From positions 3,719,721 to 3,783,720 of the forward strand of contig NZ_KB913025.1 in assembly GCF_000384075.1 (NCBI RefSeq): a DNA stretch of 64,000 bases, given 5' to 3'. Origin of the DNA: Methylovulum miyakonense HT12 (lineage in GTDB: Bacteria > Pseudomonadota > Gammaproteobacteria > Methylococcales > Methylomonadaceae). Shown here piece after piece: positions 1-64,000 of the stretch; position 1 is the first letter of the stretch; each line of letters starts with the position of its first letter. The position numbers and the translations under genes were made by a program. Under the pieces are notes generated by a model that was not told where the DNA came from, searched no databases, and worked only from the letters and a program-made list of their open reading frames with translations.

Positions 1-677
1 TACTCGGTCGGGCCAATCTTGATAGTCCCGGTCGGCAAGATCAGGTTCTGCACCGCCATCGCATCGACCAAATCGGCGGGGGCAAGCCCGCGTGCCAGCA
101 AGGCGGGCGTATCGACATCAACGGTGATCTGGCGGCTTTTGGAGCCGAACGGGTTAGTGACGGCAACCCCGCGCTTGGATTGCAACACATTGCGGACGAC
201 ATTATTGGTGAAATCGTTCACTTCCGTTTCCGGCACGGTGCTGCTGGAAATGCCCAGTTGCACCAACGGCAAATCGGAAGCCGAATATTGGATGATCTGC
301 GGCGGGGCGGTGCTGGTAGGCAACGAACGGTAAACCGAGTTGCTGCTGGACATCACCTGGGCAAGCGCCGTGCGGATGTCGGTATCGGGATGGAAAAACA
401 CTTTGATGACCGAGGAGCCGCCAAAAGACAGCGATTCGCTATGCTCGATGCCGTCAATCAAGGACATGGAGCGTTCCACCGACCCGGCGAGACGGTCGGC
501 AATCTCCTGGGCGGTCATGCCTTTGTAATCCCACAACATGGCGACCACCGGGATGTCGATATCCGGGAAAATATCGGTCGGCATATTGCGCAGCACATAA
601 GGCGTGGACAAAAGGATCAATAAGGCCGCCACGATGAAAGTATAAGGGCGGCGCAGGGCAATATTAACAATCCACAT
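1..677 (-). CDS. RND efflux transporter permease, N-terminal part (runs off the window)
   Basis: The open frame starts at the ATG ending at 677 and runs leftward off the window edge; 225 codons are visible. The protein begins MWIVNIALRRPYTF with a first membrane helix at about residues 10-28. It then reads MPTDIFPDIDIPVVAM and later SLSFGGSSVIKVFFHPDTDI, as in the periplasmic porter domain of HAE/AcrB-type RND pumps. Such permeases are proton-driven inner-membrane antiporters that work with a fusion protein and an outer-membrane channel. No partner gene is visible; partners would lie to the left. The substrate cannot be judged. The family call is firm, the subfamily is not. Confidence 0.85.
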   Translation of the reverse strand, partial: MWIVNIALRRPYTFIVAALLILLSTPYVLRNMPTDIFPDIDIPVVAMLWDYKGMTAQEIADRLAGSVERSMSLIDGIEHSESLSFGGSSVIKVFFHPDTDIRTALAQVMSSSNSVYRSLPTSTAPPQIIQYSASDLPLVQLGISSSTVPETEVNDFTNNVVRNVLQSKRGVAVTNPFGSKSRQITVDVDTPALLARGLAPADLVDAMAVQNLILPTGTIKIGPTE

Positions 678-988
678 GGGCTTTTGGGAAAATCTGGTTT
701 ATTGGCAGGCCGGTGCGGGATGGTCTAGCCGATTTTTGATTGCTGTTGCTACAACAAATAACACATTGGAGTATCAAAGCAATTCGCATACCAAATACTA
801 CGCTTTGAGACAAGTTAAACACGTTTTCCCTGCTTGCCCCTGTATTAGAACAACTTACCCCTTATTCGACCCGTTTGTTGGGCAGATTTTACTGGCGGAC
901 ATGCCGCGGCCAACGGCGTTGCCTGTTGATCCCGCAACAGGGGTTCATCACGGTTGCTATTTCAACACCATTGAAACCCCAACCCAGA
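678..988. other. Intergenic stretch, nothing recognised
   Basis: About 310 bases separate two leftward genes. The part next to the RND gene is A+T-richer and probably holds its promoter. I see no convincing reading frame, hairpin or RNA gene; rightward frames here lack ribosome sites and family resemblance. Confidence 0.4.
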
Positions 989-2428
989 TCAAGGCGCGGC
1001 CGGAATCCGGAACTGGCCCAATTCGGGCGGGACCACCTTTTTTTCAGAATGCGGTGTCCCGGCGGGCACCCATCCGTAAGGCACGGGCTGGCCTCGGTAT
1101 AACTGGTTATTGGCGGTGGCGCGGCCAGTCAGCGGGTCTTTGCCAACCCGGAAATAAGGGTTGACGTATTCCCAAACGATGTCGCCGGTGTTGGTCACTT
1201 GGAGCAAGCGGCCGCTTTGGCCTTCGTCGATGAAGGTGTTGCCGTTGGGCAAGCGGCGGGCGGCGCTGATGTGGGTGCTACGGAACGACCAAGCCGAGCC
1301 GCCGGAATCCTCGCCGGTGTATTGCCAAACCACTTCATTCTTGACCGGATCAATTTCCAACACGCGGGAGCCGCCCGTCCTGGGCACCGCCGCCATTGGG
1401 TAACCCGCCAAGCCTTGGTTGTCGAACACCAGCAAATTGCCAGCGCCCGGCAAGCCTTCGGGAATGATATGGGCATCGTGCTGGGCACTGATTTGATCCA
1501 CCGGCCTGGGCACATTGCGGGGCTGCGCTTGTTCTTCGCTGGCGGCCTTGTAGTGCGGGCCTAAATGCCAGACGATTTTGCCGGTCTTCTTGTCGATGAT
1601 CGCGATGAAATTGGCGTTACGCGCATCAAACAACAAATTGTCAGGGTTGAAGCGTTTGTCGCCTGCGGCAAACCAATGGTTAGGGCCGACGACCTTCAAG
1701 TTGTTGACGTGCAAATAATCGGCAATCGCGGCATTGCGCACCAGCTTAAGCTCTTGCTTGTTAAAACCGAATTCATTGATATGCTCGGACGCGACCCATT
1801 TCCAGACCACTTCGCCTGCCGGGTTGACCTCGTAAACCACATCATCCAATACCTGCGGTTGCTTAAAACCTTTCACCGGATGGACCAGGTTAGCTAGCAC
1901 TACGGTATTGCCGTTAGGCAGCCGCGCCCAATCATGATGCTGCTGCGCCGCACCGCATGGGGCTTTGGCGCCGAAGCTCCAGACCACCTTGCCGTCCCAG
2001 TCCAATTCACCGACCGTCTTGGCGACCTTCCGGTTGACCTGCCCCGGCACCAAGTCCGTCCCCTTGCCTTCCACGGTGTCCAGGGTCACGAACACATGGC
2101 CCAACTTACCGCCGTTCACCGCCGGATCAATCAACGTGCTGTGGGCCGCCGCGTCTTTCCATTCGTGCACAGAATTGCCGTTCAGGTCGATCAGATGGGC
2201 GATATTGTCGCCGCCGCTGAACAGCACAAAAGAGTTGTACGCCTTGCTTGGGTCATAGCGCGTCGTGCCGGTCGGATAAACGCTGGGACTGGCATGGGCC
2301 AGGGCGGGCAGCAAACCGCTGAGCACGGCGCAGCCTATCCCTAGCACCCGTTTATGTAAGGCTGGAGCAAACCGATTGCCGGCAGCGTTATTTTCCTGCG
2401 GCTTATTATGAAGCGTTGTCTGTGCCAT
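989..2428 (-). CDS. Arylsulfotransferase (ASST)-like periplasmic beta-propeller protein
   Basis: The protein has 479 residues. The N-terminus carries a basic stretch and a hydrophobic segment (about residues 27-45) ending in AHA-S, a likely Sec signal peptide, so it should act in the periplasm. Repeated propeller-blade motifs include LNGNSVHEW, LPNGNTVVLAN, AQHDAHIIPEG and LPNGNTFIDEGQSGR. Repeated NGNT and tryptophan-containing GxIVW strands are characteristic of the aryl-sulfate sulfotransferase family, in which histidines act in PAPS-independent sulfuryl transfer between phenols. The conserved QHDAH and THIS segments could hold such histidines, but activity is inferred. It is a single gene with its promoter probably in 2429-2600. 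Confidence 0.75.
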   Translation of the reverse strand: MAQTTLHNKPQENNAAGNRFAPALHKRVLGIGCAVLSGLLPALAHASPSVYPTGTTRYDPSKAYNSFVLFSGGDNIAHLIDLNGNSVHEWKDAAAHSTLIDPAVNGGKLGHVFVTLDTVEGKGTDLVPGQVNRKVAKTVGELDWDGKVVWSFGAKAPCGAAQQHHDWARLPNGNTVVLANLVHPVKGFKQPQVLDDVVYEVNPAGEVVWKWVASEHINEFGFNKQELKLVRNAAIADYLHVNNLKVVGPNHWFAAGDKRFNPDNLLFDARNANFIAIIDKKTGKIVWHLGPHYKAASEEQAQPRNVPRPVDQISAQHDAHIIPEGLPGAGNLLVFDNQGLAGYPMAAVPRTGGSRVLEIDPVKNEVVWQYTGEDSGGSAWSFRSTHISAARRLPNGNTFIDEGQSGRLLQVTNTGDIVWEYVNPYFRVGKDPLTGRATANNQLYRGQPVPYGWVPAGTPHSEKKVVPPELGQFRIPAAP

Positions 2429-2910
2429 GATTGGATCCGTGGGTGCTTGATAAAGTGGATGATTGTTGCAAAAGCAATTAACAAGCCAAGGCCTTGGGTA
2501 AGTTTCGGATTAGGCCGTACTGGCAATGCCTTTCACGGGAATTGTGCGGCATCCGCTTGCGGCACTGCCCTCATCACCCGCTTGTGGAAAACCCTTTGGC
2601 AATGGCGGGGTGTTGGGTGGGGCGCAGCCTATCAACACCGGATGAATACCCTCCAACATTTGCGGATGCCGGAAATGGCCTTGATGTCCTGCGATAAAAT
2701 TGCCAGCGGCTGTTCACCCAATACACCTGACCTGCCCCATTCCTCATAGCAGATTTCCGGGCCAATCAAACCAAGCAATTTGATTGACGAAACTGCTGGT
2801 GGCGCTGTCTGGCAATTGCTAACCTAGCGCTCAGCCACTGATTTTTTGTCGGGTCAGTCTAAACCCGGGACGGACGGTTGTCCGCCTTGTTTATGGCCTG
2901 TGCCAACATC

Positions 2911-2945
2911 CGTAGCGGTCAGGCGGGCAACCGCCCGCCCCTACG
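2911..2945. repeat. REP-like hairpin
   Basis: The arms are GGCGGGC and GCCCGCC with loop AACC, enclosed by CGTAG and CTACG. A smaller hairpin (CGGAC-GGTT-GTCCG) lies about 35 bp to the left. The layout is typical of dispersed intergenic palindromes. No T-tract follows, so it does not look like a terminator. Confidence 0.6.
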
Positions 2946-3153
2946 AAAATCACACTGACAATCTGACGTTACGCAGTAACGTAGTTTGTATCCCGTTTGC
3001 CGCGTCGAGCACCGCAGTATTGGTCGGGACTAGCCCGAAGGGGTGCGGCATGGATGCCGCACGGCGGCAAAGGGGCAGGAAGACCCTTTTGCCGCCCCCC
3101 GACCAATGCGAGGAGCGCAAGACATCAGCGGCAACCGGGCCGCCTTTTCTTTG

Positions 3154-3187
3154 GATACTTTCTTTTGGCGGCGCAAAAGAAAGTATC
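3154..3187. repeat. Perfect 14-bp inverted repeat
   Basis: GATACTTTCTTTTG and its exact reverse complement flank a 6-base loop (GCGGCG). It lies about 150 bp upstream of tetR. From memory, similar sequences recur between genes in many proteobacterial genomes, so a dispersed repeat is more likely than a dedicated operator. Confidence 0.6.
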
Positions 3188-3339
3188 TCGCCGTCGGGTG
3201 CGAGAACTCGATTAAAAAAACATCGCGATAGCGACTCTACTTTATTTATTTTCAATTCGCAGAAAAAGTCTGCGTAACATCAGTGACAATTCAACAGTGA
3301 CTGAGTCCTAGCACCCACTATCTGATATTGGAGAAAACG

Positions 3340-3972
3340 ATGGTTAGCCTCCCTGAAGTTGCTGATCCTGTGCGCGAACGCTTGCTGAAAGCGGCCCTCG
3401 ACAGTTTCTTGTCCGACGAATACCACAAGGTCACGACCCGACTGATCGCAGAAAAGGCCGACGCCAACATTTCTATGATCCGTTACTACTTTGGCAGCAA
3501 GGAAGGTTTGTACGAGGAGATGATCCGCGACATGATGAACCCGCTACTTAACGTGCTGGACGGACCGCTGTTGACGTCTGCCAACGGGTTCAAAGATTAC
3601 TTTCTGCTGTATTACGAAACCATGTCCAAACGGCCTGAATTCCCGAAACTGATCCTGAAAATTCTGGCGCTCAACCAAGGGCCGGGGCGGCGCTTCATCC
3701 AGCAGCTATTGGAACGCGGGCGCACACGCGGCGCCAAAAAGCTCGGGGATTTAAAGTCCGCCGGGCAAGCCTCGGCTGCATTAGAGCCGGACATCGTGCG
3801 CCTGGCATTTGTCAGCCTCGCCATGATGCCCATGCTGCTAAAAGATATTTTTGAAGAACAGATGGGGGAAGCGATGGACAGGGCCTTCCTTGAAAAATTG
3901 GCCGGGTTCAATGGCCACCTATTCGCCACTGGCTTGATGCCGGCACAGCCACTATCAGGGGACTTGCCATGA
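3340..3972 (+). CDS. TetR/AcrR-family transcriptional regulator
   Basis: The protein has about 210 residues. The N-terminal helix-turn-helix reads RERLLKAALDSFL, then VTTRLIAEKADANISMIRYYFGSKEGLYEEM, the classic TetR signature including the YYFGSKEGL recognition helix. The C-terminal part is a ligand/dimer domain that I cannot assign. A TTG 12 bases upstream opens the same frame, but it sits in the GGAGA ribosome site; the ATG at 3340 is well spaced from that site and is preferred. The gene overlaps the following methyltransferase gene by ATGA, so the two are translationally coupled. It may be an autoregulator of that pair. Confidence 0.88.
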   Translation: MVSLPEVADPVRERLLKAALDSFLSDEYHKVTTRLIAEKADANISMIRYYFGSKEGLYEEMIRDMMNPLLNVLDGPLLTSANGFKDYFLLYYETMSKRPEFPKLILKILALNQGPGRRFIQQLLERGRTRGAKKLGDLKSAGQASAALEPDIVRLAFVSLAMMPMLLKDIFEEQMGEAMDRAFLEKLAGFNGHLFATGLMPAQPLSGDLP

Positions 3973-5093
3973 CATTACAAAAAAACTCCGGCGCGGTCCG
4001 CCGCTTTACTTGGCTGATGAAATTTGCCATTTGGTTGCAGAACCTTCCCAACAAGCTCACGCCGCCACCCTTCCGGCTCATCCAGATCGGCTCGGCATTT
4101 TGGCAGTCGCGGGCGCTTTATGTCGCCGTACGTCTGGACATTGCCGCTATTCTGGGTGACGGGGCCCTGGCGGTTGATGCCATTGCGGCACGCATCCCGG
4201 CACAAGCTGACGCCATTTACCGCCTGCTGCGTATGCTGGCGGCCATGGGGGTGTTTGAAGAAGTGTCACCGCGGATCTTCAAAAACAACGCGCTATCCGC
4301 CCACTTACGGGAAAGCCATCCCCAAAACGTCCGCGCCATGATCCTGATGCACAATTCACCGGAGATGGGCCAACCTTGGTATCAGCAACTGGAACAAGGG
4401 GTGCGCAGCGGGGAAGTGCCGTTCCAACTGTCCCATGGCAGCGGACTGTATGCCTACATGGACAACCATGCCGGATTCGACGCGCTGTTCGCCCGCGCGA
4501 TGGACAATGTCGCGGCATTGACGGGCGACAGTTTTGCCACCGACTTTGATTGGGGGCGCTTCAATCGCATCATCGACGTGGGAGGGTCCAAGGGCGGAAA
4601 AGCCTTGGCCCTATTGAAACGGCACCCGCATCTGTCGGCCTTAGTCTTCGACCGGGAACAAGTGACCCAAACAGCAGCCGGCCATTGGGCTGGCAAAGAG
4701 CCGCCAGACCTGCTGTCCCGCTTGTCTTTCCAAGCCGGGGACATGCTCGAATCGGTTCCCGCCGCCAAAGACGATAAGGACATTTATTTATTAAGCGCCA
4801 TCCTGCACGGCATGGGTGACGCGGACTGCGTGAAAGTGCTGCGCAACCTGAATGTCGCCAGTGCAGGCACTGGCGCCCGCATTGCGCTGATGGAAATGGT
4901 CGTTGCCGGATCGAAAGCTGATTTTGCCAGTGCAGCCTTTGATATGCAGATGTTCATGGCCACCCAAGGTAGGGAAAGGACACTTGCTGAATGGCAGGCA
5001 CTTTTCGGGCAATCAGGATGGGTGCTAGAGGAAGAAGTCCGCCTGCAATCCTTCGGCAAGATACTGGTGCTTAAGGTTTCAAGGTATTTATAA
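3969..5093 (+). CDS. SAM-dependent O-methyltransferase (methyltransferase family 2)
   Basis: The protein has 374 residues. The N-terminal half (about 40-120) resembles the winged-helix dimerisation domain of plant-type and polyketide O-methyltransferases. The SAM-binding loop is DVGGSKGG at 203-210, followed by the acidic residue of LVFDRE. A histidine in SAILHGMGD (H280) is placed like the catalytic base of this family (usual motif ILHDW). The start overlaps the tetR stop by 4 bases. The likely role is methylation of a phenolic or quinone-like small molecule under control of the upstream regulator; the substrate is unknown. Confidence 0.85.
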   Translation: MTLQKNSGAVRRFTWLMKFAIWLQNLPNKLTPPPFRLIQIGSAFWQSRALYVAVRLDIAAILGDGALAVDAIAARIPAQADAIYRLLRMLAAMGVFEEVSPRIFKNNALSAHLRESHPQNVRAMILMHNSPEMGQPWYQQLEQGVRSGEVPFQLSHGSGLYAYMDNHAGFDALFARAMDNVAALTGDSFATDFDWGRFNRIIDVGGSKGGKALALLKRHPHLSALVFDREQVTQTAAGHWAGKEPPDLLSRLSFQAGDMLESVPAAKDDKDIYLLSAILHGMGDADCVKVLRNLNVASAGTGARIALMEMVVAGSKADFASAAFDMQMFMATQGRERTLAEWQALFGQSGWVLEEEVRLQSFGKILVLKVSRYL

Positions 5094-5097
5094 GTGC

Positions 5098-5130
5098 TAA
5101 AACGTCACGGAACGGGTCACAAACCCGTCC
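5098..5130. repeat. Dispersed hairpin, copy 1 (second copy at 54700-54735)
   Basis: The core reads ACGGAACGGGTCACAAACCC, with arms ACGGGT and ACCCGT. A very similar sequence, including the flanking CTAAAA-ACGT context, occurs at 54700-54735, where the stem is longer. It lies between the methyltransferase stop and the distal end of the CRISPR array. No T-tract follows. Confidence 0.6.
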
Positions 5131-5192
5131 TAACAAACACCCGGCCAACTTTATGCTTAGCACCTATGAAGCTTTGCCAATGCACTTTCAAC

Positions 5193-8100
5193 CGACACAT
5201 CCCCATGGTCGTGGGGAACGCACGGCTGCCATACTTGCGTTTAGCGATGTATTCGGTTCATCCCCACGGTCGTGGGGAACGCAAACTGACCTTTTTGATT
5301 TGATCAGCCCAGGCCGGTTCATCCCCACGGTCGTGGGGAACGCCCGCGAAGATGAGCCCTACGGGTGGGCGGTTTCGGTTCATCCCCATGGTCGTGGGGA
5401 ACGCGGAGCTGCTGGAGCTGCTTTTTTGGCCTCAATCGGTTCATTCCCACGGTCGTGGGGAACGCAGTTGACCGTGTCAAAGCAACAAAAGGCGGTGCGG
5501 TTCATCCCCACGGTCATGGGGAACGCTCAGAAGACAAGGCCCCCGCCTGGTTCAAACACGGTTCATCCCCACGGTCGTGGGGAACGCGCCCTGAACACTC
5601 TGGCCGACCTGGTTCAGCACGGTTCATCCCCACGGTCGTGGGGAACGCATTTCGCTGGTACAGTCCGAGCTGTTTGAGGTCGGTTCATCCCCACGGTCGT
5701 GGGGAACGCGGTCGGGATATTCGCGCGGCCATATCTGGTGACGGTTCATCCCCACGGTCGTGGGGAACGCTATTTTGTATTGCCGCACTATATCGTACTG
5801 GGCGGTTCATCCCCACGGTCGTGGGGAACGCTTTTGAATTTTTATCCTAATTTTCTGTTGTCCCGGTTCATCCCCACGGTCGTGGGGAACGCTACTGTTA
5901 AAGTAGGGCGGGGGGTTTTTATGGCGGTTCATCCCCACGGTCGTGGGGAACGCGCTTTCTTCGTTGATTAATACAGCCGTCAATCCGGTTCATCCCCACG
6001 GTCGTGGGGAACGCTCCCAACTAGCACGAACAAAATTAGCCAATGACGGTTCATCCCCACGGTCGTGGGGAACGCATGAACAGAGAAACAGGTATTGCCT
6101 GATTGTGCGGTTCATCCCCACGGTCGTGGGGAACGCTGCTGTTTGCTGTGGCAATATTCTGCTCTCGCCGGTTCATCCCCACGGTCGTGGGGAACGCTGC
6201 TGTTTGCTGTGGCAATATTCTGCTCTCGCCGGTTCATCCCCACGGTCGTGGGGAACGCTGCCAACATTGCCACTCTATACGCATCAATAACGGTTCATCC
6301 CCACGGTCGTGGGGAACGCATCAAAGATTTTAGCGATGCTATGCAACCAAGCGGTTCATCCCCACGGTCGTGGGGAACGCACGTTTAGGCAAGCTTGCAT
6401 TTAAGCCGCCATCGGTTCATCCCCACGGTCGTGGGGAACGCTGTTCACAAAGTCAGCGCCCTGTTTCAAAAAGCGGTTCATCCCCACGGTCGTGGGGAAC
6501 GCCCTCATAACACTATTGCGTCAGTCCCGGCGAACGGTTCATCCCCACGGTCGTGGGGAACGCCCAACATCTGGAATATCCATCCAATGCGTTGCCGGTT
6601 CATCCCCACGGTCGTGGGGAACGCTTTCAAATAGCCGTACCTATTAAGCCGGGTGGCGGTTCATCCCCACGGTCGTGGGGAACGCTGCAGGTACGCTTCC
6701 AAGCCCAACTGTCCGGCCGGTTCATCCCCACGGTCGTGGGGAACGCTTTTCAAATAACCGAACCTGTTAAGCCAATGGCGGTTCATCCCCACGGTCGTGG
6801 GGAACGCGCGAGTTTGAAGACTCGGCCATCTAGCCATGACGGTTCATCCCCACGGTCGTGGGGAACGCTGGGCGATGCCCCGGCATTTAAGCCGCCAGTG
6901 CGGTTCATCCCCACGGTCGTGGGGAACGCAGGATGAGGCCAGGCTGGTGTTGTCCGATCCGCGGTTCATCCCCACGGTCGTGGGGAACGCTAAACGGGTA
7001 AAAAGTCCATAATAGTTAAGCACGGTTCATCCCCACGGTCGTGGGGAACGCCCAATTGCAGTTGGCAATCCCATCGTTCATAGCGGTTCATCCCCACGGT
7101 CGTGGGGAACGCTTAATGGTCAGCAGGAAATCATCGAGGGTTTTCGGTTCATCCCCACGGTCGTGGGGAACGCTATTACGGCAAATGTTTGCGTTACCGC
7201 ACCTCCGGTTCATCCCCACGGTCGTGGGGAACGCTACACCTTGATTTTCTTCAGGCGGCTGTTCTTCGGTTCATCCCCACGGTCGTGGGGAACGCTTCCC
7301 GCATCCGCCAACAATCACGTTTCCAGGCGGTTCATCCCCACGGTCGTGGGGAACGCCTCAACTCCCGCGCTCACGATCTGCTCACAATCGGTTCATCCCC
7401 ACGGTCGTGGGGAACGCGGCAAGAAATACCGGAAGCCCAAATCAAATGGCGGTTCATCCCCACGGTCGTGGGGAACGCGGGGGGAATCAGTGGCGCGACA
7501 GCGTTCATGGCGGTTCATCCCCACGGTCGTGGGGAACGCCCAGCTGTTGGCACAAAAAATATTACGCTGACCGGTTCATCCCCACGGTCGTGGGGAACGC
7601 ATCTAAGATTGCATATTTTTCGTCGTACAATTCGGTTCATCCCCACGGTCGTGGGGAACGCTAATACAGTCATGCGGTGAGTGGGTGTGCCGACGGTTCA
7701 TCCCCACGGTCGTGGGGAACGCCAACCTGGATAACGTGGTTGGTAATGGGTTTTCGGTTCATCCCCACGGTCGTGGGGAACGCCGAAGAAGCCGTGTCGA
7801 TGTAGATAAAGCCGTCGGTTCATCCCCACGGTCGTGGGGAACGCAAGTGGCCCTGCCGTTTTTTCGTGAGGTAAAACGGTTCATCCCCACGGTCGTGGGG
7901 AACGCGTTTGCCCTAATTCCAAGGCTATTTTTTCCCGCGGTTCATCCCCACGGTCGTGGGGAACGCGTCGCCCCGACACTGAGTAACGACAACGCGGCCG
8001 GTTCATCCCCACGGTCGTGGGGAACGCTATTTTCCGTGCCAAACCCATTTTTCGAGTCACGGTTCATCCCCACGGTCGTGGGGAACGCCCCTATATCATC

Positions 8101-10711
8101 CGCGCCGGGCTGACCAGATCCGGTTCATCCCCACGGTCGTGGGGAACGCCCCATTCTTAGTAAAATGCTGATTGATCAGGCCGGTTCATCCCCACGGTCG
8201 TGGGGAACGCTATCCGTCACGACCCCACCAGCGGGCGGGTGACGGTTCATCCCCACGGTCGTGGGGAACGCTCCGCGTAATAGTCCCTAGCGGACAACGT
8301 CAGCGGTTCATCCCCACGGTCGTGGGGAACGCTGACTGTATTCATGATGCTACGCCCCCTATTACGGTTCATCCCCACGGTCGTGGGGAACGCGGCAAAG
8401 GTGGCGAAGCCCAGGGCTCTGTAACCGGTTCATCCCCACGGTCGTGGGGAACGCTATAAATGGCGCGGTTACGATGATGATGGATACGGTTCATCCCCAC
8501 GGTCGTGGGGAACGCGGCGATGAAGAAGATGCCGATGCCGATAAAAACGGTTCATCCCCACGGTCGTGGGGAACGCTTCACCAGAATCTAGGGTGAATCC
8601 CTCGCTGTCGGTTCATCCCCACGGTCGTGGGGAACGCCCCAGTGTTGCTGGCTTTTTCCAAAAGATTGACGGTTCATCCCCACGGTCGTGGGGAACGCTG
8701 TATCCAAAATTACCACGCGCTGTTCTGAGTCGGTTCATCCCCACGGTCGTGGGGAACGCGATGAGGTACGGGTAGTGATTGATGATGTACGCGGTTCATC
8801 CCCACGGTCGTGGGGAACGCTGGCGCGGCGGTGTTGACGTGGTGTCAGGCGGCGGTTCATCCCCACGGTCGTGGGGAACGCTACCATTTTCCCGGAATCG
8901 GGAAGATGGTCCGCGGTTCATCCCCACGGTCGTGGGGAACGCCGAAATTGCTCAATCGCCGCGATGTTGTGCGGCGGTTCATCCCCACGGTCGTGGGGAA
9001 CGCTTCCAGACTAAAACCCTGGAGATACAAAAAAGCGGTTCATCCCCACGGTCGTGGGGAACGCATTGGTTGATAATTGGATGAATAAAAGGGCGGCGGT
9101 TCATCCCCACGGTCGTGGGGAACGCCTCTCGCTAATAGTTAAAACGCATGACCCAGACGGTTCATCCCCACGGTCGTGGGGAACGCGAAATTTTTTTATC
9201 AAAGGCTATTCCGACGAGCGGTTCATCCCCACGGTCGTGGGGAACGCCAGCACAATTAATGCTGTACTCATCAGATAGACGGTTCATCCCCACGGTCGTG
9301 GGGAACGCCTGTGCATCTCCAGCCATAACGCCCTGAGCAGCGGTTCATCCCCACGGTCGTGGGGAACGCATTTGGCTTTTTAGCGTGATGCCCGTTAGCG
9401 GCGGTTCATCCCCACGGTCGTGGGGAACGCAACGGGCTAGGGTGACGACGGTGTCACTCAAACGGTTCATCCCCACGGTCGTGGGGAACGCATCTTCACC
9501 GGGCGTCGTTTCATCAAGTCCGCCGGTTCATCCCCACGGTCGTGGGGAACGCTATTTTCCGTGCCAACTCGATTTTTCGAGTCACGGTTCATCCCCACGG
9601 TCGTGGGGAACGCGGGTTCGCTGTTTTCCGTATTTTTTCGGATTACGGTTCATCCCCACGGTCGTGGGGAACGCAGCGGTTTGAATTTGCTGGGCAGTTA
9701 AAGCGCCGGTTCATCCCCACGGTCGTGGGGAACGCTGGTGGTCGCCTTCGTGCAGTTCCAAAACCGCCGGTTCATCCCCACGGTCGTGGGGAACGCGCCC
9801 AAGCTTCAAGTTGGTTTGCCCATTCGTTCGGTTCATCCCCACGGTCGTGGGGAACGCAAAACAGACGCCCAGCATGTCAAGCATTTTTTCGGTTCATCCC
9901 CACGGTCGTGGGGAACGCGATTTTTTGGTTTTCGGTCACCAGTTCTATAACGGTTCATCCCCACGGTCGTGGGGAACGCATGGGTTTTGTTTTAAAATAT
10001 GCATTAATTGGCGGTTCATCCCCACGGTCGTGGGGAACGCGAATTTCGGTAAACAAAGAAGACACGCCGGAACGGTTCATCCCCACGGTCGTGGGGAACG
10101 CCATCATTGAGCGATGAAGATTTGATGCGCGAGCGGTTCATCCCCACGGTCGTGGGGAACGCACCACCAATTGATTTTTTATGCAATCCATAAACGGTTC
10201 ATCCCCACGGTCGTGGGGAACGCACAGCAGGGACATAGTTTATTCCGCCGATTTGCGGTTCATCCCCACGGTCGTGGGGAACGCTATCGCCGATGTTCAA
10301 TCAGAGATTAACGAGACGGTTCATCCCCACGGTCGTGGGGAACGCCACGTATTCCCGAGCACGACCACCGTTTGCTGCGGTTCATCCCCACGGTCGTGGG
10401 GAACGCAATCACTAACGTCACTGCTGACGCATTAATTGCGGTTCATCCCCACGGTCGTGGGGAACGCGGGTGGCCGAAAAGGCGACGGCGGCGGCAACGC
10501 GGTTCATCCCCACGGTCGTGGGGAACGCATTGGTAACAATTGCCTCACTATGCACAAACTCGGTTCATCCCCACGGTCGTGGGGAACGCAAGGCGATACA
10601 ACAGCGTACCCAAAAGACCAACGGTTCATCCCCACGGTCGTGGGGAACGCCCTTACGCATTTAGTTAGCCCAAATAGCTTTTCGGTTCATCCCCACGGTC
10701 GTGGGGAACGC
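5193..10711 (-). CRISPR. Type I-E CRISPR array: 91 repeats of 29 bp, 90 spacers of 32 bp
   Basis: Repeats start at 5193 and recur every 61 bases to 10683; the span divides exactly by 61, and positions checked across the array stay in phase. The plus-strand repeat begins CGGTTCATCCCCACGG and ends GGGGAACGC. Its CCCCAC/GTGGGG stem, 29-base length and 32-base spacers match subtype I-E of E. coli. By that homology the transcript runs leftward and each crRNA carries the 8-base 5' handle AUGAACCG. Repeats 1, 4, 5 and 6 from the left carry changes (repeat 1 has a diverged end, repeats 1 and 4 CCCCATGG, repeat 5 CATTCCC, repeat 6 GTCATGG), marking the old, leader-distal end. Adjacent spacers at 6137-6168 and 6198-6229 are identical. 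No cas gene lies within the window. Confidence 0.98.
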
Positions 10712-10995
10712 ACTTATATTAACCGATTGTTAGATAAGCAGAAATAGCCCGGCTAATTTTCCACCGGTTATTAGGCCTTTTCCAAGTTGTTAAAGAGCCA
10801 CATTATCCTCATCTTCAACGGGATAAAACGAGACCCGTTTCAGGCCATCTAGCTCCACGGGCATCAGTATCTACACAACATTTCCCCAAAATTGCCGTGC
10901 GCTTGCTTTTAAAGTGTCCAGTCCCTCTTGGGAGCAGGCATCCATGAAGCTTTAGCCGTCATCATTCAAGAAGTCCCTGAAACCCATATTGGGCC
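10712..10995 (-). promoter_or_regulatory. CRISPR leader region
   Basis: This 284-base stretch separates the conserved (young) end of the array from the stop of the S74 protein gene. Read leftward, it runs into the first repeat, so it must hold the leader and array promoter. It contains a boxA-like element at 10787-10798. The 40 bases next to the first repeat are A+T-rich (TTAATATAAGT adjoining the repeat). I could not find a convincing IHF site or -35/-10 pair by eye. The S74 gene is transcribed toward the array, so read-through is possible. Confidence 0.75.
10787..10798 (-). promoter_or_regulatory. boxA-like Nus-factor antitermination site in the CRISPR leader
   Basis: Read on the minus strand this is GCTCTTTAACAA, which matches the core of the E. 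coli rRNA boxA (TGCTCTTTAACA). It lies about 75 bases upstream of the first repeat in the direction of array transcription. boxA in CRISPR leaders is known in enterobacteria, where Nus factors protect long untranslated array RNA from Rho termination. A 5.5-kb array would have a clear need for it. Confidence 0.7.
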
Positions 10996-12444
10996 TTATT
11001 TATTCTCCAAGGCTTCAATTCTTTTTAGCAAAGCCATATTTATTTCTTGCTGGGATGCCAACGCTTGTTGTTGCGTCGTAATGGTTTTTTGTTGGCCCTG
11101 CATTTTTTCTTCCTGGTCATGTATCTTTTTATCCTGCTCCTGGATGGCCTTAATCATCGGTGCAAGCAGGTCGTTGTAGCGCACCGACAAGTATTTTTCA
11201 GCCGAAGCATCTTGGGTAACGATGCCGGCACTTTTATAACCTGAATCATGCAGCGTTTTCTGCAATTCCTGGGCGATGATGCCCCATTCCTTGGTCTGTT
11301 CTGAATTATTGTTGCGGATGTATTCGACAGGGCGCAGTTGGTTGATGAAGTTAAGCCCCAGCGGCAAATCGGTGATGTGGTTCTTGAGCCGTTGGTCGGA
11401 AGTCGATGTCCAGGGCACTTGCCCCTCGATAACAGTGATTGCCGTATTGCCTATCCGCACTTTGTTGGAGGTGTCGACTTTCGCTTTATAGCCGATAGCT
11501 GTCGCGTTGATAAGGTTGCCTGTGACGACATCCGCCTTATAGCCTATGGCTGTGTTAGCCTTTCCGGTGGTGTTGGAATAAAGTGCGGAGTAGCCATTGG
11601 CCGTGTTACTGATGCCTGTGCTATTGGAATAAAGCGCAAAGGTACCGTCGGCGGTATTCTGATTTCCTATGGTGTTGGCATAAAGCGCATAAGTGCCATT
11701 GACAGTATTTTCATTCCCAGTGGTGTTGGAATAAAGTGCCTGGACACCATTAGCGGTATTTCTATAGCCTATGGTATTGGCATAAAGCGCTTGGGCGCCA
11801 CTAGCTGTGTTGACATTTCCAGTACTGTTGTGGCGGAGTACGTCGCTGCCATTGGCGGTATTGAAATTTCCCGTCATATTTTCATAAAGCGCGTGCTGCC
11901 CATTGGCGGTGTTTTCAAATCCTAGCGTATTGAAATAAAGCGCAAAATATCCATTGGCGGTGTTGTTGCTGCCGTCGGTATTGCGGTTAAGCGCAAAAGC
12001 CCCATTGGCCGCGTTCCCTAATCCCGTGGTGTTGTAATAAAGCGCTTGGAAACCATTCGCAGTGTTGTCATTTCCAGAATTATTGCTCTTAAGCGCATAA
12101 CTGCCATTGGCGGTATTTCGGATTCCTGTGGTGTTGGAAGAAAGCGCAGAACCCCCATTGGCAGTGTTATCACTTCCTATCGTGTTGGAATAAAGCGCAT
12201 AAGCGCCATTGGCCGTATTATCACTTCCTGTCGTATTTGTTTTAAGGGTGTTATTGCCAAAAGCCGTGTTGTAATTTCCCGTAGTGTTTGAAAAAAGTGC
12301 GTATGTCCCATAAGCCGTGTTTTGTAATGCTTCTGACGGGGTGGCGTTCGCCATCAGCAGCGCTGCAAACAGTAAAGGGGCCAACAACGGCGCTTTGGAG
12401 CGGCCGCTTGGGTTGAGGGATTTGAAAGGGAGGGATATTTTCAT
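10996..12444 (-). CDS. Secreted repeat protein with C-terminal Peptidase_S74 intramolecular chaperone domain
   Basis: The protein has 482 residues. A signal peptide (hydrophobic 19-33, cleavage probably near 35-39) is followed by about 15 tandem 17-residue repeats of the type NTTGSDNTANGAYALYS (about 42-300). These resemble left-handed or trimeric beta-helix fibre repeats. TSTSDQRLKNHI begins near residue 347; SDxRLK marks the start of the Peptidase_S74 / endosialidase-type chaperone domain, which in studied members trimerises the fibre and cleaves itself off. Residues about 430-482 are Gln/Lys/Glu-rich and likely coiled coil. The protein is probably a trimeric surface or extracellular fibre; a phage-derived origin is possible. 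The DNA repeat unit is 51 bp. Confidence 0.8.
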   Translation of the reverse strand: MKISLPFKSLNPSGRSKAPLLAPLLFAALLMANATPSEALQNTAYGTYALFSNTTGNYNTAFGNNTLKTNTTGSDNTANGAYALYSNTIGSDNTANGGSALSSNTTGIRNTANGSYALKSNNSGNDNTANGFQALYYNTTGLGNAANGAFALNRNTDGSNNTANGYFALYFNTLGFENTANGQHALYENMTGNFNTANGSDVLRHNSTGNVNTASGAQALYANTIGYRNTANGVQALYSNTTGNENTVNGTYALYANTIGNQNTADGTFALYSNSTGISNTANGYSALYSNTTGKANTAIGYKADVVTGNLINATAIGYKAKVDTSNKVRIGNTAITVIEGQVPWTSTSDQRLKNHITDLPLGLNFINQLRPVEYIRNNNSEQTKEWGIIAQELQKTLHDSGYKSAGIVTQDASAEKYLSVRYNDLLAPMIKAIQEQDKKIHDQEEKMQGQQKTITTQQQALASQQEINMALLKRIEALENK

Positions 12445-12934
12445 GATGTCCTAAATTGATGAGGTGGATTGTTGAAATTGGAGATATGCCAGTAACCTAT
12501 TGGAAATAAAAGGCTACTTAACAACCGCCTGCTAAAAGCAAGTGGGGGGAGCGGGACACGGAGAACTAAGGCCCCCTATTGTGCCCTGCACTATCGAGTT
12601 GCTTTCTTGAACCTTGGTGCTAAAGCTAACTAAAGTAGGCTTCAGCTTAGTCTTATTGCCCGGATGGCGTTAAGGTAAATTAACCCGTGGGATAGGTCAT
12701 ATTACCCATGACAAAAAAGATAACCCAAAAAATACAGGTGATTACAGGCATCCATTGCTTATGGCTCCCTCGACGATGCAAGGCTGGCGCCCCTCAAAAT
12801 TGTACCGCGGCACTTTTCAGGAAAGGCATGATGGATAAAAGCTTTGGCCAGCCATAGAGAGAGGCAAATAGAATATTAACTTCATGTTTTATTTAAAATT
12901 TTATAGAATGACCCTTTTATCCGAGGAGATTTTA
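12445..12934. other. Intergenic region between divergent genes
   Basis: About 490 bases probably hold both promoters. The 5' side of the S74 gene is A+T-rich and the last 60 bases before 12935 are strongly so. A 49-codon frame from 12708 lacks a ribosome site and family resemblance and is not called. Confidence 0.4.
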
Positions 12935-13624
12935 ATGGACACCCACTTAGCACTAAATTACCCGACAACAGAACCTGGCATTACCTTAGCCGGGAATTGT
13001 GGTTATGACATTCAAGATGGCCGCGTCATCATCACCATTGCCGAAATTGCCAATAACCGTGATGCCGGCAACATCAGCGGCACGCTTGCCGTTGAATTGT
13101 GGGCATTGCCTCAACCGTATTGGGGAGGCGATTTTAATGGCTTGGCCTTGGCTGGCAACAGCATAGGCGAACTTTATGGACAGTATTTTCTAGCGGATTG
13201 CCGTTATGAAATGCCTTTTCAGCAACCCGGCGACGGCACCTGGTATCTGACGCTGATGTTACGGGAATGGACTGAAGCAGGCTATATCACCCGGGATCAT
13301 ATCAATTTTGCAGTGCCTTATATGGTTAGCACCAAACCTACCGTGGTGCGTAGCGATGAAAGCAATATCATCAATGTCATTTTTGCCGACAATAAAAAGC
13401 CACCAACCGCTAAAACGGCTAAAAAAATCAAGCCAAAACAGCCAGCCTCCGTCTCACTAAACCAAGCCAGTTTGGAAGAGATTGAGGCATTGAAAGGCAT
13501 TTCCAAGAAACTGGCGGAAAACATCGTTTCTGAACGTCCGTTTGAATCCTTAGACGAAGTGCTTAAAGTGAAAGGGATAGGTTCGAGGTTATTGGACAAG
13601 ATACGCCAATTCATCACGCTCTGA
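12935..13624 (+). CDS. Hypothetical protein with C-terminal helix-hairpin-helix (ComEA-like) domain
   Basis: The protein has 229 residues. The ATG at 12935 is chosen because GAGGAGA lies 6 bases before it; an in-frame ATG further upstream lacks such a site. Residues 1-130 form a compact beta-rich region of unknown family. A Lys/Pro/Ala linker (KPPTAKTAKKIKPKQP) leads to VSLNQASLEEIEALKGISKK and VLKVKGIGSRLLDKI. These are two helix-hairpin-helix motifs with the NxAxxxEL/I pattern of ComEA and PsbU-type domains, which usually bind DNA non-specifically. There is no signal peptide, so it is probably cytoplasmic. Function is unknown. Confidence 0.75.
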   Translation: MDTHLALNYPTTEPGITLAGNCGYDIQDGRVIITIAEIANNRDAGNISGTLAVELWALPQPYWGGDFNGLALAGNSIGELYGQYFLADCRYEMPFQQPGDGTWYLTLMLREWTEAGYITRDHINFAVPYMVSTKPTVVRSDESNIINVIFADNKKPPTAKTAKKIKPKQPASVSLNQASLEEIEALKGISKKLAENIVSERPFESLDEVLKVKGIGSRLLDKIRQFITL

Positions 13625-13659
13625 CCCGTCAGTTTTTTGAAGCCTGTTAAGGTTTTTGT

Positions 13660-15519
13660 GTGTTTTTAAGCCCGCCAAAACAATTGCCGCTTATCTTGTT
13701 TGTTATGTTGTGGGGGCTGCAACTATGCCTGGCAAATGTGCTGGCCGCAGACAAACCGCTAGACGCCAGCCAAGTGCTGCACTCGCCCGTTTCATTAACG
13801 GAATATGTTGCCGTGCTGGAAGACCCTAGCACAACGCTCACCTTAGCTGAGGTGCAAAAGCCCCCTGCCGCAAACCGTTTTAACGCAGGCCAGCCCGCTG
13901 CCGAGGCCTTGAGTTATGGTTTGACGGCTTCAGCCTATTGGCTGCGTTTGACCTTGCGCAATAGCGGCAAGCTAGCCATTGAACGGATGCTGGAAATTAG
14001 CGAAGCGGGGCTTTCGGATGTCCGGTTTTATCAACCGGACGCCCATGGCGTTTATCAGGCCACCGTGACCGGCATGGCCATGCCCTTCGCTACCCGGCCC
14101 TACAAAAACCATAACTTCGTTTTTCCTGTATCCCTGCCGCCCCAATCAGACCAAACTATCTACATTAGGATCCAATCCAAAGCGCCAACCATCATCCCGG
14201 CAAGATTATGGGCGCCGCAGGCATTCCACGCCCATGAGCGGGATGATTATCTTGTCCAAGCCTGGTATTTTGGCATGGTGAGCGCAATGCTCTTGTTTAA
14301 CCTGCTGCTGTTCATTTCGCTGCGCGATGTCATCTACTTATTGTATGTCGGTAGTTGTTTGTGTGTGGCGCTGTCCATTGCCGCCTTAAATGGCCTGTTC
14401 AAAGAATTCATAGTCCCTGACTCCTCTTTCTGGCTGGACAATTCTGTCATCACGATGGGGAACCTGTCCTTTTCGGCGTTCTTCATTTTTATGAGGCAGA
14501 TGCTCAACACCCGGCTAGTGGCCCCAATGCCCGACCGGCTGATTAAGCTAGCCATTGGCTTTTATTTGATTTTTTTATGGGTTGGGCATGAAGTGCCGTT
14601 ACAAGCTATTTATAAGCTTACCTTGCCAATCAATGTATTCTCCATCGCTTTGATTATTTGGACGTGCTTGTTCTGTGTCTATAAGCGGCAACGTAGCGCC
14701 TACTTTTTCTTAGTGGCCTTTTTTGTTTTTATATTGGGTCTGTTGGCGACGATATTGAGGGGCATGGGGGTCTTGCCCACCACCACCATCACCATCTACA
14801 GCGTGCAAGTCGGTTCAGTGTTGGAAATGCTGCTGTTGGCGTTTGCCTTGGCGGACCGTTTTAATAGGATGCGCAAAGACAAGGAAATGGCCCAACTGGC
14901 CTTGCTCGAAAACATGAAGGAATCGGAACTCGATTTGCAACTACGCGTGATGGAACGTACGCTTGAGCTGCAAAGGGCCAATAAAAAACTCGAAGCCTTA
15001 AGCACAACCGATGGTTTGACCGGCATTGCCAACCGCCGCCATTTCGATGACGTGCTGGCAAGCGAGTGGCTTCGCGCCGAACGCTCGGGGCTGCCTGTCG
15101 CTTTAGCCCTGTGTGATGTGGACTGGTTTAAAAAATATAACGACCGCTACGGCCATCAGATGGGCGACGAGTGCCTAAAAAAAGTGGCCAAGGTCTTGGC
15201 GGACACCGTCTGCCGTGAAGGCGATCTGGTGGCGCGTTATGGCGGGGAGGAATTTGCGTTCATTGCGCCCGCCACGGATACGGTGGCGGCGTTCAAGATG
15301 GCGCAGGACATTTGCAAAAGGTTTCAAGAATTGGCCTTACCTCACGAATTGTCCGATTTCGGTTTCGTCACCATCAGTATTGGCGTGACGGCAATCATCC
15401 CCAAACCCGGCCTAGAACCCGATAGCCTGATAAAAACCGCAGATGAGGCATTGTACCGGGCCAAAAAACAGGGGCGCAACCAAGTCTATCCAGGGGGAAT
15501 TGGCGGCACTTGGCCATGA
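13660..15519 (+). CDS. Membrane diguanylate cyclase, 7TMR-DISM sensor plus GGDEF domain
   Basis: The protein has 619 residues and starts at GTG 13660, with AAGG 7 bases upstream. A signal peptide or first helix (about 8-28) precedes a periplasmic 7TMR-DISM extracellular domain (about 40-185, containing SAYWLRLTLRN). Seven membrane helices follow (about 200-400), then a coiled segment and a GGDEF domain. The active site is GGEEF at 528-532. The inhibitory I-site RxxD (R519-D522) lies five residues upstream, so c-di-GMP product inhibition is expected. The catalytic metal aspartate lies in LCDVDWFKKYND. There is no EAL domain. It is probably a sensor of a carbohydrate or small ligand that makes c-di-GMP. 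Confidence 0.9.
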   Translation: MFLSPPKQLPLILFVMLWGLQLCLANVLAADKPLDASQVLHSPVSLTEYVAVLEDPSTTLTLAEVQKPPAANRFNAGQPAAEALSYGLTASAYWLRLTLRNSGKLAIERMLEISEAGLSDVRFYQPDAHGVYQATVTGMAMPFATRPYKNHNFVFPVSLPPQSDQTIYIRIQSKAPTIIPARLWAPQAFHAHERDDYLVQAWYFGMVSAMLLFNLLLFISLRDVIYLLYVGSCLCVALSIAALNGLFKEFIVPDSSFWLDNSVITMGNLSFSAFFIFMRQMLNTRLVAPMPDRLIKLAIGFYLIFLWVGHEVPLQAIYKLTLPINVFSIALIIWTCLFCVYKRQRSAYFFLVAFFVFILGLLATILRGMGVLPTTTITIYSVQVGSVLEMLLLAFALADRFNRMRKDKEMAQLALLENMKESELDLQLRVMERTLELQRANKKLEALSTTDGLTGIANRRHFDDVLASEWLRAERSGLPVALALCDVDWFKKYNDRYGHQMGDECLKKVAKVLADTVCREGDLVARYGGEEFAFIAPATDTVAAFKMAQDICKRFQELALPHELSDFGFVTISIGVTAIIPKPGLEPDSLIKTADEALYRAKKQGRNQVYPGGIGGTWP

Positions 15520-15585
15520 TGGCCGAGGGTGCCGCCCCAATTGCCACCCCCCCTAGCAGGCCTACGGCTAGTCCAGAAGGTACGG

Positions 15586-15933
15586 TCAAAAACTGAATTT
15601 AACCTCGACAAACACCGCCGAATTGTCGTGCATCCGTCCGTAGAACGCCGTGTCCTCGCCGCCAAACAGGTTCGCGCCCAATGTGCTTTTCCACGCGTCG
15701 TTAATGGCATAGGCCAATTTCGGTTTGATCACGAAATCGCTTCTGGTCAAAGAAACGATACCGGCAATTTCGCCTTCCGGGGTTTCATTCAGCCATTTGT
15801 CGCCGATACGGAAGGTCAGCCCGTGCTGGAAGCGTTTGAACTGGTTATTGACGACGGTTTCCTGGATCGCCACCGCCCACAACCAGATAAAAAAAAGGAT
15901 TTTTGACAAACGGGTTGTGGCTGCGATTGGCAT
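15586..15933 (-). pseudogene. C-terminal remnant of an outer-membrane beta-barrel protein
   Basis: The frame ends in VFVEVKFSF, with alternating hydrophobic residues and a terminal phenylalanine, the classic outer-membrane barrel insertion signal. FQHGLTFRIGDKW and SDFVIKPKLAYAINDAWKSTLG read as transmembrane strands and turns, possibly of a DUF1302-type protein. The frame opens abruptly without signal peptide or ribosome site (beginning MPIAATTRLSKILFF), and the upstream 90 bases do not continue it. I read it as a truncated gene lying just downstream of the efflux operon. The parent family is uncertain. Confidence 0.5.
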
Positions 15934-16028
15934 TGTGCGTAGATCGTTAGAGATTTTAGGAATGCCGATAGGATGATGGCCTTCATCGTTTTTCCAAGTG
16001 CTTGCCGTGCGATCTTGTCAGCCGTTGA

Positions 16029-17492
16029 TTACCGTATCGAGACTTTATCGATACCACTATCCGATGAAGCAATTGTCCATCCGCCACCAAAAGCCCGGTA
16101 AAGCGACACCATGGCCACGCTAACCGCGGTTTCGGCTTTTGCACGTTCGTCGCTGACGGCCAGTTTGCTGCGCTGAGCATCCAGAACGGCGAGATAATTG
16201 CCCGCACCGTGCTGATACAAGGCATCGACCAGCCGGTAAGCTTTTTCCGCCGAGGCTTCCGCTTCAGTCAATCGGCCGAAGCTATCAGAAGCGGAACGAT
16301 GCGCGACGAAGGCGTTTTCCACGTCCTCCAATGCCAGCAAAAAGGTCTTCTCGTAATTGGCCGCGACCTGATCCAGCCGCGCATCGGCGGCGGCGATATG
16401 GGAGCGGATGCGCCCGGCGTTGAATATCGGCGCCGAAAGGCCCGAGCCCAGCGCATAAACGCTCTCGGCCAGACTCGGAAAACCGCCGACCGCCAGCGCG
16501 CCGACACCGCCACTTGCCGACAGCACCAGCTTTGGATAGAGATCAGCCCGCGCCGAACCCAGGCTGGCCGCAGCAGCACTGACTTCGGTTCGAGCCAGAC
16601 GCAAATCGGGACGTTGCGCCAATAAATCGGCCGGCAATAGCTTGGGCATAGTCGGCGCTTGCTTCGGCAACGGGCCGGCGACGGCCAACCGCTGTTCGAG
16701 GTTTTCCGGCGGCTCGCCCAGCAAAACCCCCAAACGATGGGTGAGTTTTTTCTCGGCATTGACCAATACCGGTAGCGTCGCTTCGGTGCCGTGCAACAGC
16801 GTTTGCTGGCGGGCCATATCCGCCTCGTTAGCCAGTCCGGCTTTAAGAAATACCTGCAAAGTCCTCAATCGTTCGCGCTGCAAGTCGATATTGCTTTGCA
16901 GAATGCCGATACGTTGCTGCACGCCGCGCAGCTCCATATAGTTTGTCGCCACTTGGGCCAGCAGACCGACTTGCGCCGCATGCAAACCTTCCTGACTGCC
17001 TTCGGCTTGCGCGACGGCGGCTTCCGCTTCCAAATGCCGGCCGCCGAACAAGTCGATTTCCCAGCGTGCCGCTAATCCGCCGCTGACGGCATCGGCGGTG
17101 GGCGTAATCAATTTGATGCCTTGCCCGCTCGGTACACCGACTATCCGGTCTATGCGTTTTTCCCGGCCGCCGGAGAGTGAGAAATCGAGGCTGGGATACA
17201 ACGCCGCTTCGGCGACGGTCACCATTGCGTTGGCTTCGCGAACGCGAGCAGTGGCGATTTTGAGATCGTAGTTGGCGGCCAAGGCTTTGTCTATCAATTC
17301 ATTCAGCAAGGGATCGTTGAATCCTTGCCACCAAGTCTTCAGGTCTGCCGTTCCTGCGCTTTGGGCGTTGGGCGCATGTTGCCATTGCGCCGGGCTATCG
17401 ATCGGCACCTGATTACTGACGCGGGTCGGCGTACAGGCGCTTAGCCAAACCAAGGACAGAAGGGCTAGCGGTGTTAAATATCGGCTATTCAT
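16029..17492 (-). CDS. Outer-membrane efflux lipoprotein, TolC/NodT family
   Basis: The protein has 487 residues from the ATG ending at 17492, which has GGAG 6 bases upstream; a longer frame upstream overlaps the permease gene and is not used. The N-terminus is a lipoprotein signal with lipobox LSAC (cysteine at about 20). Motifs WWQGFNDPLLNELIDKALAAN, AALYPSL and ARWEIDLFGG are typical of NodT-type channels. The family forms trimeric channels with a periplasmic alpha-barrel. It is the last gene of the fusion protein-permease-channel operon, 13 bases after the permease stop. Confidence 0.93.
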   Translation of the reverse strand: MNSRYLTPLALLSLVWLSACTPTRVSNQVPIDSPAQWQHAPNAQSAGTADLKTWWQGFNDPLLNELIDKALAANYDLKIATARVREANAMVTVAEAALYPSLDFSLSGGREKRIDRIVGVPSGQGIKLITPTADAVSGGLAARWEIDLFGGRHLEAEAAVAQAEGSQEGLHAAQVGLLAQVATNYMELRGVQQRIGILQSNIDLQRERLRTLQVFLKAGLANEADMARQQTLLHGTEATLPVLVNAEKKLTHRLGVLLGEPPENLEQRLAVAGPLPKQAPTMPKLLPADLLAQRPDLRLARTEVSAAAASLGSARADLYPKLVLSASGGVGALAVGGFPSLAESVYALGSGLSAPIFNAGRIRSHIAAADARLDQVAANYEKTFLLALEDVENAFVAHRSASDSFGRLTEAEASAEKAYRLVDALYQHGAGNYLAVLDAQRSKLAVSDERAKAETAVSVAMVSLYRAFGGGWTIASSDSGIDKVSIR

Positions 17493-17505
17493 ATTAGACT
17501 CCAAA

Positions 17506-20500
17506 TTAGACTCTAGGGGCAGTGAGTGCGGCATCAGCCAGCGGCAAACCGACTGGGGCTGATTCGGCATCCGGCTGCCCTCGCTCCACCCTAAACCAAG
17601 CCGCATACAGCGCCGGCAGGAAGAACACCGTCAACGCGGTTGCCACCGTCAGCCCGCCCATGATGGCGATAGCCTGCGGGCCGAAGAAATCGTTGCGCGA
17701 CAACGGTATCATCGCCAGGATGGCCGCCGCCGCAGTCAGCATGATCGGCCTAAAGCGCCGTACCGTCGATTCGACGATAGCCGACCAGGTATCGAGTCCT
17801 GACTTTTCATCCTGATCGATTTGATCCACCAGAATCACCGAGTTGCGCATGATCATGCCGGCCAGCGCCAGGATGCCGAGCAACGCCACGAAACCGAACG
17901 GCGCTCCGAACAGCAGCAAGGCGAAGGCGGCGCCGATCACCCCCAGAGGCGCGGTGCTGAACACCATGAAAGTCCTGGACAGATTCTGCAACTGCATCAT
18001 CAACAAGATCAGCGTGACGATCAGCACCAGCGGAATCCAGATCAGAATCGACTTCTGCGCGGTCACCGCGTCTTCCTTGGAGCCGCCGGTTTCGATGAAA
18101 TAACCGACCGGCAGGCTATCCTGTATGGATATAAGTTTCGGGATAATTTCCGCCGCCACGTCCGGTGCCATCATGCCGTCGGCCACATCGGCGCGTACCG
18201 AGATAGCCGGGAAGCGGTTACGGCGCCAACGCACGCCGTCCTCGAACACGGTCTCGAACTTGACGAACTGCGACAGCGATACTGACTTACCATTAGCGGT
18301 GCGAATAGCGACATCCGGCAATTCGTCGGCGGCGGTGCGCAATTCGGGGCTGGCCCGCCAGACGATGTCGATCAATTTATCCTGCTCGCGCAATTGCCCG
18401 ACCGGGATGCCTGCGTAATGCGCCTGCAAGGCTTGCGACAAGCTGGCCGTCGAAACGCCGAGGGTCCGGGCCTTGTCCTGATCAAGAACTAAGCGGAACG
18501 AAGGCATGCGGCCATGCCAGTCGTCGTTGACATCCACGGTGCCGGGATGGTTACGCACGACTTCGGCCACCCGCTCGGCAACGCCGCGCACGATATTGGG
18601 GTTTTCGCCGAGCACTCTGAACAGCAAAGGGTAATCCATCGGCGGCCCGACATTGAGGCGCTTCACTCGGCCGCGGACATTCGGGAAATCCGTGGACAAA
18701 GCCTGCCGGACGCGCTGCATCACCCGTTCGCGCGCCGCATTATCCTTGGTCATCACCACCAATTCGGCCAGATTGGTATTCGCCAGTTGCTGCACGATCA
18801 ACATGAAAAATCTCGGCGTGCCGCTGCCGATATAGCTGGCGACATGTTCGACGTCTTCGTCCTTTGCTAACAGTGCTTCCATGCGTTTGGCGGCGGCTTC
18901 GGTTTGTTCGAAGGCACTGCCCTCCGGCAGCCACAGGTCGACGATGACTTCCGGCCGGTTGGATAGCGGGAAAAACTGTTCGGGGACATGGGCTAACGCC
19001 ACGACACCTAGGCCGAACAACGCCAGCGTGGCGATAATGACTTTCTTGCGATGCACCACGCAGGCATCCACCCAACAGCGCAGACGGTTGTAGAACGGCG
19101 TATCGAACAGGTCGTGGGCCGCTTGCTCGCCGTTGGCATGCACTTTGAGTATCAAAAATCCCAAATAGGGGGTGAACACCACCGCGCCTATCCACGACAG
19201 TATCAGCGAAATGCCGACCACCTGGAAAATCGCCACGGTATATTCACCGGCGGAGGATTGCGCCAGACCCACCGGCAGGAAACCGGCGATGGTGATCAAG
19301 GTGCCGGTCAGCATCGGAAAGGCGGTGGCGCTATAGGCATAAGTCGCGGCGCGCATCCGGTCCCAACCTTCTTCCAGCTTGCGCGCCATCATCTCGACAG
19401 CAATCATCGCATCGTCCACCAACAGGCCCAACGCCAGAATCAAAGCGCCCAATGAAATCCGTTGCAGGTCGATGCCGCACAGCAGCATGACCAGCAAGGT
19501 GGCGGCCAGCACCAGAGGGACGGTCAGCGCCACCACGGAACCGGTGCGCCAGCCCAGACTCAAAAAGCTCACCACCAACACGGTCGCCAGGGCTTCGAAG
19601 AAAGTACGGCCGAATTCCGCCATCTGATTTCTAACCACATGCGCTTGATTGGCGACCGGCTCTACGTCCATGCCTAACGGTAACTCGGTTTCGATGCTGG
19701 CCAACACGTCTTCCAAGGCTTTCCCCAGGTCGATGACATTGCCTTTCTTGTTCATCGTCACGCCGAGACCGAGGGCCTGTTTGCCGTTGAAACGCATCTT
19801 GAAATCCGCAGGATCGACATAGCCGCGCGTCACCTTGGCAAAGTCGCCGACCTTGAAGGTTCGATTTTCGATGCGCACCGCCATATTGGCGACGCTGTCT
19901 TCCGAGTCGAACGCGCCGGTCAGGCGTATCGGCAGATTGCGCTGCGCGGAAAACACCGTGCCGGCTGGCGCCATGCCGTTCTGCGCCTGCAAGGCCTGGG
20001 CAACCGCCGCCGTATCCAGACCCAGTTCAGCCAGTTTCTTATCGGAAAATTCGACGAAAATCTTTTCGTCCTGCACGCCGATCAGATCGACTTTCTCGAC
20101 ATCCTTGACCCGCAATAGCTGTTGGCGAACCGAATCGGCCGCCTGTTTCAGGTCGGCATAACTAAAGCCCTCGCCGGAGAAAGCGTAGATCAGGCTATAG
20201 GTATCGCCAAATTCGTCGTTGAAAAACGGCCCGATGCTGCCCGGCGGCAGCGTCATGCGGATGTCGTCGACCTTCTTGCGCACTTGATACCAAAGCTCGG
20301 GAATCTCCTTGGGCGGCGTATCCTCGCGGGGCGTGACGAAAATCACCGATTCGCCGGGTTTGGAATAACTGCGCAAATAATCCAGGTTAGGCAACTCCTG
20401 GATTTTCTTTTCCAACCGGTCCGTCAACTGCTGTTCCACTTCCTGCGCCGTCGCGCCGGGATAGAGGGTTTTGACGACCATGATCCGGAACGTGAACGGC

Positions 20501-20622
20501 GGGTCTTCCTGCTGGCCTAGCCGGTAATAAGCGAATAGGCCGCCGAGCACGACCAGTGCGATCATAAAACCGGTGAAGGAGCGATGTTTAAGCACCCATT
20601 CGCTGAGATTAAATGCTTTCAT
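17506..20622 (-). CDS. RND efflux permease (HAE1/AcrB-like)
   Basis: The protein has 1038 residues, the usual length. Helix 1 (about 16-35) is followed by QQEDPPFTFRIMVVKTLYPG and the porter domain. Helix 4 carries GLLVDDAMIAVEMM with the paired proton-relay aspartates D403 and D404. A second large periplasmic loop and a helix cluster near the C-terminus complete the fold. It exports hydrophobic or amphiphilic compounds through the neighbouring channel, driven by proton influx. Its start overlaps the fusion-protein stop by ATGA, so the two are translationally coupled. Substrate unknown. Confidence 0.95.
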   Translation of the reverse strand: MKAFNLSEWVLKHRSFTGFMIALVVLGGLFAYYRLGQQEDPPFTFRIMVVKTLYPGATAQEVEQQLTDRLEKKIQELPNLDYLRSYSKPGESVIFVTPREDTPPKEIPELWYQVRKKVDDIRMTLPPGSIGPFFNDEFGDTYSLIYAFSGEGFSYADLKQAADSVRQQLLRVKDVEKVDLIGVQDEKIFVEFSDKKLAELGLDTAAVAQALQAQNGMAPAGTVFSAQRNLPIRLTGAFDSEDSVANMAVRIENRTFKVGDFAKVTRGYVDPADFKMRFNGKQALGLGVTMNKKGNVIDLGKALEDVLASIETELPLGMDVEPVANQAHVVRNQMAEFGRTFFEALATVLVVSFLSLGWRTGSVVALTVPLVLAATLLVMLLCGIDLQRISLGALILALGLLVDDAMIAVEMMARKLEEGWDRMRAATYAYSATAFPMLTGTLITIAGFLPVGLAQSSAGEYTVAIFQVVGISLILSWIGAVVFTPYLGFLILKVHANGEQAAHDLFDTPFYNRLRCWVDACVVHRKKVIIATLALFGLGVVALAHVPEQFFPLSNRPEVIVDLWLPEGSAFEQTEAAAKRMEALLAKDEDVEHVASYIGSGTPRFFMLIVQQLANTNLAELVVMTKDNAARERVMQRVRQALSTDFPNVRGRVKRLNVGPPMDYPLLFRVLGENPNIVRGVAERVAEVVRNHPGTVDVNDDWHGRMPSFRLVLDQDKARTLGVSTASLSQALQAHYAGIPVGQLREQDKLIDIVWRASPELRTAADELPDVAIRTANGKSVSLSQFVKFETVFEDGVRWRRNRFPAISVRADVADGMMAPDVAAEIIPKLISIQDSLPVGYFIETGGSKEDAVTAQKSILIWIPLVLIVTLILLMMQLQNLSRTFMVFSTAPLGVIGAAFALLLFGAPFGFVALLGILALAGMIMRNSVILVDQIDQDEKSGLDTWSAIVESTVRRFRPIMLTAAAAILAMIPLSRNDFFGPQAIAIMGGLTVATALTVFFLPALYAAWFRVERGQPDAESAPVGLPLADAALTAPRV

Positions 20623-21806
20623 TGCTGCCCCTCTCCACCGCGATTGTTAGGCAATCCCGGTTCTTCCGGCAAGCGGACAGCCTGCCCCTCGAACAAACGC
20701 TGGACGCCGGCGCTGACCAGCAATTGGCCTGCGGAGACTCCCTCGACGGCAATGCGTTCGCCAGCCAGCGTTTCGCCCAGCCGGACCGGCACGGATTTGA
20801 CGGTGGCTGCCTGCTCGTCAACCAGCCAGACTAAGGGATGATCAGGCTGGTTTTGCGGGGTATAGACGGCGGAAAGCGGGATGCCTATGCGGGAAGCGGT
20901 GCTCGCCGCGATATGAACGGTCGCCGTCATGCCTAATTGCGCGGCGTCCATGCCTTCGAGCAAGGTGGCCTTGACGCGATAGGTACGGCTGGCCGGATCG
21001 GCGACCGAGGCAATTTCGCGGATGCGAGCCTTGAAACGCCGGTTATCGTCAGCCCATAAAGCCACACTAACGGCTTGTCGGCGCTTGATTTCTGGCAGGC
21101 GATGCTCGGGCACGTCGAAATGGATTTCCTTTTCGTCGAGCCGGGCCAGAGTTACCACAGCCTGTCCGGCCGCCAGCACCTGTCCGGCCTCGACATCTAG
21201 CGCGGTGACCACACCGTCACGGTCGGCATGCAACTCGGTATAGGTCAGCTGGTTAAGCGCTTGGCCCAATTGTGCTTCCAGAGCCGCCGTCCGCTCCCGC
21301 GCCGTGGTATAAGCGGTTTCGTGCCGCTCGAACTCCGGCGGACTGATGACTTGCTGAGCCAGCAGTTCGCGGTATCTCACCAGATCGTCCCGCAAGAAAT
21401 TGCTGTCGGACTGGGCGGAAGCCAGCTGAGCCTTAAGGCCCTGCACGGCGAAGCGGTAATCATTGCCATCCAATATCGCCAGCAGCTGACCTTTACGTAC
21501 TGGGTCGCCAATGTCTACTTTCCGCTCCAGCAGTTTACCGGCCACCCGAAAGGATAAGGGCGTCTCGATTCTTGCCCTGATTTCCCCGGCAAAGCTCATA
21601 ACACCGACCGTAGCGGTTTCCTCGATTCGAAAAACCTTTACCGGTCTGGATACTGCTTGTGTTTGTTTATCTTGATCGCTGCATCCGGCGCTTATCATCA
21701 GCGGCAGTAACAATCCGGCTAAAAGCCGGCCCCTAAGTTTGATGGTGGATCGAGAGTGAAGCCAGTCCCGACTTGACGGCATCATCGGAGTTTTGGGTTT
21801 CGGCAT
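20619..21806 (-). CDS. RND efflux periplasmic adaptor (membrane fusion protein)
   Basis: The protein has 395 residues from the ATG ending at 21806. AAGGAGGAAG just upstream is a near-perfect ribosome site, which decides this start over a longer frame. A lipoprotein-type signal (LLLPLMISAGCS) suggests inner-membrane anchoring. Barrel-sandwich halves read GEIRARIETPLSFRVAGKL and TYTELHADRDGVVTALDVEAG, flanking a coiled-coil hairpin at about 110-180. It links the permease to the outer-membrane channel and is the first gene of the three-gene operon. Immediately upstream lies the stump of a tetR gene that probably once controlled it. Confidence 0.93.
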   Translation of the reverse strand: MPKPKTPMMPSSRDWLHSRSTIKLRGRLLAGLLLPLMISAGCSDQDKQTQAVSRPVKVFRIEETATVGVMSFAGEIRARIETPLSFRVAGKLLERKVDIGDPVRKGQLLAILDGNDYRFAVQGLKAQLASAQSDSNFLRDDLVRYRELLAQQVISPPEFERHETAYTTARERTAALEAQLGQALNQLTYTELHADRDGVVTALDVEAGQVLAAGQAVVTLARLDEKEIHFDVPEHRLPEIKRRQAVSVALWADDNRRFKARIREIASVADPASRTYRVKATLLEGMDAAQLGMTATVHIAASTASRIGIPLSAVYTPQNQPDHPLVWLVDEQAATVKSVPVRLGETLAGERIAVEGVSAGQLLVSAGVQRLFEGQAVRLPEEPGLPNNRGGEGQQ

Positions 21807-21850
21807 GTTGCTTCCTCCTTCGGTAAAAGGTTCGGTAATATTCGAAATAA

Positions 21851-22006
21851 TCATTCGATGCTGTTTTCGATCAGTATCTTGGCGGCCAACGTGGCATCAA
21901 CGGCCGCGCCGGAATGGCGCTGCAATTGTTTGGAAACGATGGCGCCTTGGAACAAGGCATAGAGTTGCCCGGCCAGCCGTTCCGGAAACCTCGCTATCGT
22001 TATCTT
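21851..22006 (-). pseudogene. C-terminal stump of a TetR-family regulator
   Basis: Read leftward, 51 sense codons and a stop give a product containing ARFPERLAGQLYALFQGAI and then LAAKILIENSIE. The LYALFQGAIV-type helix and the ending are typical of the C-terminal dimerisation helices of TetR repressors. An in-frame stop lies just upstream and no DNA-binding domain exists. The SDR gene's stop begins 9 bases further on, so the N-terminal three quarters were lost when that gene came to lie here. The stump sits 45 bases before the adaptor start, in the usual tetR-adaptor-permease order. Confidence 0.75.
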
Positions 22007-22014
22007 TCAATTAT

Positions 22015-22830
22015 TCAGACCATCGGCAGCTGGTTAAACTTGCGCAAGCTCTTGTCTACCACGGCTTCCGGAAGGAAACGGCGCAGGAAACGTACTTGGC
22101 TTGCTTGTTTTCCAGCCGTATAGCGCCGTCTTGGTGCTACCGTAGTCGCCGCTTTTACCACCGTATGCGCGACCACTTCAGGAGCGTCGCCTGCATTCAC
22201 CCCATTCCGCATGAGCGCTGTCATGTCGGCACGCACCGAGTCATAGACAGCAAGCGGCTGATCGGGATTTGTCATGCGTTCCTCGAACGAGGTTCGGGTA
22301 AACCCCGGCTCTACCAGCACAACCCGGATTCCTAAGGTACGCAGTTCATGGTCAAGCGATTCGGAATAGCCTTCAACCGCATGCTTGGTCGCGGCATAGA
22401 GTGCGTTGTAAGGCGATGGGATCAAGCCAAGGACTGAGCTGACATTGACGATTCTGCCTTTCCCTTGGTTGCGCATGGTCGGCAACACGGCATTGGTCAC
22501 ACGAGTAATGCCAAAGACGTTGACGTCAAACAAGGCCTGGGCCTGCGCGGTGGACGATTCTTCCGCCCCGCCAAGCAAACCAATACCGGCATTATTGACC
22601 AGCAGGTCGATACGTCCAGCCTGTTTCAATACCTCGGCGACCGTGTTCTTTACCGATGCTTCGTCGGTCACGTCGCAGGTCAGCATCGTGATGCCGTCGG
22701 CGCTTGCAAGCACCTTGCGGCTGGTTCCGAATACGCGGTACCCCGCTCGTTGAAGGGCCTTGGCCGTTACCAGCCCAATGCCCGAGGATGCGCCAGTGAT
22801 CAGGGCTACAGCACTGTCTTTATTGTTCAT
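22015..22830 (-). CDS. Short-chain dehydrogenase/reductase (SDR)
   Basis: The protein has 271 residues. The Rossmann dinucleotide site is TGASSGIG near the N-terminus, the structural NNAG motif is present, and the catalytic pair is in YAATK with an upstream serine (NVSSVLG). These define a classical SDR using NAD(P)(H). The C-terminus (RRRYTAGKQASQVRFLRRFLP) resembles family members annotated as retinol or ketoacyl reductase-like; the substrate is not inferable. It is divergent from an HxlR regulator, with a palindromic operator between them, so it is probably that regulator's target. Confidence 0.9.
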   Translation of the reverse strand: MNNKDSAVALITGASSGIGLVTAKALQRAGYRVFGTSRKVLASADGITMLTCDVTDEASVKNTVAEVLKQAGRIDLLVNNAGIGLLGGAEESSTAQAQALFDVNVFGITRVTNAVLPTMRNQGKGRIVNVSSVLGLIPSPYNALYAATKHAVEGYSESLDHELRTLGIRVVLVEPGFTRTSFEERMTNPDQPLAVYDSVRADMTALMRNGVNAGDAPEVVAHTVVKAATTVAPRRRYTAGKQASQVRFLRRFLPEAVVDKSLRKFNQLPMV

Positions 22831-22872
22831 ATCAAATCTCCTTATTGGGGTGGATTGTCTATCGGTTAAGTG

Positions 22873-22893
22873 TTACTATCATTTCGATAGTAA
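22873..22893. promoter_or_regulatory. Inverted-repeat operator between the SDR and hxlR genes
   Basis: TTACTATC and GATAGTAA flank 5 bases (ATTTC); the half site recurs partly as GTTACTACC about 13 bases to the right. It lies in the 103-bp divergent promoter region, 43 bp from the SDR start and 41 bp from the regulator start. HxlR-type regulators usually bind such palindromes beside their own gene. Confidence 0.65.
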
Positions 22894-22933
22894 TGTTACT
22901 ACCATTTTGAAACTAAGTCACTACTAAAACAGT

Positions 22934-23377
22934 ATGAACGATAAAAATATTTACGCCGACCCTTGTCCGATCGCTCGCTGCCTTGCATTCCTCGGCGACA
23001 CCTGGAGCCTGTTGATTCTGCGGGACGCCCATATTGGCCTAACCCGCTTCGACCAGTTTCGAAAAAGTCTTGGCATCGCGCCGACGATGCTGACCCGGCG
23101 ATTGGCAACGCTGACGGAGGAAGGGCTATTGGAAAAACGGCTGTATTCGGAGCGTCCTCCGCGCGAGGAATATGTGTTGACTGCCGCCGGCCGCGATTTT
23201 CTGCCGGTGCTGGTTATGATTGGCGCCTGGGGGCATCAGTATCGCGGCGGCGGCCCGTTGGTACGTATCCAGGATGTTGAAACGGGAGAGGACATTAAAC
23301 CGGTAGCCATCGACGCAGTCACAGGGGCAAAGATCGGGACTCGCCCGCTACGCTTTGTCCTACCGAATGGTGTCTGA
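22934..23377 (+). CDS. HxlR-family transcriptional regulator
   Basis: The protein has 147 residues. The winged helix-turn-helix spans about 10-105 with CPIARCLAFLGDTWSLLILRD, then FDQFRKSLGIAPTMLTRRLATL and the wing EEYVLTAAGRDFLPVL. It has the N-terminal cysteine (C11 or C15 region) seen in redox- or aldehyde-sensing HxlR members such as HypR, though sensing is not shown. Divergent from the SDR gene, it probably controls that gene in response to an electrophile or substrate. Confidence 0.9.
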   Translation: MNDKNIYADPCPIARCLAFLGDTWSLLILRDAHIGLTRFDQFRKSLGIAPTMLTRRLATLTEEGLLEKRLYSERPPREEYVLTAAGRDFLPVLVMIGAWGHQYRGGGPLVRIQDVETGEDIKPVAIDAVTGAKIGTRPLRFVLPNGV

Positions 23378-23427
23378 TGATGCGTTCGTCATGGGGTCGA
23401 TGATGATTTTCAGATGCCGCGCCTAGT

Positions 23428-23511
23428 TTACGGGGCAAGCGCGGTGATTGCCAAGATGACCGCTATCACGGCAATGCGGTTACGTAACAGCCAATGTAGA
23501 TACGATTTCAT
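23428..23511 (-). CDS. 27-residue hydrophobic small protein, or truncated transporter N-terminus
   Basis: ATG at 23511 is preceded by GGAGG 4 bases upstream, one of the strongest ribosome sites in the region. The product starts MKSYLHWLLRNRIAV and ends TALAP, with one membrane helix (about 12-24) after a basic N-terminus. The sequence looks like the first helix of an RND/MMPL-type exporter, so it may be the surviving start of a larger gene; it may also be a genuine small membrane protein. It is divergent from the HxlR/SCP2 regulator, with an inverted repeat between them. Confidence 0.5.
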   Translation of the reverse strand: MKSYLHWLLRNRIAVIAVILAITALAP

Positions 23512-23535
23512 GATGCCTCCTATTGATTAAGTTTT

Positions 23536-23575
23536 ATATAGTTTTAACTTAAAAAATATATATCGTCAACTATAT
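23536..23575. promoter_or_regulatory. A+T-rich inverted repeat between the small membrane ORF and the second hxlR gene
   Basis: ATATAGTT (23536-23543) and AACTATAT (23568-23575) are exact reverse complements 24 bases apart. They sit in the divergent promoter region, 25 bp upstream of the small ORF and 40 bp upstream of the regulator. Probable HxlR operator half-sites. Confidence 0.5.
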
Positions 23576-23615
23576 TATTTTGACTTTTATTTGCCGGTGG
23601 CGGAAAATTTCAGCC

Positions 23616-24269
23616 ATGAACAAAACACCCCGCAGTTACAACCAGTTCTGTGCCCTGGCCAAAGCACTGGATATCGTCGGCGAACGCTGGACATTACTGA
23701 TCGTCCGCGAATTGTTGTCCGGCGCCAAGCGTTTCAAGGACTTGCAGAATGCCCTGCCCGGCATCGGCCCTAACCTGTTGTCGGCGCGCTTAAAAGATAT
23801 GGAAAGCCAAGCGCTCGTGGCACGGGCAAAACTGCCGCCACCGGCGGCATCGGCCGTCTATGGGCTCACCGAGCGTGGCCGGGGGTTGGGCAAGGTGGTC
23901 GGCGAACTGGTGAAATGGGGCTTCTCGTTGCTAGGCACACCGAAACCGGGCGAGTTCTTCCAGCCGCGTTGGGCGATGCAGGCGCTGCTGGTCACTTTCG
24001 ACCCTAAAGCGGCGCAGGGGATTTCGGAGACCTATGAATTCCGTATCGACGACGAAATATTCCATATCACCGTCGGCGACGGCAAGGCCATAGGGGAACT
24101 TGGCCCGGCGTCCCATCCGGACTTGGTCTTGGTGGCGACCAGCATCGAATTCCTGACGCTGGGCTTTGGCGAAAACCAGAACGGTTACGCGGCTGAAAAA
24201 GGCTTGATCAAACAAGGAACCCCGGAGATGCTGGCCCGCTTCGGGCGGATTTTCAGGCATTTGCGGTGA
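23616..24269 (+). CDS. HxlR-family regulator with C-terminal SCP2-like domain
   Basis: The protein has 217 residues from ATG 23616. The N-terminal winged helix (about 1-105) reads YNQFCALAKALDIVGERWTL, then FKDLQNALPGIGPNLLSARL and the wing VYGLTERGRGL. Residues about 125-217 (including DDEIFHITVGDGKAI and a predicted hydrophobic tunnel) resemble a sterol-carrier-type SCP2 domain fused to some HxlR regulators, suggesting a lipophilic ligand. A TTG 36 bases upstream is less likely as start. It is divergent from the small membrane ORF. Confidence 0.85.
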   Translation: MNKTPRSYNQFCALAKALDIVGERWTLLIVRELLSGAKRFKDLQNALPGIGPNLLSARLKDMESQALVARAKLPPPAASAVYGLTERGRGLGKVVGELVKWGFSLLGTPKPGEFFQPRWAMQALLVTFDPKAAQGISETYEFRIDDEIFHITVGDGKAIGELGPASHPDLVLVATSIEFLTLGFGENQNGYAAEKGLIKQGTPEMLARFGRIFRHLR

Positions 24270-24390
24270 CCCGTTTCAGTTATTCGTAAATAGCCGCCAG
24301 TCCATATTTTCACTAATCCAGACCGGGCGATACCGGTCCGAGCCAATAAACCTTCGTAAACCACCTAACTGATTGATCCAGGAGATGGCC

Positions 24391-24822
24391 ATGACCACTT
24401 CGTCCCAAACCGCCAGCACCATCATCCCCGTGTTACGTTACCGCAACGCCCCGGCCGCCATAGCCTGGCTGTGCCGTGTGTTTGGCTTCGAGCAGCACCA
24501 GGCCTTTGAAAATCCCGACGGCACGATTGCCCATGCCGAATTAAAGCTCGGCGGCGGCATGCTGATGCTGGCATCCACGGGGAAGCCGACAGAATTTTCC
24601 AAGCACATCAAGCAACCGGACGAGATCGGCGGCTTTGAAACGCAAAGTTCCTATCTGGTGGTGGCCGATGCCGATGTGGTGTACGTCCGTGCCGTCGCCG
24701 CCGGAGCTAAAATCGAGCTCGACATCAAAGACGAAGATTATGGCGGGCGCGGTTTTACGTGCCGCGATTTGGAGGGCCGCTTGTGGAGCGTCGGCAGCTA
24801 CGACCCGTGGGTGGGCGCATAA
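24391..24822 (+). CDS. VOC-superfamily (glyoxalase/bleomycin-resistance) protein
   Basis: The protein has 143 residues from ATG 24391, with GGAG 8-11 bases upstream; an in-frame TTG precedes that ribosome site and is rejected. Two beta-alpha-beta-beta-beta modules are visible: VLRYRNAPAAIAWLCRVFGF, then YLVVADADVVYVRAVAAGAK ending YGGRGFTCRDLEGRLWSVGSY. It belongs to the VOC metalloenzyme or binding-protein fold. The reaction is unknown. The same class recurs four times at 47-51 kb. Confidence 0.85.
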   Translation: MTTSSQTASTIIPVLRYRNAPAAIAWLCRVFGFEQHQAFENPDGTIAHAELKLGGGMLMLASTGKPTEFSKHIKQPDEIGGFETQSSYLVVADADVVYVRAVAAGAKIELDIKDEDYGGRGFTCRDLEGRLWSVGSYDPWVGA

Positions 24823-24926
24823 CGGGGAACAGGCGTGTATCCTGTCAACCGATTCATCCTGGCCGCGCCGGATTGCCTGCTCCAGACGGCCATCGTCCCG
24901 AAAGGGATAATTCGGAAGGTGAAAAA

Positions 24927-25463
24927 ATGAAGACTTACATTGCTCTGTTTAGGGGTATCAACGTTGGTGGGAATAATAGCCTGCCGATGAAGGGGCTGGT
25001 AGCTATCCTGGAAAATATCGGCCTAATCAATGTCAAGGCTTATATCCAAAGCGGTAATGTGGTTTTTCAAGGCAAGGCAGAAAATACGCTACAGCTTGCA
25101 AATAAAATCAGCGCTGAAATCAACACAAGCCGTGGTTTCAGCCCGCAAGTGTTGTTGCTGGAGCCACAGGAACTGGAACAGGCGCTTAAGTCAAACCCCT
25201 TCCCTGAAGCGGAAGCCGAACCCAATACCTTGCACCTGTTTTTTTTGAGCGCCGCACCGGAAACCCCTGGCCTGGAAACGCTTGCAAACATCAAGCAGGA
25301 AACCGAACGCTTCCGCCTGATCGGCAAGGTTTTTTATCTGCATGCCCCAAAGGGGATAGGCCGGTCCAAGCTCGCCGCCCAGGCGGAAAAGCTGCTGGGT
25401 GTTTCGGCGACCAGCCGCAATTGGCGGACTGTGTGCACACTCATGGCGATGGCAACGGCATGA
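24927..25463 (+). CDS. DUF1697 family protein
   Basis: The protein has 178 residues; the ATG follows GGAAGGTG. MKTYIALFRGINVGGNN at the N-terminus, then AYIQSGNVVFQG and YLHAPKGIGRSKL with the closing SRNWRTVCTL are hallmarks of DUF1697. The function of this cytoplasmic family is unknown. It lies between a VOC gene and the lipoprotein hydrolase, in the same direction. Confidence 0.9.
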   Translation: MKTYIALFRGINVGGNNSLPMKGLVAILENIGLINVKAYIQSGNVVFQGKAENTLQLANKISAEINTSRGFSPQVLLLEPQELEQALKSNPFPEAEAEPNTLHLFFLSAAPETPGLETLANIKQETERFRLIGKVFYLHAPKGIGRSKLAAQAEKLLGVSATSRNWRTVCTLMAMATA

Positions 25464-25521
25464 CGCCAGAAATATTTCTAGCCACAACCAACTGTATCCA
25501 GAAATTATGAAGGGGCATGGC

Positions 25522-26649
25522 ATGGACAATTTCCATAAAACACTGAAACAAATATCCGCCCGCTGCGTTTCCCTTAACCGCGCCGCCGCTTTGGCGTTGC
25601 TGCTGTTGGCCACTGGCTGCGGCATCCATACCGCCCCGTTCACGGATGCGGAAGGCCGCATGATTCCCGGCAGCATCGCAACTATGGAAACTCTGGCCAT
25701 CGGCGGCGTGCCGCAAAGCGTCTGGTTCCGTGGCGTGTCGCAGGCCAACCCTATCCTGATCCTGCTGCATGGCGGCCCCGGCATCAGCGAATCGGCGCTG
25801 TTCCGGCATTTCAATCCGGCTCTGGAACAGCACTTCCTGGTCGTGTATTGGGAGCAACGCGGCGCCGGGCGTTCTTACCACGCCGATATTCCGCCGGAAT
25901 CCATGACTATCAGCCGCTTCGTCAGCGATTTGGACGAGTTGGTGGCGCAGGTCACCCATCGTTTTGGCCAAGATAAGGTGGTGTTGCTCGGCCATTCTTG
26001 GGGGAGCGCGCTGGGGGTCATTTATACCGCCCGGCATCCACAAAAGGTCGCGGCCTACGTCGGGGTGGCGCAAATTGCCGACATGCCGCACGGCGACCAG
26101 CTGTCCTACGGGTTCGCGCTTGCCGAAGCCAAGCGGCGCGGCAATACCAAAGCCGTCTCGGAACTGGAAGAAATCGGCCCGCCGCCGTACTCGCCAATCG
26201 ACGAGCGGCTGGCGGTCGGCAACTGGGTCGAGCGTTTCGGCGGCGTGTTCCATGCTAGCTTGTCGACCGGTAAACTGATTTGGGCCGCGCTAGGCACCGA
26301 TGAGGCGAACCTCATTGACCTCGTCAAGTTCGGGCAAGGCAACCGTTTTTCCTTGGAATTGCTGGATCCTGAGATTTCCCGGCTCGACCTGACCCAGCAG
26401 TACCGGTCTTTCGACGTGCCGATATTTTTCCTGCTCGGCCGCTACGACCGCCATATCCCCGCCGAACTGGCCGCACATTATTTCGACACGCTAACGGCGC
26501 CCTGCAAACAATTGGTGTGGTTCGAGCAGTCCGCGCATAACCCGCCGTTCGAGGAGCCGGACAAATTCAACCATGTCCTGACCGGACAAGTCTTGCCGCT
26601 GGTCCAGGGACGTGCCAGTTGCCCGAAGCCCATGCTTAAGGGGCCGTGA
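25522..26649 (+). CDS. Lipoprotein alpha/beta hydrolase (proline iminopeptidase-like)
   Basis: The protein has 375 residues from ATG 25522, with AAGGGG 6 bases upstream. The N-terminal signal has a lipobox LATGC (cysteine 33), placing it at an envelope membrane. The fold shows the oxyanion motif HGGPG (83-87) and the nucleophile elbow GHSWG (serine 159). The acid is likely in GRYDRHIP and the histidine in QSAHNPPFE near the C-terminus, as in proline iminopeptidases (S33). Its stop overlaps the start of the sigma-factor gene by one base, so the two are translationally linked. Substrate unknown. Confidence 0.88.
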   Translation: MDNFHKTLKQISARCVSLNRAAALALLLLATGCGIHTAPFTDAEGRMIPGSIATMETLAIGGVPQSVWFRGVSQANPILILLHGGPGISESALFRHFNPALEQHFLVVYWEQRGAGRSYHADIPPESMTISRFVSDLDELVAQVTHRFGQDKVVLLGHSWGSALGVIYTARHPQKVAAYVGVAQIADMPHGDQLSYGFALAEAKRRGNTKAVSELEEIGPPPYSPIDERLAVGNWVERFGGVFHASLSTGKLIWAALGTDEANLIDLVKFGQGNRFSLELLDPEISRLDLTQQYRSFDVPIFFLLGRYDRHIPAELAAHYFDTLTAPCKQLVWFEQSAHNPPFEEPDKFNHVLTGQVLPLVQGRASCPKPMLKGP

Positions 26650-27968
26650 TGATTCAGGAAACGCATGACACCCTCCTCGCCTTAGACAGCCATCACGCCG
26701 CCCCGGCAAATGCAGCCTCATCGCCCATCAACGCAGACGCCGTGCGCGAGGCGTTGGACGCCCTTTACCGTTTGGAATCGCGGCATATTTTCGCCACGCT
26801 GGTGCGCTTGCTGGGTGATTTCGATGTCGCCGAAGAAGCCTTGCACGATGCTTTCCGCGCGGCACTGGAGCAATGGCCTAGTGCCGGCCTGCCCGCCAAC
26901 CCACGCGCCTGGCTGGTTTCGGCCGGGCGTTTTAAAGCCATCGACGGCATGCGCCGCCGTGCCCGCTTCGATGTGCTGGAAGATGCCGACGCGCTGGCCG
27001 ACCCCGTCAGTGAGCTTACCGAACCTTGGGACGATGAGGGTGTCGAGGACGACCGCCTGCGCTTGATTTTCACCTGCTGCCATCCGGCACTGTCGCCGGA
27101 CGCGCAAGTGGCCTTGACCTTACGCGAGGTTTGCGGCCTGGCGACCGAAGAGATCGCCAGCGCCTTCCTGACGCCCGCGCCGACGCTGGCCCAACGTATC
27201 GTCCGCGCCAAGGCCAAAATCCGCGATGCCAGCATCCCTTATCAAGTGCCCACCCACGCCGACTTGCCGGACCGGCTGGAATCGGTGTTGCGGGTAGTTT
27301 ACCTGGTGTTCAACGAAGGTTACTCGGCATCATCCGGTGCGTCGTTGACCCGGCGTGACCTGTCGGAAGAGGCGATCCGTTTGGGGCGGCTGCTGGTCGA
27401 GTTGCTGCCCGAACCCGAAGCGCAAGGCTTGCTGGCGTTGATGCTGCTGCACGAATCGCGCCGCGCCGCGCGGTGCTCGCCAACGGGCGAGCTGGTCTTG
27501 CTCGACGCCCAAGACCGCTCGCTCTGGAACCGCGAGCAGATTGCGGAAGGGTCGGCGTTGGTGGAACAATCGTTAAAATCACGCCGGCCCGGCCCCTACG
27601 CCTTGCAGGCGGCCATCGCCGCCGTGCATGCCAGCGCCAGCGCTGCCACCGCCACGGATTGGGCGCAAATCGCCGCCCTTTACGGGCTGTTGCTGCAAAT
27701 CGAGCCATCGCCAGTCATCGAGCTGAACCGCGCCGTGGCGGTGGCGATGCGCGACGGCCCGGCCGCCGGGCTAGCCCTCGTCGATGCGATACTCGGGCGC
27801 GGCGACCTTGCCGGTTACCACTTGGCGCATTCGGTGCGGGCGGACTTGTGCCGGCGGCTAGGAAAATCGGAGGAAGCCATCATGGCTTATCAACAAGCCC
27901 TTAGCCTAGTGCGGCAAGAACCCGAACGGCGTTTTCTTGAGCAAAGGCTGCGTGAACTGACGGCCTAA
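26649..27968 (+). CDS. ECF sigma factor with long C-terminal extension (ECF42-like)
   Basis: The protein has 439 residues, far longer than ordinary ECF factors. Region 2 is at about 30-105 (ESRHIFATLVRLLGDFDVAE, then RAWLVSAGRFKAIDGMRRRA). Region 4 is at about 130-195 (ALTLREVCGLATEEIASAFL). Residues 200-439 form an alpha-helical extension with TPR-like helices, characteristic of the ECF41/ECF42 type with DUF6596; ECF42 factors use this extension instead of an anti-sigma factor. Family members usually sit beside genes for DGPF (YCII) proteins. Here such genes lie 20 kb away, at 46.4-49.7 kb. A GTG three bases upstream is an alternative start. Confidence 0.9.
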   Translation: MIQETHDTLLALDSHHAAPANAASSPINADAVREALDALYRLESRHIFATLVRLLGDFDVAEEALHDAFRAALEQWPSAGLPANPRAWLVSAGRFKAIDGMRRRARFDVLEDADALADPVSELTEPWDDEGVEDDRLRLIFTCCHPALSPDAQVALTLREVCGLATEEIASAFLTPAPTLAQRIVRAKAKIRDASIPYQVPTHADLPDRLESVLRVVYLVFNEGYSASSGASLTRRDLSEEAIRLGRLLVELLPEPEAQGLLALMLLHESRRAARCSPTGELVLLDAQDRSLWNREQIAEGSALVEQSLKSRRPGPYALQAAIAAVHASASAATATDWAQIAALYGLLLQIEPSPVIELNRAVAVAMRDGPAAGLALVDAILGRGDLAGYHLAHSVRADLCRRLGKSEEAIMAYQQALSLVRQEPERRFLEQRLRELTA

Positions 27969-28035
27969 GGGCACTGCCCACAATTAAGAAATAAAATTTA
28001 TAAATCAATAGGCTATGCAGCCTGAAAAGCTACAT

Positions 28036-28092
28036 CAGAGACTTAAACCGTTCGTGCTGAGCGTGTCGAAGCATGAATGGTTTAAGTCTCTG
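28036..28092. repeat. Intergenic palindrome with 14-bp arms
   Basis: CAGAGACTTAAACC and its exact reverse complement enclose a core reading GTTCGTGCTGAGCGTGTCGA. The core is a widespread intergenic repeat sequence. It lies downstream of the sigma-factor gene and upstream of the convergent ABC permease end. Confidence 0.7.
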
Positions 28093-28136
28093 GGCACGGA
28101 TTTTTCCGTGGATGGGCGGATTTACGTTGGGAGCAT

Positions 28137-28191
28137 GTAGCCTTTCCCCGTTCGTCCTGAGCTTGTCGAAGGATGAATGGAGAAAGGCTAC
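28137..28191. repeat. Second intergenic palindrome with the same core
   Basis: GTAGCCTTTC and GAAAGGCTAC flank the core GTTCGTCCTGAGCTTGTCGA, nearly the same as the core at 28036-28092 but with different arms. The shared core with unrelated, individually matched arms suggests insertion of a mobile core into local hairpins, or compensated divergence. Confidence 0.7.
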
Positions 28192-28305
28192 GCGCTCAAA
28201 TTATTTACACGACATATTAATACTGACTGAGTACTAGTCACATCAAAGACTAGTCAGCCAATAAGTCCTTATAACGTAAGCTCCTTTTATCCTGTAGAAA
28301 TTCAG

Positions 28306-29511
28306 TCACTCATGCCGTAAAGCTTCTATCGGGTCTAACCGGGCCGCTTTTCGCGCCGGGAAATAGCCAAAGACCACACCTACCGCCGCCGAAAATAAAA
28401 ATGCGGTAAGAACAATACCGCCTTGAAAAACAAACGGCACTTGCATAAGGCCGGATAATCCCCATGCCGTGCCCAGCGCCAGAAGGATGCCGATCAGGCC
28501 ACCGAAGGATGACAACACCACGGCTTCCACCAAAAACTGCAACAGCACTTCATTCTCCAAAGCGCCAATGGCTAACCGTATACCGATCTCCCGCGTCCGT
28601 TCCGTCACCGAAACCAACATGATGTTCATAATGCCGATGCCGCCGACCAGCAGGCTGACGGCGCCGACTGCGCTGAGCATGCCAGTCATGGTTTGGGTGG
28701 TGCTCGACAGCATCGCGGCGATCTCTTTCATGTCCATGACATTAAAATTATTTTCCTCGGTACTAGCAAGGTGCCTGCGGGTACGCAGGATGCCTTCAAT
28801 CTCGTGTTTGACTTTTTCAGTATCCTGGCCGTCCTGCACCGAGACTTTGATCAGGTTGACATCCTGATTACCGGCTATACGGCGTTGGTATGTGCGTAAC
28901 GGCACAACGACCAGGTCGTCCTGGTCTGTCCCCATGGTGGATTGGCCTTTGGCTTTTAAGACCCCGATGACTTCGCAGGACAATTTTTGCAGGCGAATCC
29001 GGTTGTTTAAGGGGTTTTGCTGGCCGAACAGCTTGGCCGCCACGGTTTGTCCGATAACGCAAACCGCCGTGCCGAGCCGCGCTTCGCTGGCGGTAAACAG
29101 GCGGCCTTCGGCAACAGGCTGGTTGCTGACCGAAAAAAAAGCATCGGTCGTGCCGGAAACGTTCGTCGACCAGTTTTCGTTCGCGTAGATAGCGGTGGTT
29201 GAACCCGATGCCACGGGCGCAACGGCGGCCAGTCCATAAACGTCGTTGGCTAACGCCTCTGCATCGGCCAGCTTGAAAGCTTCTGCGCCGGATACCTGTC
29301 CCGGCCCCATCCGTTTGCCCACGCTAACCATTAATAGATTGCTGCCCAGGCTGGCGACTTGTTGGCTCACTTGCCGGGTCGCGCCGCTGCCTAAGGTGAC
29401 CACGACAATAACCGCCGCCACGCCAATAATGATGCCCAGCATGGTCAATACCGAACGCATGGCATTGCGCCGTAATGCCCTGAAAGCCAGTAAGAATGCG
29501 TTTCCTAACAT
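28306..29511 (-). CDS. MacB-type ABC transporter permease (FtsX domain)
   Basis: The protein has 401 residues. Helix 1 is at about 18-40 (TMLGIIIGVAAVIVVVTLGSG), followed by the MacB periplasmic core domain (about 45-240). Three C-terminal helices form the FtsX unit (SLLVGGIGIMNIMLVSVTER, TREIGIRLAIGA, PARKAARLDPIEALRHE). It forms the membrane part of a mechanotransmission exporter with the ATPase encoded just upstream. The ATPase gene overlaps its start by 7 bases. It is the last gene of the four-gene export operon. Confidence 0.93.
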   Translation of the reverse strand: MLGNAFLLAFRALRRNAMRSVLTMLGIIIGVAAVIVVVTLGSGATRQVSQQVASLGSNLLMVSVGKRMGPGQVSGAEAFKLADAEALANDVYGLAAVAPVASGSTTAIYANENWSTNVSGTTDAFFSVSNQPVAEGRLFTASEARLGTAVCVIGQTVAAKLFGQQNPLNNRIRLQKLSCEVIGVLKAKGQSTMGTDQDDLVVVPLRTYQRRIAGNQDVNLIKVSVQDGQDTEKVKHEIEGILRTRRHLASTEENNFNVMDMKEIAAMLSSTTQTMTGMLSAVGAVSLLVGGIGIMNIMLVSVTERTREIGIRLAIGALENEVLLQFLVEAVVLSSFGGLIGILLALGTAWGLSGLMQVPFVFQGGIVLTAFLFSAAVGVVFGYFPARKAARLDPIEALRHE

Positions 29512-30212
29512 AGGTAGCCTTTCAATTTTTGGTCGCTTTCGATCAAGCCATCTTTGAAGGAGATAATGCGCTTTGCATAATCAGCCATATCCGGTTCATG
29601 CGTGACCATGACGACGGTAATGCCCTGATCCCGGTTAATGGCCGTTAATAGCTCCATAATCTCGACACTGCGTTTCGAATCGAGGTTTCCGGTGGGCTCG
29701 TCTGCCAGCAGCAAGGCAGGTTCCGTTACAATCGCACGGGCAATGGCAACGCGTTGCTGCTGGCCGCCAGAAAGCTCGCCCGGCGTATGGCTTTCACGGG
29801 ACGCCAACCCGACGGCATCCAAAGCCGCTTTGGCTAAGCGGTGCCGTGTAGCCGTATCCATTCCCCGGTAGATCAGCGGCAGTTCGACATTCTCCAAGGC
29901 TGTCGTGCGGTTGAGCAAGTTAAAGCCTTGAAAGACAAAGCCGATATAATGCCGGCGCAACAGGGCGCGCTGGTTTCGGGTCAGGCCGCCGACGTTCACG
30001 CCCTGGAAGCGGTACTCGCCGCTGCTGGGCGTATCCAGGCAACCCAGGATATTCATGCAAGTGCTTTTCCCTGAACCGCTCGGCCCCATGACGGCCACAA
30101 ATTCTCCCGGATTGATACTTAAATTGATCCCGGCTAACGCGTGCATTTGGGCATCGCCCGTGCCGTAGGTCTTCGTCACGCCCTGTAACGCCAGTAATGG
30201 ATGGTCGGCCAT
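29505..30212 (-). CDS. ABC transporter ATPase (MacB/LolD-like)
   Basis: The protein has 235 residues. Walker A is GPSGSGKST (43-51), the signature is LSGGQQQR (147-154), Walker B is [13 protein letters not shown], and the H-loop is [12 protein letters not shown]. Sequence and gene order place it with the MacB/LolD group, here encoded separately from the permease rather than fused as in E. coli MacB. It powers export together with the downstream FtsX-type permease. It follows the adaptor gene after 7 bases. Confidence 0.95.
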
Positions 30213-30219
30213 TGTGATC

Positions 30220-31494
30220 CTATTGGTTAGATGTTTCTAAAATCCCGGTCACTAAGTCGGTACCGGCATCGACTGCACTGCCCGCAATCTCGGTAAAGGC
30301 GCCATCCGTTGCGCCTTTAGTGATGGGGACAGGTTTTAAACTCCCTTGGCTGATTGTCCACACTTGCTGCTGGTTACCGCTTGTGTTTGCACCAGCCGCC
30401 AGTTTGGAAGCGGAAGCAGGCGGGCGCGGCAGCATGGCGCTAAGCAATCCGCCTGTGGATTTTTTTTCGGTAGCGGCGGTTTGCGGCGGAGAAAACCGCA
30501 GCACGGCATTACTGACCAACAGCACGTTGGATTTTTTATTGACGATGATCGTTGCCGTCGCGGTCATGCCTGGACGCAACGAAAGTGACGTGTTATCGAC
30601 AGTCAAGACGGTTTTATAGGTCACGACGCCGTCCACCGTTTCGGAACCGTAGCGGACTTTGGTGATAAGCGCCGGAAAGGTCTGGTCGGGATAGGCGTCC
30701 ACCGTAAACGCGGCTTCCTGGCCTTCCCGGACCAAGCCGACATCCGCCTCATCGACATCGACTTGCAGTTCCATTTTGGTCAGGTCTTCCGCCAGTTTGA
30801 ACAGAACCGGGGATTCGAACGACGAGGCGACCGTTTGTCCGGGTTCGATCGAGCGATCCAGCACAACGCCGTTGATGGGGGAATGCACAACGGCTTTGTT
30901 CAACTGAATCTGGTTGTCTTTATAGGTGTTCCCGGTTTGCAGCACCGAAGCTTTTGCGCTCGCCCGATCGGCTTTAGCCCTAGCCAAGTTTGCCCGCGCC
31001 GTATCCATCTCCGTCGAGGATGGCACTTTGCCGCCGCTTAATTGCCGGGTCTGCTCGTAACGGCCCAGTTTTAATTGCGCTTCCTGCAAGGTTGCTTCCG
31101 CCTGCAACACTTTCGCTTTCGTCACCTCCAACGCCGATTGGCTTTGCAGGGTTTGCGCTTCCAGCCTACGGGTATCCAGCTTGGCCAGCACTTGCCCCAC
31201 TTTCACCTGGTCGTTGTAATCGGCAAACACTTTTTCGATAGTGCCCGACACTTCAATACCCACTTCAACTTCATTGACCGGCGAGAGTGTGCCGGTGGCG
31301 CTGACCGTCACTACCAAATCGCCGCGCCGTGCCTTTTCGGTTTGATAACGCACCTGTGCTGGCTGGTCTATCCGCAAAACGGCAAATAGGATCAAAAGCA
31401 AGATAACAGCCGCCAGCAACCACCACAGCCAGCGGGATTTACCGTCGGGATTTGCCATTTCAAGGACTTTTGTTATGTCTTTTTGTGTTTTCAT
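30220..31494 (-). CDS. MacA-like periplasmic adaptor (membrane fusion protein)
   Basis: The protein has 424 residues from ATG 31494; a TTG three codons earlier overlaps the previous stop and is possible. A single N-terminal helix (about 24-42, WLWWLLAAVILLLILFAVL) anchors it in the inner membrane. VSATGTLSPVNEVEVGIEVSGTI and the matching HSPINGVVLDRSIEPGQTV form the lipoyl/barrel-sandwich halves around a coiled-coil hairpin. It bridges the ABC permease to the outer-membrane factor encoded just upstream. Confidence 0.92.
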   Translation of the reverse strand: MKTQKDITKVLEMANPDGKSRWLWWLLAAVILLLILFAVLRIDQPAQVRYQTEKARRGDLVVTVSATGTLSPVNEVEVGIEVSGTIEKVFADYNDQVKVGQVLAKLDTRRLEAQTLQSQSALEVTKAKVLQAEATLQEAQLKLGRYEQTRQLSGGKVPSSTEMDTARANLARAKADRASAKASVLQTGNTYKDNQIQLNKAVVHSPINGVVLDRSIEPGQTVASSFESPVLFKLAEDLTKMELQVDVDEADVGLVREGQEAAFTVDAYPDQTFPALITKVRYGSETVDGVVTYKTVLTVDNTSLSLRPGMTATATIIVNKKSNVLLVSNAVLRFSPPQTAATEKKSTGGLLSAMLPRPPASASKLAAGANTSGNQQQVWTISQGSLKPVPITKGATDGAFTEIAGSAVDAGTDLVTGILETSNQ

Positions 31495-31499
31495 GTCTG

Positions 31500-32954
31500 T
31501 CAATGAGGAGTCTGATGTGGCTGGGTGGCATTAACATCCCAGCCGCCGCCCAACGCTTTATAAAGCCGGATCAGGTTAGAAGCGCTTTCCGCTTCGCTTT
31601 CGACCAATTGGTTTTGGGCCGTCAGTAAGGATTGCTGCGCATCCAATACCCTTTGAAAATCGGCTGTGCCTGTTTGATATTGTTGCTGGGCCAGCGTCAA
31701 TGCCTCTTTTCCGGCAGTTGCCGAGGCTTTGAGCGCGTCGCGGCGTTGCCATTCCTGGTCAAGCGCGGTCAGTGAATTCTCGACCTCTTTTAACGCCGTC
31801 AGGATAGTGTTTTGATAAAGCCCTAAAGCCTGCTCCTGAAGCGCCGTTTGTATTTTCACATTGCTGCGGATACGGCCGGAATCAAACAGGACCCATGCCG
31901 AGCTGGCCGCCATTTGAAAGGTTTTGGCGGCGGCCGTGTACAAATTGGCCGCCAACAGGGATTCCAAGCCTATCGACCCGGACAGCGTAAAACTGGGGTA
32001 AGCGCCGGCTTCGGCAACACCGATTTGGGCGGTTTGCGCCGCCAGTTTGCGCTCCGACCGGCGCACATCCGGCCTTTGCCGCAACACATCCGCCGGGATG
32101 CCGACGACAATGTGGTCAGCTGCGGCCGGAATGGGCGCGGACTGGGCCAATAAGGCGTTTAATTCCGTAGGCTGTTTTCCCAATAACACCGCCAGGCCAT
32201 GTTTGGCTTGTTCGAGCGCGCTGGTTAATTTGGGTATATCGGCGCGGGCACTCTCGACCGATTGCCTGGCCTGGAGCACATCCACTTCGGAAACCAGCCC
32301 GGCTTGCGCCCGCCAGCGGGCTATATCATAGGTTTCCTGTTGCGCTTTCAGGCTGTTTTTGGCAATAACCCATTCGTTCTGGTAGCGTCTTACATCGATG
32401 TAATTCAAGGCAACTTCGGCGTACAAGCTGACCAGCACATCCTGCAAATCCTCTGCGCTTGCGTCCAGCGTGGCTTCGGCAGATTCGATGGAACGCCGCT
32501 GCTTGCCCCATAAATCCAGCTCCCAACTGGCATCCAGGCCATGGCTAAACTGATTATAGGAACTGCCGAATTGGCCGAATTGGCCAAAACGGGACGCCGT
32601 GCTGGGCTGGTTTTTGCTCGCCGAGGCGTTCATGGATAAGGTCGGCAGAATGTTGGCGACTGATAAATCCCGGTTGGCACGGGCTTCGCGCAATCTGGCT
32701 TCGGCTTGGAACACATCGCGGTTGCCCAAACGGGCTTGGGTAATCAGTGAGTTCAATAGGGGATCATGAAAGGATTGCCACCAGGCATGCAGGTTTTGCC
32801 GACTACCTAAGGGCTGATCTGCCAATGCCGAGGCCCATTTGGCCTGAAAAGCCGTCGGCGGACGCTGGTAATCCGGCCCGGCCACGCAGCCAGGCAACAA
32901 TGGCATTAGCCAGGCAACAATAAGCAATCTTTTGATAGTCTTCAGATCAATCAT
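31500..32954 (-). CDS. Outer-membrane efflux lipoprotein, NodT family
   Basis: The protein has 484 residues from ATG 32954; an upstream in-frame TTG is less likely. The signal peptide ends in lipobox LLPGC. WWQSFHDPLLNSLITQAR, LDASWELDLWGKQRRS and the closing ALGGGWDVN are typical of NodT-type channels. It is the first gene of the operon channel-adaptor-ATPase-permease, so this ABC system carries its own channel. Its promoter region is shared with the CpxR-like regulator and contains CpxR-box-like repeats. Confidence 0.93.
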   Translation of the reverse strand: MIDLKTIKRLLIVAWLMPLLPGCVAGPDYQRPPTAFQAKWASALADQPLGSRQNLHAWWQSFHDPLLNSLITQARLGNRDVFQAEARLREARANRDLSVANILPTLSMNASASKNQPSTASRFGQFGQFGSSYNQFSHGLDASWELDLWGKQRRSIESAEATLDASAEDLQDVLVSLYAEVALNYIDVRRYQNEWVIAKNSLKAQQETYDIARWRAQAGLVSEVDVLQARQSVESARADIPKLTSALEQAKHGLAVLLGKQPTELNALLAQSAPIPAAADHIVVGIPADVLRQRPDVRRSERKLAAQTAQIGVAEAGAYPSFTLSGSIGLESLLAANLYTAAAKTFQMAASSAWVLFDSGRIRSNVKIQTALQEQALGLYQNTILTALKEVENSLTALDQEWQRRDALKASATAGKEALTLAQQQYQTGTADFQRVLDAQQSLLTAQNQLVESEAESASNLIRLYKALGGGWDVNATQPHQTPH

Positions 32955-33092
32955 TTGCTTAGCGCAAAAAACGCGCAATTTGTGACGGGCAAGTAGGGCT
33001 TATTTCAATTTCCGGCATATCAGTTTGCAAATCCAATTCAATCATTCGAAAACCGTCTTGATTTTCGCTGTGCTTAGTATCGCTGAAATAGT

Positions 33093-33128
33093 GTTAAATA
33101 CCGTTAACAGAATGTAAATTTTGGTAAA
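33093..33128 (+). promoter_or_regulatory. CpxR-box-like direct repeats
   Basis: At 33114-33128 the sequence is GTAAA, five bases, GTAAA, an exact match to the E. coli CpxR consensus. At 33093-33107 a related pair GTTAA, five bases, GTTAA precedes it by one helical turn or so. They lie 61 bp upstream of the response-regulator start and about 140 bp upstream of the divergent efflux operon, well placed to control both. Confidence 0.75.
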
Positions 33129-33189
33129 TGTTGGCTTATGTCCGGTAAAAGCCGTTACTATTACTGACATTAAAACCAGGGTTTACATA

Positions 33190-33870
33190 GTGACTAGAAT
33201 ATTGCTGATTGACGATGATGTTGAACTCACCGGAATGCTGGCGGAATATCTGACGCAGGAAGGTTTTGACATGGTTGCCATTCACGAGGGCGAAGCCGGC
33301 AGGCAAGAGGCCGTCTCAGGTAATTACGACTTGGTGGTGTTGGATGTCATGCTGCCCGGCATGAAAGGGATTGAGGTTTTAAACCGGATCCGCCTGGACA
33401 GCCAGATTCCGGTCTTGATGCTGACGGCCAAAGGCGATGATGTGGATCGTATTGTCGGCCTTGAATCGGGGGCGGATGATTATGTGCCAAAGCCGTGTAC
33501 GCCCCGTGAGCTGGTGGCGCGCATTCGCGCAATCTTGCGCCGGTTAGATTCCTCCCAACATCCCGATGATAAACTCGTTGAGGGGCCTTTGACTTTATGG
33601 CCGAAGCAACGCAAAGCACAATGGCAAGGCCGGCTGCTGGATTTGACCAGCTCGGAGTTTAGTTTGCTTGAAGTCCTGGCTGTTAATGCCGGCGCCATTG
33701 TCGGCAAAAAAGAACTTTCAGAAAAAGGCTTAGGCAGACCTTTAGCGCGCTTTGACCGCAGTATCGACGTCCATGTGAGCAGTATCCGGCAAAAACTCGG
33801 CAACCTGCCGGACGGCCGCTCCTGTATTTTGACGGTACGCGGCAAAGGTTACTTATTCGTTAAAGTGTGA
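33190..33870 (+). CDS. OmpR/CpxR-like response regulator
   Basis: The protein has 226 residues from GTG 33190. The receiver domain starts MTRILLIDDDVELTGMLAEY with the acidic pocket DDD. The phospho-acceptor aspartate is in VVLDVMLPG, the switch threonine in LMLTAKG and the lysine in PKPCTPRELVARIRAILRR. The C-terminal winged helix reads LTSSEFSLLEVLAVNAG and ends VRGKGYLFVKV. Similarity to CpxR is strong along the receiver. It lies 6 bases before the kinase gene and is divergent from a MacAB-like operon; the shared CpxR-box-like site suggests autoregulation and control of that operon. Confidence 0.92.
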   Translation: MTRILLIDDDVELTGMLAEYLTQEGFDMVAIHEGEAGRQEAVSGNYDLVVLDVMLPGMKGIEVLNRIRLDSQIPVLMLTAKGDDVDRIVGLESGADDYVPKPCTPRELVARIRAILRRLDSSQHPDDKLVEGPLTLWPKQRKAQWQGRLLDLTSSEFSLLEVLAVNAGAIVGKKELSEKGLGRPLARFDRSIDVHVSSIRQKLGNLPDGRSCILTVRGKGYLFVKV

Positions 33871-33876
33871 CGACCC

Positions 33877-35208
33877 ATGGGCAGGCTATTCTGGAAGTTT
33901 TTCATCGTCATTTGGCTGGCCTTGTTGACGATGGGCGGCGGCATGGGGGCGGCCTTCTGGTTGCAGCGCAATGCGGCGCTGAATGCCAATGGGGCTGAAC
34001 CACAAATAGCCGTCAACTCTGCCGCCCCTTATCTAAACGCTGCCAGCCTGATTTTCAGTAAAGGCGGCGTAGACGGGTTACGCAGCTTCCTGGCTGAATC
34101 CCGCCATAATCCGGCACTGCCACCCCTCTTTGCAATCGATGATTTTGGTAAGGATTTGCTGGGGCGCGAAGTAGCGCCAAAAATCCTAGCCCAGGCTAAA
34201 TCCTTAGCGGCTTCCCATGCTAATGGCGTCCGGCGCATAAAAACCGGGGATGGCCAGACCTATCTGCTATTTGCGTTGCATTCTGAAAATAATCCATCAA
34301 CACACCCCGATCCGCCGCCACCCTGGTTGCCGATCACCTTAGGTTTTTTTGTCAGCCTTATTTTTAGTGGCGTATCGGCTTGGTATTTTGCCAAACCGAT
34401 CCGGCAATTGCAGTTAGCATTTACAGCCGTTGCCGAAGGTGATCTTGATACCCGTGCCGGCCAAACTATGGGCCAACGCCACGATGAGCTGGCCGATTTA
34501 GGCCTTAGCTTTGATCACATGGTGAGCCAAATTCAACTATCGGTCAATGTGCAACAGCGGCTCCTTCATGATGTCTCGCACGAACTGCGCTCGCCTCTGG
34601 CCAGAATTCAGACGGCTATCGGTTTGGCCTACCAGCAGCCGGATAAAATCCCCCTAATGCTGGAACGGATTGAAAAGGAATCGCAACGGATGAATGATCT
34701 GATCGGCGAATTACTGGCCATTTCAAGGCTGGAAGCCGGGGTCATTGGCAAACTGGAAGTGGTCGATATCAATGAATTAATCACTGAAATTGTTGAAGAT
34801 GCCCGGCTTGAAGCGGACAGCAAAAACGTCGAAATCGACTTAAACATAGCCGGGGAAATATTTCTTCAAGGCTACTATGACCTGCTCAGCAGAGCCGTTG
34901 AAAATGTGCTGCGCAATGCGGTCAAATATACCCGCAGCCATAGTAAAGTCAGCGTGGACGCCAAGCTTGGCGTCAGTGGCCACCAATTGCATATAGACAT
35001 TACCGACCAGGGCCCCGGCGTAGCCGAAACAGAATTATCCTCTATTTTTGACCCCTTTTTTCGTGGCTCCCATAGCCAAAAATCCCAAAGCATCGGCTTG
35101 GGACTAACCATCGCGCTGAAAGCGCTAGAGACCCATCATGGCAAGATCAACGTGAGCAATCGAGTAGAGGGAGGCCTCAAGGTTGAAATTATTTTGCCAG
35201 TCACTTGA
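33877..35208 (+). CDS. CpxA-like sensor histidine kinase
   Basis: The protein has 443 residues. Helix 1 (about 8-30) and helix 2 (about 148-168) enclose a short periplasmic sensor domain. HAMP (about 170-225) leads to the dimerisation domain with phospho-histidine in LLHDVSHELRSPLARIQ. The ATPase domain follows with NVLRNAVKYT (N box), DQGPGVAETEL (G1) and GLGLTIALKA (G2). It pairs with the preceding response regulator. It probably senses envelope stress or export substrates; the signal is unknown. Confidence 0.93.
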   Translation: MGRLFWKFFIVIWLALLTMGGGMGAAFWLQRNAALNANGAEPQIAVNSAAPYLNAASLIFSKGGVDGLRSFLAESRHNPALPPLFAIDDFGKDLLGREVAPKILAQAKSLAASHANGVRRIKTGDGQTYLLFALHSENNPSTHPDPPPPWLPITLGFFVSLIFSGVSAWYFAKPIRQLQLAFTAVAEGDLDTRAGQTMGQRHDELADLGLSFDHMVSQIQLSVNVQQRLLHDVSHELRSPLARIQTAIGLAYQQPDKIPLMLERIEKESQRMNDLIGELLAISRLEAGVIGKLEVVDINELITEIVEDARLEADSKNVEIDLNIAGEIFLQGYYDLLSRAVENVLRNAVKYTRSHSKVSVDAKLGVSGHQLHIDITDQGPGVAETELSSIFDPFFRGSHSQKSQSIGLGLTIALKALETHHGKINVSNRVEGGLKVEIILPVT

Positions 35209-35366
35209 TTATCCTTGTTTTCTGATAGTCTCTCTATACCAAGCGCACCAGCATTGTTCGCGAAAACCGCCCCGATGAACGCCTCTCTTTTTCCTCCTGA
35301 ATTCGCGCGGTATAGGGCGGACAGGGCGTTCGTGGACAGATGCGCAAGGCTCAGGGCGGTTCCCTA

Positions 35367-35509
35367 AGAAGCTGTTTAAAAACTGCTGCGCTCGCCCATG
35401 ACTGCGTTGAAAAAGCGCTCAAAATCCTCATGTACTCCATGTACACTCCGATTTTTCGCGCTTTTTCGCCTTGTCCTGAACGAGCTCGCGACGTTTTTAA
35501 ACAGCTTCT
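35367..35509. repeat. MITE-like element with perfect 17-bp terminal inverted repeats
   Basis: AGAAGCTGTTTAAAAAC at 35367-35383 is matched exactly, inverted, at 35493-35509. The 143-bp element contains a second inner inverted repeat (AAAAAGCGC with GCGCTTTTT) and no coding capacity. It lies in the 320-bp gap between the kinase gene and the convergent DMT-permease gene. The size and ends fit a miniature inverted-repeat element. Confidence 0.7.
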
Positions 35510-35530
35510 AAGCCTAACGGTTGGGGCGCA

Positions 35531-36445
35531 TCATTTGCCCGCGCCTTGCGTCGCCGCTGGCTTTCCCCGGTATGAGCTGTTCATGAATATGACCGATCCA
35601 ATGATGATCGCCGATGCACTCAGGATGCGCGGCGTCAGCGGCTCTTGCGCGAACCAATTGCCTAAAAACACCGCCACCAGTGGATTGACGTAAGCATAAG
35701 TCGCCACTAGCGGGATCGACGCGTTCTGCAGCAGCCAGGCGTAGGACGCGAAACCGATCATTGAGCCGAACAGAATCAGATACGCCAAGGCCAGCCATGA
35801 GCTGGCCGATACCTGGGCAAAGCTGAACACGCCCCATTCTTCGCTAAGGGCGCTGACGGTCATCAAGGCAAATCCGCCGCACAGCATTTCCGCGCCCGTC
35901 GTCATCAGTGCCGTCTCCGGCAAATCCGCGTTCTTGCTGTAGATCGAACCGGCCGCCCAAAGCAAACTGGCGAGCAGAAGCGCCGCCACGCCGGGCCCGT
36001 TTAACGGCATGCCGTTGGAAATCGCTGACGGGCCGACCAGCAGGTAAATCCCCAAGAAACCGATGACCAAACCGGCAAGCACGCGCAGCGACGGCCGGGT
36101 GCCATTGGGTCTGAGCGCATCGGCAATCACCAGGAACATAGGCACGGTACCGATGATCAGCGCGGCAACGCCGGACGGGACGGTTTGTTCGGCCCAACAG
36201 ACCAAGCCGTTGCCGCCGAGCAATAACAAGGTGCCGACAATGGCGGCCGAACGCCACTGGCGCAAAGTCGGCACGGCATCCCCGGCCAGGCACCGCCAAC
36301 CCAGCAAAATGACGCCGGAAACGAGAAAACGCAGTCCCGCCGACAAAAACGGCGGCAGCGTCTCGACCACAAAACGGATCATCAGGTAGGTCGATCCCCA
36401 AACCACATAGACCGCCAGCAACGCGGCCCAAACCTTCGCCCTCAA
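35531..36445 (-). CDS. DMT-superfamily permease (EamA/RhaT family)
   Basis: The protein has about 304 residues from TTG 36445, which overlaps the stop of the GST gene; a longer frame would run through the GST gene and is rejected. Ten hydrophobic segments in two EamA repeats are visible, including VVWGSTYLMIRFVVETLPP, SGVAALIIGTVPMFLVI and LVATYAYVNPLVAVFLGNW. The WGSTY and AYVNPLVAV motifs are typical of YedA-like exporters. It is probably an inner-membrane exporter of amino acids or metabolites. The start codon is the least certain part. Confidence 0.85.
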   Translation of the reverse strand: MRAKVWAALLAVYVVWGSTYLMIRFVVETLPPFLSAGLRFLVSGVILLGWRCLAGDAVPTLRQWRSAAIVGTLLLLGGNGLVCWAEQTVPSGVAALIIGTVPMFLVIADALRPNGTRPSLRVLAGLVIGFLGIYLLVGPSAISNGMPLNGPGVAALLLASLLWAAGSIYSKNADLPETALMTTGAEMLCGGFALMTVSALSEEWGVFSFAQVSASSWLALAYLILFGSMIGFASYAWLLQNASIPLVATYAYVNPLVAVFLGNWFAQEPLTPRILSASAIIIGSVIFMNSSYRGKPAATQGAGK

Positions 36446-37092
36446 TCTTCGAACGCCTGAATGATTTCGGTTTCCGCTTGGCCCGATGCGATCCATTCCT
36501 TGATCGCCGGATGACCCAGCACCGTATCCACGTAGTCTTGAGCCGCCGGCCCCGCTTCTAGCCGATAGGTATGGAAACGCAAGGCAACCGGCGCGTACAT
36601 GGCATCGAGAATGCTGAAACGGCCCAACAGCCAAGGGCCGTCGGCGGCGTGATTTTCCCGGCACTCGCGCCAAATTCGACCGATCCGCGCGATTTCGTTA
36701 TGGACCACATCGGGCAATGCCTTGGCGACAAGTGGCCGCCGGCAATTCATCCCGCAATGGCTGCGCAGGTTGGCAAAGCCCGTGTGCATTTCCGCGGCCA
36801 GGGAACGGGCCTGGGCGCGGCCGGCCCGCGATACCGGCCATCCCTGAGTTTCCGGGAAGCGCTCGGCCAGATACTCCAGGATCGCCAGCGAATCCCAGAC
36901 GGTAATGCCGTTGTCCATCAGCACCGGTACCTTTCCAGCGGGAGAAAACCCGGCGATGCGGGCTTGTGTATCGTCCCGGTAAAGGGGTATCCGCACTTCC
37001 TCGAACGCAATGCCGTGATGTTTCAAAAACAGCCAGGGGCGCAGGGACCAGGACGAGTAATTCTTGTTGCCGATGATTAAGGCCATAGTCAT
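36442..37092 (-). CDS. Glutathione S-transferase family protein
   Basis: The protein has 216 residues. The thioredoxin-like N-terminal domain starts MALIIGNKNYSSWSLRPWLFLKHHGI with the glutathione-contact motif GKVPVLMDNG and then DSLAILEYLAERFP. The C-terminal helical domain contains GRFSILDAMYAPVALRF. The SSWSLRPWL start is typical of the bacterial GST group with serine/cysteine-type active sites. It probably conjugates or isomerises electrophiles in the cytoplasm. Translationally linked to the DMT permease gene. Confidence 0.92.
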   Translation of the reverse strand: MTMALIIGNKNYSSWSLRPWLFLKHHGIAFEEVRIPLYRDDTQARIAGFSPAGKVPVLMDNGITVWDSLAILEYLAERFPETQGWPVSRAGRAQARSLAAEMHTGFANLRSHCGMNCRRPLVAKALPDVVHNEIARIGRIWRECRENHAADGPWLLGRFSILDAMYAPVALRFHTYRLEAGPAAQDYVDTVLGHPAIKEWIASGQAETEIIQAFED

Positions 37093-37522
37093 GAGAGATC
37101 CTATCGGTTGGAATATGGGTTAAAGGGTTATCGAAGCGCCGCTACGGAATAGGACGCGGACAGTACGCCCATCCCGGAAGTGTAAGCCCAAACCGCCGAA
37201 AATCCCGGCGAGTCTGTTACGAACGGAGTATTCCAGTCAAAATGCCACCTATTTTATAGCAAACCTGCCAGATATTCCGGCAAAAAACCGGCCGCTGGCA
37301 ATGATTGGTTTTATTGAGGTAACCGTCAAGTATCGGCTCTTTGCAGACATCCGAGATCTTGAATTCAAGTGTATTTATAAGTCAGGTAAATACTATAAAA
37401 GCAGCCGTTCACTATATCCTGCTCTACCAATCACATGCAAACAGATTGCACTGCCAAATATCACATTTCATAAGCAACGGACAGCATGTTTGTGCCTACG
37501 TATATACAAAAATAGACAATAT
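37093..37522. other. A+T-rich intergenic region at the left edge of the NTPase island
   Basis: The first ~170 bases belong to the GST promoter side and are G+C-rich. From about 37250 the sequence becomes clearly A+T-richer and stays so through 42.9 kb. No credible gene is seen; short rightward frames lack ribosome sites. The promoter of the island genes should lie here. Confidence 0.45.
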
Positions 37523-37580
37523 TATTTCATCGTGTTACGTTACTGAGTAAATTTACTCAGTAACGTAACACGATGAAATA
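37523..37580. repeat. Perfect 58-bp palindrome covering the start codon of the next gene
   Basis: Every base pairs about the centre at 37551/37552, with no loop and no mismatch; pairing breaks at 37522/37581. The inner part contains TTACTGAGTAAATTTACTCA. The ATG of the ATPase gene (37573-37575) and its second codon lie inside the right arm, and an in-frame stop lies within the same arm. In RNA it could form a 27- to 29-bp hairpin that buries the start codon. No ribosome site is visible before that ATG. Confidence 0.9.
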
Positions 37581-38856
37581 CCAAAGACCACAAGAAGATT
37601 TGCTTAAATCGCGGCTTAGCGACCCCGTGCATTTTATTAATCTGCTGGCAGGCCCAAGACAAGTTGGCAAAACCACGATCATTCGAGATCTTATCTCGCA
37701 AATCCAAGCTCAAGGTTACTACATCTCAGTTGATGAAGAGCCAGCCATAGGCAATGAAATTTATAATTTTGCCGGTAAACCAGCTAGTGTTTCGCCACCT
37801 CAAAGAAAGGATGCAACTTGGCTGCAATTTCAGTGGCAAGAAGCCAGGAACCGCACAGCACAATGGTTAAAGTCTAGGCAAAATACTGACAAAAACGGGC
37901 AAATTGCCGCCTTCGTCTTTGCTATCGACGAAGTCCAGAAAATCGAACAGTGGTCAGACATAGTCAAAGGCCTATGGGATGCCGATAGGACTAATGGTGT
38001 TCCTATGCATGTTGTGTTGCTCGGCTCCGCACCATTGCTCATGCAAAAAGGTTTGTCCGAAAGCCTAGCCGGGCGCTATGAAGTGATTCCTGTCAGTCAC
38101 TGGGGATTCACCGAAATGCAGCAAGCTTTTGGTTTTAGCTTGGAGCAATACATTTATTTCGGCGGTTATCCCGGCAGTGCTTGGCTAATCAAAGATGAAA
38201 CACGCTGGCGACGCTATGTGAGGGAAAGCTTGATCCAACCCAATATTGAAAAAGATATTTTGCAAATGGTGCGCATCAAAAATCCTATGCTGCTGAAACA
38301 ACTTTTTGAATTGGGTTGTCATTATTCAGGCCAGGAATTGTCACTGACCAAAATGATTGATGCTATCAACGAAGCAAAACACACCGAAACCCTGGCAGAT
38401 TATCTGCATTTATTAGCTGAAGCGAAATTACTAACCGGATTACAAAAATATGCGGCGCAGGAAGTCCGTAAACGCAACTCAGCACCAAAGTTTCACGTCT
38501 TCAACACAGCTTTAATGTCAGCAATTCAGGATTACAGCTTTGCCGAAGCGCAGGCTGATAGGAGTTATTGGGGCAGATTGGTGGAAAGCTGCGTCGGCGC
38601 ACATCTACTTAATACCAGCTACGAAGATACCAAACTTTATTACTGGCGTGAAGGCAATCAGGAAGTCGATTTCATATTGGCTAAAGGGAGAAAATTGGCC
38701 GCCATAGAAGTGAAAAGTGCGCCAAATCCGGTGTTGTCAAAAGGCCTGGACGTATTTGGCCAAAAGTACAGCCATGCCAAAAAGATTTTAGTGGGGAATG
38801 GCGGCGTAGCACTGGCGGAATTTTTATCTCAGCCTGCCGATTATTGGTTGGATTAG
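37573..38856 (+). CDS. AAA_14 ATPase with C-terminal DUF4143 (PD-(D/E)XK-like) domain
   Basis: The protein has 427 residues. Walker A is GPRQVGKTT (27-35) and Walker B is FVFAIDEVQ (D119, E120), followed by the sensor-like LLGSAPLLM and the FGGYPG motif usual in this family. The C-terminal DUF4143 region has VDFIL and AIEVKS (D366, E379, K381), a nuclease-like core pattern. Such proteins are common in bacteria and archaea with poorly known function. The start is fixed by an in-frame stop 9 bases upstream and lies inside the 58-bp palindrome. The gap to the next gene is 4 bases, so the two form an operon. Base composition is A+T-rich compared with flanking genes. Confidence 0.85.
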   Translation: MKYQRPQEDLLKSRLSDPVHFINLLAGPRQVGKTTIIRDLISQIQAQGYYISVDEEPAIGNEIYNFAGKPASVSPPQRKDATWLQFQWQEARNRTAQWLKSRQNTDKNGQIAAFVFAIDEVQKIEQWSDIVKGLWDADRTNGVPMHVVLLGSAPLLMQKGLSESLAGRYEVIPVSHWGFTEMQQAFGFSLEQYIYFGGYPGSAWLIKDETRWRRYVRESLIQPNIEKDILQMVRIKNPMLLKQLFELGCHYSGQELSLTKMIDAINEAKHTETLADYLHLLAEAKLLTGLQKYAAQEVRKRNSAPKFHVFNTALMSAIQDYSFAEAQADRSYWGRLVESCVGAHLLNTSYEDTKLYYWREGNQEVDFILAKGRKLAAIEVKSAPNPVLSKGLDVFGQKYSHAKKILVGNGGVALAEFLSQPADYWLD

Positions 38857-38860
38857 AGTT

Positions 38861-41800
38861 ATGTACCACGTTCCGCGTACCTGCACCGAAAAGAAAATGG
38901 ATGATGGGGAAGAGAGCCTTCCAAGTCCAATTACCAACTTTAGGGAGCGGGCAGCTTATGTATTATTAGGCGAACCGGGGGCAGGGAAATCAAGCCTGTT
39001 CATAGAAGAAGCGCAAAACACCGACAACGGCTTTTACATTTCCGCCCGTGACTTCATTGATCTCGACCGCAACGAATGGCGGGATAAAACCTTATTTATC
39101 GATGGCCTGGATGAAGCAAGGGCGGGCAAAGACGACGCCCGCACACCGTTAGGCGCAATTCGCAGCAAACTCAGTCAATTAGGCTGTCAATATTTCCGTA
39201 TTTCCTGCCGGGAAGCCGACTGGCTGGGCTCACCCGATGCCAATGATTTAGCCCGAATCAGCCCTAACCAGGCCATAACCATTCTGCATTTAAACCCGCT
39301 TAGCAGTGACGACATTGAGCAGATAATAAGCAACGATCAGCGAGTGCCTGATACAAACGGCTTTATTGAAAAAGCCGAACAATTCGGCTTGTCCGGTTTG
39401 CTAAATAACCCGCAAACCTTGGATATGTTGATTAATGCTGTCAAAGGTGGTCACGGGTGGCCGATCAGTAAACAGGAAGTTTACGAATTAGCCTGTAAAC
39501 AACTGGCATCCGAGTTTAATGACGATCATTCGGTAACACAAACAGCCACGACTCCCCAATTAATGGAAGCGGCAGGTTTTTTGTGTGCGGTACAACTTAT
39601 CGCTAACCTTTCCGGCTTCACGGAAGGCCAAGCCGGCGAAGGCCGGATTAGCCTAAGAGACTTGACCATTCCGAATGCTTTACCAATACAAGCCGCCTTA
39701 AAAACACGGTTGTTTAATAAGACCGGAAATAATGAATTCAGCTACGTGCATCGCAGCGTGGCGGAATATCTGGCGGCACAATTCATAGCAGGAAAGATAA
39801 AGCAAGGTTTGTTGATTAACCGGGTACTGGCGTTAACCAGTGGGTTTGACGGCGGCATAGTCGCGGCATTGCGTGGTTTGATGGCTTGGCTTAGTGTGCA
39901 TTCCGAACAAGCGCGCGAGCGTTTGATTGAGATTGATCCAGTCGGCGTCATCGTCAATGGCGATGCGCTGCTGTTTCCCAGATCAGCTAAATCCCAACTA
40001 TTCCAGGCCCTGATTAAGGAAGCAAAATCCACAAGCTTTCCCAATCGGGACTGGCATACCACCGCATTCTCAGCGATTACCACCAGAGATATGGCGAATG
40101 AGTTAAGCGCGGTACTCAACAACACGAGTCGTAGCAATGGCGAGCAATTTCTTTTGTACTGTTTACTAAATGGTTTGTTTTGTTCCGAACCGATAGCAAC
40201 AATTAAAGCATCATTGCTAACCATTATTCGGGACAGCTCTTATTGGGAGGGAGTACGTGGCAACGCACTGGACGCATTTCTCCACCAGTATCCCGAAGAC
40301 CTGGATAGCTTGTTACTATTGGCGGATGATATTCGACAAGGCAAAATTGAGGACACCGAAAATGGCCTTTTGGAAAATTTGCTGGATAAATTATTTCCCA
40401 CAAAAATAACGGCTTTCAACATTTTTCAATATTTACTACCACCAAAAAATAATTTCGTAATTGCTTACCGTAATTTTTGGCGAAATCTACTTCCAATGCG
40501 CTTAACAGATACTGATCTTGCCGTGGTTCTGGATCAGCTTTTTGAACTGAAAACAGATTCTCTTGGCCCTATGGGTCACAAAAAAATAGTAGGAATAATC
40601 GACACTGTGGGTCAATTATTAATACGAGGTTTGCAAATTCATGGATTAACCATTAGCTCTGAGCGCCTCTATCGCTGGTTGTCCATTGACATTAATGAAT
40701 ATAATCACTACACGCTCCCATTGGAACAGCGCCAGCAAATCAACAGTTGGCTTGACTCCCATCCTGATCGTTACCTGGCAATTATCGGTGAAGGATTAAA
40801 GCAAATAAAAACTTTTGAAAACATCTTTGGGGAAATTCGTAAAATATTTTCGCGGTTACACGATACTACTCCACCCAAAACTATTGCCCAATGGTGGCTT
40901 AATCAGGCACTCTCGGAAACTGACTTCAAATTGAGCTGTGCTTATTTTGAACAGGCATTTATAACACTGTACGACCAACAGAACGATACTGGCTTATCCC
41001 TGGATTACTTTGTTAATTGGTTAGAAGATCATCCCGAATATCTTGAAACTTATCAGCACTTAACTTATTACAATATTCCAGACTGGCGATATGAACATAT
41101 TAACTCAGAAAAAATATGGGCTGCTGAACGTGATGAGGAGCTAAACAAAAAGCTGAGCTACTTACATGAACATCAAGCACAAATTGCCGACGGTAGCGCA
41201 CCTCCGCATATTTTTAATCAGCTAGCGATAGCATTTAATCATCTTGTCCAAACAAACGGAAAATCACGCGAAGAGCGTTTGGCTGAATATCTCAACAACG
41301 ATGAAATACTTATAAACGCAGCAAAAACGGGTTTACGAAAAATACTACAACGAACCGATTTGCCAACGCCACTTGAGATATATACGTCGGCGGTGAAAAG
41401 TAAGTACCATTACATTCGCCTACCTTTTCTGGTTTGTATGGATACGCTTTATCAGGAAAATCCTGCCATGCTCGAATCATTAAGTGATGAGTTACTTAGC
41501 AAAGCGGTGGCTTTTTGTTTCGCGGAAGGTACTTCTCATGAGGCTTGGTTTAAATCGCTTTACCAGTCGAAGCCGGAATTGGTCTCGCGCTTATTCATCG
41601 ATTATGTCAGAGCGCTATTAGCCGCCAAGAGTCAATTTATTCATGGGTTGCATAATCTGGCTTATGACCCAGACTTAAAGAAAACTGCTAAGCTGACAGT
41701 TATGCCTTTACTCAATAAATATCCAGTTAGAGGCTATAAAAATCATGTTACCCACCTCAAATACTTGCTGGAAGGAGCTATTGCAGACGTAGATAAAATC

Positions 41801-42871
41801 GAATTACTGACAATGGTTGAAAAAAAACTGACTTGCAAGGGCATGGATTTAGCACAACGTATTTATTGGCTTGCTACCGGTTTGGTTATAGAGCCGAAAG
41901 TATACGAAGCTCAAGTCAAACAAACTGTTACAGGAAAAAGCCAACGTATCAATCGTTTAAGTAGCTTTCTAATCCAAATTTCCCGTTCGGATTATGACAG
42001 ATATGACTTTCCTGCTTCAACTAAAGGAATGTTGATCGAAGTATTGGCGCCACGTTGCAATCCGTTATGGCCTAGAAGCGGCACTGTGACGCCCGCAACG
42101 GAAGAAAAAGACTATGTTCAGTTTTTACTTAACGGCCTTGCCTACAATCCCAGCGAAGAGAGTGCAGCAATTTTGGCCGATTTACTGAGCCAGCCAAAAT
42201 TAAGTGCTTGGCATACTCAAATTCAGAGCGCCCAACAAACTCAACAGCTCAGCCGAAGAGAAGCATTGTTCAAACATCCCAATGCGGCGCAAGTCATCAA
42301 TACACTCAGCAATTTAAAACCAGCTAATGTTGCTGATTTGGCGGCACTTACTGTTGATTGCTTGGAACAGCTGGCAGCAGAAATACACGGCAGCAGTAAC
42401 GATAGCTATAAACAATTTTGGAATGTCGATAGCAATGGTAAACCCACAAATTATAGGGTTGAGAATATTTGTCGTGATTATTTATACGGGAAGCTAAAGG
42501 CTTCTTTGGCAAAGTATGATATTCAGGTTGATCTGGAGGTACATCATGCCAAAGCCAAACGCGCTGACCTAGAACTATCATTTATTCGTGACGGCAAAAC
42601 CTTAAAGTTTCCCGTCGAAATAAAATGCGATTACAACAAGGATCTCTGGAAAACCATTCATGAGCAACTTATCCCGTTTTATACAATCGCTCCGGAAACC
42701 GAAGGCCGAGGTCTATTTTTGGTCATTTGGTTTAAATTGCCGACTCATCCTCAAGGCCTGCCTCCGCCAACTTCAACGGAACAGTTAGCCGCGATGCTTA
42801 AAAATACAATGACCCCACAGGAACAAAAACTGATTGATGTTTTTGTACTGGATGTTTCAAAAAAACACTAA
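38861..42871 (+). CDS. NACHT-like STAND NTPase with C-terminal PD-(D/E)XK-like motif, candidate defence protein
   Basis: The protein has 1336 residues. Walker A is GEPGAGKSS (37-45) and Walker B is LFIDGLDEA (78-86), with the small-residue/acid pattern of NACHT NTPases; FRISCRE (112-118) looks like sensor 1. YVHRSVAEYLAA (295-306) is the winged-helix signature that ends a NACHT module. Residues about 320-1150 form a long alpha-helical region with no family I recognise, suggestive of a solenoid sensor. Near the C-terminus ADLELSF and FPVEIKCDY give D1236, E1253 and K1255, a PD-(D/E)XK-like nuclease pattern. NTPase-first and nuclease-last is the reverse of most Avs proteins. It follows the DUF4143 ATPase gene by 4 bases. 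The antiphage role is inference. Confidence 0.75.
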   Translation: MYHVPRTCTEKKMDDGEESLPSPITNFRERAAYVLLGEPGAGKSSLFIEEAQNTDNGFYISARDFIDLDRNEWRDKTLFIDGLDEARAGKDDARTPLGAIRSKLSQLGCQYFRISCREADWLGSPDANDLARISPNQAITILHLNPLSSDDIEQIISNDQRVPDTNGFIEKAEQFGLSGLLNNPQTLDMLINAVKGGHGWPISKQEVYELACKQLASEFNDDHSVTQTATTPQLMEAAGFLCAVQLIANLSGFTEGQAGEGRISLRDLTIPNALPIQAALKTRLFNKTGNNEFSYVHRSVAEYLAAQFIAGKIKQGLLINRVLALTSGFDGGIVAALRGLMAWLSVHSEQARERLIEIDPVGVIVNGDALLFPRSAKSQLFQALIKEAKSTSFPNRDWHTTAFSAITTRDMANELSAVLNNTSRSNGEQFLLYCLLNGLFCSEPIATIKASLLTIIRDSSYWEGVRGNALDAFLHQYPEDLDSLLLLADDIRQGKIEDTENGLLENLLDKLFPTKITAFNIFQYLLPPKNNFVIAYRNFWRNLLPMRLTDTDLAVVLDQLFELKTDSLGPMGHKKIVGIIDTVGQLLIRGLQIHGLTISSERLYRWLSIDINEYNHYTLPLEQRQQINSWLDSHPDRYLAIIGEGLKQIKTFENIFGEIRKIFSRLHDTTPPKTIAQWWLNQALSETDFKLSCAYFEQAFITLYDQQNDTGLSLDYFVNWLEDHPEYLETYQHLTYYNIPDWRYEHINSEKIWAAERDEELNKKLSYLHEHQAQIADGSAPPHIFNQLAIAFNHLVQTNGKSREERLAEYLNNDEILINAAKTGLRKILQRTDLPTPLEIYTSAVKSKYHYIRLPFLVCMDTLYQENPAMLESLSDELLSKAVAFCFAEGTSHEAWFKSLYQSKPELVSRLFIDYVRALLAAKSQFIHGLHNLAYDPDLKKTAKLTVMPLLNKYPVRGYKNHVTHLKYLLEGAIADVDKIELLTMVEKKLTCKGMDLAQRIYWLATGLVIEPKVYEAQVKQTVTGKSQRINRLSSFLIQISRSDYDRYDFPASTKGMLIEVLAPRCNPLWPRSGTVTPATEEKDYVQFLLNGLAYNPSEESAAILADLLSQPKLSAWHTQIQSAQQTQQLSRREALFKHPNAAQVINTLSNLKPANVADLAALTVDCLEQLAAEIHGSSNDSYKQFWNVDSNGKPTNYRVENICRDYLYGKLKASLAKYDIQVDLEVHHAKAKRADLELSFIRDGKTLKFPVEIKCDYNKDLWKTIHEQLIPFYTIAPETEGRGLFLVIWFKLPTHPQGLPPPTSTEQLAAMLKNTMTPQEQKLIDVFVLDVSKKH

Positions 42872-43045
42872 ATCGTTTTATCAATCAGGTGTCCACAGCA
42901 TGAGAATACAAAGTTTCCGATGAGCGTCAGTCAAATTCGACAAACTGAAAACAGTTTGTGATTCACCTATGAAGGACTGCTAAGACTAACATCACAGTCA
43001 TTGAAATTGATTAAACGTTAGTGGCCGCAAAGGGCAATAAGCAGC

Positions 43046-44506
43046 CTAAACCATTCCGTCCATCGTCCTCGCCAGCTGGTGGACGGCTTCGTCGATCCGG
43101 CCCGCAGGGATCATGCCGTAGCCTAACACCAAGGCGTTTACCGCCGCCGGTTTTTCGGCGGCATAACGGTCTAACGGCTGCAGCCGGATACCCTCGGCGG
43201 CCAATTTTTCCGCCAGTCCAGCCGCGGGTATAGCTACGCCCAGTTCTGCGGCAAGATGCAAACCGGCGTCGGTGCCGATCACGCGCAACCGGCCGCCACA
43301 ATGCCGGGCTATGGCTTGTTGTAGGGTGGCGCGGCGGTCGCCGTAGATTTTGTGCATTTTACGGACATGGCGGGCCAAGTGCCCCTCGCCGATGAACGCG
43401 GCCAAGGTGTCCTGGGGGAGCACCGCGCTATGCCAATCGCTGTAAGCCTTGGCCGCAACCAATGCCTGCCGCGCCCAGGGCGGCGCGACCACAAAGCCTA
43501 GCCGCAAGGCCGGGAACAGGCTCTTGGAAAACGTGCCGACATAAAACACCGACCCGTTGCGGTCCAGGGTTTGCAAGGCGTCAAGCGGGCGGCCATTGAA
43601 GCGGAATTCGCCGTCGTAATCGTCTTCTATCACGACGGCGTCACGGGCCTGCGCAAAGTCTAGCAAGGCGGCACGTCGCCCCGCCGACAGCGTCACGCCC
43701 AGCGGGCATTGGTGCGAGGGCGTGACGTAGATGATCCGGGTAGTATCCGGCAAGCGGTCAATGACCATGCCTTCGCCGTCGACCGGAATGCCGACGATTT
43801 TGGCCCCGGCGGCGGCAAAGGTGGAGCGCACGGGCGGATAGCCGGGTTCCTCGACGGCGACCAAGGTTTGCCCCGGCGTCACCAGTATCCTGGCCAACAA
43901 ATCAAACGCCTGCTGCGCCCCTGCCGTCACCACCACATTTTCCGCCAGACAGGCCACCGCCCGGGCGTAAGACACATGCCGGGTGATCGCCGCCCGCAAC
44001 GCTTCCCGCCCTTCCGGTTCGGCATAAGCGGCGGGGGCTTTCGATAACGCCCGTAAGGCCCTGGCCGACAAGCGCCGCCAGACCGGGAAGGGGAATGCGG
44101 CCTTATCGGGCAATCCCATCCGAAAATCATAAGGCAGCACATCAAGCCGCGTCGTCGAAAAAACGGGCTGCGGATCGCGCCAGAATTCGTTTAAACGCGT
44201 ATCAGGCAAAATGCCGCTGCCCGGCGGTTTGCCCCCGGGCGATAACGGGGAAATAGTGGCCACATAGGTTCCGGCTCCCGGACGGACCCGCAGGTAACCT
44301 TCGCTTAGCAACAAATCGTAGGCCGCCACGACGGTGTTGCGCGAAATTCCCAATCCCGCCGCCAGCGGGCGCGTTGCCGGCAGGCGCAACCCCGGCTGCA
44401 AGCGGCCATCGAGGATGGCCGCCCTAAGTTGCCGGTGCAGGGCGCGGAGCAGGTCGCCCTCCCCTTTTTCGGGCAAGGCGATTGCCAAATCAAAAAGTGG
44501 TTCCAT
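43046..44506 (-). CDS. MocR/PdxR-family regulator (GntR winged helix fused to aminotransferase fold)
   Basis: The protein has 486 residues. The GntR helix-turn-helix covers about 15-85 (LRAAILDGRLQPGLRLPATR and GLGISRNTVVAAYDLLLSEG). A class I aminotransferase-like domain follows, with the PLP lysine in FSKSLFP (K328), the aspartate in IEDDYDGEF and LRLGFV. MocR regulators bind PLP or its adducts and control vitamin B6, GABA or unrelated genes. TAGGAAAACC before the ATG gives the ribosome site. It is divergent from the AhpD-like gene, a plausible target. Confidence 0.93.
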   Translation of the reverse strand: MEPLFDLAIALPEKGEGDLLRALHRQLRAAILDGRLQPGLRLPATRPLAAGLGISRNTVVAAYDLLLSEGYLRVRPGAGTYVATISPLSPGGKPPGSGILPDTRLNEFWRDPQPVFSTTRLDVLPYDFRMGLPDKAAFPFPVWRRLSARALRALSKAPAAYAEPEGREALRAAITRHVSYARAVACLAENVVVTAGAQQAFDLLARILVTPGQTLVAVEEPGYPPVRSTFAAAGAKIVGIPVDGEGMVIDRLPDTTRIIYVTPSHQCPLGVTLSAGRRAALLDFAQARDAVVIEDDYDGEFRFNGRPLDALQTLDRNGSVFYVGTFSKSLFPALRLGFVVAPPWARQALVAAKAYSDWHSAVLPQDTLAAFIGEGHLARHVRKMHKIYGDRRATLQQAIARHCGGRLRVIGTDAGLHLAAELGVAIPAAGLAEKLAAEGIRLQPLDRYAAEKPAAVNALVLGYGMIPAGRIDEAVHQLARTMDGMV

Positions 44507-44612
44507 GGTTTTCCTAAAGGGTGGCTCTTTTGGGGTATCGCTGTCTGGCTTATTCTAACCGCACACCCGGTTATCAGCGGGCAAAACAGCGATGTGAACT
44601 AAGAGGCCCACT

Positions 44613-45047
44613 ATGAATATCAGCGATGCAGTGAATTACCAACAGGTCATCCCGGAAATTTTCGGGGCGCTAGCAGAAGTCCATGCCGTGATGGACGCCA
44701 CCGGCCTGCTTGACCGCAAGCTCCACCACCTCGTCCAACTGCGGGCGTCCCAAATCAACCAGTGCGCTTATTGCGTCCAGATGCACACGGGCGAAGCCCG
44801 CACCGATGGCGAAAGCAACGCCAGGCTGGACCAGCTGGTGGTCTGGGAGCGCAGCGACGCCTACTCACCCGCCGAACAGGCGGCCTTGGCGTGGGCCGAG
44901 GCCTTGACCACTTTGCAAAAGGACACCGATTATACGGCCCTGCGTATCTGGCTGCGCGAGCATTTCAGCGATGCGCAAATTGGAGTGCTGACCTCGACGG
45001 TCGCGATGATCAATTTATGGAACCGCATCCAGATTTCGACGCATTAA
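44613..45047 (+). CDS. AhpD-like / carboxymuconolactone decarboxylase family protein
   Basis: The protein has 144 residues. The redox motif is CAYCVQMH (C51, C54, H58) in the family helix [15 protein letters not shown], preceded by [11 protein letters not shown]. This CxxC-H arrangement is that of AhpD-type peroxidase or thiol-disulfide proteins. The rest is helical ([11 protein letters not shown]). Divergent from the MocR regulator and followed by the haloalkane dehalogenase gene; this trio is often seen together, suggesting a shared detoxification role. Confidence 0.9.
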
Positions 45048-45148
45048 GCCCAGGCGGTTTAATGTTGCCGTTAGCTGCCTGGGCACTATGGCAACCTTCA
45101 GACCACGCCGCCTGGTTAACCCAAAACCCACTTGAAAGGAGCCTTGAC

Positions 45149-46048
45149 ATGTCCGAACCGCAAATATCCCCTACCGATACCCTCCCACGCCAACGACTAG
45201 TGGTGCTCGACACCGAGCTCAGCTATGTCGATGCCGGATCAGGCGAGCCCATCGTGTTTTTGCATGGCAACCCGACCTCATCCTACCTTTGGCGCAACAT
45301 CATACCCTTCCTCAGCCAACAGAACCGTTGCCTTGCCCCGGATTTGGCGGGGATGGGCCAATCCGGCCCATCCCCTACCGGGGCTTACCGTTTCCTGGAT
45401 CATGCGCGTTATCTGGATGCCTGGTTCGAGGCCTTGGGCCTGACTGAAAACGTCGTTTTGGTGTTGCATGACTGGGGATCGGCCTTGGGCTTTTACCGCG
45501 CCTACCGCCATCCTGGGCAAATCCGCGCCATCGCTTACATGGAAGCTTTAGTACAACCTAGGACATGGGACGACTTCCCCCCTGGCCGCGAGGCGATGTT
45601 CCGTGCCTTGCGTTCGGAGAAAGGCGTGGAAATGGTGCTGCATGACAATTTTTTCGTCGAAACCGTGCTGCCTAAGAGCATACTCCGCACCTTATCGGAA
45701 CAGGACATGGCGGCCTATCGCACGCCGTTCACAACGCCGGAGTCACGCTTGCCCACCCTGGCCTGGCCGCGCGAACTGCCGATTGACGGCGAACCGGCGG
45801 ATGTCGCCGGGATTGTCGAATGTTACGGGCAATGGTTGTCCACGAGCACTCTCCCGAAACTGCTGATCAGCGCCGGGCCGGGGGCACTGTTGACCGGACG
45901 GGCGCTTGAATTTTGCCGTACCTGGCCGAACCAGCGGGAAGTGGCTGTCAAAGGCATACATTATCTTCAGGAAGATTCCCCCACTGAAATTGGCATGGCG
46001 CTACAGGCCTTTGTCGGCAATCTTGGTATCCAGCGCCCTGCCCCCTAA
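45149..46048 (+). CDS. Haloalkane dehalogenase (HLD-II type)
   Basis: The protein has 299 residues. AGGAG 8 bases before ATG 45149 decides the start; a longer frame overlaps the AhpD-like gene. Halide-binding N41 is in [14 protein letters not shown], and nucleophile D108 with W109 is in [11 protein letters not shown]. Acid E132 is in AIAYMEA and base H271 in GIHYLQED. Positions match the LinB/DhaA group almost residue for residue, so hydrolytic removal of halide from haloalkanes is likely. Cytoplasmic. It may also act on natural halogenated compounds or be a relative with another role. Confidence 0.9.
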
Positions 46049-46376
46049 TTTTTTACTACAGCATCGCCAGCTATCCGGCCACCCCCGCCCACGATCGCCG
46101 CCGTCATTAAAGGCGTACGCCATCGCCAGCATGGCGAACCCTCATATTGCCGTCACCGGGAAATACTATTTTCCGGGCCGTTACACCGCCATTATCCCGA
46201 TGATTACGGGCATCTACAGCGTAGGGTGGCTATTGGAAAACCGGAATGCCCAGACCGTGTGCGCCAGGTAATTCCGTGAACATTTTCCGCATTTGGCAAT
46301 GTGCCTGTCGAATGGGCCATGCTCCAATCGACTATAAGGCGGAAACCCTTTTTCCACACCCAACCGGAGATAAACC
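46049..46376. other. Intergenic region ending in an ECF-type promoter
   Basis: It holds about 330 bases. A weak rightward frame (46131-46271) lacks a ribosome site and is not called. The promoter-like element at 46306-46333 is listed separately. Nothing else is recognised. Confidence 0.4.
46306..46333 (+). promoter_or_regulatory. ECF42-like promoter, copy 1
   Basis: TGTCGA (46306-46311), a 17-base spacer, then CGACT (46329-46333), 43 bases before the start of a DGPF protein gene. The same arrangement occurs at 46890-46917. The published ECF42 motif, as I remember it, is TGTCGA at -35 and CGA(C/T) at -10, and a sigma factor of that type is encoded at 26649-27968. Confidence 0.7.
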
Positions 46377-46757
46377 ATGAAATACCTATGCCTGATTTGC
46401 GCCGAAACCGTCATGGAGCAAATGGACAACGACGTTGCCGAACACCATTTTAAGGAATACGCGGAATTCACCAAAAACCTCAAGGAAGGCGGCCATTACC
46501 TGGGCTGCAACCGGCTGCTACCACCCAGCGCCGCCGTTACGGTGCGGGTACGGGGCGGCAAGGTCTCGGCCACTGACGGGCCCTTCGCAGAAACCAAGGA
46601 ACAGTTCGGCGGCTACTACCTGATTGAGGCCAGGGATTTGAACGAGGCGATCCAGATCGCCTCGCGCATACCCGGGGCAAAGCATGGCTGCGTTGAAGTG
46701 CGGCCGGTCGCCGAGGACGAACAGACATTGCAGGCGCTCGGTTTTGCCGAAGCCTGA
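46377..46757 (+). CDS. YCII-related (DGPF domain) protein
   Basis: The protein has 126 residues; GGAGATAAACC precedes the ATG. It carries the name-giving motif ATDGPFAETKEQFGGYYLIE and ends VEVRPV, as in DGPF proteins of the YCII superfamily. Their biochemical role is unknown, but they are the most common neighbours and targets of ECF42 sigma factors. A matching promoter lies just upstream. The gene seems to be transcribed alone, because a second such promoter precedes the next gene. Confidence 0.9.
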   Translation: MKYLCLICAETVMEQMDNDVAEHHFKEYAEFTKNLKEGGHYLGCNRLLPPSAAVTVRVRGGKVSATDGPFAETKEQFGGYYLIEARDLNEAIQIASRIPGAKHGCVEVRPVAEDEQTLQALGFAEA

Positions 46758-46889
46758 TGTCCGGCGTTGGCAAGGCTAACGTTAAAAATCCACCCGCCCA
46801 AACACTACTGACACCACGCTGTCAGGAAGGCTGACTTACCATAGCAACTCGCCAACATTGGCCGCCCGCCAATAAAAAATCCGGCGGCC

Positions 46890-46917
46890 TGTCGATTCCG
46901 GCAGCCGCCATTCGACC
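46890..46917 (+). promoter_or_regulatory. ECF42-like promoter, copy 2
   Basis: TGTCGA (46890-46895), 17 bases, then CGACC (46913-46917), 51 bases before the first VOC gene of a run of six same-direction genes. Spacer length and both boxes agree with copy 1, while the spacer sequence differs, so it is not a recent duplication. Confidence 0.7.
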
Positions 46918-46968
46918 AAGGGTGCAAGCACCTTTTACATCCACTTAACGCTAAACAGGAGCACAATC

Positions 46969-47454
46969 ATGACCACAACCATCAAACCCATCCCAGACGG
47001 CTTCCACACAGTCACCCCGTACCTGGTCGTCCAAGGCGCGGCCGAGGCGCTGGAGTTCTATAAACAGGCCTTCGCCGCTGTTGAGCTGTTCCGCCTCGAC
47101 GCGCCTGGCGGGGCAATCGCCCATGCCGAATTCAAAATCGGCGATTCAGTTTTTATGATTTCGGACGAAAATCCCCAGTGCAGCGATGTTTCCCCGAAAA
47201 CGCTGGGCGGCACGCCAGTCAAACTGCATCTTTATGTCAGCGACACCGACGCCGTCTTTGCCGCCGCCATCAAAGCCGGGGCTACCGAAACCATGCCGCC
47301 CACCGACCAATTCTGGGGCGACCGCATGGGCGGCGTGGCTGACCCGTTTGGCCATCACTGGCTGATCGCCACGCATATTGAAGAGGTGGCTCCGGGCGAA
47401 CTGCAAGGCCGGATGGAAGCGTTCTTCGCGGCACAGGCGGGTTGTAACGGTTAG
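46969..47454 (+). CDS. VOC-superfamily protein (PhnB-like)
   Basis: The protein has 161 residues; AGGAG lies 8 bases before ATG 46969. PDGFHTVTPYLVVQGAAEAL followed by EFYKQAFAAVE, then GDSVFMISDE and FWGDRMGGVADPFGHHWLIA, match the PhnB/DUF glyoxalase-like group. Two paired beta-alpha-beta-beta-beta modules are expected. Enzymatic role unknown. It is the first gene after the second ECF42-like promoter. Confidence 0.88.
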   Translation: MTTTIKPIPDGFHTVTPYLVVQGAAEALEFYKQAFAAVELFRLDAPGGAIAHAEFKIGDSVFMISDENPQCSDVSPKTLGGTPVKLHLYVSDTDAVFAAAIKAGATETMPPTDQFWGDRMGGVADPFGHHWLIATHIEEVAPGELQGRMEAFFAAQAGCNG

Positions 47455-47562
47455 CCAAGCTCGGCGGCAGGCGCCCAATCACGGATGGCGGGCGCCCGCA
47501 CAGACGGGACCCTCACACGCATTTTTGTTAGATTTACTGCCAACAAACCATTAGGAGAAACT

Positions 47563-47955
47563 ATGGGTAACAACTGCCAAGTTCACGGTGCCTTCAGCTG
47601 GTGCGAACTGCTGACCACCGACACCGGATCCGCCAAGCACTTTTATGGCAAGCTCTTCAACTGGGCCTTGGAACCCGCGCCTATCACTGGCCTGGACTAT
47701 ACCTTGGTGAAGTCCGGCGGCGAAAAGATGGGCGGCATCATGGCGATACCGCCTGCGGTTGAGGGGGAGCCGCCCTGCTGGGGCGTGTACGTCACCGTGG
47801 ACGACGTGGAAGCCACCGCCAAGCTGGCCGTGGAGATGGGCGGCAAAGTGCTCATGCCCCCGCACGACATCCCTGACGTCGGACGCTTCAGCGTGCTGCA
47901 AGACCCACAAGGCGCGATGATCAGCGTCATCACTTACTTGCCCAAAGCCAATTGA
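47563..47955 (+). CDS. VOC-superfamily protein
   Basis: The protein has 130 residues from ATG 47563 (AGGAGA upstream; longer frame rejected). HGAFSWCELLTTDTGSAKHF followed by YGKLFNW is the start of the VOC group often annotated as hydroxylase or glyoxalase-like. It ends VLQDPQGAMISVITYLP. Probably the second gene of the ECF-controlled operon. Function unknown. Confidence 0.85.
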   Translation: MGNNCQVHGAFSWCELLTTDTGSAKHFYGKLFNWALEPAPITGLDYTLVKSGGEKMGGIMAIPPAVEGEPPCWGVYVTVDDVEATAKLAVEMGGKVLMPPHDIPDVGRFSVLQDPQGAMISVITYLPKAN

Positions 47956-47964
47956 GGAACCGCC

Positions 47965-48372
47965 ATGTCCAGACAAATCTTCGTGAATCTGCCGGTAAAG
48001 AATCTCAGCCAATCCGTTGAATTCTTTACTCGGCTCGGTTTTGCCTTCAATCCGCAATTGACTAACGGGAACGCCGCCTGCCTGATCGTTAGCGATAACA
48101 GCTTTGTCATGCTGTTGACCGAGGCTATGTTCCAATCCTTCACTCCCAAAACCCTTTGCGATGCGACGCAAAGCTCGGAAGTGCTGGTCGCCTTGTCTTC
48201 CGAAAACCGGGAGGCTGTCGATGACATGGTGCGTAGAGCCGTCGCCGCTGGCGGAACGCTTTATAACGGGCCGCAAGATCACGGTTTCATGTACGGGCAT
48301 GGCTTTCAGGATTTGGACGGCCACATCTGGGAATTTTTTTACATGGAGCCAGGCACGGCCTGCCAAGCCTAA
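47965..48372 (+). CDS. VOC-superfamily protein (lactoylglutathione-lyase-like)
   Basis: The protein has 135 residues, starting 9 bases after the previous stop. RQIFVNLPVKNLSQSVEFF, then ARLIV-type strands (AACLIVSDNSFVMLL) and HGFQDLDGHIWEFFYME match glyoxalase-like proteins seen beside DGPF genes. The glutamate in WEFF and histidines may bind metal. Operon position between VOC and DGPF genes. Confidence 0.87.
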   Translation: MSRQIFVNLPVKNLSQSVEFFTRLGFAFNPQLTNGNAACLIVSDNSFVMLLTEAMFQSFTPKTLCDATQSSEVLVALSSENREAVDDMVRRAVAAGGTLYNGPQDHGFMYGHGFQDLDGHIWEFFYMEPGTACQA

Positions 48373-48394
48373 CAATGCACGAGCGGAGACGGTT

Positions 48395-48751
48395 ATGAAA
48401 TACATGTTGTTGATTTACCATGAAGAACAAGCTCTGGGTGAAGACGAGCGGGAAGCCTGTTACCAGGAATCCACCCGGCTCATCCACCAGCTCAAAGCGG
48501 AAGGCCAGTTTCTGGCCGCCAGCCCGTTACAACCCACCGCGATGGCGACCAGCGTCCGGGTGCGCGAAGGCAAACGCTTTGTGACCGACGGCCCGTTCGC
48601 GGAAACCCGTGAGCAATTGGGCGGCTACTTTCTGGTCGACACCCAGAATCTCGACGCCGCCATAAGCATCGCCGCCAACATTCCGATGGCGCGCAAGGGC
48701 GTGGTTGAAGTCAGGCCATTGATCGAACTGCCGGGATTACCGGTTGTTTAA
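48395..48751 (+). CDS. YCII-related (DGPF domain) protein
   Basis: The protein has 118 residues from ATG 48395. MKYMLLIYHEEQ starts it, followed by the signature VTDGPFAETREQLGGYFLVD and VVEVRPL near the end. It is a canonical DGPF protein of the type linked to ECF42 factors. It starts 22 bases after the VOC stop, within the operon. Confidence 0.9.
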   Translation: MKYMLLIYHEEQALGEDEREACYQESTRLIHQLKAEGQFLAASPLQPTAMATSVRVREGKRFVTDGPFAETREQLGGYFLVDTQNLDAAISIAANIPMARKGVVEVRPLIELPGLPVV

Positions 48752-48775
48752 GCATAAGACAGATAAGGGTTAGCC

Positions 48776-49255
48776 ATGGATAACAGACCGCAGAAAGAGC
48801 ACGAATGGCTACAGCAGTGGGTGGGCGAATGGGCCTATGAATGCGAATGCATGATGGAACCCGGCAAGCCGCCTGAAAAATTCAAGGGCTCAGAAAGCGT
48901 GCGCACGCTGGGCGGTTTTTGGGTGCTGTGCGATGGCCGCAGTGAAATGCCCGGCGGCATGGCGGCCATGTTGATGACATTAGGCTATGACTCGCGCCAA
49001 CAACGGTTTGTAGGCTCTTGGATCGGTTCGATGATGGGCCATCTCTGGGTATACGACGGCTCGCTGGACGCCCAGAAAAATGTGCTCACGCTCAATACCG
49101 AAAGCCCGTGCTGCGCGAGTGACGGCAAATTAGTCAAACAGAGGGACGTCATTGAGGTCAAAAATGCCGGTCAGCGTTTGTTGAATTCGTACCTGCTGGG
49201 CGAAGACAGGGAATGGCAGTTATTCATGACAACGAGTTACCAAAGAATAAGGTAG
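48776..49255 (+). CDS. DUF1579 family protein
   Basis: The protein has 159 residues, 24 bases after the DGPF gene. EHEWLQQWVGEWAYECECMM, then GGFWVLCDGRSEMPGG and the repeated beta-strand pattern up to REWQLFMTTSYQRI match DUF1579, a beta-barrel family with unknown function. Such proteins commonly sit beside DGPF and SRPBCC genes. There is no signal peptide. Confidence 0.85.
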   Translation: MDNRPQKEHEWLQQWVGEWAYECECMMEPGKPPEKFKGSESVRTLGGFWVLCDGRSEMPGGMAAMLMTLGYDSRQQRFVGSWIGSMMGHLWVYDGSLDAQKNVLTLNTESPCCASDGKLVKQRDVIEVKNAGQRLLNSYLLGEDREWQLFMTTSYQRIR

Positions 49256-49307
49256 CGCTTTAACTTCAAACATCCTACGGGTTTACTTAAAAAAAGGAGA
49301 AATTTCA

Positions 49308-49673
49308 ATGAAATGCATGGTTATTGTTAAGGCAAGCAAGAACAGCGAAAAACAAGGTTTTGATCCGAGCTCCGAAATACTTGCGGCAATGGGTAAGTAC
49401 AATGAGGAGCTAATAAAGGCCGGCATTATGCTGGGCTGCGGTGGTTTAAAGCCCACTTCGCTGGGGAAGCGCGTCAGGTTCTCCGGCTCACAGCGCACGG
49501 TAATCGACGGCCCATTCCCCGAACCGGAAGATCAAATTGCTGGTTACTGGTTTTGGCAGGTCAAATCAGTGGATGAGGCCGTCGAATGGGTTAAGCGCTG
49601 TCCGAATCCAATGCTAGAAGACTCTGACATTGAAATTCGTCCAGAGTATGAGGAAGCGGATTTTGCAGCCTAA
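49308..49673 (+). CDS. YCII-related (DGPF-like) protein, diverged
   Basis: The protein has 121 residues; AAAGGAG precedes ATG 49308. MKCMVIVKASKNSE starts it, the motif reads VIDGPFPEPEDQIAGYWFWQ, and it ends DIEIRPEYE. Relative to the two other copies the ETKEQ part is replaced by EPEDQ. Third DGPF member of the cluster. Function unknown. Confidence 0.88.
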   Translation: MKCMVIVKASKNSEKQGFDPSSEILAAMGKYNEELIKAGIMLGCGGLKPTSLGKRVRFSGSQRTVIDGPFPEPEDQIAGYWFWQVKSVDEAVEWVKRCPNPMLEDSDIEIRPEYEEADFAA

Positions 49674-49747
49674 CATTACGCTCAAGCGGGATGCGCCTTT
49701 TCGTGGCGGTCTTGGAATTCGTTATGTTCCGGCTTAGCTAATCTTCC

Positions 49748-49867
49748 GTGAAAGGCAAGCCCCTTAGCTTTACGTTAATGGGGCTGATGTTCAGCATGGA
49801 CAAAATGGCCGGTGAAAAATTTGAAGAGCGTTTGGCGGCATTGAAAACCGTCACCGAAAAAGAGTAA
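49748..49867 (+). pseudogene. C-terminal fragment of an SRPBCC (polyketide-cyclase-like) protein
   Basis: A 39-codon frame from GTG contains LSFTLMGLMFSMDKMAGEKF and EERLAALKTVTEKE. This matches the C-terminal helix of bacterial SRPBCC proteins, in which the sequence MGLFMSMDKMxGxDFExGL is usual. No ribosome site precedes it and no N-terminal two thirds are found in any frame upstream. It lies just before an intact SRPBCC gene. Confidence 0.65.
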
Positions 49868-49928
49868 AGGCCATTCTAGCCAAGATGAACCGTGGGGATA
49901 CGTTTTTAAATTAATCCGGGAGAAAAAA

Positions 49929-50405
49929 ATGGATACCGTAAATGAACCTGCCGAATCGCGGGAACTGGTGTTGGCCCGCCTGATCGACGCACCACCGGAA
50001 AACGTGTTTAGGGCCTGGACAGAACCGGAACTGCTCAAACAGTGGTTCACGCCCAAGCCATGGACAGTCGCCTCCGCCGAACTTGATGTCAGGCCGGGTG
50101 GCGGCAATAGGATCGTCATGCGTAGCCCGGAAGGCCAGGACTTCCCGAACAGCGGGGTCTATCTTGAGGTGGTCAAGAATGAGCGTTTAGTGTTCACCGA
50201 TGCCTATACGAAAGCCTGGGAACCGTCCGAAAAACCCTTTATGACCGCCATCATCACCTTTGAGGATGACGGCGGAAAAACCCGATACACCGCCCGTGTC
50301 CGGCATTGGAGTGCGGCCGACCGGAAAACCCACGAAGAAATGGGCTTTCATGAGGGCTGGTCTAAGGCCACAGACCAGCTTGCCGAGTTGCTTGCAGGCT
50401 TGTAG
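49929..50405 (+). CDS. SRPBCC / AHSA1-domain protein
   Basis: The protein has 158 residues. SRELVLARLIDAPPENVFRAWTEPELLKQWF, shortened here to the motifs LIDAPPENVFRAW and WTEPELLKQWF, marks the Aha1/START-like helix-grip fold. GGGNRIVMRSPEGQDFPNSG and MGFHEGWSKATDQLAELL follow the family pattern. It probably binds a hydrophobic small molecule. Such genes commonly accompany VOC/DGPF genes; it may be the last part of the ECF-linked cluster. Confidence 0.87.
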   Translation: MDTVNEPAESRELVLARLIDAPPENVFRAWTEPELLKQWFTPKPWTVASAELDVRPGGGNRIVMRSPEGQDFPNSGVYLEVVKNERLVFTDAYTKAWEPSEKPFMTAIITFEDDGGKTRYTARVRHWSAADRKTHEEMGFHEGWSKATDQLAELLAGL

Positions 50406-50522
50406 GCCGGATGCCCAAACCCTCCTTCCCGGTCTGGCAAAACAGGTGGCGGGCACCCTATCAAGGCCCGCCGACCACGGTTCACGCTATACGACCATTT
50501 ACACCCTTCGGAGTAAACCACT

Positions 50523-50993
50523 ATGCCAAAAATCACCCCCTTTTTGTGGTTCAATGATCAGGCCGAAGAGGCCATGAATTTTTACGTGTCCATTTTTAAG
50601 AACTCGAAAATCTTAGGCATCAGCCGCTATGGCGATGGCGCGCCCGCGCCTAAGGGCACGGTGATGACGGCAACTTTCGAGCTGGATGGGCAAGTGTTCA
50701 CCGCCCTTAACGGCGGGCCTATTTACAAGTTCTCGCCCGCCACTTCGTTTGTCGTGCATTGCGAAACGCAAGCCGAGGTCGACTATTACTGGGAGAAACT
50801 ATCAGAAGGCGGGAAAGAACATCAATGCGCTTGGCTGGATGACAAATTCGGCGTGACCTGGCAGATTGTGCCCGACATCCTCATTGAATTATTGGCCGGC
50901 CCCGATCCGGTAAAATCCGCAAGAGCCATGCAGGCTATGCTGAAAATGACGAAAATCGACATCGAACAGTTGAAGCAAGCCTACGCGCAATGA
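50523..50993 (+). CDS. VOC protein of the 3-dmu-9_3-mt (PhnB-like) group
   Basis: The protein has 156 residues; GGAG lies 9 bases before ATG 50523. KITPFLWFNDQAEEAMNFYV, FELDGQVFTALNGGP and the closing CAWLDDKFGVTWQIVPDIL match the family historically misnamed 3-demethylubiquinone-9 3-methyltransferase. No methyltransferase motif is present. It is a binding or lyase-type VOC protein of unknown role. Confidence 0.9.
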   Translation: MPKITPFLWFNDQAEEAMNFYVSIFKNSKILGISRYGDGAPAPKGTVMTATFELDGQVFTALNGGPIYKFSPATSFVVHCETQAEVDYYWEKLSEGGKEHQCAWLDDKFGVTWQIVPDILIELLAGPDPVKSARAMQAMLKMTKIDIEQLKQAYAQ

Positions 50994-51137
50994 TAGAAAC
51001 TACGGATAAATTTTTTACTTTGCCTCAAGACCTGTCCATTTCAATTTCCCGGAGCCTGGCCTGGAAAGCGAAGTACGTCTAAAAAGCGAACCGGACGGGT
51101 GTGCCGTCCGGCTCTTGCAAAACCCTTTGGTAATACC

Positions 51138-51833
51138 CTAGTCGTAGCCGTAGTCCGGGTAGCCTCTGGGGGTCTTCTTGTAAAAAAAGTAGTCGGCCGT
51201 GTAAGGCACGAAAGCCCTCGTGCCGACATCTGTTAACGCATCACAGCCCGTTGACGGTGCGGCCCCTCCAGAGGTGTTCAACCGCTGGATGAATGTGACC
51301 GCGGTCAGCGAGCGGCCACCGGTCGGGCCTTTTTTGGTTCCGGCCACCGGAAGCAGGAGCCAGGGGATGGCATCTTGTGCGACAAAGTCCGGGTCGGACG
51401 AGGCGGTCGCCCGCCCGCCCCAAACGGTGCTCGTGTCCCGTGAGTCCTGCCATGCAGCGCGAATTGTGCCCTTTTCGGCCGGGTTAGGGCTAAAAAAGTG
51501 GGTTATGATTTGCCTATTGTTGTCAGCGGACAGCGTGGCCTGCGGTGTAAAGAGCGTGAAGGCGAAGCCGGAGGCCGGGCAAACCGCCGTAGGTGTGATC
51601 GGGTTCGGACACGGTAAGCAGACGTAGTTCTGGGTTCCAACCGCGTGGCCTTCTAGGAACGCGGTGTTCCCGGCTGGCACCTGGATGTCGGTAGGCACGG
51701 GTGGCGGTGTGACTCGTCCGGCGTGGGCGGGTTGTGGGTGTGAGGCCGCGAAAGCCAAGACTAGGGCCATGGCGCCCGCGATGGGCAGGATGCCACGCGT
51801 GGCCTGATTCTCTGGTGCATTGCAGTTTTTCAT
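51138..51833 (-). CDS. Secreted DUF3455 family protein
   Basis: The protein has 231 residues from ATG 51833, preceded by AAGGAAAAC; a longer frame is rejected. The signal peptide (about 13-38, ending QPAHA-G) indicates export. VPAGNTAFLEGHAVGTQNYVC, WQDSRDTSTVWGG and FIQRLNTSGGAAPSTGCD are typical of DUF3455, which often occurs as an extracellular protein beside stress genes. Paired cysteines in CLPCPN and CDAL may form disulfides. Monocistronic. Confidence 0.85.
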   Translation of the reverse strand: MKNCNAPENQATRGILPIAGAMALVLAFAASHPQPAHAGRVTPPPVPTDIQVPAGNTAFLEGHAVGTQNYVCLPCPNPITPTAVCPASGFAFTLFTPQATLSADNNRQIITHFFSPNPAEKGTIRAAWQDSRDTSTVWGGRATASSDPDFVAQDAIPWLLLPVAGTKKGPTGGRSLTAVTFIQRLNTSGGAAPSTGCDALTDVGTRAFVPYTADYFFYKKTPRGYPDYGYD

Positions 51834-52437
51834 AATGTTTTCCTTGCGCACTTTATGCGCAGGTTGAGGGCTTATATGCAAGGCCTCCGGCTATCATCCC
51901 CAGCGGCTAACCCGCCGTGGACTGATTGCCCATCACTTGACGACGCGGCGCCCGTTCCGGTGACCAAGGCCTAAGGTTTCGGTAAGGGGGCTCTGATAAG
52001 ACTTGAACGAAGCCACCTAACCTTGATAACAAAATTTCAAGATCGCCAACAGGCGGCGCGTCCCGTTAGCTGGCTTGTTAATCCTAGCAACGCCGCAAAG
52101 GTTCAATTGCTTGCTGGAAAACCAGGACATTTAGCAAAACCAACTTCATTGTTTGTCAATTCGAGACCTTTCCGGAATGCTTGAACAGCATTTTTATACA
52201 AGCGCATGAAAAGAAAAGTTTGTTATTTATCAAGCTGATTCGACTAAAACCTTAACCTATACCTGCATGGCTATGGAACCATTAGGCATCGGGTTCGGTT
52301 GCCTATCATGGGCCTAACATTTGGAAAGCACTGGCCGTAATGTTGCGGGAAGGAAACGCGATGGCCAATTTGTATTGGCCATCATTAAATCGTACCGGGC
52401 ATACGCGACATTACGGTCGGGGGGGGGGGCATTACTT
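51834..52437. other. Intergenic region with an 11-G homopolymer tract
   Basis: No credible gene; the rightward frame at 52340 is low-complexity and lacks support. A run of 11 guanines lies at 52419-52429, directly before the palindromic element at 52438. The left end contains the DUF3455 promoter. Confidence 0.45.
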
Positions 52438-52664
52438 CACTGCCATTAAGTTAATGGTTTTAATCAAAATAAAACAATTGGTTACGAACGAATTTGTAGG
52501 TCGGGTTTACCCAAAGGGCATAAAAGCGATAGCGTAACCCGACGCATCAGCACCTAAATGTCGGGTTACGCTGACGCTAACCCGACCTACAATTGATATG
52601 CACCGCAAAAATACAATCGTAACACCATGAATATTAACATTTATTCATTAACTTAATGGCAGTG
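52438..52664. repeat. Nested palindromic element with 19-bp terminal inverted repeats
   Basis: CACTGCCATTAAGTTAATG (52438-52456) is exactly inverted at 52646-52664. Inside lies a second element with arms TTGTAGGTCGGGTT (52494-52507) and its complement (52579-52592), and inside that a third pair AGCGTAACCCGAC / GTCGGGTTACGCT. The right arm reaches to within a few bases of the transporter stop. The outer pair looks like a miniature element interrupted by a common REP-type repeat. Confidence 0.7.
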
Positions 52665-52670
52665 GGGGTA

Positions 52671-54335
52671 TTACTTGGATAAAAAAGCACGTTTGCTGAC
52701 CAGGATAGCCAACAACGGTAAAGCCAAGCCCAGCAACATGACACAGAACAATAGCCCGCCCAAGTCGCTGTAATCGGCCGGCACGGTCACAGCGCCTGTC
52801 GCATCCTTCACTTCACGGGTGATGACAAACCACTGGTTGAGCATTTTGGTCAGCAATTGTGACAGCGATAAGGCCAGATTGACGAAAGCCGCCATGACCG
52901 CAAAATAAGTCGCCTTGAGCCTTGCCGGGGCTGAATTGGCAATCCATGCCAACATAGGGATCATAGCGACCTGCCCAAGCGGCGATTCCATTGCCGTGTC
53001 GACCAAGGCAATGAAACGGGCATCCACAACACCGCCGGTATGCGCCTGGGTCCATTCATGCAGGCCATAGAATAAGGCGATGTTCGGTAAATAAAGCACC
53101 GTCAAGGCGACGGTCAACGTGGCGATGATATAGGTGATCGGACGCTCCGCCATGAAGCGGCGGAACAGAAAAATGCCGAGCAAAGTCAGGGCGCTGGCAG
53201 TCAACGATAATTGGGACAGAAACTGCTGGTCGAAGCGGAGCACGTCGATCATCCACCAAGTTTCGCCAGCCCCCGTGGTAGGAACCGCACGGAAGGCGAA
53301 AATCACCAAGGCCGTACCAAACAACTGTTTCCTTTCCGGCACGGCTAGCTCTTTAGTCAAATGCCACATCAGGAACAATACGATGGTTAGGGAGCCGACA
53401 AAAACAATCACTTCGTTATAAGGCAAATCCGCCAAGCCCATCACCACCGAAAACAAGGTAAAGCCAAGCCCGCCGCCCAATAACCACCAATTGATTTCCG
53501 GCAATTCCGTCATGGACCGTCCTAACAGGCGTTCCATATCTTCGAATTCATAACCCAACGCCGCCAGCCGCCATTCTTCTTGCGAGCGCAACCAAGACGC
53601 CAGCAGGACACCGAAAATTGAGATGATCGGAATCCACAATGCCCAATGGTAAATGCTGAGATAAACGTCCGCCTTTGCCGCCGTATCCATCGCCTCTACG
53701 CCATTGAACAAATAGACATTGGCGAGGGCGTCTATGAGCGTGCCGCTGATAATCGCCACCCGCCCTAAGGATTGCATGGTCGTGTGCGCGAGCAGGATTT
53801 GTGGTGGGGGAATGGGGTTTTCGTGGCCGTCAAAACGCGCTATCGCCTCCACGGTCATCGCATCGGCGACGATGTCCTGCATGACATACCCGATAGGCGC
53901 TAATAGCGAAGCCAAAACAAACCACTGTTCGGCGGGCATCAGTTGCGCCATATAGTCTAAGTCTGCCAGCAAGTTAGCCATAATCAGCAAACTGGCGGCG
54001 ATCAGCGCGGCGCCCACGTAAACCAATACGGACTTATACCGCCACAGCAAATCCACCAAATGGCCTAGGGGCATTTTTAGCGTCCAAGGCAACATCACCC
54101 AAAAGCTCAGCGTCGCCAGAAATTCGGCGGACAAGCCCAGATATTCCTTGACGAAAAAAGTGCTGACAATCGCGGTGACCCCAGATACGCCCGCCGCAAA
54201 ATAGATCATTAACGGCGGCAGATAGCTCCAGCGCAATTGCCTGGCAAGATCGTAAACATTGTGGTCTAGCCAACTGCGCCAACACTGCATAATCTGCTTG
54301 ATGGGCGCATTAACTGGATTTTGCTTTCTGGGCAT
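52671..54335 (-). CDS. BT1/folate-biopterin-type major facilitator transporter
   Basis: The protein has 554 residues. About 12 membrane segments are visible, including the pairs FWVMLPWTLKMPLGHLVDLL and APIGYVMQDIVADAMTVEAI. The motif PWTLKxxxGxxxD and the QDIVADAMT sequence in the middle helix match the BT1 family of folate/biopterin MFS carriers found in cyanobacteria and some proteobacteria. Inner-membrane. The substrate is probably a pterin or an unrelated metabolite. It is monocistronic; the 3' end lies just inside the palindromic element. Confidence 0.85.
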   Translation of the reverse strand: MPRKQNPVNAPIKQIMQCWRSWLDHNVYDLARQLRWSYLPPLMIYFAAGVSGVTAIVSTFFVKEYLGLSAEFLATLSFWVMLPWTLKMPLGHLVDLLWRYKSVLVYVGAALIAASLLIMANLLADLDYMAQLMPAEQWFVLASLLAPIGYVMQDIVADAMTVEAIARFDGHENPIPPPQILLAHTTMQSLGRVAIISGTLIDALANVYLFNGVEAMDTAAKADVYLSIYHWALWIPIISIFGVLLASWLRSQEEWRLAALGYEFEDMERLLGRSMTELPEINWWLLGGGLGFTLFSVVMGLADLPYNEVIVFVGSLTIVLFLMWHLTKELAVPERKQLFGTALVIFAFRAVPTTGAGETWWMIDVLRFDQQFLSQLSLTASALTLLGIFLFRRFMAERPITYIIATLTVALTVLYLPNIALFYGLHEWTQAHTGGVVDARFIALVDTAMESPLGQVAMIPMLAWIANSAPARLKATYFAVMAAFVNLALSLSQLLTKMLNQWFVITREVKDATGAVTVPADYSDLGGLLFCVMLLGLALPLLAILVSKRAFLSK

Positions 54336-54579
54336 GGTGGTTTCCTCACGGGTCAGTGAATAGATATGCTTTAAACGCTCAAGTTTTCAGTTTTTTAGCT
54401 GGCCAAGCTATGCGTAACTGTAAAAATCACCACAAATTCAATGAAATATAGACATGTGTCTGTAGGGGGCAGCCCAGATTATGCCATCTGAAAACTTTAC
54501 AGTTCCGGGTATAGTCCTGCAATACCCCATAGCCTACGCACCATTAAACAAGATACTTAAAGATGGGGGGGGCCGCCGC

Positions 54580-54826
54580 CAGGGCAAGCGCATATAAAAT
54601 GAATAAAATATCAATGACTTATATTTTAACGTCGTATAGATGAATGCGGGATGGGGTTTGAAACCCCATCCTTAACGTTTTGAGCCACCTAATAGACACT
54701 AAAAACGTTACGGAACGGGTTACAAACCCGTTCCAGCACTCTTGTCTTGATGCTGGGTTGGTGCCGACAAACCCAAAATTTCGTAACTTATTGATTGTTT
54801 AATTTATTTATATGCGCTTGCCCTGG
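54580..54826. repeat. 247-bp element with 20-bp perfect inverted ends
   Basis: CCAGGGCAAGCGCATATAAA at 54580-54599 is exactly inverted at 54807-54826. Inside are two further hairpins: 54649-54672 (GGATGGGGTTT with its complement) and 54713-54735 (GGAACGGGTT with its complement). The second is part of the copy of the repeat also found at 5098-5130. No coding capacity. An IS630 transposase fragment begins right after the right end, so the ends may be old IS termini. Confidence 0.65.
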
Positions 54827-54839
54827 AGCCGCCGCCCGT

Positions 54840-54959
54840 TTGCACATCGGGTTGTGCTTTTTGCCCAGCTATTCGCCTAATCTAAACCTGATTGAACGGC
54901 TGTAGCGGCTCGTCAAAAGGGAGGTGACCCTGAGCTGGTGGGCGTTGGGTATGGTGTGA
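54840..54959 (+). pseudogene. IS630-family transposase fragment
   Basis: The frame reads FLPSYSPNLNLIERL, then an in-frame TAG where tryptophan is expected, then RLVKREVTL and a stop at 54959. PxYSPxLNxIE(R)xW is the hallmark around the last catalytic acid of IS630/DDE transposases. Only about 38 codons remain, with no 5' part and a broken frame. It is a dead remnant. Confidence 0.75.
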
Positions 54960-54993
54960 TTGGATTTTTCGGGGTACCGCTTGCTGTGTGTGA

Positions 54994-55335
54994 TTAAAGT
55001 TTGCCAATCAGTTTAAGGAGCAATGCCGTGATGATGGTTATCTGCAATATGCCCACGCCCACCACCCAGCGGATTAGTTCGGCTTTGGTTTCAGCAATAT
55101 CCCGCCTCAATTCAGAACGCACCAGTTCTATTTTTAGTTCGGTTTCCTTGATACGGGCATCCAAATCCTTGTTGGTGACCAAGGTTTCTAAGCTGTGTTC
55201 ATGTTTGACAAACTCGACAACGGCATTGGTGGCTTGTTGGTGCAGCTTAGTGATGGCTTCAGCTTGTATTTCCGTCAAACCCGCTTGTTTCAATTCGGTG
55301 ACGAATTCATGGGTGTCAAAGGTTAATGTAGCCAT
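54994..55335 (-). CDS. DUF1640-like coiled-coil protein with C-terminal membrane anchor
   Basis: The protein has 113 residues. FDTHEFVTELKQAGLTEIQAEA is the family's N-terminal motif. A long coiled coil (about 40-90, KDLDARIKETELKIELVRSELR) and a single C-terminal helix (about 92-110, VVGVGILQITIITALLL) follow. This is the architecture of DUF1640/CCDC90-type proteins, which are often present in several copies near mobile elements. Function unknown. Confidence 0.82.
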   Translation of the reverse strand: MATLTFDTHEFVTELKQAGLTEIQAEAITKLHQQATNAVVEFVKHEHSLETLVTNKDLDARIKETELKIELVRSELRRDIAETKAELIRWVVGVGILQITIITALLLKLIGKL

Positions 55336-55527
55336 AATGGGGAAATGTCTGATTGATATAGATTGTTTTTATTATTGTAACAATAGCTAGGGCATTTCGT
55401 AACGTTTAGATTTGATGGGTATAGTGGTGGCAAAAAGCAAAAGGTATTGCAAATAGGTTTAAACTTGCAGAACCTCAATAAGTCTTTTAAATTAAAACTT
55501 AAATTAACCTACACCCAAGGCAATGTT

Positions 55528-56265
55528 ATGAATCTATGGTTAAAATTTATGGGCTACGTCGTAGGCTCATTCCTTGCCGTGTGGGTTTACATGCATTTCA
55601 ACCCGCACTATCCGCAAAATCAACAAGACCAGCCCCAACCTATGGTTTTGCAACAAACCGTGCCAACCGATCCACCTGTGGACACCGGGCTTGAGCCATC
55701 GGAACCGCAAGACACGGCTTATCCCCAAGAATATATAGCTTCGCTGCCGCAAATAACCCAAGAACCGCAAGCTGATGACAGCGAGTTAGCCGACGGCACT
55801 ATTGTGATCCACGGGGATGGCCGTGGGCATTTTCGGGGCAAGGTTTTGATCAACGGGGTCAGTATGCCGTATGTGATTGATACGGGCGCATCAATCACAA
55901 CCGTACCCTTGAAATTGGCAAAACTCGCTAACCTGCCTCTAGGTGAATTAAATCAAGTGGAAACGGCCAATGGCCTTGCTGTTGGCCAAAAATCCAGGAT
56001 CAAGGAAATGAAGCTGGGTAACGCGGTATTAAAAGATACGGAAGCGGATATTAACTTTACCCTGGAAGAAGTGCTGATTGGCATGACCACACTGAAGCAT
56101 TTCCAAATGGTTTTAGAGAGCAACACCTTAAGGCTGATCCCGAATAAAGGTTACGGCGATGATGAAATAAGCCTGGGCGCTACCGAAACGAAAACGTGGA
56201 AGAAAAACGTGGTTTGCGATAGCGAGGGTTTGGATTGCAAAACGGTTTATGGCCCGGCAGACTGA
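55528..56265 (+). CDS. Membrane-anchored retropepsin-like aspartic protease
   Basis: The protein has 245 residues from ATG 55528; upstream in-frame starts are weaker. One N-terminal helix (about 8-24) anchors it, and a Pro/Gln-rich linker follows. The retropepsin-like domain carries the catalytic DTGAS (118-122) in MPYVIDTGASITTVPLKLA and a typical G(M/L)xxLK(H)F closing motif (GMTTLKHFQMVL). This is the TIGR02281-like clan AA family, which probably works as a homodimer in the periplasm. Substrate unknown. Confidence 0.87.
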   Translation: MNLWLKFMGYVVGSFLAVWVYMHFNPHYPQNQQDQPQPMVLQQTVPTDPPVDTGLEPSEPQDTAYPQEYIASLPQITQEPQADDSELADGTIVIHGDGRGHFRGKVLINGVSMPYVIDTGASITTVPLKLAKLANLPLGELNQVETANGLAVGQKSRIKEMKLGNAVLKDTEADINFTLEEVLIGMTTLKHFQMVLESNTLRLIPNKGYGDDEISLGATETKTWKKNVVCDSEGLDCKTVYGPAD

Positions 56266-56285
56266 CCTTTCCGTACCCCACCTTA

Positions 56286-57329
56286 CTACTTAAGGTGATG
56301 GTTCAAATACCCCACCGCCACCGCAGGCGCACAATCGGCGGCATTGGGTGTTGTTGCGGAACTCTGGCATAGCCGTGAAAAATCCAGATAAGGCCTAGCC
56401 CATTGCCCGGCGAGTTGTTGCGCCAAAAAACGGCCTATGCCTGCGCCGATGATGGGGGCATTTGCTGATAGGCCACTGTTTGCCGACAACTGTTCACAGG
56501 CCAAGCGGATTTTTTGCACTTGCTGCCCGCGGAGGTTATGGGCAAACCGTTGCCAACGCGGCAATTGTCCGGGATAAAAATCGCAGCCTATCATCCGCGC
56601 CAAGCGTCTGGCACTGGCCTGAGGCGTTTTTTCCGCACCGTCAGCCGTGTCAGTTTGATCATGGGCTTCGTTTAATTCGCCAGTGACGCGGTAGACATCC
56701 GCCATCGTCGCAAAATATTCCGCCATCAGCCCGATCTCATGGCCTTCATCCGTTGCCGTTTGCGCCACCGCCATCACCGCTGTCCTGACTATGCCCGTGT
56801 ACACCAACTCTTTGCTGATGAGGCGTTGGTAATCGGTATAGCCTTGCACCTGCACGTTGCCGGCTTTCAACACCAGCACATCGGTCGTGGTGCTACCGAT
56901 GTCGATAAACATCCCCTCACCTACCGTTTGTGCGGCAAATCCGGCGCTTGCCAGCCAATTGGCCGAGGCAATGTCCGGGTAATGCGCGGCGGTAATTTGA
57001 TGATGCGGCAATAAGCCGTGTTTACCTGCAAAAACCAACATGCCGGCATCCAGCAATAACCTCTCCATGGTGGCGATGATTTGCCGGACCCCCTCATCCC
57101 TACCGTCAAACAAATCCACCAATTCACCCGTCATGGTGATGGCATGGCGGTAATGTGCGTCAGGCAAGGCTTGCAGTACGGCGTTGGCCGCCGCGTGTAA
57201 AGTTGCCAAGCCTTTCCACAAAGGGCAAGGCTGCTGGAAAATATCAATGATGATGCCGTCAGGATTAATCACGGCTGCTTTTAAGTGCGCCCCGCCGATG
57301 TCCCAGCCTAGGCTATAAGTCGTTGTCAT
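56286..57329 (-). CDS. H4MPT-linked C1 transfer pathway protein (hydantoinase/oxoprolinase-like ASKHA fold)
   Basis: The protein has 347 residues. The ASKHA phosphate motifs are LGWDIGGAHLKAAV at the N-terminus and EGMFIDIGSTTTDVLVL in the middle. The overall pattern (CPLWKGLATLHAA, MTGELVDLFDGR) is that of the 'probable H4MPT-linked C1 transfer pathway' family, found in methanogens and in methylotrophs with tetrahydromethanopterin. It likely acts in making or charging the H4MPT-type cofactor for formaldehyde oxidation. Its start overlaps the stop of the ATP-grasp gene by 4 bases (ATGA), so the two act together. Confidence 0.88.
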   Translation of the reverse strand: MTTTYSLGWDIGGAHLKAAVINPDGIIIDIFQQPCPLWKGLATLHAAANAVLQALPDAHYRHAITMTGELVDLFDGRDEGVRQIIATMERLLLDAGMLVFAGKHGLLPHHQITAAHYPDIASANWLASAGFAAQTVGEGMFIDIGSTTTDVLVLKAGNVQVQGYTDYQRLISKELVYTGIVRTAVMAVAQTATDEGHEIGLMAEYFATMADVYRVTGELNEAHDQTDTADGAEKTPQASARRLARMIGCDFYPGQLPRWQRFAHNLRGQQVQKIRLACEQLSANSGLSANAPIIGAGIGRFLAQQLAGQWARPYLDFSRLCQSSATTPNAADCAPAVAVGYLNHHLK

Positions 57330-58303
57330 GAATGGACTTTCAAAGTGATGGATTGATTTTGGCGTGGGTAAATGGCTGGTTCGCCTTCCAGCAATTGCAG
57401 CACCAAGTCGGCAATATTTAAACCCAAAGCGGCTTGTAAAGCGGCAAAGGACGTGGTCAAGCGCGGATTGATTTCTAGCACTAGCACGGCAGATCCGGTT
57501 TCAATCAAATCAATTCCGACATAGCCCCATAATTCAGGAAATGCTGCTGCGAGTTGCTTAACTAGCGGACGGTATTTATCGTGGTCGTCTGAATGATTGA
57601 CTACAATTTCGGTGAGTTGGTAGCGTTGCCCGATGATAGCAAAGCCTTGTAAATTTACCGACAACGGCCACGCTTTGCCGTGTTGGAATAAGCAAGACAA
57701 GCTGGTTTTATCGCCCTGCACATGTGGTTGGATGATAAAGCGGTCGTTACGGGGCTGGTCGGTAAAATCTTGTTGCGTTGCCAGTATGACGCTATCGCCG
57801 CACCCTGCCCCGTCCCTAGGCTTGATTATCCACTCGCCTTCAGCATAATCGGCGTATTCGGCCAGTTGCGTGGGAACGGTAGGGATTTGGTGTTGGCGCA
57901 GACGCAGAAAGGTTTGGTATTTGTCGCCTGTCACCGCCACGGCATCGGCAGGAGAGGTTAGCAAGACTTTGTTTTGCTTTGCCACTAGCCCACAGAGTTG
58001 TTGCAAAATGCCGTCAAATTCCGGCGCGGTCGGCCAGACGGCATCGGCATTGGTAATGTGCCGGGCGAATTCGGCCTCAACACGGGTATCGGGATTGACG
58101 ATGATGAGTTGTTTTACCGCCGAGGTATTGAGCTGGCCTAGCAAGCGGTAATCGAGCATGACGCTTAGCTCGATAGCCGGCAGTTGGGCAAAATTATCCA
58201 GCAAGGCCTGCAACATCAAACAGCCTTCCTTGGCTAATGAAGGCGGCAGTTCCTGTTGGTTGAAACCGCCGCCGGAAATGTATTCGAACAGTAAAACCCG
58301 CAC
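57326..58303 (-). CDS. ATP-grasp family protein linked to C1/H4MPT metabolism
   Basis: The protein has 325 residues from GTG 58303, which has GGAAGAG upstream and overlaps the GNAT stop; the longer frame is rejected. The start MRVLLFEYISGGGFNQQELP is typical of the family. The ATP-grasp core shows VTGDKYQTFLRLRQ, WIIKPRDGAGCGDS and the metal site VLEINPRLTTSF. It probably forms a peptide-like C-N bond in cofactor biosynthesis. Partner gene overlap supports an H4MPT role; the exact reaction is unknown. Confidence 0.85.
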   Translation of the reverse strand: MRVLLFEYISGGGFNQQELPPSLAKEGCLMLQALLDNFAQLPAIELSVMLDYRLLGQLNTSAVKQLIIVNPDTRVEAEFARHITNADAVWPTAPEFDGILQQLCGLVAKQNKVLLTSPADAVAVTGDKYQTFLRLRQHQIPTVPTQLAEYADYAEGEWIIKPRDGAGCGDSVILATQQDFTDQPRNDRFIIQPHVQGDKTSLSCLFQHGKAWPLSVNLQGFAIIGQRYQLTEIVVNHSDDHDKYRPLVKQLAAAFPELWGYVGIDLIETGSAVLVLEINPRLTTSFAALQAALGLNIADLVLQLLEGEPAIYPRQNQSITLKVHS

Positions 58304-58890
58304 TACTCTTCCGGCCGTGCCTGGCCATCTTGTGCCAGCCACTGGTTGCGTGATAAACGGTACAGGCAGTGTGGGCGCAGCGGATGCCCCAACGGCACAT
58401 CCGGATGCTCAAAAATTGCGCTGTCCCCGTTCATACCCAACCGCTCCATGACCGCACGAGATTTGGTATTGCCCACCGCCGTAAAAGAAACAATCTCTGC
58501 AAACATTAGCCGCCCAAAACCAACTTCCAAAGCCGCTTTCCCCGCTTCAGTCGCATAACCTTTGCCCCAAAATGGATAAGCCAGCCGCCAACCGACTTCG
58601 ACACACGGCGAAAAAGGCAATTCGGCACTCGGTATATGCAAACCGACGCACCCAATAAACTGGCGGTTTGCCTTCGTTTCAACGGCCCAAAACCCCCAGC
58701 CACGTTCGTGAATTAGCAATTGGCAACGCTCAGCCATAGCATCACTAGCCGCATGGTCAAGCGGGCTGGGAAAATATTCCATGACCCGCTGGTCTGCATT
58801 TAGGGCGGCGAAGGGTGCGCGGTCATTGGGCTGCCATTGCCGCAAGCACAAACGCCCGGTTTCTAGTTCTATAGGTCGGCACATGGTCAT
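58303..58890 (-). CDS. GNAT N-acetyltransferase (RimJ/RimL-like)
   Basis: The protein has 195 residues. LETGRLCLRQWQPNDRAPFA is the usual start of this group, followed by CVEVGWRLAYPFWGKGYATEA with the acetyl-CoA loop (WGKGYATEA) and NTKSRAVMERLGM. It acetylates an amine of a protein or small molecule using acetyl-CoA. Its stop touches the start of the ATP-grasp gene, so it leads the three-gene leftward operon. Substrate unknown. Confidence 0.88.
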   Translation of the reverse strand: MTMCRPIELETGRLCLRQWQPNDRAPFAALNADQRVMEYFPSPLDHAASDAMAERCQLLIHERGWGFWAVETKANRQFIGCVGLHIPSAELPFSPCVEVGWRLAYPFWGKGYATEAGKAALEVGFGRLMFAEIVSFTAVGNTKSRAVMERLGMNGDSAIFEHPDVPLGHPLRPHCLYRLSRNQWLAQDGQARPEE

Positions 58891-58915
58891 CTAGCGCAAT
58901 TTGCCATCTTAGTGA

Positions 58916-59872
58916 TTATTCCGTAAACACCCCAAAATTCATAATCCGTTGGTAACGGCTTGCCAGCAGGTCATCCAAAGATTGCTGTTTCAATTCAGCC
59001 AAATGACGCAACAAGGTTTCTTTCAAATTCTTTGCCGTAGTGACGAAATCACGATGGCCGCCACCTAAAGGTTCGCGGACGACTTCATCCAAAAAGCCTT
59101 GTTCACGGATACGGTCGGAGGTGATGCCCATCGCTTCCGCCGCCAATTGTGATTTTTCGGCGCTTTTCCACAAAATTGACGCGCAACCTTCGGGGGAAAT
59201 CACTGAATACGTGCTGTATTCCATCATGATCAAACGGTCGCCCACGCCTATCGCCAATGCGCCGCCAGAACCGCCTTCGCCTATCACGGTGCAGATAATC
59301 TGGGTTTTCAGTTTCGCCATTTCAAACAAATTTCTGGCAATCGCCTCGCTTTGCCCGCGTTCTTCCGCGCCGATGCCCGGGTATGCGCCCGGGGTGTCAA
59401 TCAGGCAGATAATCGGCAGTTGGAAACGTTCCGCCATTTTCATGATGCGTAAGGCCTTACGGTAGCCTTCAGGGCGTGGCATGCCAAAATTGCGGTAAAT
59501 TTTTTCTTTGGTGTCACGGCCTTTTTGGTGGCCAATGATGACGACGGGTTGGTCATCCAGCCGCGCCAAACCACAAATGATGGCAGGGTCGTCGGCATAC
59601 GCCCTATCCCCATGCAATTCGTGGAAATCAGTCATCATCAGCCCGATATAATCCAGCGTATACGGACGGCCTGGATGGCGGGAAAGCTGGGAAATTTGCC
59701 AATCGGACAGTTCGGCAAAAATGGTTTCGGTCAGCGAGCGGCTTCGATCTTCCAATTGTTTGATGGCATCAGAAATATTGATGCTGTTGTCGAATTCCAC
59801 ATTGCGGAGTTCGGTGATTTTCGCTTCCAATTCAGCGATAGGTTGTTCGAAATCGAGAAATTTTAAATCCAT
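58916..59872 (-). CDS. accA: Acetyl-CoA carboxylase carboxyltransferase subunit alpha
   Basis: The protein has 318 residues, the standard length. It begins [19 protein letters not shown] and contains [37 protein letters not shown] and the crotonase-type oxyanion loop [20 protein letters not shown]. It transfers carboxyl from carboxybiotin to acetyl-CoA, together with AccD, in the first step of fatty-acid synthesis. Cytoplasmic. Head of a leftward gene group 25 bases before the GNAT gene. Confidence 0.98.
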
Positions 59873-60023
59873 GAAGATGCGCTATGACGAATTAAAGGTA
59901 AACCGTAGATTTTATAGAAAATTGGCGATTTATTCTAAACATAAATTGTAATTTTTTGCTGGCGTGGCTAGCCGCCCATCAAGGAAGGCCCGTTGCCATG
60001 CCATTGCAACTAAAGGCCTTCGG

Positions 60024-60506
60024 TCACGGATAGGGTATGCCGTCTTTGTGGAAAAACCGCCAAACCCCTTCAACAAGCAAGGCCTTGAGGTCGTCATCGG
60101 GATAACTGCCTTCGTCCCCTGGCGTCCTGTCGCCGACTTCAAGGTAGACAACGTCTTCGTCCGTTTCATTGATTAGGCAATGCCCGTTGCCTGTACCCGC
60201 CTTAAAACCTGCGCACATGCCGGGCGATAGCAAAGTCCGGCCCTCGTCGGTGTGCAGTGTCGGTTGGCCTTGGAGGATATAGACAAATTCGTCTTGTTTG
60301 CTGTGGGCATGGCGCAATGCCGAAACCGCATTAGGGGCCAAACGCGTGAGGTTGACACCAAAGTTGCTCAGGCCGAAGACATCGCCCAGCGGCTGTTTCT
60401 CCCTGCCCGCCATCCGCGACGCGAACGGTTCAGGATATACCGAAGGTTTGCTGCGTGCGGGCTGTTCGGCGGCAATAACGGCGCTGGGCGTTAGTTTTTC
60501 AGGCAT
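60024..60506 (-). CDS. Cupin domain protein
   Basis: The protein has 160 residues. Cupin motif 1 reads RHAHSKQDEFVYILQGQPTL with the metal-binding His, His and Glu. Motif 2 is GMCAGFKAGTGNGHCLIN. It belongs to the small single-cupin group often labelled as mannose-6-phosphate-isomerase-like or transcriptional-regulator-like. The function is unknown; a metal-dependent enzyme or small-molecule binder is likely. Monocistronic. Confidence 0.87.
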   Translation of the reverse strand: MPEKLTPSAVIAAEQPARSKPSVYPEPFASRMAGREKQPLGDVFGLSNFGVNLTRLAPNAVSALRHAHSKQDEFVYILQGQPTLHTDEGRTLLSPGMCAGFKAGTGNGHCLINETDEDVVYLEVGDRTPGDEGSYPDDDLKALLVEGVWRFFHKDGIPYP

Positions 60507-60644
60507 GGGAACCTCAAGACGGAAAGATAAAAATTAACAGTTTTACACGCCCTTCGTGGCGTGGATAAGTAAATCATACCCGCAAAGGCGACGAATTATA
60601 GTAAACTGCCTCCCTCTTTACCCCCCGCCGATTTGTCAGATTTT

Positions 60645-61049
60645 ATGTACAGCATTACCAAAGAAGTTTATTTTTGCTACGGGCACCGCCTAATGAACCA
60701 TGCCGGAAAATGCCGCCATTTGCATGGGCATAGTGTCAAAGCGTCAATCACCATCCAGCAGGAAACCTTGGACGGGCAGGGCATGGTCTGTGATTTTGCC
60801 GACATCCGCGATTGCGTGGAAAAATACATTGATGAAAACCTGGACCATAATTTTTTGCTGCACAAAGACGACCCCATCATCCCGATGCTAACGGCCCAGA
60901 ACGAACGCTTTATGGCCTTGGATGAACACCCCACCGCCGAAGTATTGAGCAAAATGCTCTACCAATACCTCAAACAATCCGGCTTCAACGTCGCCCAGGT
61001 AGCGCTGTGGGAAACCGCCAGCGCGTATGCCTGTTACCATGAAAACTGA
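60645..61049 (+). CDS. 6-carboxytetrahydropterin synthase / PTPS-family protein
   Basis: The protein has 134 residues from ATG 60645; an upstream TTG is less likely. MYSITKEVYFCYGHRL gives one zinc histidine (H14). CRHLHGHS gives the catalytic cysteine (C23) and two zinc histidines (H27, H29). LDHNFLL and PTAEVLSKMLY complete the family. QueD converts dihydroneopterin triphosphate in queuosine synthesis; related PTPS proteins make other pterins. The sequence alone does not decide between queuosine and methanopterin-related roles. It is followed 6 bases later by a DUF1249 gene. Confidence 0.88.
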   Translation: MYSITKEVYFCYGHRLMNHAGKCRHLHGHSVKASITIQQETLDGQGMVCDFADIRDCVEKYIDENLDHNFLLHKDDPIIPMLTAQNERFMALDEHPTAEVLSKMLYQYLKQSGFNVAQVALWETASAYACYHEN

Positions 61050-61055
61050 CAGGCC

Positions 61056-61523
61056 ATGAGCGTCTTCCTGCCCGTCAACACCTCGTATTGCCTGGAGCAA
61101 ATTTGCGAATCCAACTTCCAGAAATTGCTGCGCCTGATTCCTGATCTGTCGGATATCAAAGAAGCGGCGATAGGGTTGGCGGCTTCGCAAACCACGCTGT
61201 ATCTGGAAGTGATAGAAGAAACGCCGTACACCAAAACCGTCGAACTCAGCCATTGTTTTAGCAACAACACCAACGAACTCATGGCCCCGGCGGTGATTAT
61301 CCGCGTGTACTTGGATGCGCGGCTAGCGGAAGTGTTAAGCGACCATGCCAGGGCGCGGGTGGCGCGGGTTTTCCCCGATCCCCGCAAAAGCCGCGACATC
61401 ATGAATTACAAATGGCGGCTGAATTACTTTTTGCAAAAATGGCTGGATCATTGCCTGGGCAAGCACTACCAATTTTCTTCCAAACAACCCCGCCTTCCAG
61501 ACGTGACCCGTATGGAGCGGTAG
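61056..61523 (+). CDS. DUF1249 (YqiB-like) family protein
   Basis: The protein has 155 residues. NTSYCLEQICESNFQKLLRL and IIRVYLDARLAEVLSDHARA match DUF1249. KWRLNYFLQKWLDHCLGKHY is the well-conserved C-terminal part, as in E. coli YqiB. Function unknown; conserved in gammaproteobacteria, usually near parE, cpdA or nudF. Here it follows the PTPS gene in an operon. Confidence 0.88.
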   Translation: MSVFLPVNTSYCLEQICESNFQKLLRLIPDLSDIKEAAIGLAASQTTLYLEVIEETPYTKTVELSHCFSNNTNELMAPAVIIRVYLDARLAEVLSDHARARVARVFPDPRKSRDIMNYKWRLNYFLQKWLDHCLGKHYQFSSKQPRLPDVTRMER

Positions 61524-61556
61524 CGCAATACGGGATTATTCCCACCTTGCCCGCTG

Positions 61557-62249
61557 TCACTCGCCAAAGACAAGCCCCGGCGGATCAAACCAGCCAACCT
61601 TATCCATTCGGATGTTGCGGAGACTCACCGTTTCGAGATGTGTAGCGTAGAGCGGCCCGGCGAAATAGCCGATCAGGATGGAGCGGCGGCGCGCGCCAGT
61701 CGGGTTCAAGCTGCCCGCATGCACCAGATCGGCATCGAACACCAGGATGTCGCCAGCGGAGCCTGAGAGCTGCACCGACCGGGACTCGTCATTGAAGTCA
61801 AACGGCGGTTCATCCTGTGTAGGGCGGTGGCTGCCGGGGACGATACGGGTCGCGCCGTTCTCGTAGCCATAATCGTCGAAATAGGCGATGGCATTCACCG
61901 TATCGCCTGGCCGTTGGGCCGACAGGTCGCGGTGCAGGTTCTGGTAGCCGCCGCCCGCCAAGGGCTCGCGCCCTTCCACTTGCGAGAGGAAGAACCGTTC
62001 GCCAATCAGCCCGCCGACCACGGCCAGCAGCTCCGGCAGGCGGCACACGGCCTGCACGTTCGGGTCGAGGTCTAACAACGAATGGCGCCAGTCCGCCCCA
62101 CGCGGCACGGGCCATTGATCCGAAGGCATCACGCCCGCATCGAACGCAGCACGAAGCTCATCCAACCATCCGGTCGGGATCGCCCCACGCAGCAAGGCGT
62201 AGCCGTCTTGATGGGCTTGCTTGTGGTCAATCATAATGGGGTCAGTCAC
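61557..62249 (-). CDS. Phytanoyl-CoA dioxygenase (PhyH)-like Fe(II)/2-oxoglutarate oxygenase
   Basis: The protein has 230 residues. The double-stranded beta-helix shows the iron motif HxD in NLHRDLSAQRPGD and the second histidine in DADLVHAGSLNPTGARRRSI with a 2-oxoglutarate-binding arginine. YFDDYGYENGATRIVPGSHR lies between. It hydroxylates an unknown substrate. Its 5' end overlaps the lpxB stop by 8 bases, so it is cotranscribed downstream of lpxB. It may modify a lipid or amino acid. Confidence 0.85.
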   Translation of the reverse strand: MTDPIMIDHKQAHQDGYALLRGAIPTGWLDELRAAFDAGVMPSDQWPVPRGADWRHSLLDLDPNVQAVCRLPELLAVVGGLIGERFFLSQVEGREPLAGGGYQNLHRDLSAQRPGDTVNAIAYFDDYGYENGATRIVPGSHRPTQDEPPFDFNDESRSVQLSGSAGDILVFDADLVHAGSLNPTGARRRSILIGYFAGPLYATHLETVSLRNIRMDKVGWFDPPGLVFGE

Positions 62250-63387
62250 CTAAAAGCATCCCCACAACCAAATCCGCCATATTCCTTGACGCACCGCCCT
62301 GCCCCAGTTCCGCTTTAACATCCGCCAAATCCTTACGCATTTGTCCGGCATATTGCCCATCGGTCAACATTTTCAGCATTTCGGTGGCTAGATTTTCGGG
62401 ATTGGCTTCGTGTTGGATGAATTCTTTGATGATTAGCTTGCCGGCGACAATGTTCGGTAAGCCGATGAACGGGGTTTTGACCAGCCAGCGGCCTAGCCAA
62501 TAGGTGATGGCGGCGAGTTTGTAGCAAATCAGCATCGGCACGCCCAGCAAGACGATTTCCAGGGTTGCCGTGCCGGAGGTGGTCATGACCGCATCACAGC
62601 ATTGGATGACATCGTAGGGCTGGTGTTTGATGACGGTCACGTTGACCGTAGTTTGTGATAAGTGGCTGTTTAGCAAGGCATCCGAGATGGCATCGGCTTG
62701 CGGCAGGATAAATTGCAGGCCAGGCACAAGTTTGTGCAATTGCTCGGCGGCTAGTAGCATGACAGGCAACAGGCGTTTGATTTCATTGGCGCGGCTGCCT
62801 GGTAACAAGCCGACAATGGGCTTGCCTTCCGTTAATCCAAAGGCCAGCAAATCCTCGGTTTTGCTGCGTTGCGGTTTGACCTTATCGACCGACGGATGCC
62901 CGACATAACGCACGGGCACGTTTTCAGCTTCGTAATACGCGGTTTCAAACGGGAAAATCACCGCCATCATGTCGATGACTTTGCCATATTGCTTCACCCG
63001 CCCTGCCCGCCAGGCCCAGACTTGCGGGCTGACGTAAAACAGGACTTTGATGCCTTGCTGTTTGGCAAACTTCGCCAGTTTGAAGTTGAATTCTTTGTAA
63101 TCGACGCACACCAGCAAATCAGGCCGCTCGCTGGCGATGAGGTTTTGCATCAAGGCCAAGGCGCGACGGATTTCTCCGTAATGCTTAATGACTTCCACCA
63201 CGCCGATAACCGCGATAGCCGCCGAGTCATAACGGATATCGACACCCGCTTCCGCCATTTTTGTGCCGCCCATGCCAATGCCCTGAAGGTCTGGCAGTTG
63301 TTTTTTCAGCTCCAGAAACAGATTGGCGGCGTGTTGGTCACCGGACGATTCACCGGCACTGAACATTACGGTTAAGGGTTTTGACAT
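62242..63387 (-). CDS. lpxB: Lipid-A-disaccharide synthase
   Basis: The protein has 381 residues, the standard length. MSKPLTVMFSAGESSGDQHA at the N-terminus, GIGMGGTKMAEAG, YVSPQVWAWRAGRVKQYGKV and the later SGTATLEIVLLGVPMLICYK are all diagnostic. It is a GT-B glycosyltransferase that joins UDP-diacylglucosamine and lipid X in lipid A synthesis at the inner-membrane surface. It confirms a Gram-negative host with lipopolysaccharide. Cotranscribed with the PhyH-like gene. Confidence 0.97.
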   Translation of the reverse strand: MSKPLTVMFSAGESSGDQHAANLFLELKKQLPDLQGIGMGGTKMAEAGVDIRYDSAAIAVIGVVEVIKHYGEIRRALALMQNLIASERPDLLVCVDYKEFNFKLAKFAKQQGIKVLFYVSPQVWAWRAGRVKQYGKVIDMMAVIFPFETAYYEAENVPVRYVGHPSVDKVKPQRSKTEDLLAFGLTEGKPIVGLLPGSRANEIKRLLPVMLLAAEQLHKLVPGLQFILPQADAISDALLNSHLSQTTVNVTVIKHQPYDVIQCCDAVMTTSGTATLEIVLLGVPMLICYKLAAITYWLGRWLVKTPFIGLPNIVAGKLIIKEFIQHEANPENLATEMLKMLTDGQYAGQMRKDLADVKAELGQGGASRNMADLVVGMLLGD

Positions 63388-63409
63388 GGAGGGCTTTTGT
63401 ACGCTTATG

Positions 63410-63481
63410 GTAGGGTGGGCAACGCTTTTCTGCCCACCTTGTCATGGCAAATGGTGGGCAGAAAAGCATTGCCCACCCTAC
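63410..63481. repeat. Long REP-type palindrome upstream of lpxB
   Basis: GTAGGGTGGGCAACGCTTTT and continuing bases pair with an almost exact inverted copy ending in CCACCCTAC; one mismatch (C/T) lies within the 29-base arms. It lies between lpxB and the DegT-type gene, both leftward, so it is probably a dispersed repeat in the operon gap. From memory, similar GTAGGGTGGGCA palindromes are very common between proteobacterial and cyanobacterial genes. Confidence 0.7.
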
Positions 63482-63511
63482 ATTTTTTGGGTTTACCCCA
63501 ATCTAAAACCA

Positions 63512-64000
63512 CTAAAAGACGCTTTTAATGACATCAACAATTTCGTGAATTTCTTCGTCTTTTAAAAATGGACAAATCGGTAGGGAGAAGCAGTTGGCGG
63601 CGACGGATTCGGTTACTGGCAACGACATGCCTTCGCACTCTTCCTTAAAGGCAATTTGCTGATGTAGCGGCACTGGGTAATACACCGCACAGCCGATTTG
63701 CTTGGCTTGCAGGGCTTGCATGATTTCGTCGCGGCGTTCGGATAACAATGTGTATTGATGGTAAACATGCACCCCCAAACCGTCTTCGAAGGGCGTGGTA
63801 AGCGGCAGATCCGCCATCAGCTTGGAATAAAGGTGCGCGGCGCGGCGGCGGCCCTCGTTATATTGCTCCAGGCGTTTGAGTTTCGCCCGCAAGATCACCG
63901 CCTGCATTTCATCCAAGCGGCTGTTGTAGCCGATGATGTCATGGTAATAACGGACATTGGAGCCGTGGTTGCGCAGTTGTTTTAGTTTTGCCGCTGTGCT
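63512..64000 (-). CDS. DegT/DnrJ/EryC1/StrS-family sugar aminotransferase, C-terminal part
   Basis: The frame is open at the window end and stops at 63512; 162 codons are visible. NHGSNVRYYHDIIGYNSRLDEM followed by MQAVILRAKLKRLEQYNEGR, written here as the motifs YYHDIIGYNSRLDEM and KLKRLEQYNEGRR, is the family core after the PLP lysine. HVYHQYTLLSERRDEIMQAL and YYPVPLHQQIAF follow, then PVTESVAANCFSLPICPFL. Such enzymes transaminate UDP- or dTDP-keto sugars for surface polysaccharides. The PLP lysine lies beyond the window. Confidence 0.92.
   Translation of the reverse strand, partial: STAAKLKQLRNHGSNVRYYHDIIGYNSRLDEMQAVILRAKLKRLEQYNEGRRRAAHLYSKLMADLPLTTPFEDGLGVHVYHQYTLLSERRDEIMQALQAKQIGCAVYYPVPLHQQIAFKEECEGMSLPVTESVAANCFSLPICPFLKDEEIHEIVDVIKSVF

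Follow-up and report, generated by a model that had tools for sequence, protein, structure and literature searches.

What two neighbouring NTPase genes in an A+T-rich island of Methylovulum miyakonense HT12 do together is the question raised by this locus. In the window, the whole stretch of 64,000 nucleotides that was analysed, ORF A (37573..38856, 427 aa) and ORF B (38861..42871, 1336 aa) both lie on the + strand and are separated by 4 bases, as expected from the two-gene NTPase operon reported in a preliminary description. The island described there is equally apparent, with a GC content of 0.40–0.49 over 37–43 kb versus 0.50–0.62 at 33–37 kb and 0.56–0.63 at 43–48 kb. Insertion of the pair at this site may be proposed from orthologues of the flanking genes that occur elsewhere without A or B (L182, L191). 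Among six loci compared, none had both flanks joined as an empty site. In the 6.4-kb region searched for a transposon or insertion end, the 3′ end of B lacks a matching repeat.

The preliminary description held that the pair matched no named system, a view that our profile searches overturn for the larger protein. ORF B, by sequence, is a full-length member of the EruA family (NACHT domain-containing antiphage protein), matching NCBIfam NF058535 over profile positions 1–1318 of 1318 with 1157.7 bits against a curated cut-off of 1000. ORF A corresponds to the AAA_14-DUF4143 family that PADLOC lists as the single-gene defence candidate PDC-S01 (subfamily PDLC04791, 541.8 bits, 1.8e-163), with Pfam matches to AAA_14 (8.2e-20) and DUF4143 (1.9e-27). 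No NCBIfam model scored above its cut-off for this upstream ATPase, a point on which the locus differs from what NF058535 covers. The match of B to HyoA (NCBIfam NF058534) is partial and, at 151.7 bits, far below the cut-off of 1200. A literature search found no published work on Eru/Hyo defence proteins, and the EruA of PMC12839154 is an unrelated regulator.

The N-terminal NTPase of B (residues 28–310; 38942..39790, + strand) was delimited from motifs in alignments and carries the features of a STAND/NACHT NTPase, namely a Walker A motif (GEPGAGKS, 37–44), a Walker B motif (FIDGLDE, 79–85) and the HRSxAEYLA winged-helix motif. The last occurs as HRSVAEYLAA, agreeing with the HRSxxEYLAA mark noted earlier. 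Residues K43, D81, E85, H297 and E302 are present in 70/70 readable rows of the alignment (71 aligned). The earlier NACHT call thus holds as far as the Walker motifs and the NCBIfam label are concerned; a Pfam NACHT match was absent at E up to 1, so the label derives from NCBIfam and not from Pfam. The roughly 850 helical residues that had been left unassigned form, in the AlphaFold2 model, an alpha-helical (HEAT/importin-like) solenoid spanning residues about 320–1179 (39818..42397, + strand). The model of residues 320–1336 reaches a pLDDT of 89.1, and the best Foldseek matches are helical-repeat proteins including karyopherins and CAND1, at low TM-scores of 0.13–0.21. Conservation of B is lowest in this region, with dips at 501–800.

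The C-terminal domain of B (residues 1201–1336; 42461..42868, + strand) is predicted to be PD-(D/E)XK-like. Its modelled core, a helix-strand-strand-strand-helix-strand arrangement read by eye from the secondary structure of the model, places the D..ExK residues where such a fold would have them, the aspartate at strand 2 and ExK in strand 3; D1236 itself lies just before strand 2. E1226, E1253, K1255 and Q1269 are found in 68/68 readable rows and D1236 in 67/68. The D...ExK patterns that had been pointed out in both proteins (D366/E379/K381 in A, D1236/E1253/K1255 in B) are therefore conserved and not a matter of chance. For the domain in B, there was no Pfam match in 47 members (E 0.01) and no PDB match (E 10), and profile searches returned no sequence-level support for the nuclease fold of either protein; nuclease activity of B would follow from the predicted fold. 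The modelled solenoid and nuclease-like core also bear out the architecture that the preliminary description had suggested for structural modelling.

The order of these domains is unusual. According to PMC12169576, bacterial NACHT proteins ordinarily place the effector at the N-terminus and the sensor at the C-terminus, and the NLR-related bNACHT25 and bNACHT32, which have a DNase effector and share with B the combination of NACHT and PD-(D/E)XK nuclease, follow this rule with an N-terminal nuclease and a C-terminal sensor. In B, by contrast, the NACHT domain begins near residue 28 and the nuclease-like domain is C-terminal, so that the NTPase-solenoid-nuclease order pointed out earlier does depart from the usual one. 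As an EruA protein, this copy probably acts against phages.

The AlphaFold2 model of ORF A (pLDDT 87.5) suggests an AAA domain followed by a winged-helix-like segment and a nuclease-like domain. The segment (residues 238–309; 38284..38499, + strand) would be winged-helix-like by its topology, with modelled helices at 238–250, 258–264 and 271–283 and strands at 287–290 and 306–309. The putative PD-(D/E)XK-like domain (residues 330–427; 38560..38853, + strand) holds D366, E379 and K381, and its modelled strands are at 354–360, 363–371 and 374–381.

Co-occurrence of the two genes had been named as the test on which the operon reading should stand or fall, and it was found. Among the relatives with room upstream, drawn from the best 80 of 113 contig matches, A or a piece of A lies directly upstream of B in 59/75; the query consisted mostly of paired proteins, so this proportion describes the near clade, and five of the 59 loci (L063, L078, L090, L107, L123) show only a piece of A that is cut, split, masked or degraded. 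The pair occurs in six phyla, adjacent and on the same strand, with a spacing between -4 and +5 bp in 38/58 pairs. In the tree, all 54 paired A proteins included fall into a single clade (SH-aLRT 98); the B tree was midpoint-rooted only. Identities of A and B run in parallel across 50 pairs (Mantel r 0.93, reached by 0/1000 permutations), and related loci in these counts are not independent. A and B are thus a genuine and widely shared bacterial two-gene operon. Neighbourhood by chance, or because both genes hitch-hike in a variable island and share no function, would account for the 16/75 loci of the same sample in which B lacks A and for the lack of an adjoining B in most solitary PDC-S01 relatives of the same subfamily within one class; the conserved strand and spacing, the six phyla, the 59/75 loci with A upstream and the single A clade rule strongly against it, and we give it almost no credence.

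These exceptions do show how the partners can be separated. The many solitary relatives indicate that A can work alone, and the loci with B only, together with the absence of an A relative within 10 kb in 4/4 plasmid loci examined (39 plasmid records matched), indicate that A is not essential for B. In the window, where the EruA gene adjoins it, A is not the one-gene system under which PDC-S01 is listed; one clade of that candidate, here, is the first gene of an EruA operon, and solitary relatives exist besides. At two loci with B and no A (L074, L117), the upstream gene encodes instead a Schlafen-AlbA_2/HATPase_c_4 protein, of a class that we take to be HTH regulators. At E 1e-25, at most 4/103 neighbouring proteins of 22 paired loci match PADLOC families; near the solo B relatives, 2/4 plasmid loci encode either Ppl together with Abi, or SIR2.

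A feature absent from the preliminary description is a perfect 58-bp palindrome at the start of A (37523..37580, core TGAGTAAATTTACTCA). An inverted-repeat search showed two 29-nt arms with no gap, overlapping the ORF A start codon, and we propose it as an operator. Its core, TGAGT-N6-ACTCA, precedes 41/55 paired A genes and 5/11 solitary A genes (in the remaining 14/55 and 6/11 it is absent or unrecognized by the core pattern), compared with 0/17 B genes scored as solo, 0/58 paired-B starts and 1/1179 control windows. The palindrome follows A, not B. Its centre lies 13–26 nt before the chosen A start in most core-bearing relatives, and symmetry is also kept outside the core. Start codons were set mechanically, and some missing palindromes (L059) may reflect mis-set starts. 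Because the control windows of the core count include spurious ORFs, inverted repeats were compared with dinucleotide shuffles instead: long repeats (score at least 12) occur in 27/54 windows upstream of A versus 1/2160 shuffles. By that score alone, 4/17 solo B windows and 1/11 solitary A genes qualify; the repeats in the solo B windows are GC-rich, terminator-like and without the core.

Across the whole genome, the loose core pattern is found at just two sites, one of them the A start, and no more often than a reversed control; it is therefore not a regulon, and a global factor is disfavoured. The core as a phage target was also considered and set aside: TGAGTAAATTTACTCA occurs in 83 viral-contig stretches, and A or B in 0/83 of the loci examined.

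The position of the palindrome could point to an mRNA hairpin hiding the A start codon, which it overlaps in the window and closely precedes in most core-bearing relatives. The G-T share of arm mismatches, 0.215 versus 0.164 in shuffles (sd 0.017), gives an RNA role some plausibility. G-T mismatches (31) are, however, hardly commoner than A-C mismatches (25), as DNA transitions would give, and show no clear preference for G-U wobble; a sequence core is also kept, beyond what pairing alone would need. We therefore consider a hairpin quite unlikely. Scarcely more probable, and still unlikely, is that the palindrome is a substrate, extruded as a cruciform (four-way junction) and recognized by the DUF4143 nuclease of A, which would then be a branched-DNA sensor licensing B. 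The perfect 29-nt arms without a loop would suit this, as would a weak profile match over the motif of the A C-terminal domain to the archaeal Holliday junction resolvase 1gef (E 1.1), yet that match, fifth of six listed, is not significant, and in several relatives (L068, L070, L076, L091) the best repeat does not reach beyond the 16-bp core, a length insufficient for a stable cruciform.

A rival of more substance, which we rate as possible but doubtful, makes A a working part of an immune complex, a second sensor or nuclease joined to B, with the palindrome bound by another factor or shaping the promoter. Residues K33, D119, E120, D366, E379 and K381 are invariant in 53/53 A proteins, so that ATPase and D/ExK positions are kept beyond the need of a plain repressor; A is the slower-evolving partner in the pairs compared (mean identity 0.57 vs 0.36 for B); and products of antiphage operons can cooperate, according to PMC12169576. 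Against this, the palindrome accompanies A even where B is missing, the core is not a site found throughout the genome, and other DUF4143 subfamilies have other long repeats: 60 DUF4143 genes, hand-picked from the best rows of a longer listing at up to a few per genome, gave different long inverted repeats in 17/60 versus 1/39 in a small local control, 3 of the 17 lying 87–101 bp before the start. A palindrome beside solitary A genes and repeats specific to subfamilies are most easily understood if A itself reads the palindrome.

The palindrome at A's own start thus suggests that A controls the operon, and a two-gene antiphage operon, with B as sensor-nuclease and A as a palindrome-binding controller that would bind and repress, is the reading we put forward, at evenly balanced confidence. 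Under this model, A would bind the palindrome over its own promoter or start through the winged helix, keeping the operon low, and would release it or change state on infection by means of its ATPase and possibly its own nuclease. B would be a STAND-type sensor whose helical solenoid probably recognizes a phage-derived or damage signal; ATP would make its NACHT domain oligomerize, whereupon the PD-(D/E)XK-like domain at the C-terminus would cut nucleic acid and stop the infected cell. More speculatively, and with distinctly less confidence, DUF4143 ATPases of the PDC-S01 type may in general be palindrome-reading ATPase-nucleases with a private long palindrome at the gene's own start in each subfamily; in the EruA-linked clade, A coming off its palindrome under phage attack would then both signal the infection and activate the NACHT nuclease.

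For the family, one clade of a very common and mostly unvalidated candidate, PDC-S01, is here joined in a two-gene operon to an antiphage NACHT protein that already has a name, and gains a DNA element whose binding is directly testable. PMC12988326 counts 9986 DUF4143 copies in Archaea and 29,494 in Bacteria; DUF4143 is also mentioned in a paper on Thermus Argonaute. If private palindromes are indeed read by DUF4143 proteins, what a family of tens of thousands of copies does biochemically would become testable.

The two ORFs lie on the forward strand 4 bases apart, ORF A at 37573-38856 (427 aa) and ORF B at 38861-42871 (1336 aa), in a stretch of GC 0.40-0.49 flanked by genes of ~0.50-0.63: a glutathione S-transferase gene (Pfam search) and an EamA-type transporter (by eye) to the left, and a GntR-aminotransferase (MocR-like) gene (Pfam search) to the right. 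A second lower-GC stretch (0.45-0.49) occupies positions 11001-15000 of the window. Pfam assigned AAA_14 and DUF4143 to A, which PADLOC labelled as the single-gene defence candidate PDC-S01 through subfamily profile PDLC04791 (541.8 bits). For B, Pfam returned nothing above cut-off, and NCBIfam matched the antiphage NACHT family EruA across the whole length (1157.7 bits; cut-off 1000); of seven more distant B members, five scored below this cut-off (744-992 bits) and two above it (1061 and 1146). The M. miyakonense genome contains one EruA match and two DUF4143 genes.

The A-B pair is conserved. EruA-type matches were found in 49 of 237 genomes of the family, above cut-off in 12, and among 20 family loci fetched with flanks A lies directly upstream in 13; the seven others include one that stops at a contig edge (L035). 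In another (L037 / L055) an IS110-type transposase gene, recognized by eye, occupies A's place before a full-length EruA, with no A within the 16 kb taken upstream. No A was seen in L032, L033 and L036, which form a separate clade (only ~200 bp upstream being available for L033), and two loci from one genome, L018 and L048, are broken pieces. A wider count took in a named-genome scan (77 loci) and L163. Three of these loci are at contig ends; of the 75 that leave room for A, 59 have it, whole or in part, immediately before B and 16 lack it. In five of the 59 just a piece of A is present, and L113 was classed with the pairs since the ORF of its B overlaps A. The A-B gap is between -4 and +5 bp in 38 of 58 measured pairs. 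The B tree has 71 rows and was rooted at its midpoint for drawing. One of its clades contains five solo rows, one unscored row and no paired ones; the remainder comprises 54 paired and nine solo rows. Pairing requires five changes on this tree vs 12.9 in shuffles. Paired rows span phyla including Pseudomonadota, Actinomycetota, Gemmatimonadota, Bacteroidota, Chlorobiota and Thermodesulfobacteriota. The pair is also present in one viral-contig locus (L376), and plasmid relatives of B were solo in all four looked at. Where A is absent, a Schlafen-AlbA_2/HATPase_c_4 protein lies directly upstream of EruA in L074 (4041-5699) and L117 (8165-9802), which is a partner swap.

The tie is looser from A's side than from B's. 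Among 369 genomes of the class, 14 carry PDLC04791-type genes scoring >230 bits. Of the 13 besides the window's own, B is alongside only in L163; eight are complete genes with unrelated neighbours, so A's family also occurs alone, one has an internal stop (L158) and three run off their contigs (L167-L169). The 54 paired A nevertheless form a single clade (SH-aLRT 98), apart from eight solitary PDC-S01 relatives. A is the slower-evolving partner: compared with the window's proteins, family relatives of a single clade are 82-94% identical in A and 54-79% identical in B. The identity matrices of the two correlate at 0.93 (50 pairs).

A perfect, gapless inverted repeat of 58 bp (37523-37580) spans the start codon of A. 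Its core, TGAGT-N6-ACTCA, lies ahead of 41 of the 55 paired A and 5 of the 11 solitary A, of none of the 17 B scored as solo (here including L113) or 58 B starts within pairs, and of 1 of 1179 other ORF starts; by our own reading of the list, 30 of the 41 core-bearing paired A lie outside Methylococcaceae. Long inverted repeats were present in 27/54 such windows vs 1/2160 dinucleotide shuffles. Symmetry extends beyond the core: at pairs 9-20, counted from the palindrome centre, 379 of 552 cells were complementary, against a shuffled mean of 248; none of 500 shuffles reached 379, a comparison that kinship inflates. Mismatches in the arms were near-equally G-T (31) and A-C (25), which speaks for a role as DNA, with a G-T share somewhat above that of shuffles (0.215 vs 0.164). 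A loose core pattern occurred at two places in the M. miyakonense genome, the same as its reversed control. A stricter form, which the window's own site does not match, was used for the 369 genomes of the class and occurred at six places in six genomes (reversed control, one): three directly before an A gene, two away from A, and one at a contig end, its flank resembling one of the three A-gene sites. The palindrome belongs to A.

Other DUF4143 genes are preceded by long inverted repeats of their own. A first look found them in 5 of 20 genes, two of the five being identical in sequence, and sampling gave 17/60 vs 1/39 local controls, with 14 of the 17 centred <=60 bp before the DUF4143 start. 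These repeats differ in sequence among other DUF4143 subfamilies (L323, L319, L322, L369, L326, L324, L358, L362), some having sub-cores in common, e.g. AGTCTTGACT or GGAGTTnAACTCC.

Searched at full length against the PDB, A and B had no sequence relatives with E <=1. The AlphaFold2 model of A (49 sequences; mean pLDDT 87.5, pTM 0.87) comprises an AAA domain, a segment (238-309) that we read as a predicted winged-helix topology, and, at the C-terminus, an alpha/beta domain whose adjacent strands bear D366, E379 and K381. Its top Foldseek matches in the PDB were the archaeal AAA+ ATPases 2qen (E 8e-9) and 2fna (E 3e-8), followed by a plant NLR and ORC/Cdc6 proteins; sequence search with the C-terminal domain gave just a weak, non-significant match to a Holliday junction resolvase. 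For B, residues 320-1336 were modelled from 65 sequences (pLDDT 89.1), giving a helical solenoid to ~residue 1179, then a helix-strand-strand-strand-helix-strand arrangement in which D1236 immediately precedes strand 2, strand 3 carries E1253 and K1255, and Q1269 falls in the following helix. Foldseek hits for this model were helical-repeat proteins, karyopherins and CAND1 among them; their TM-scores were low, and they describe the solenoid only. Sequence searches with the C-terminal domain gave no match. One EruA homologue (L090:5851-9870) has alanine in place of the D of D..ExK, the sole such row among 68 readable.

The grounds for a defence role are the name of B's family, the STAND anatomy, the PDC-S01 label and two plasmid relatives. 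Of these relatives, both solo EruA-like genes, the one on a Pantoea plasmid (L379) has an Abi-family protein and an annotated anti-phage Ppl nearby, and the one on a Bradyrhizobium plasmid (L380) a SIR2 protein. Known defence genes are scarce around the paired loci. In the literature searched, mostly outside subscription journals, no description of the A-B pair or of DUF4143 palindromes was found. The simplest reading is that A is a palindrome-binding controller of the operon: through putative binding to the palindrome, A would control its own gene and, in the paired clade, the predicted NACHT nuclease encoded behind it.
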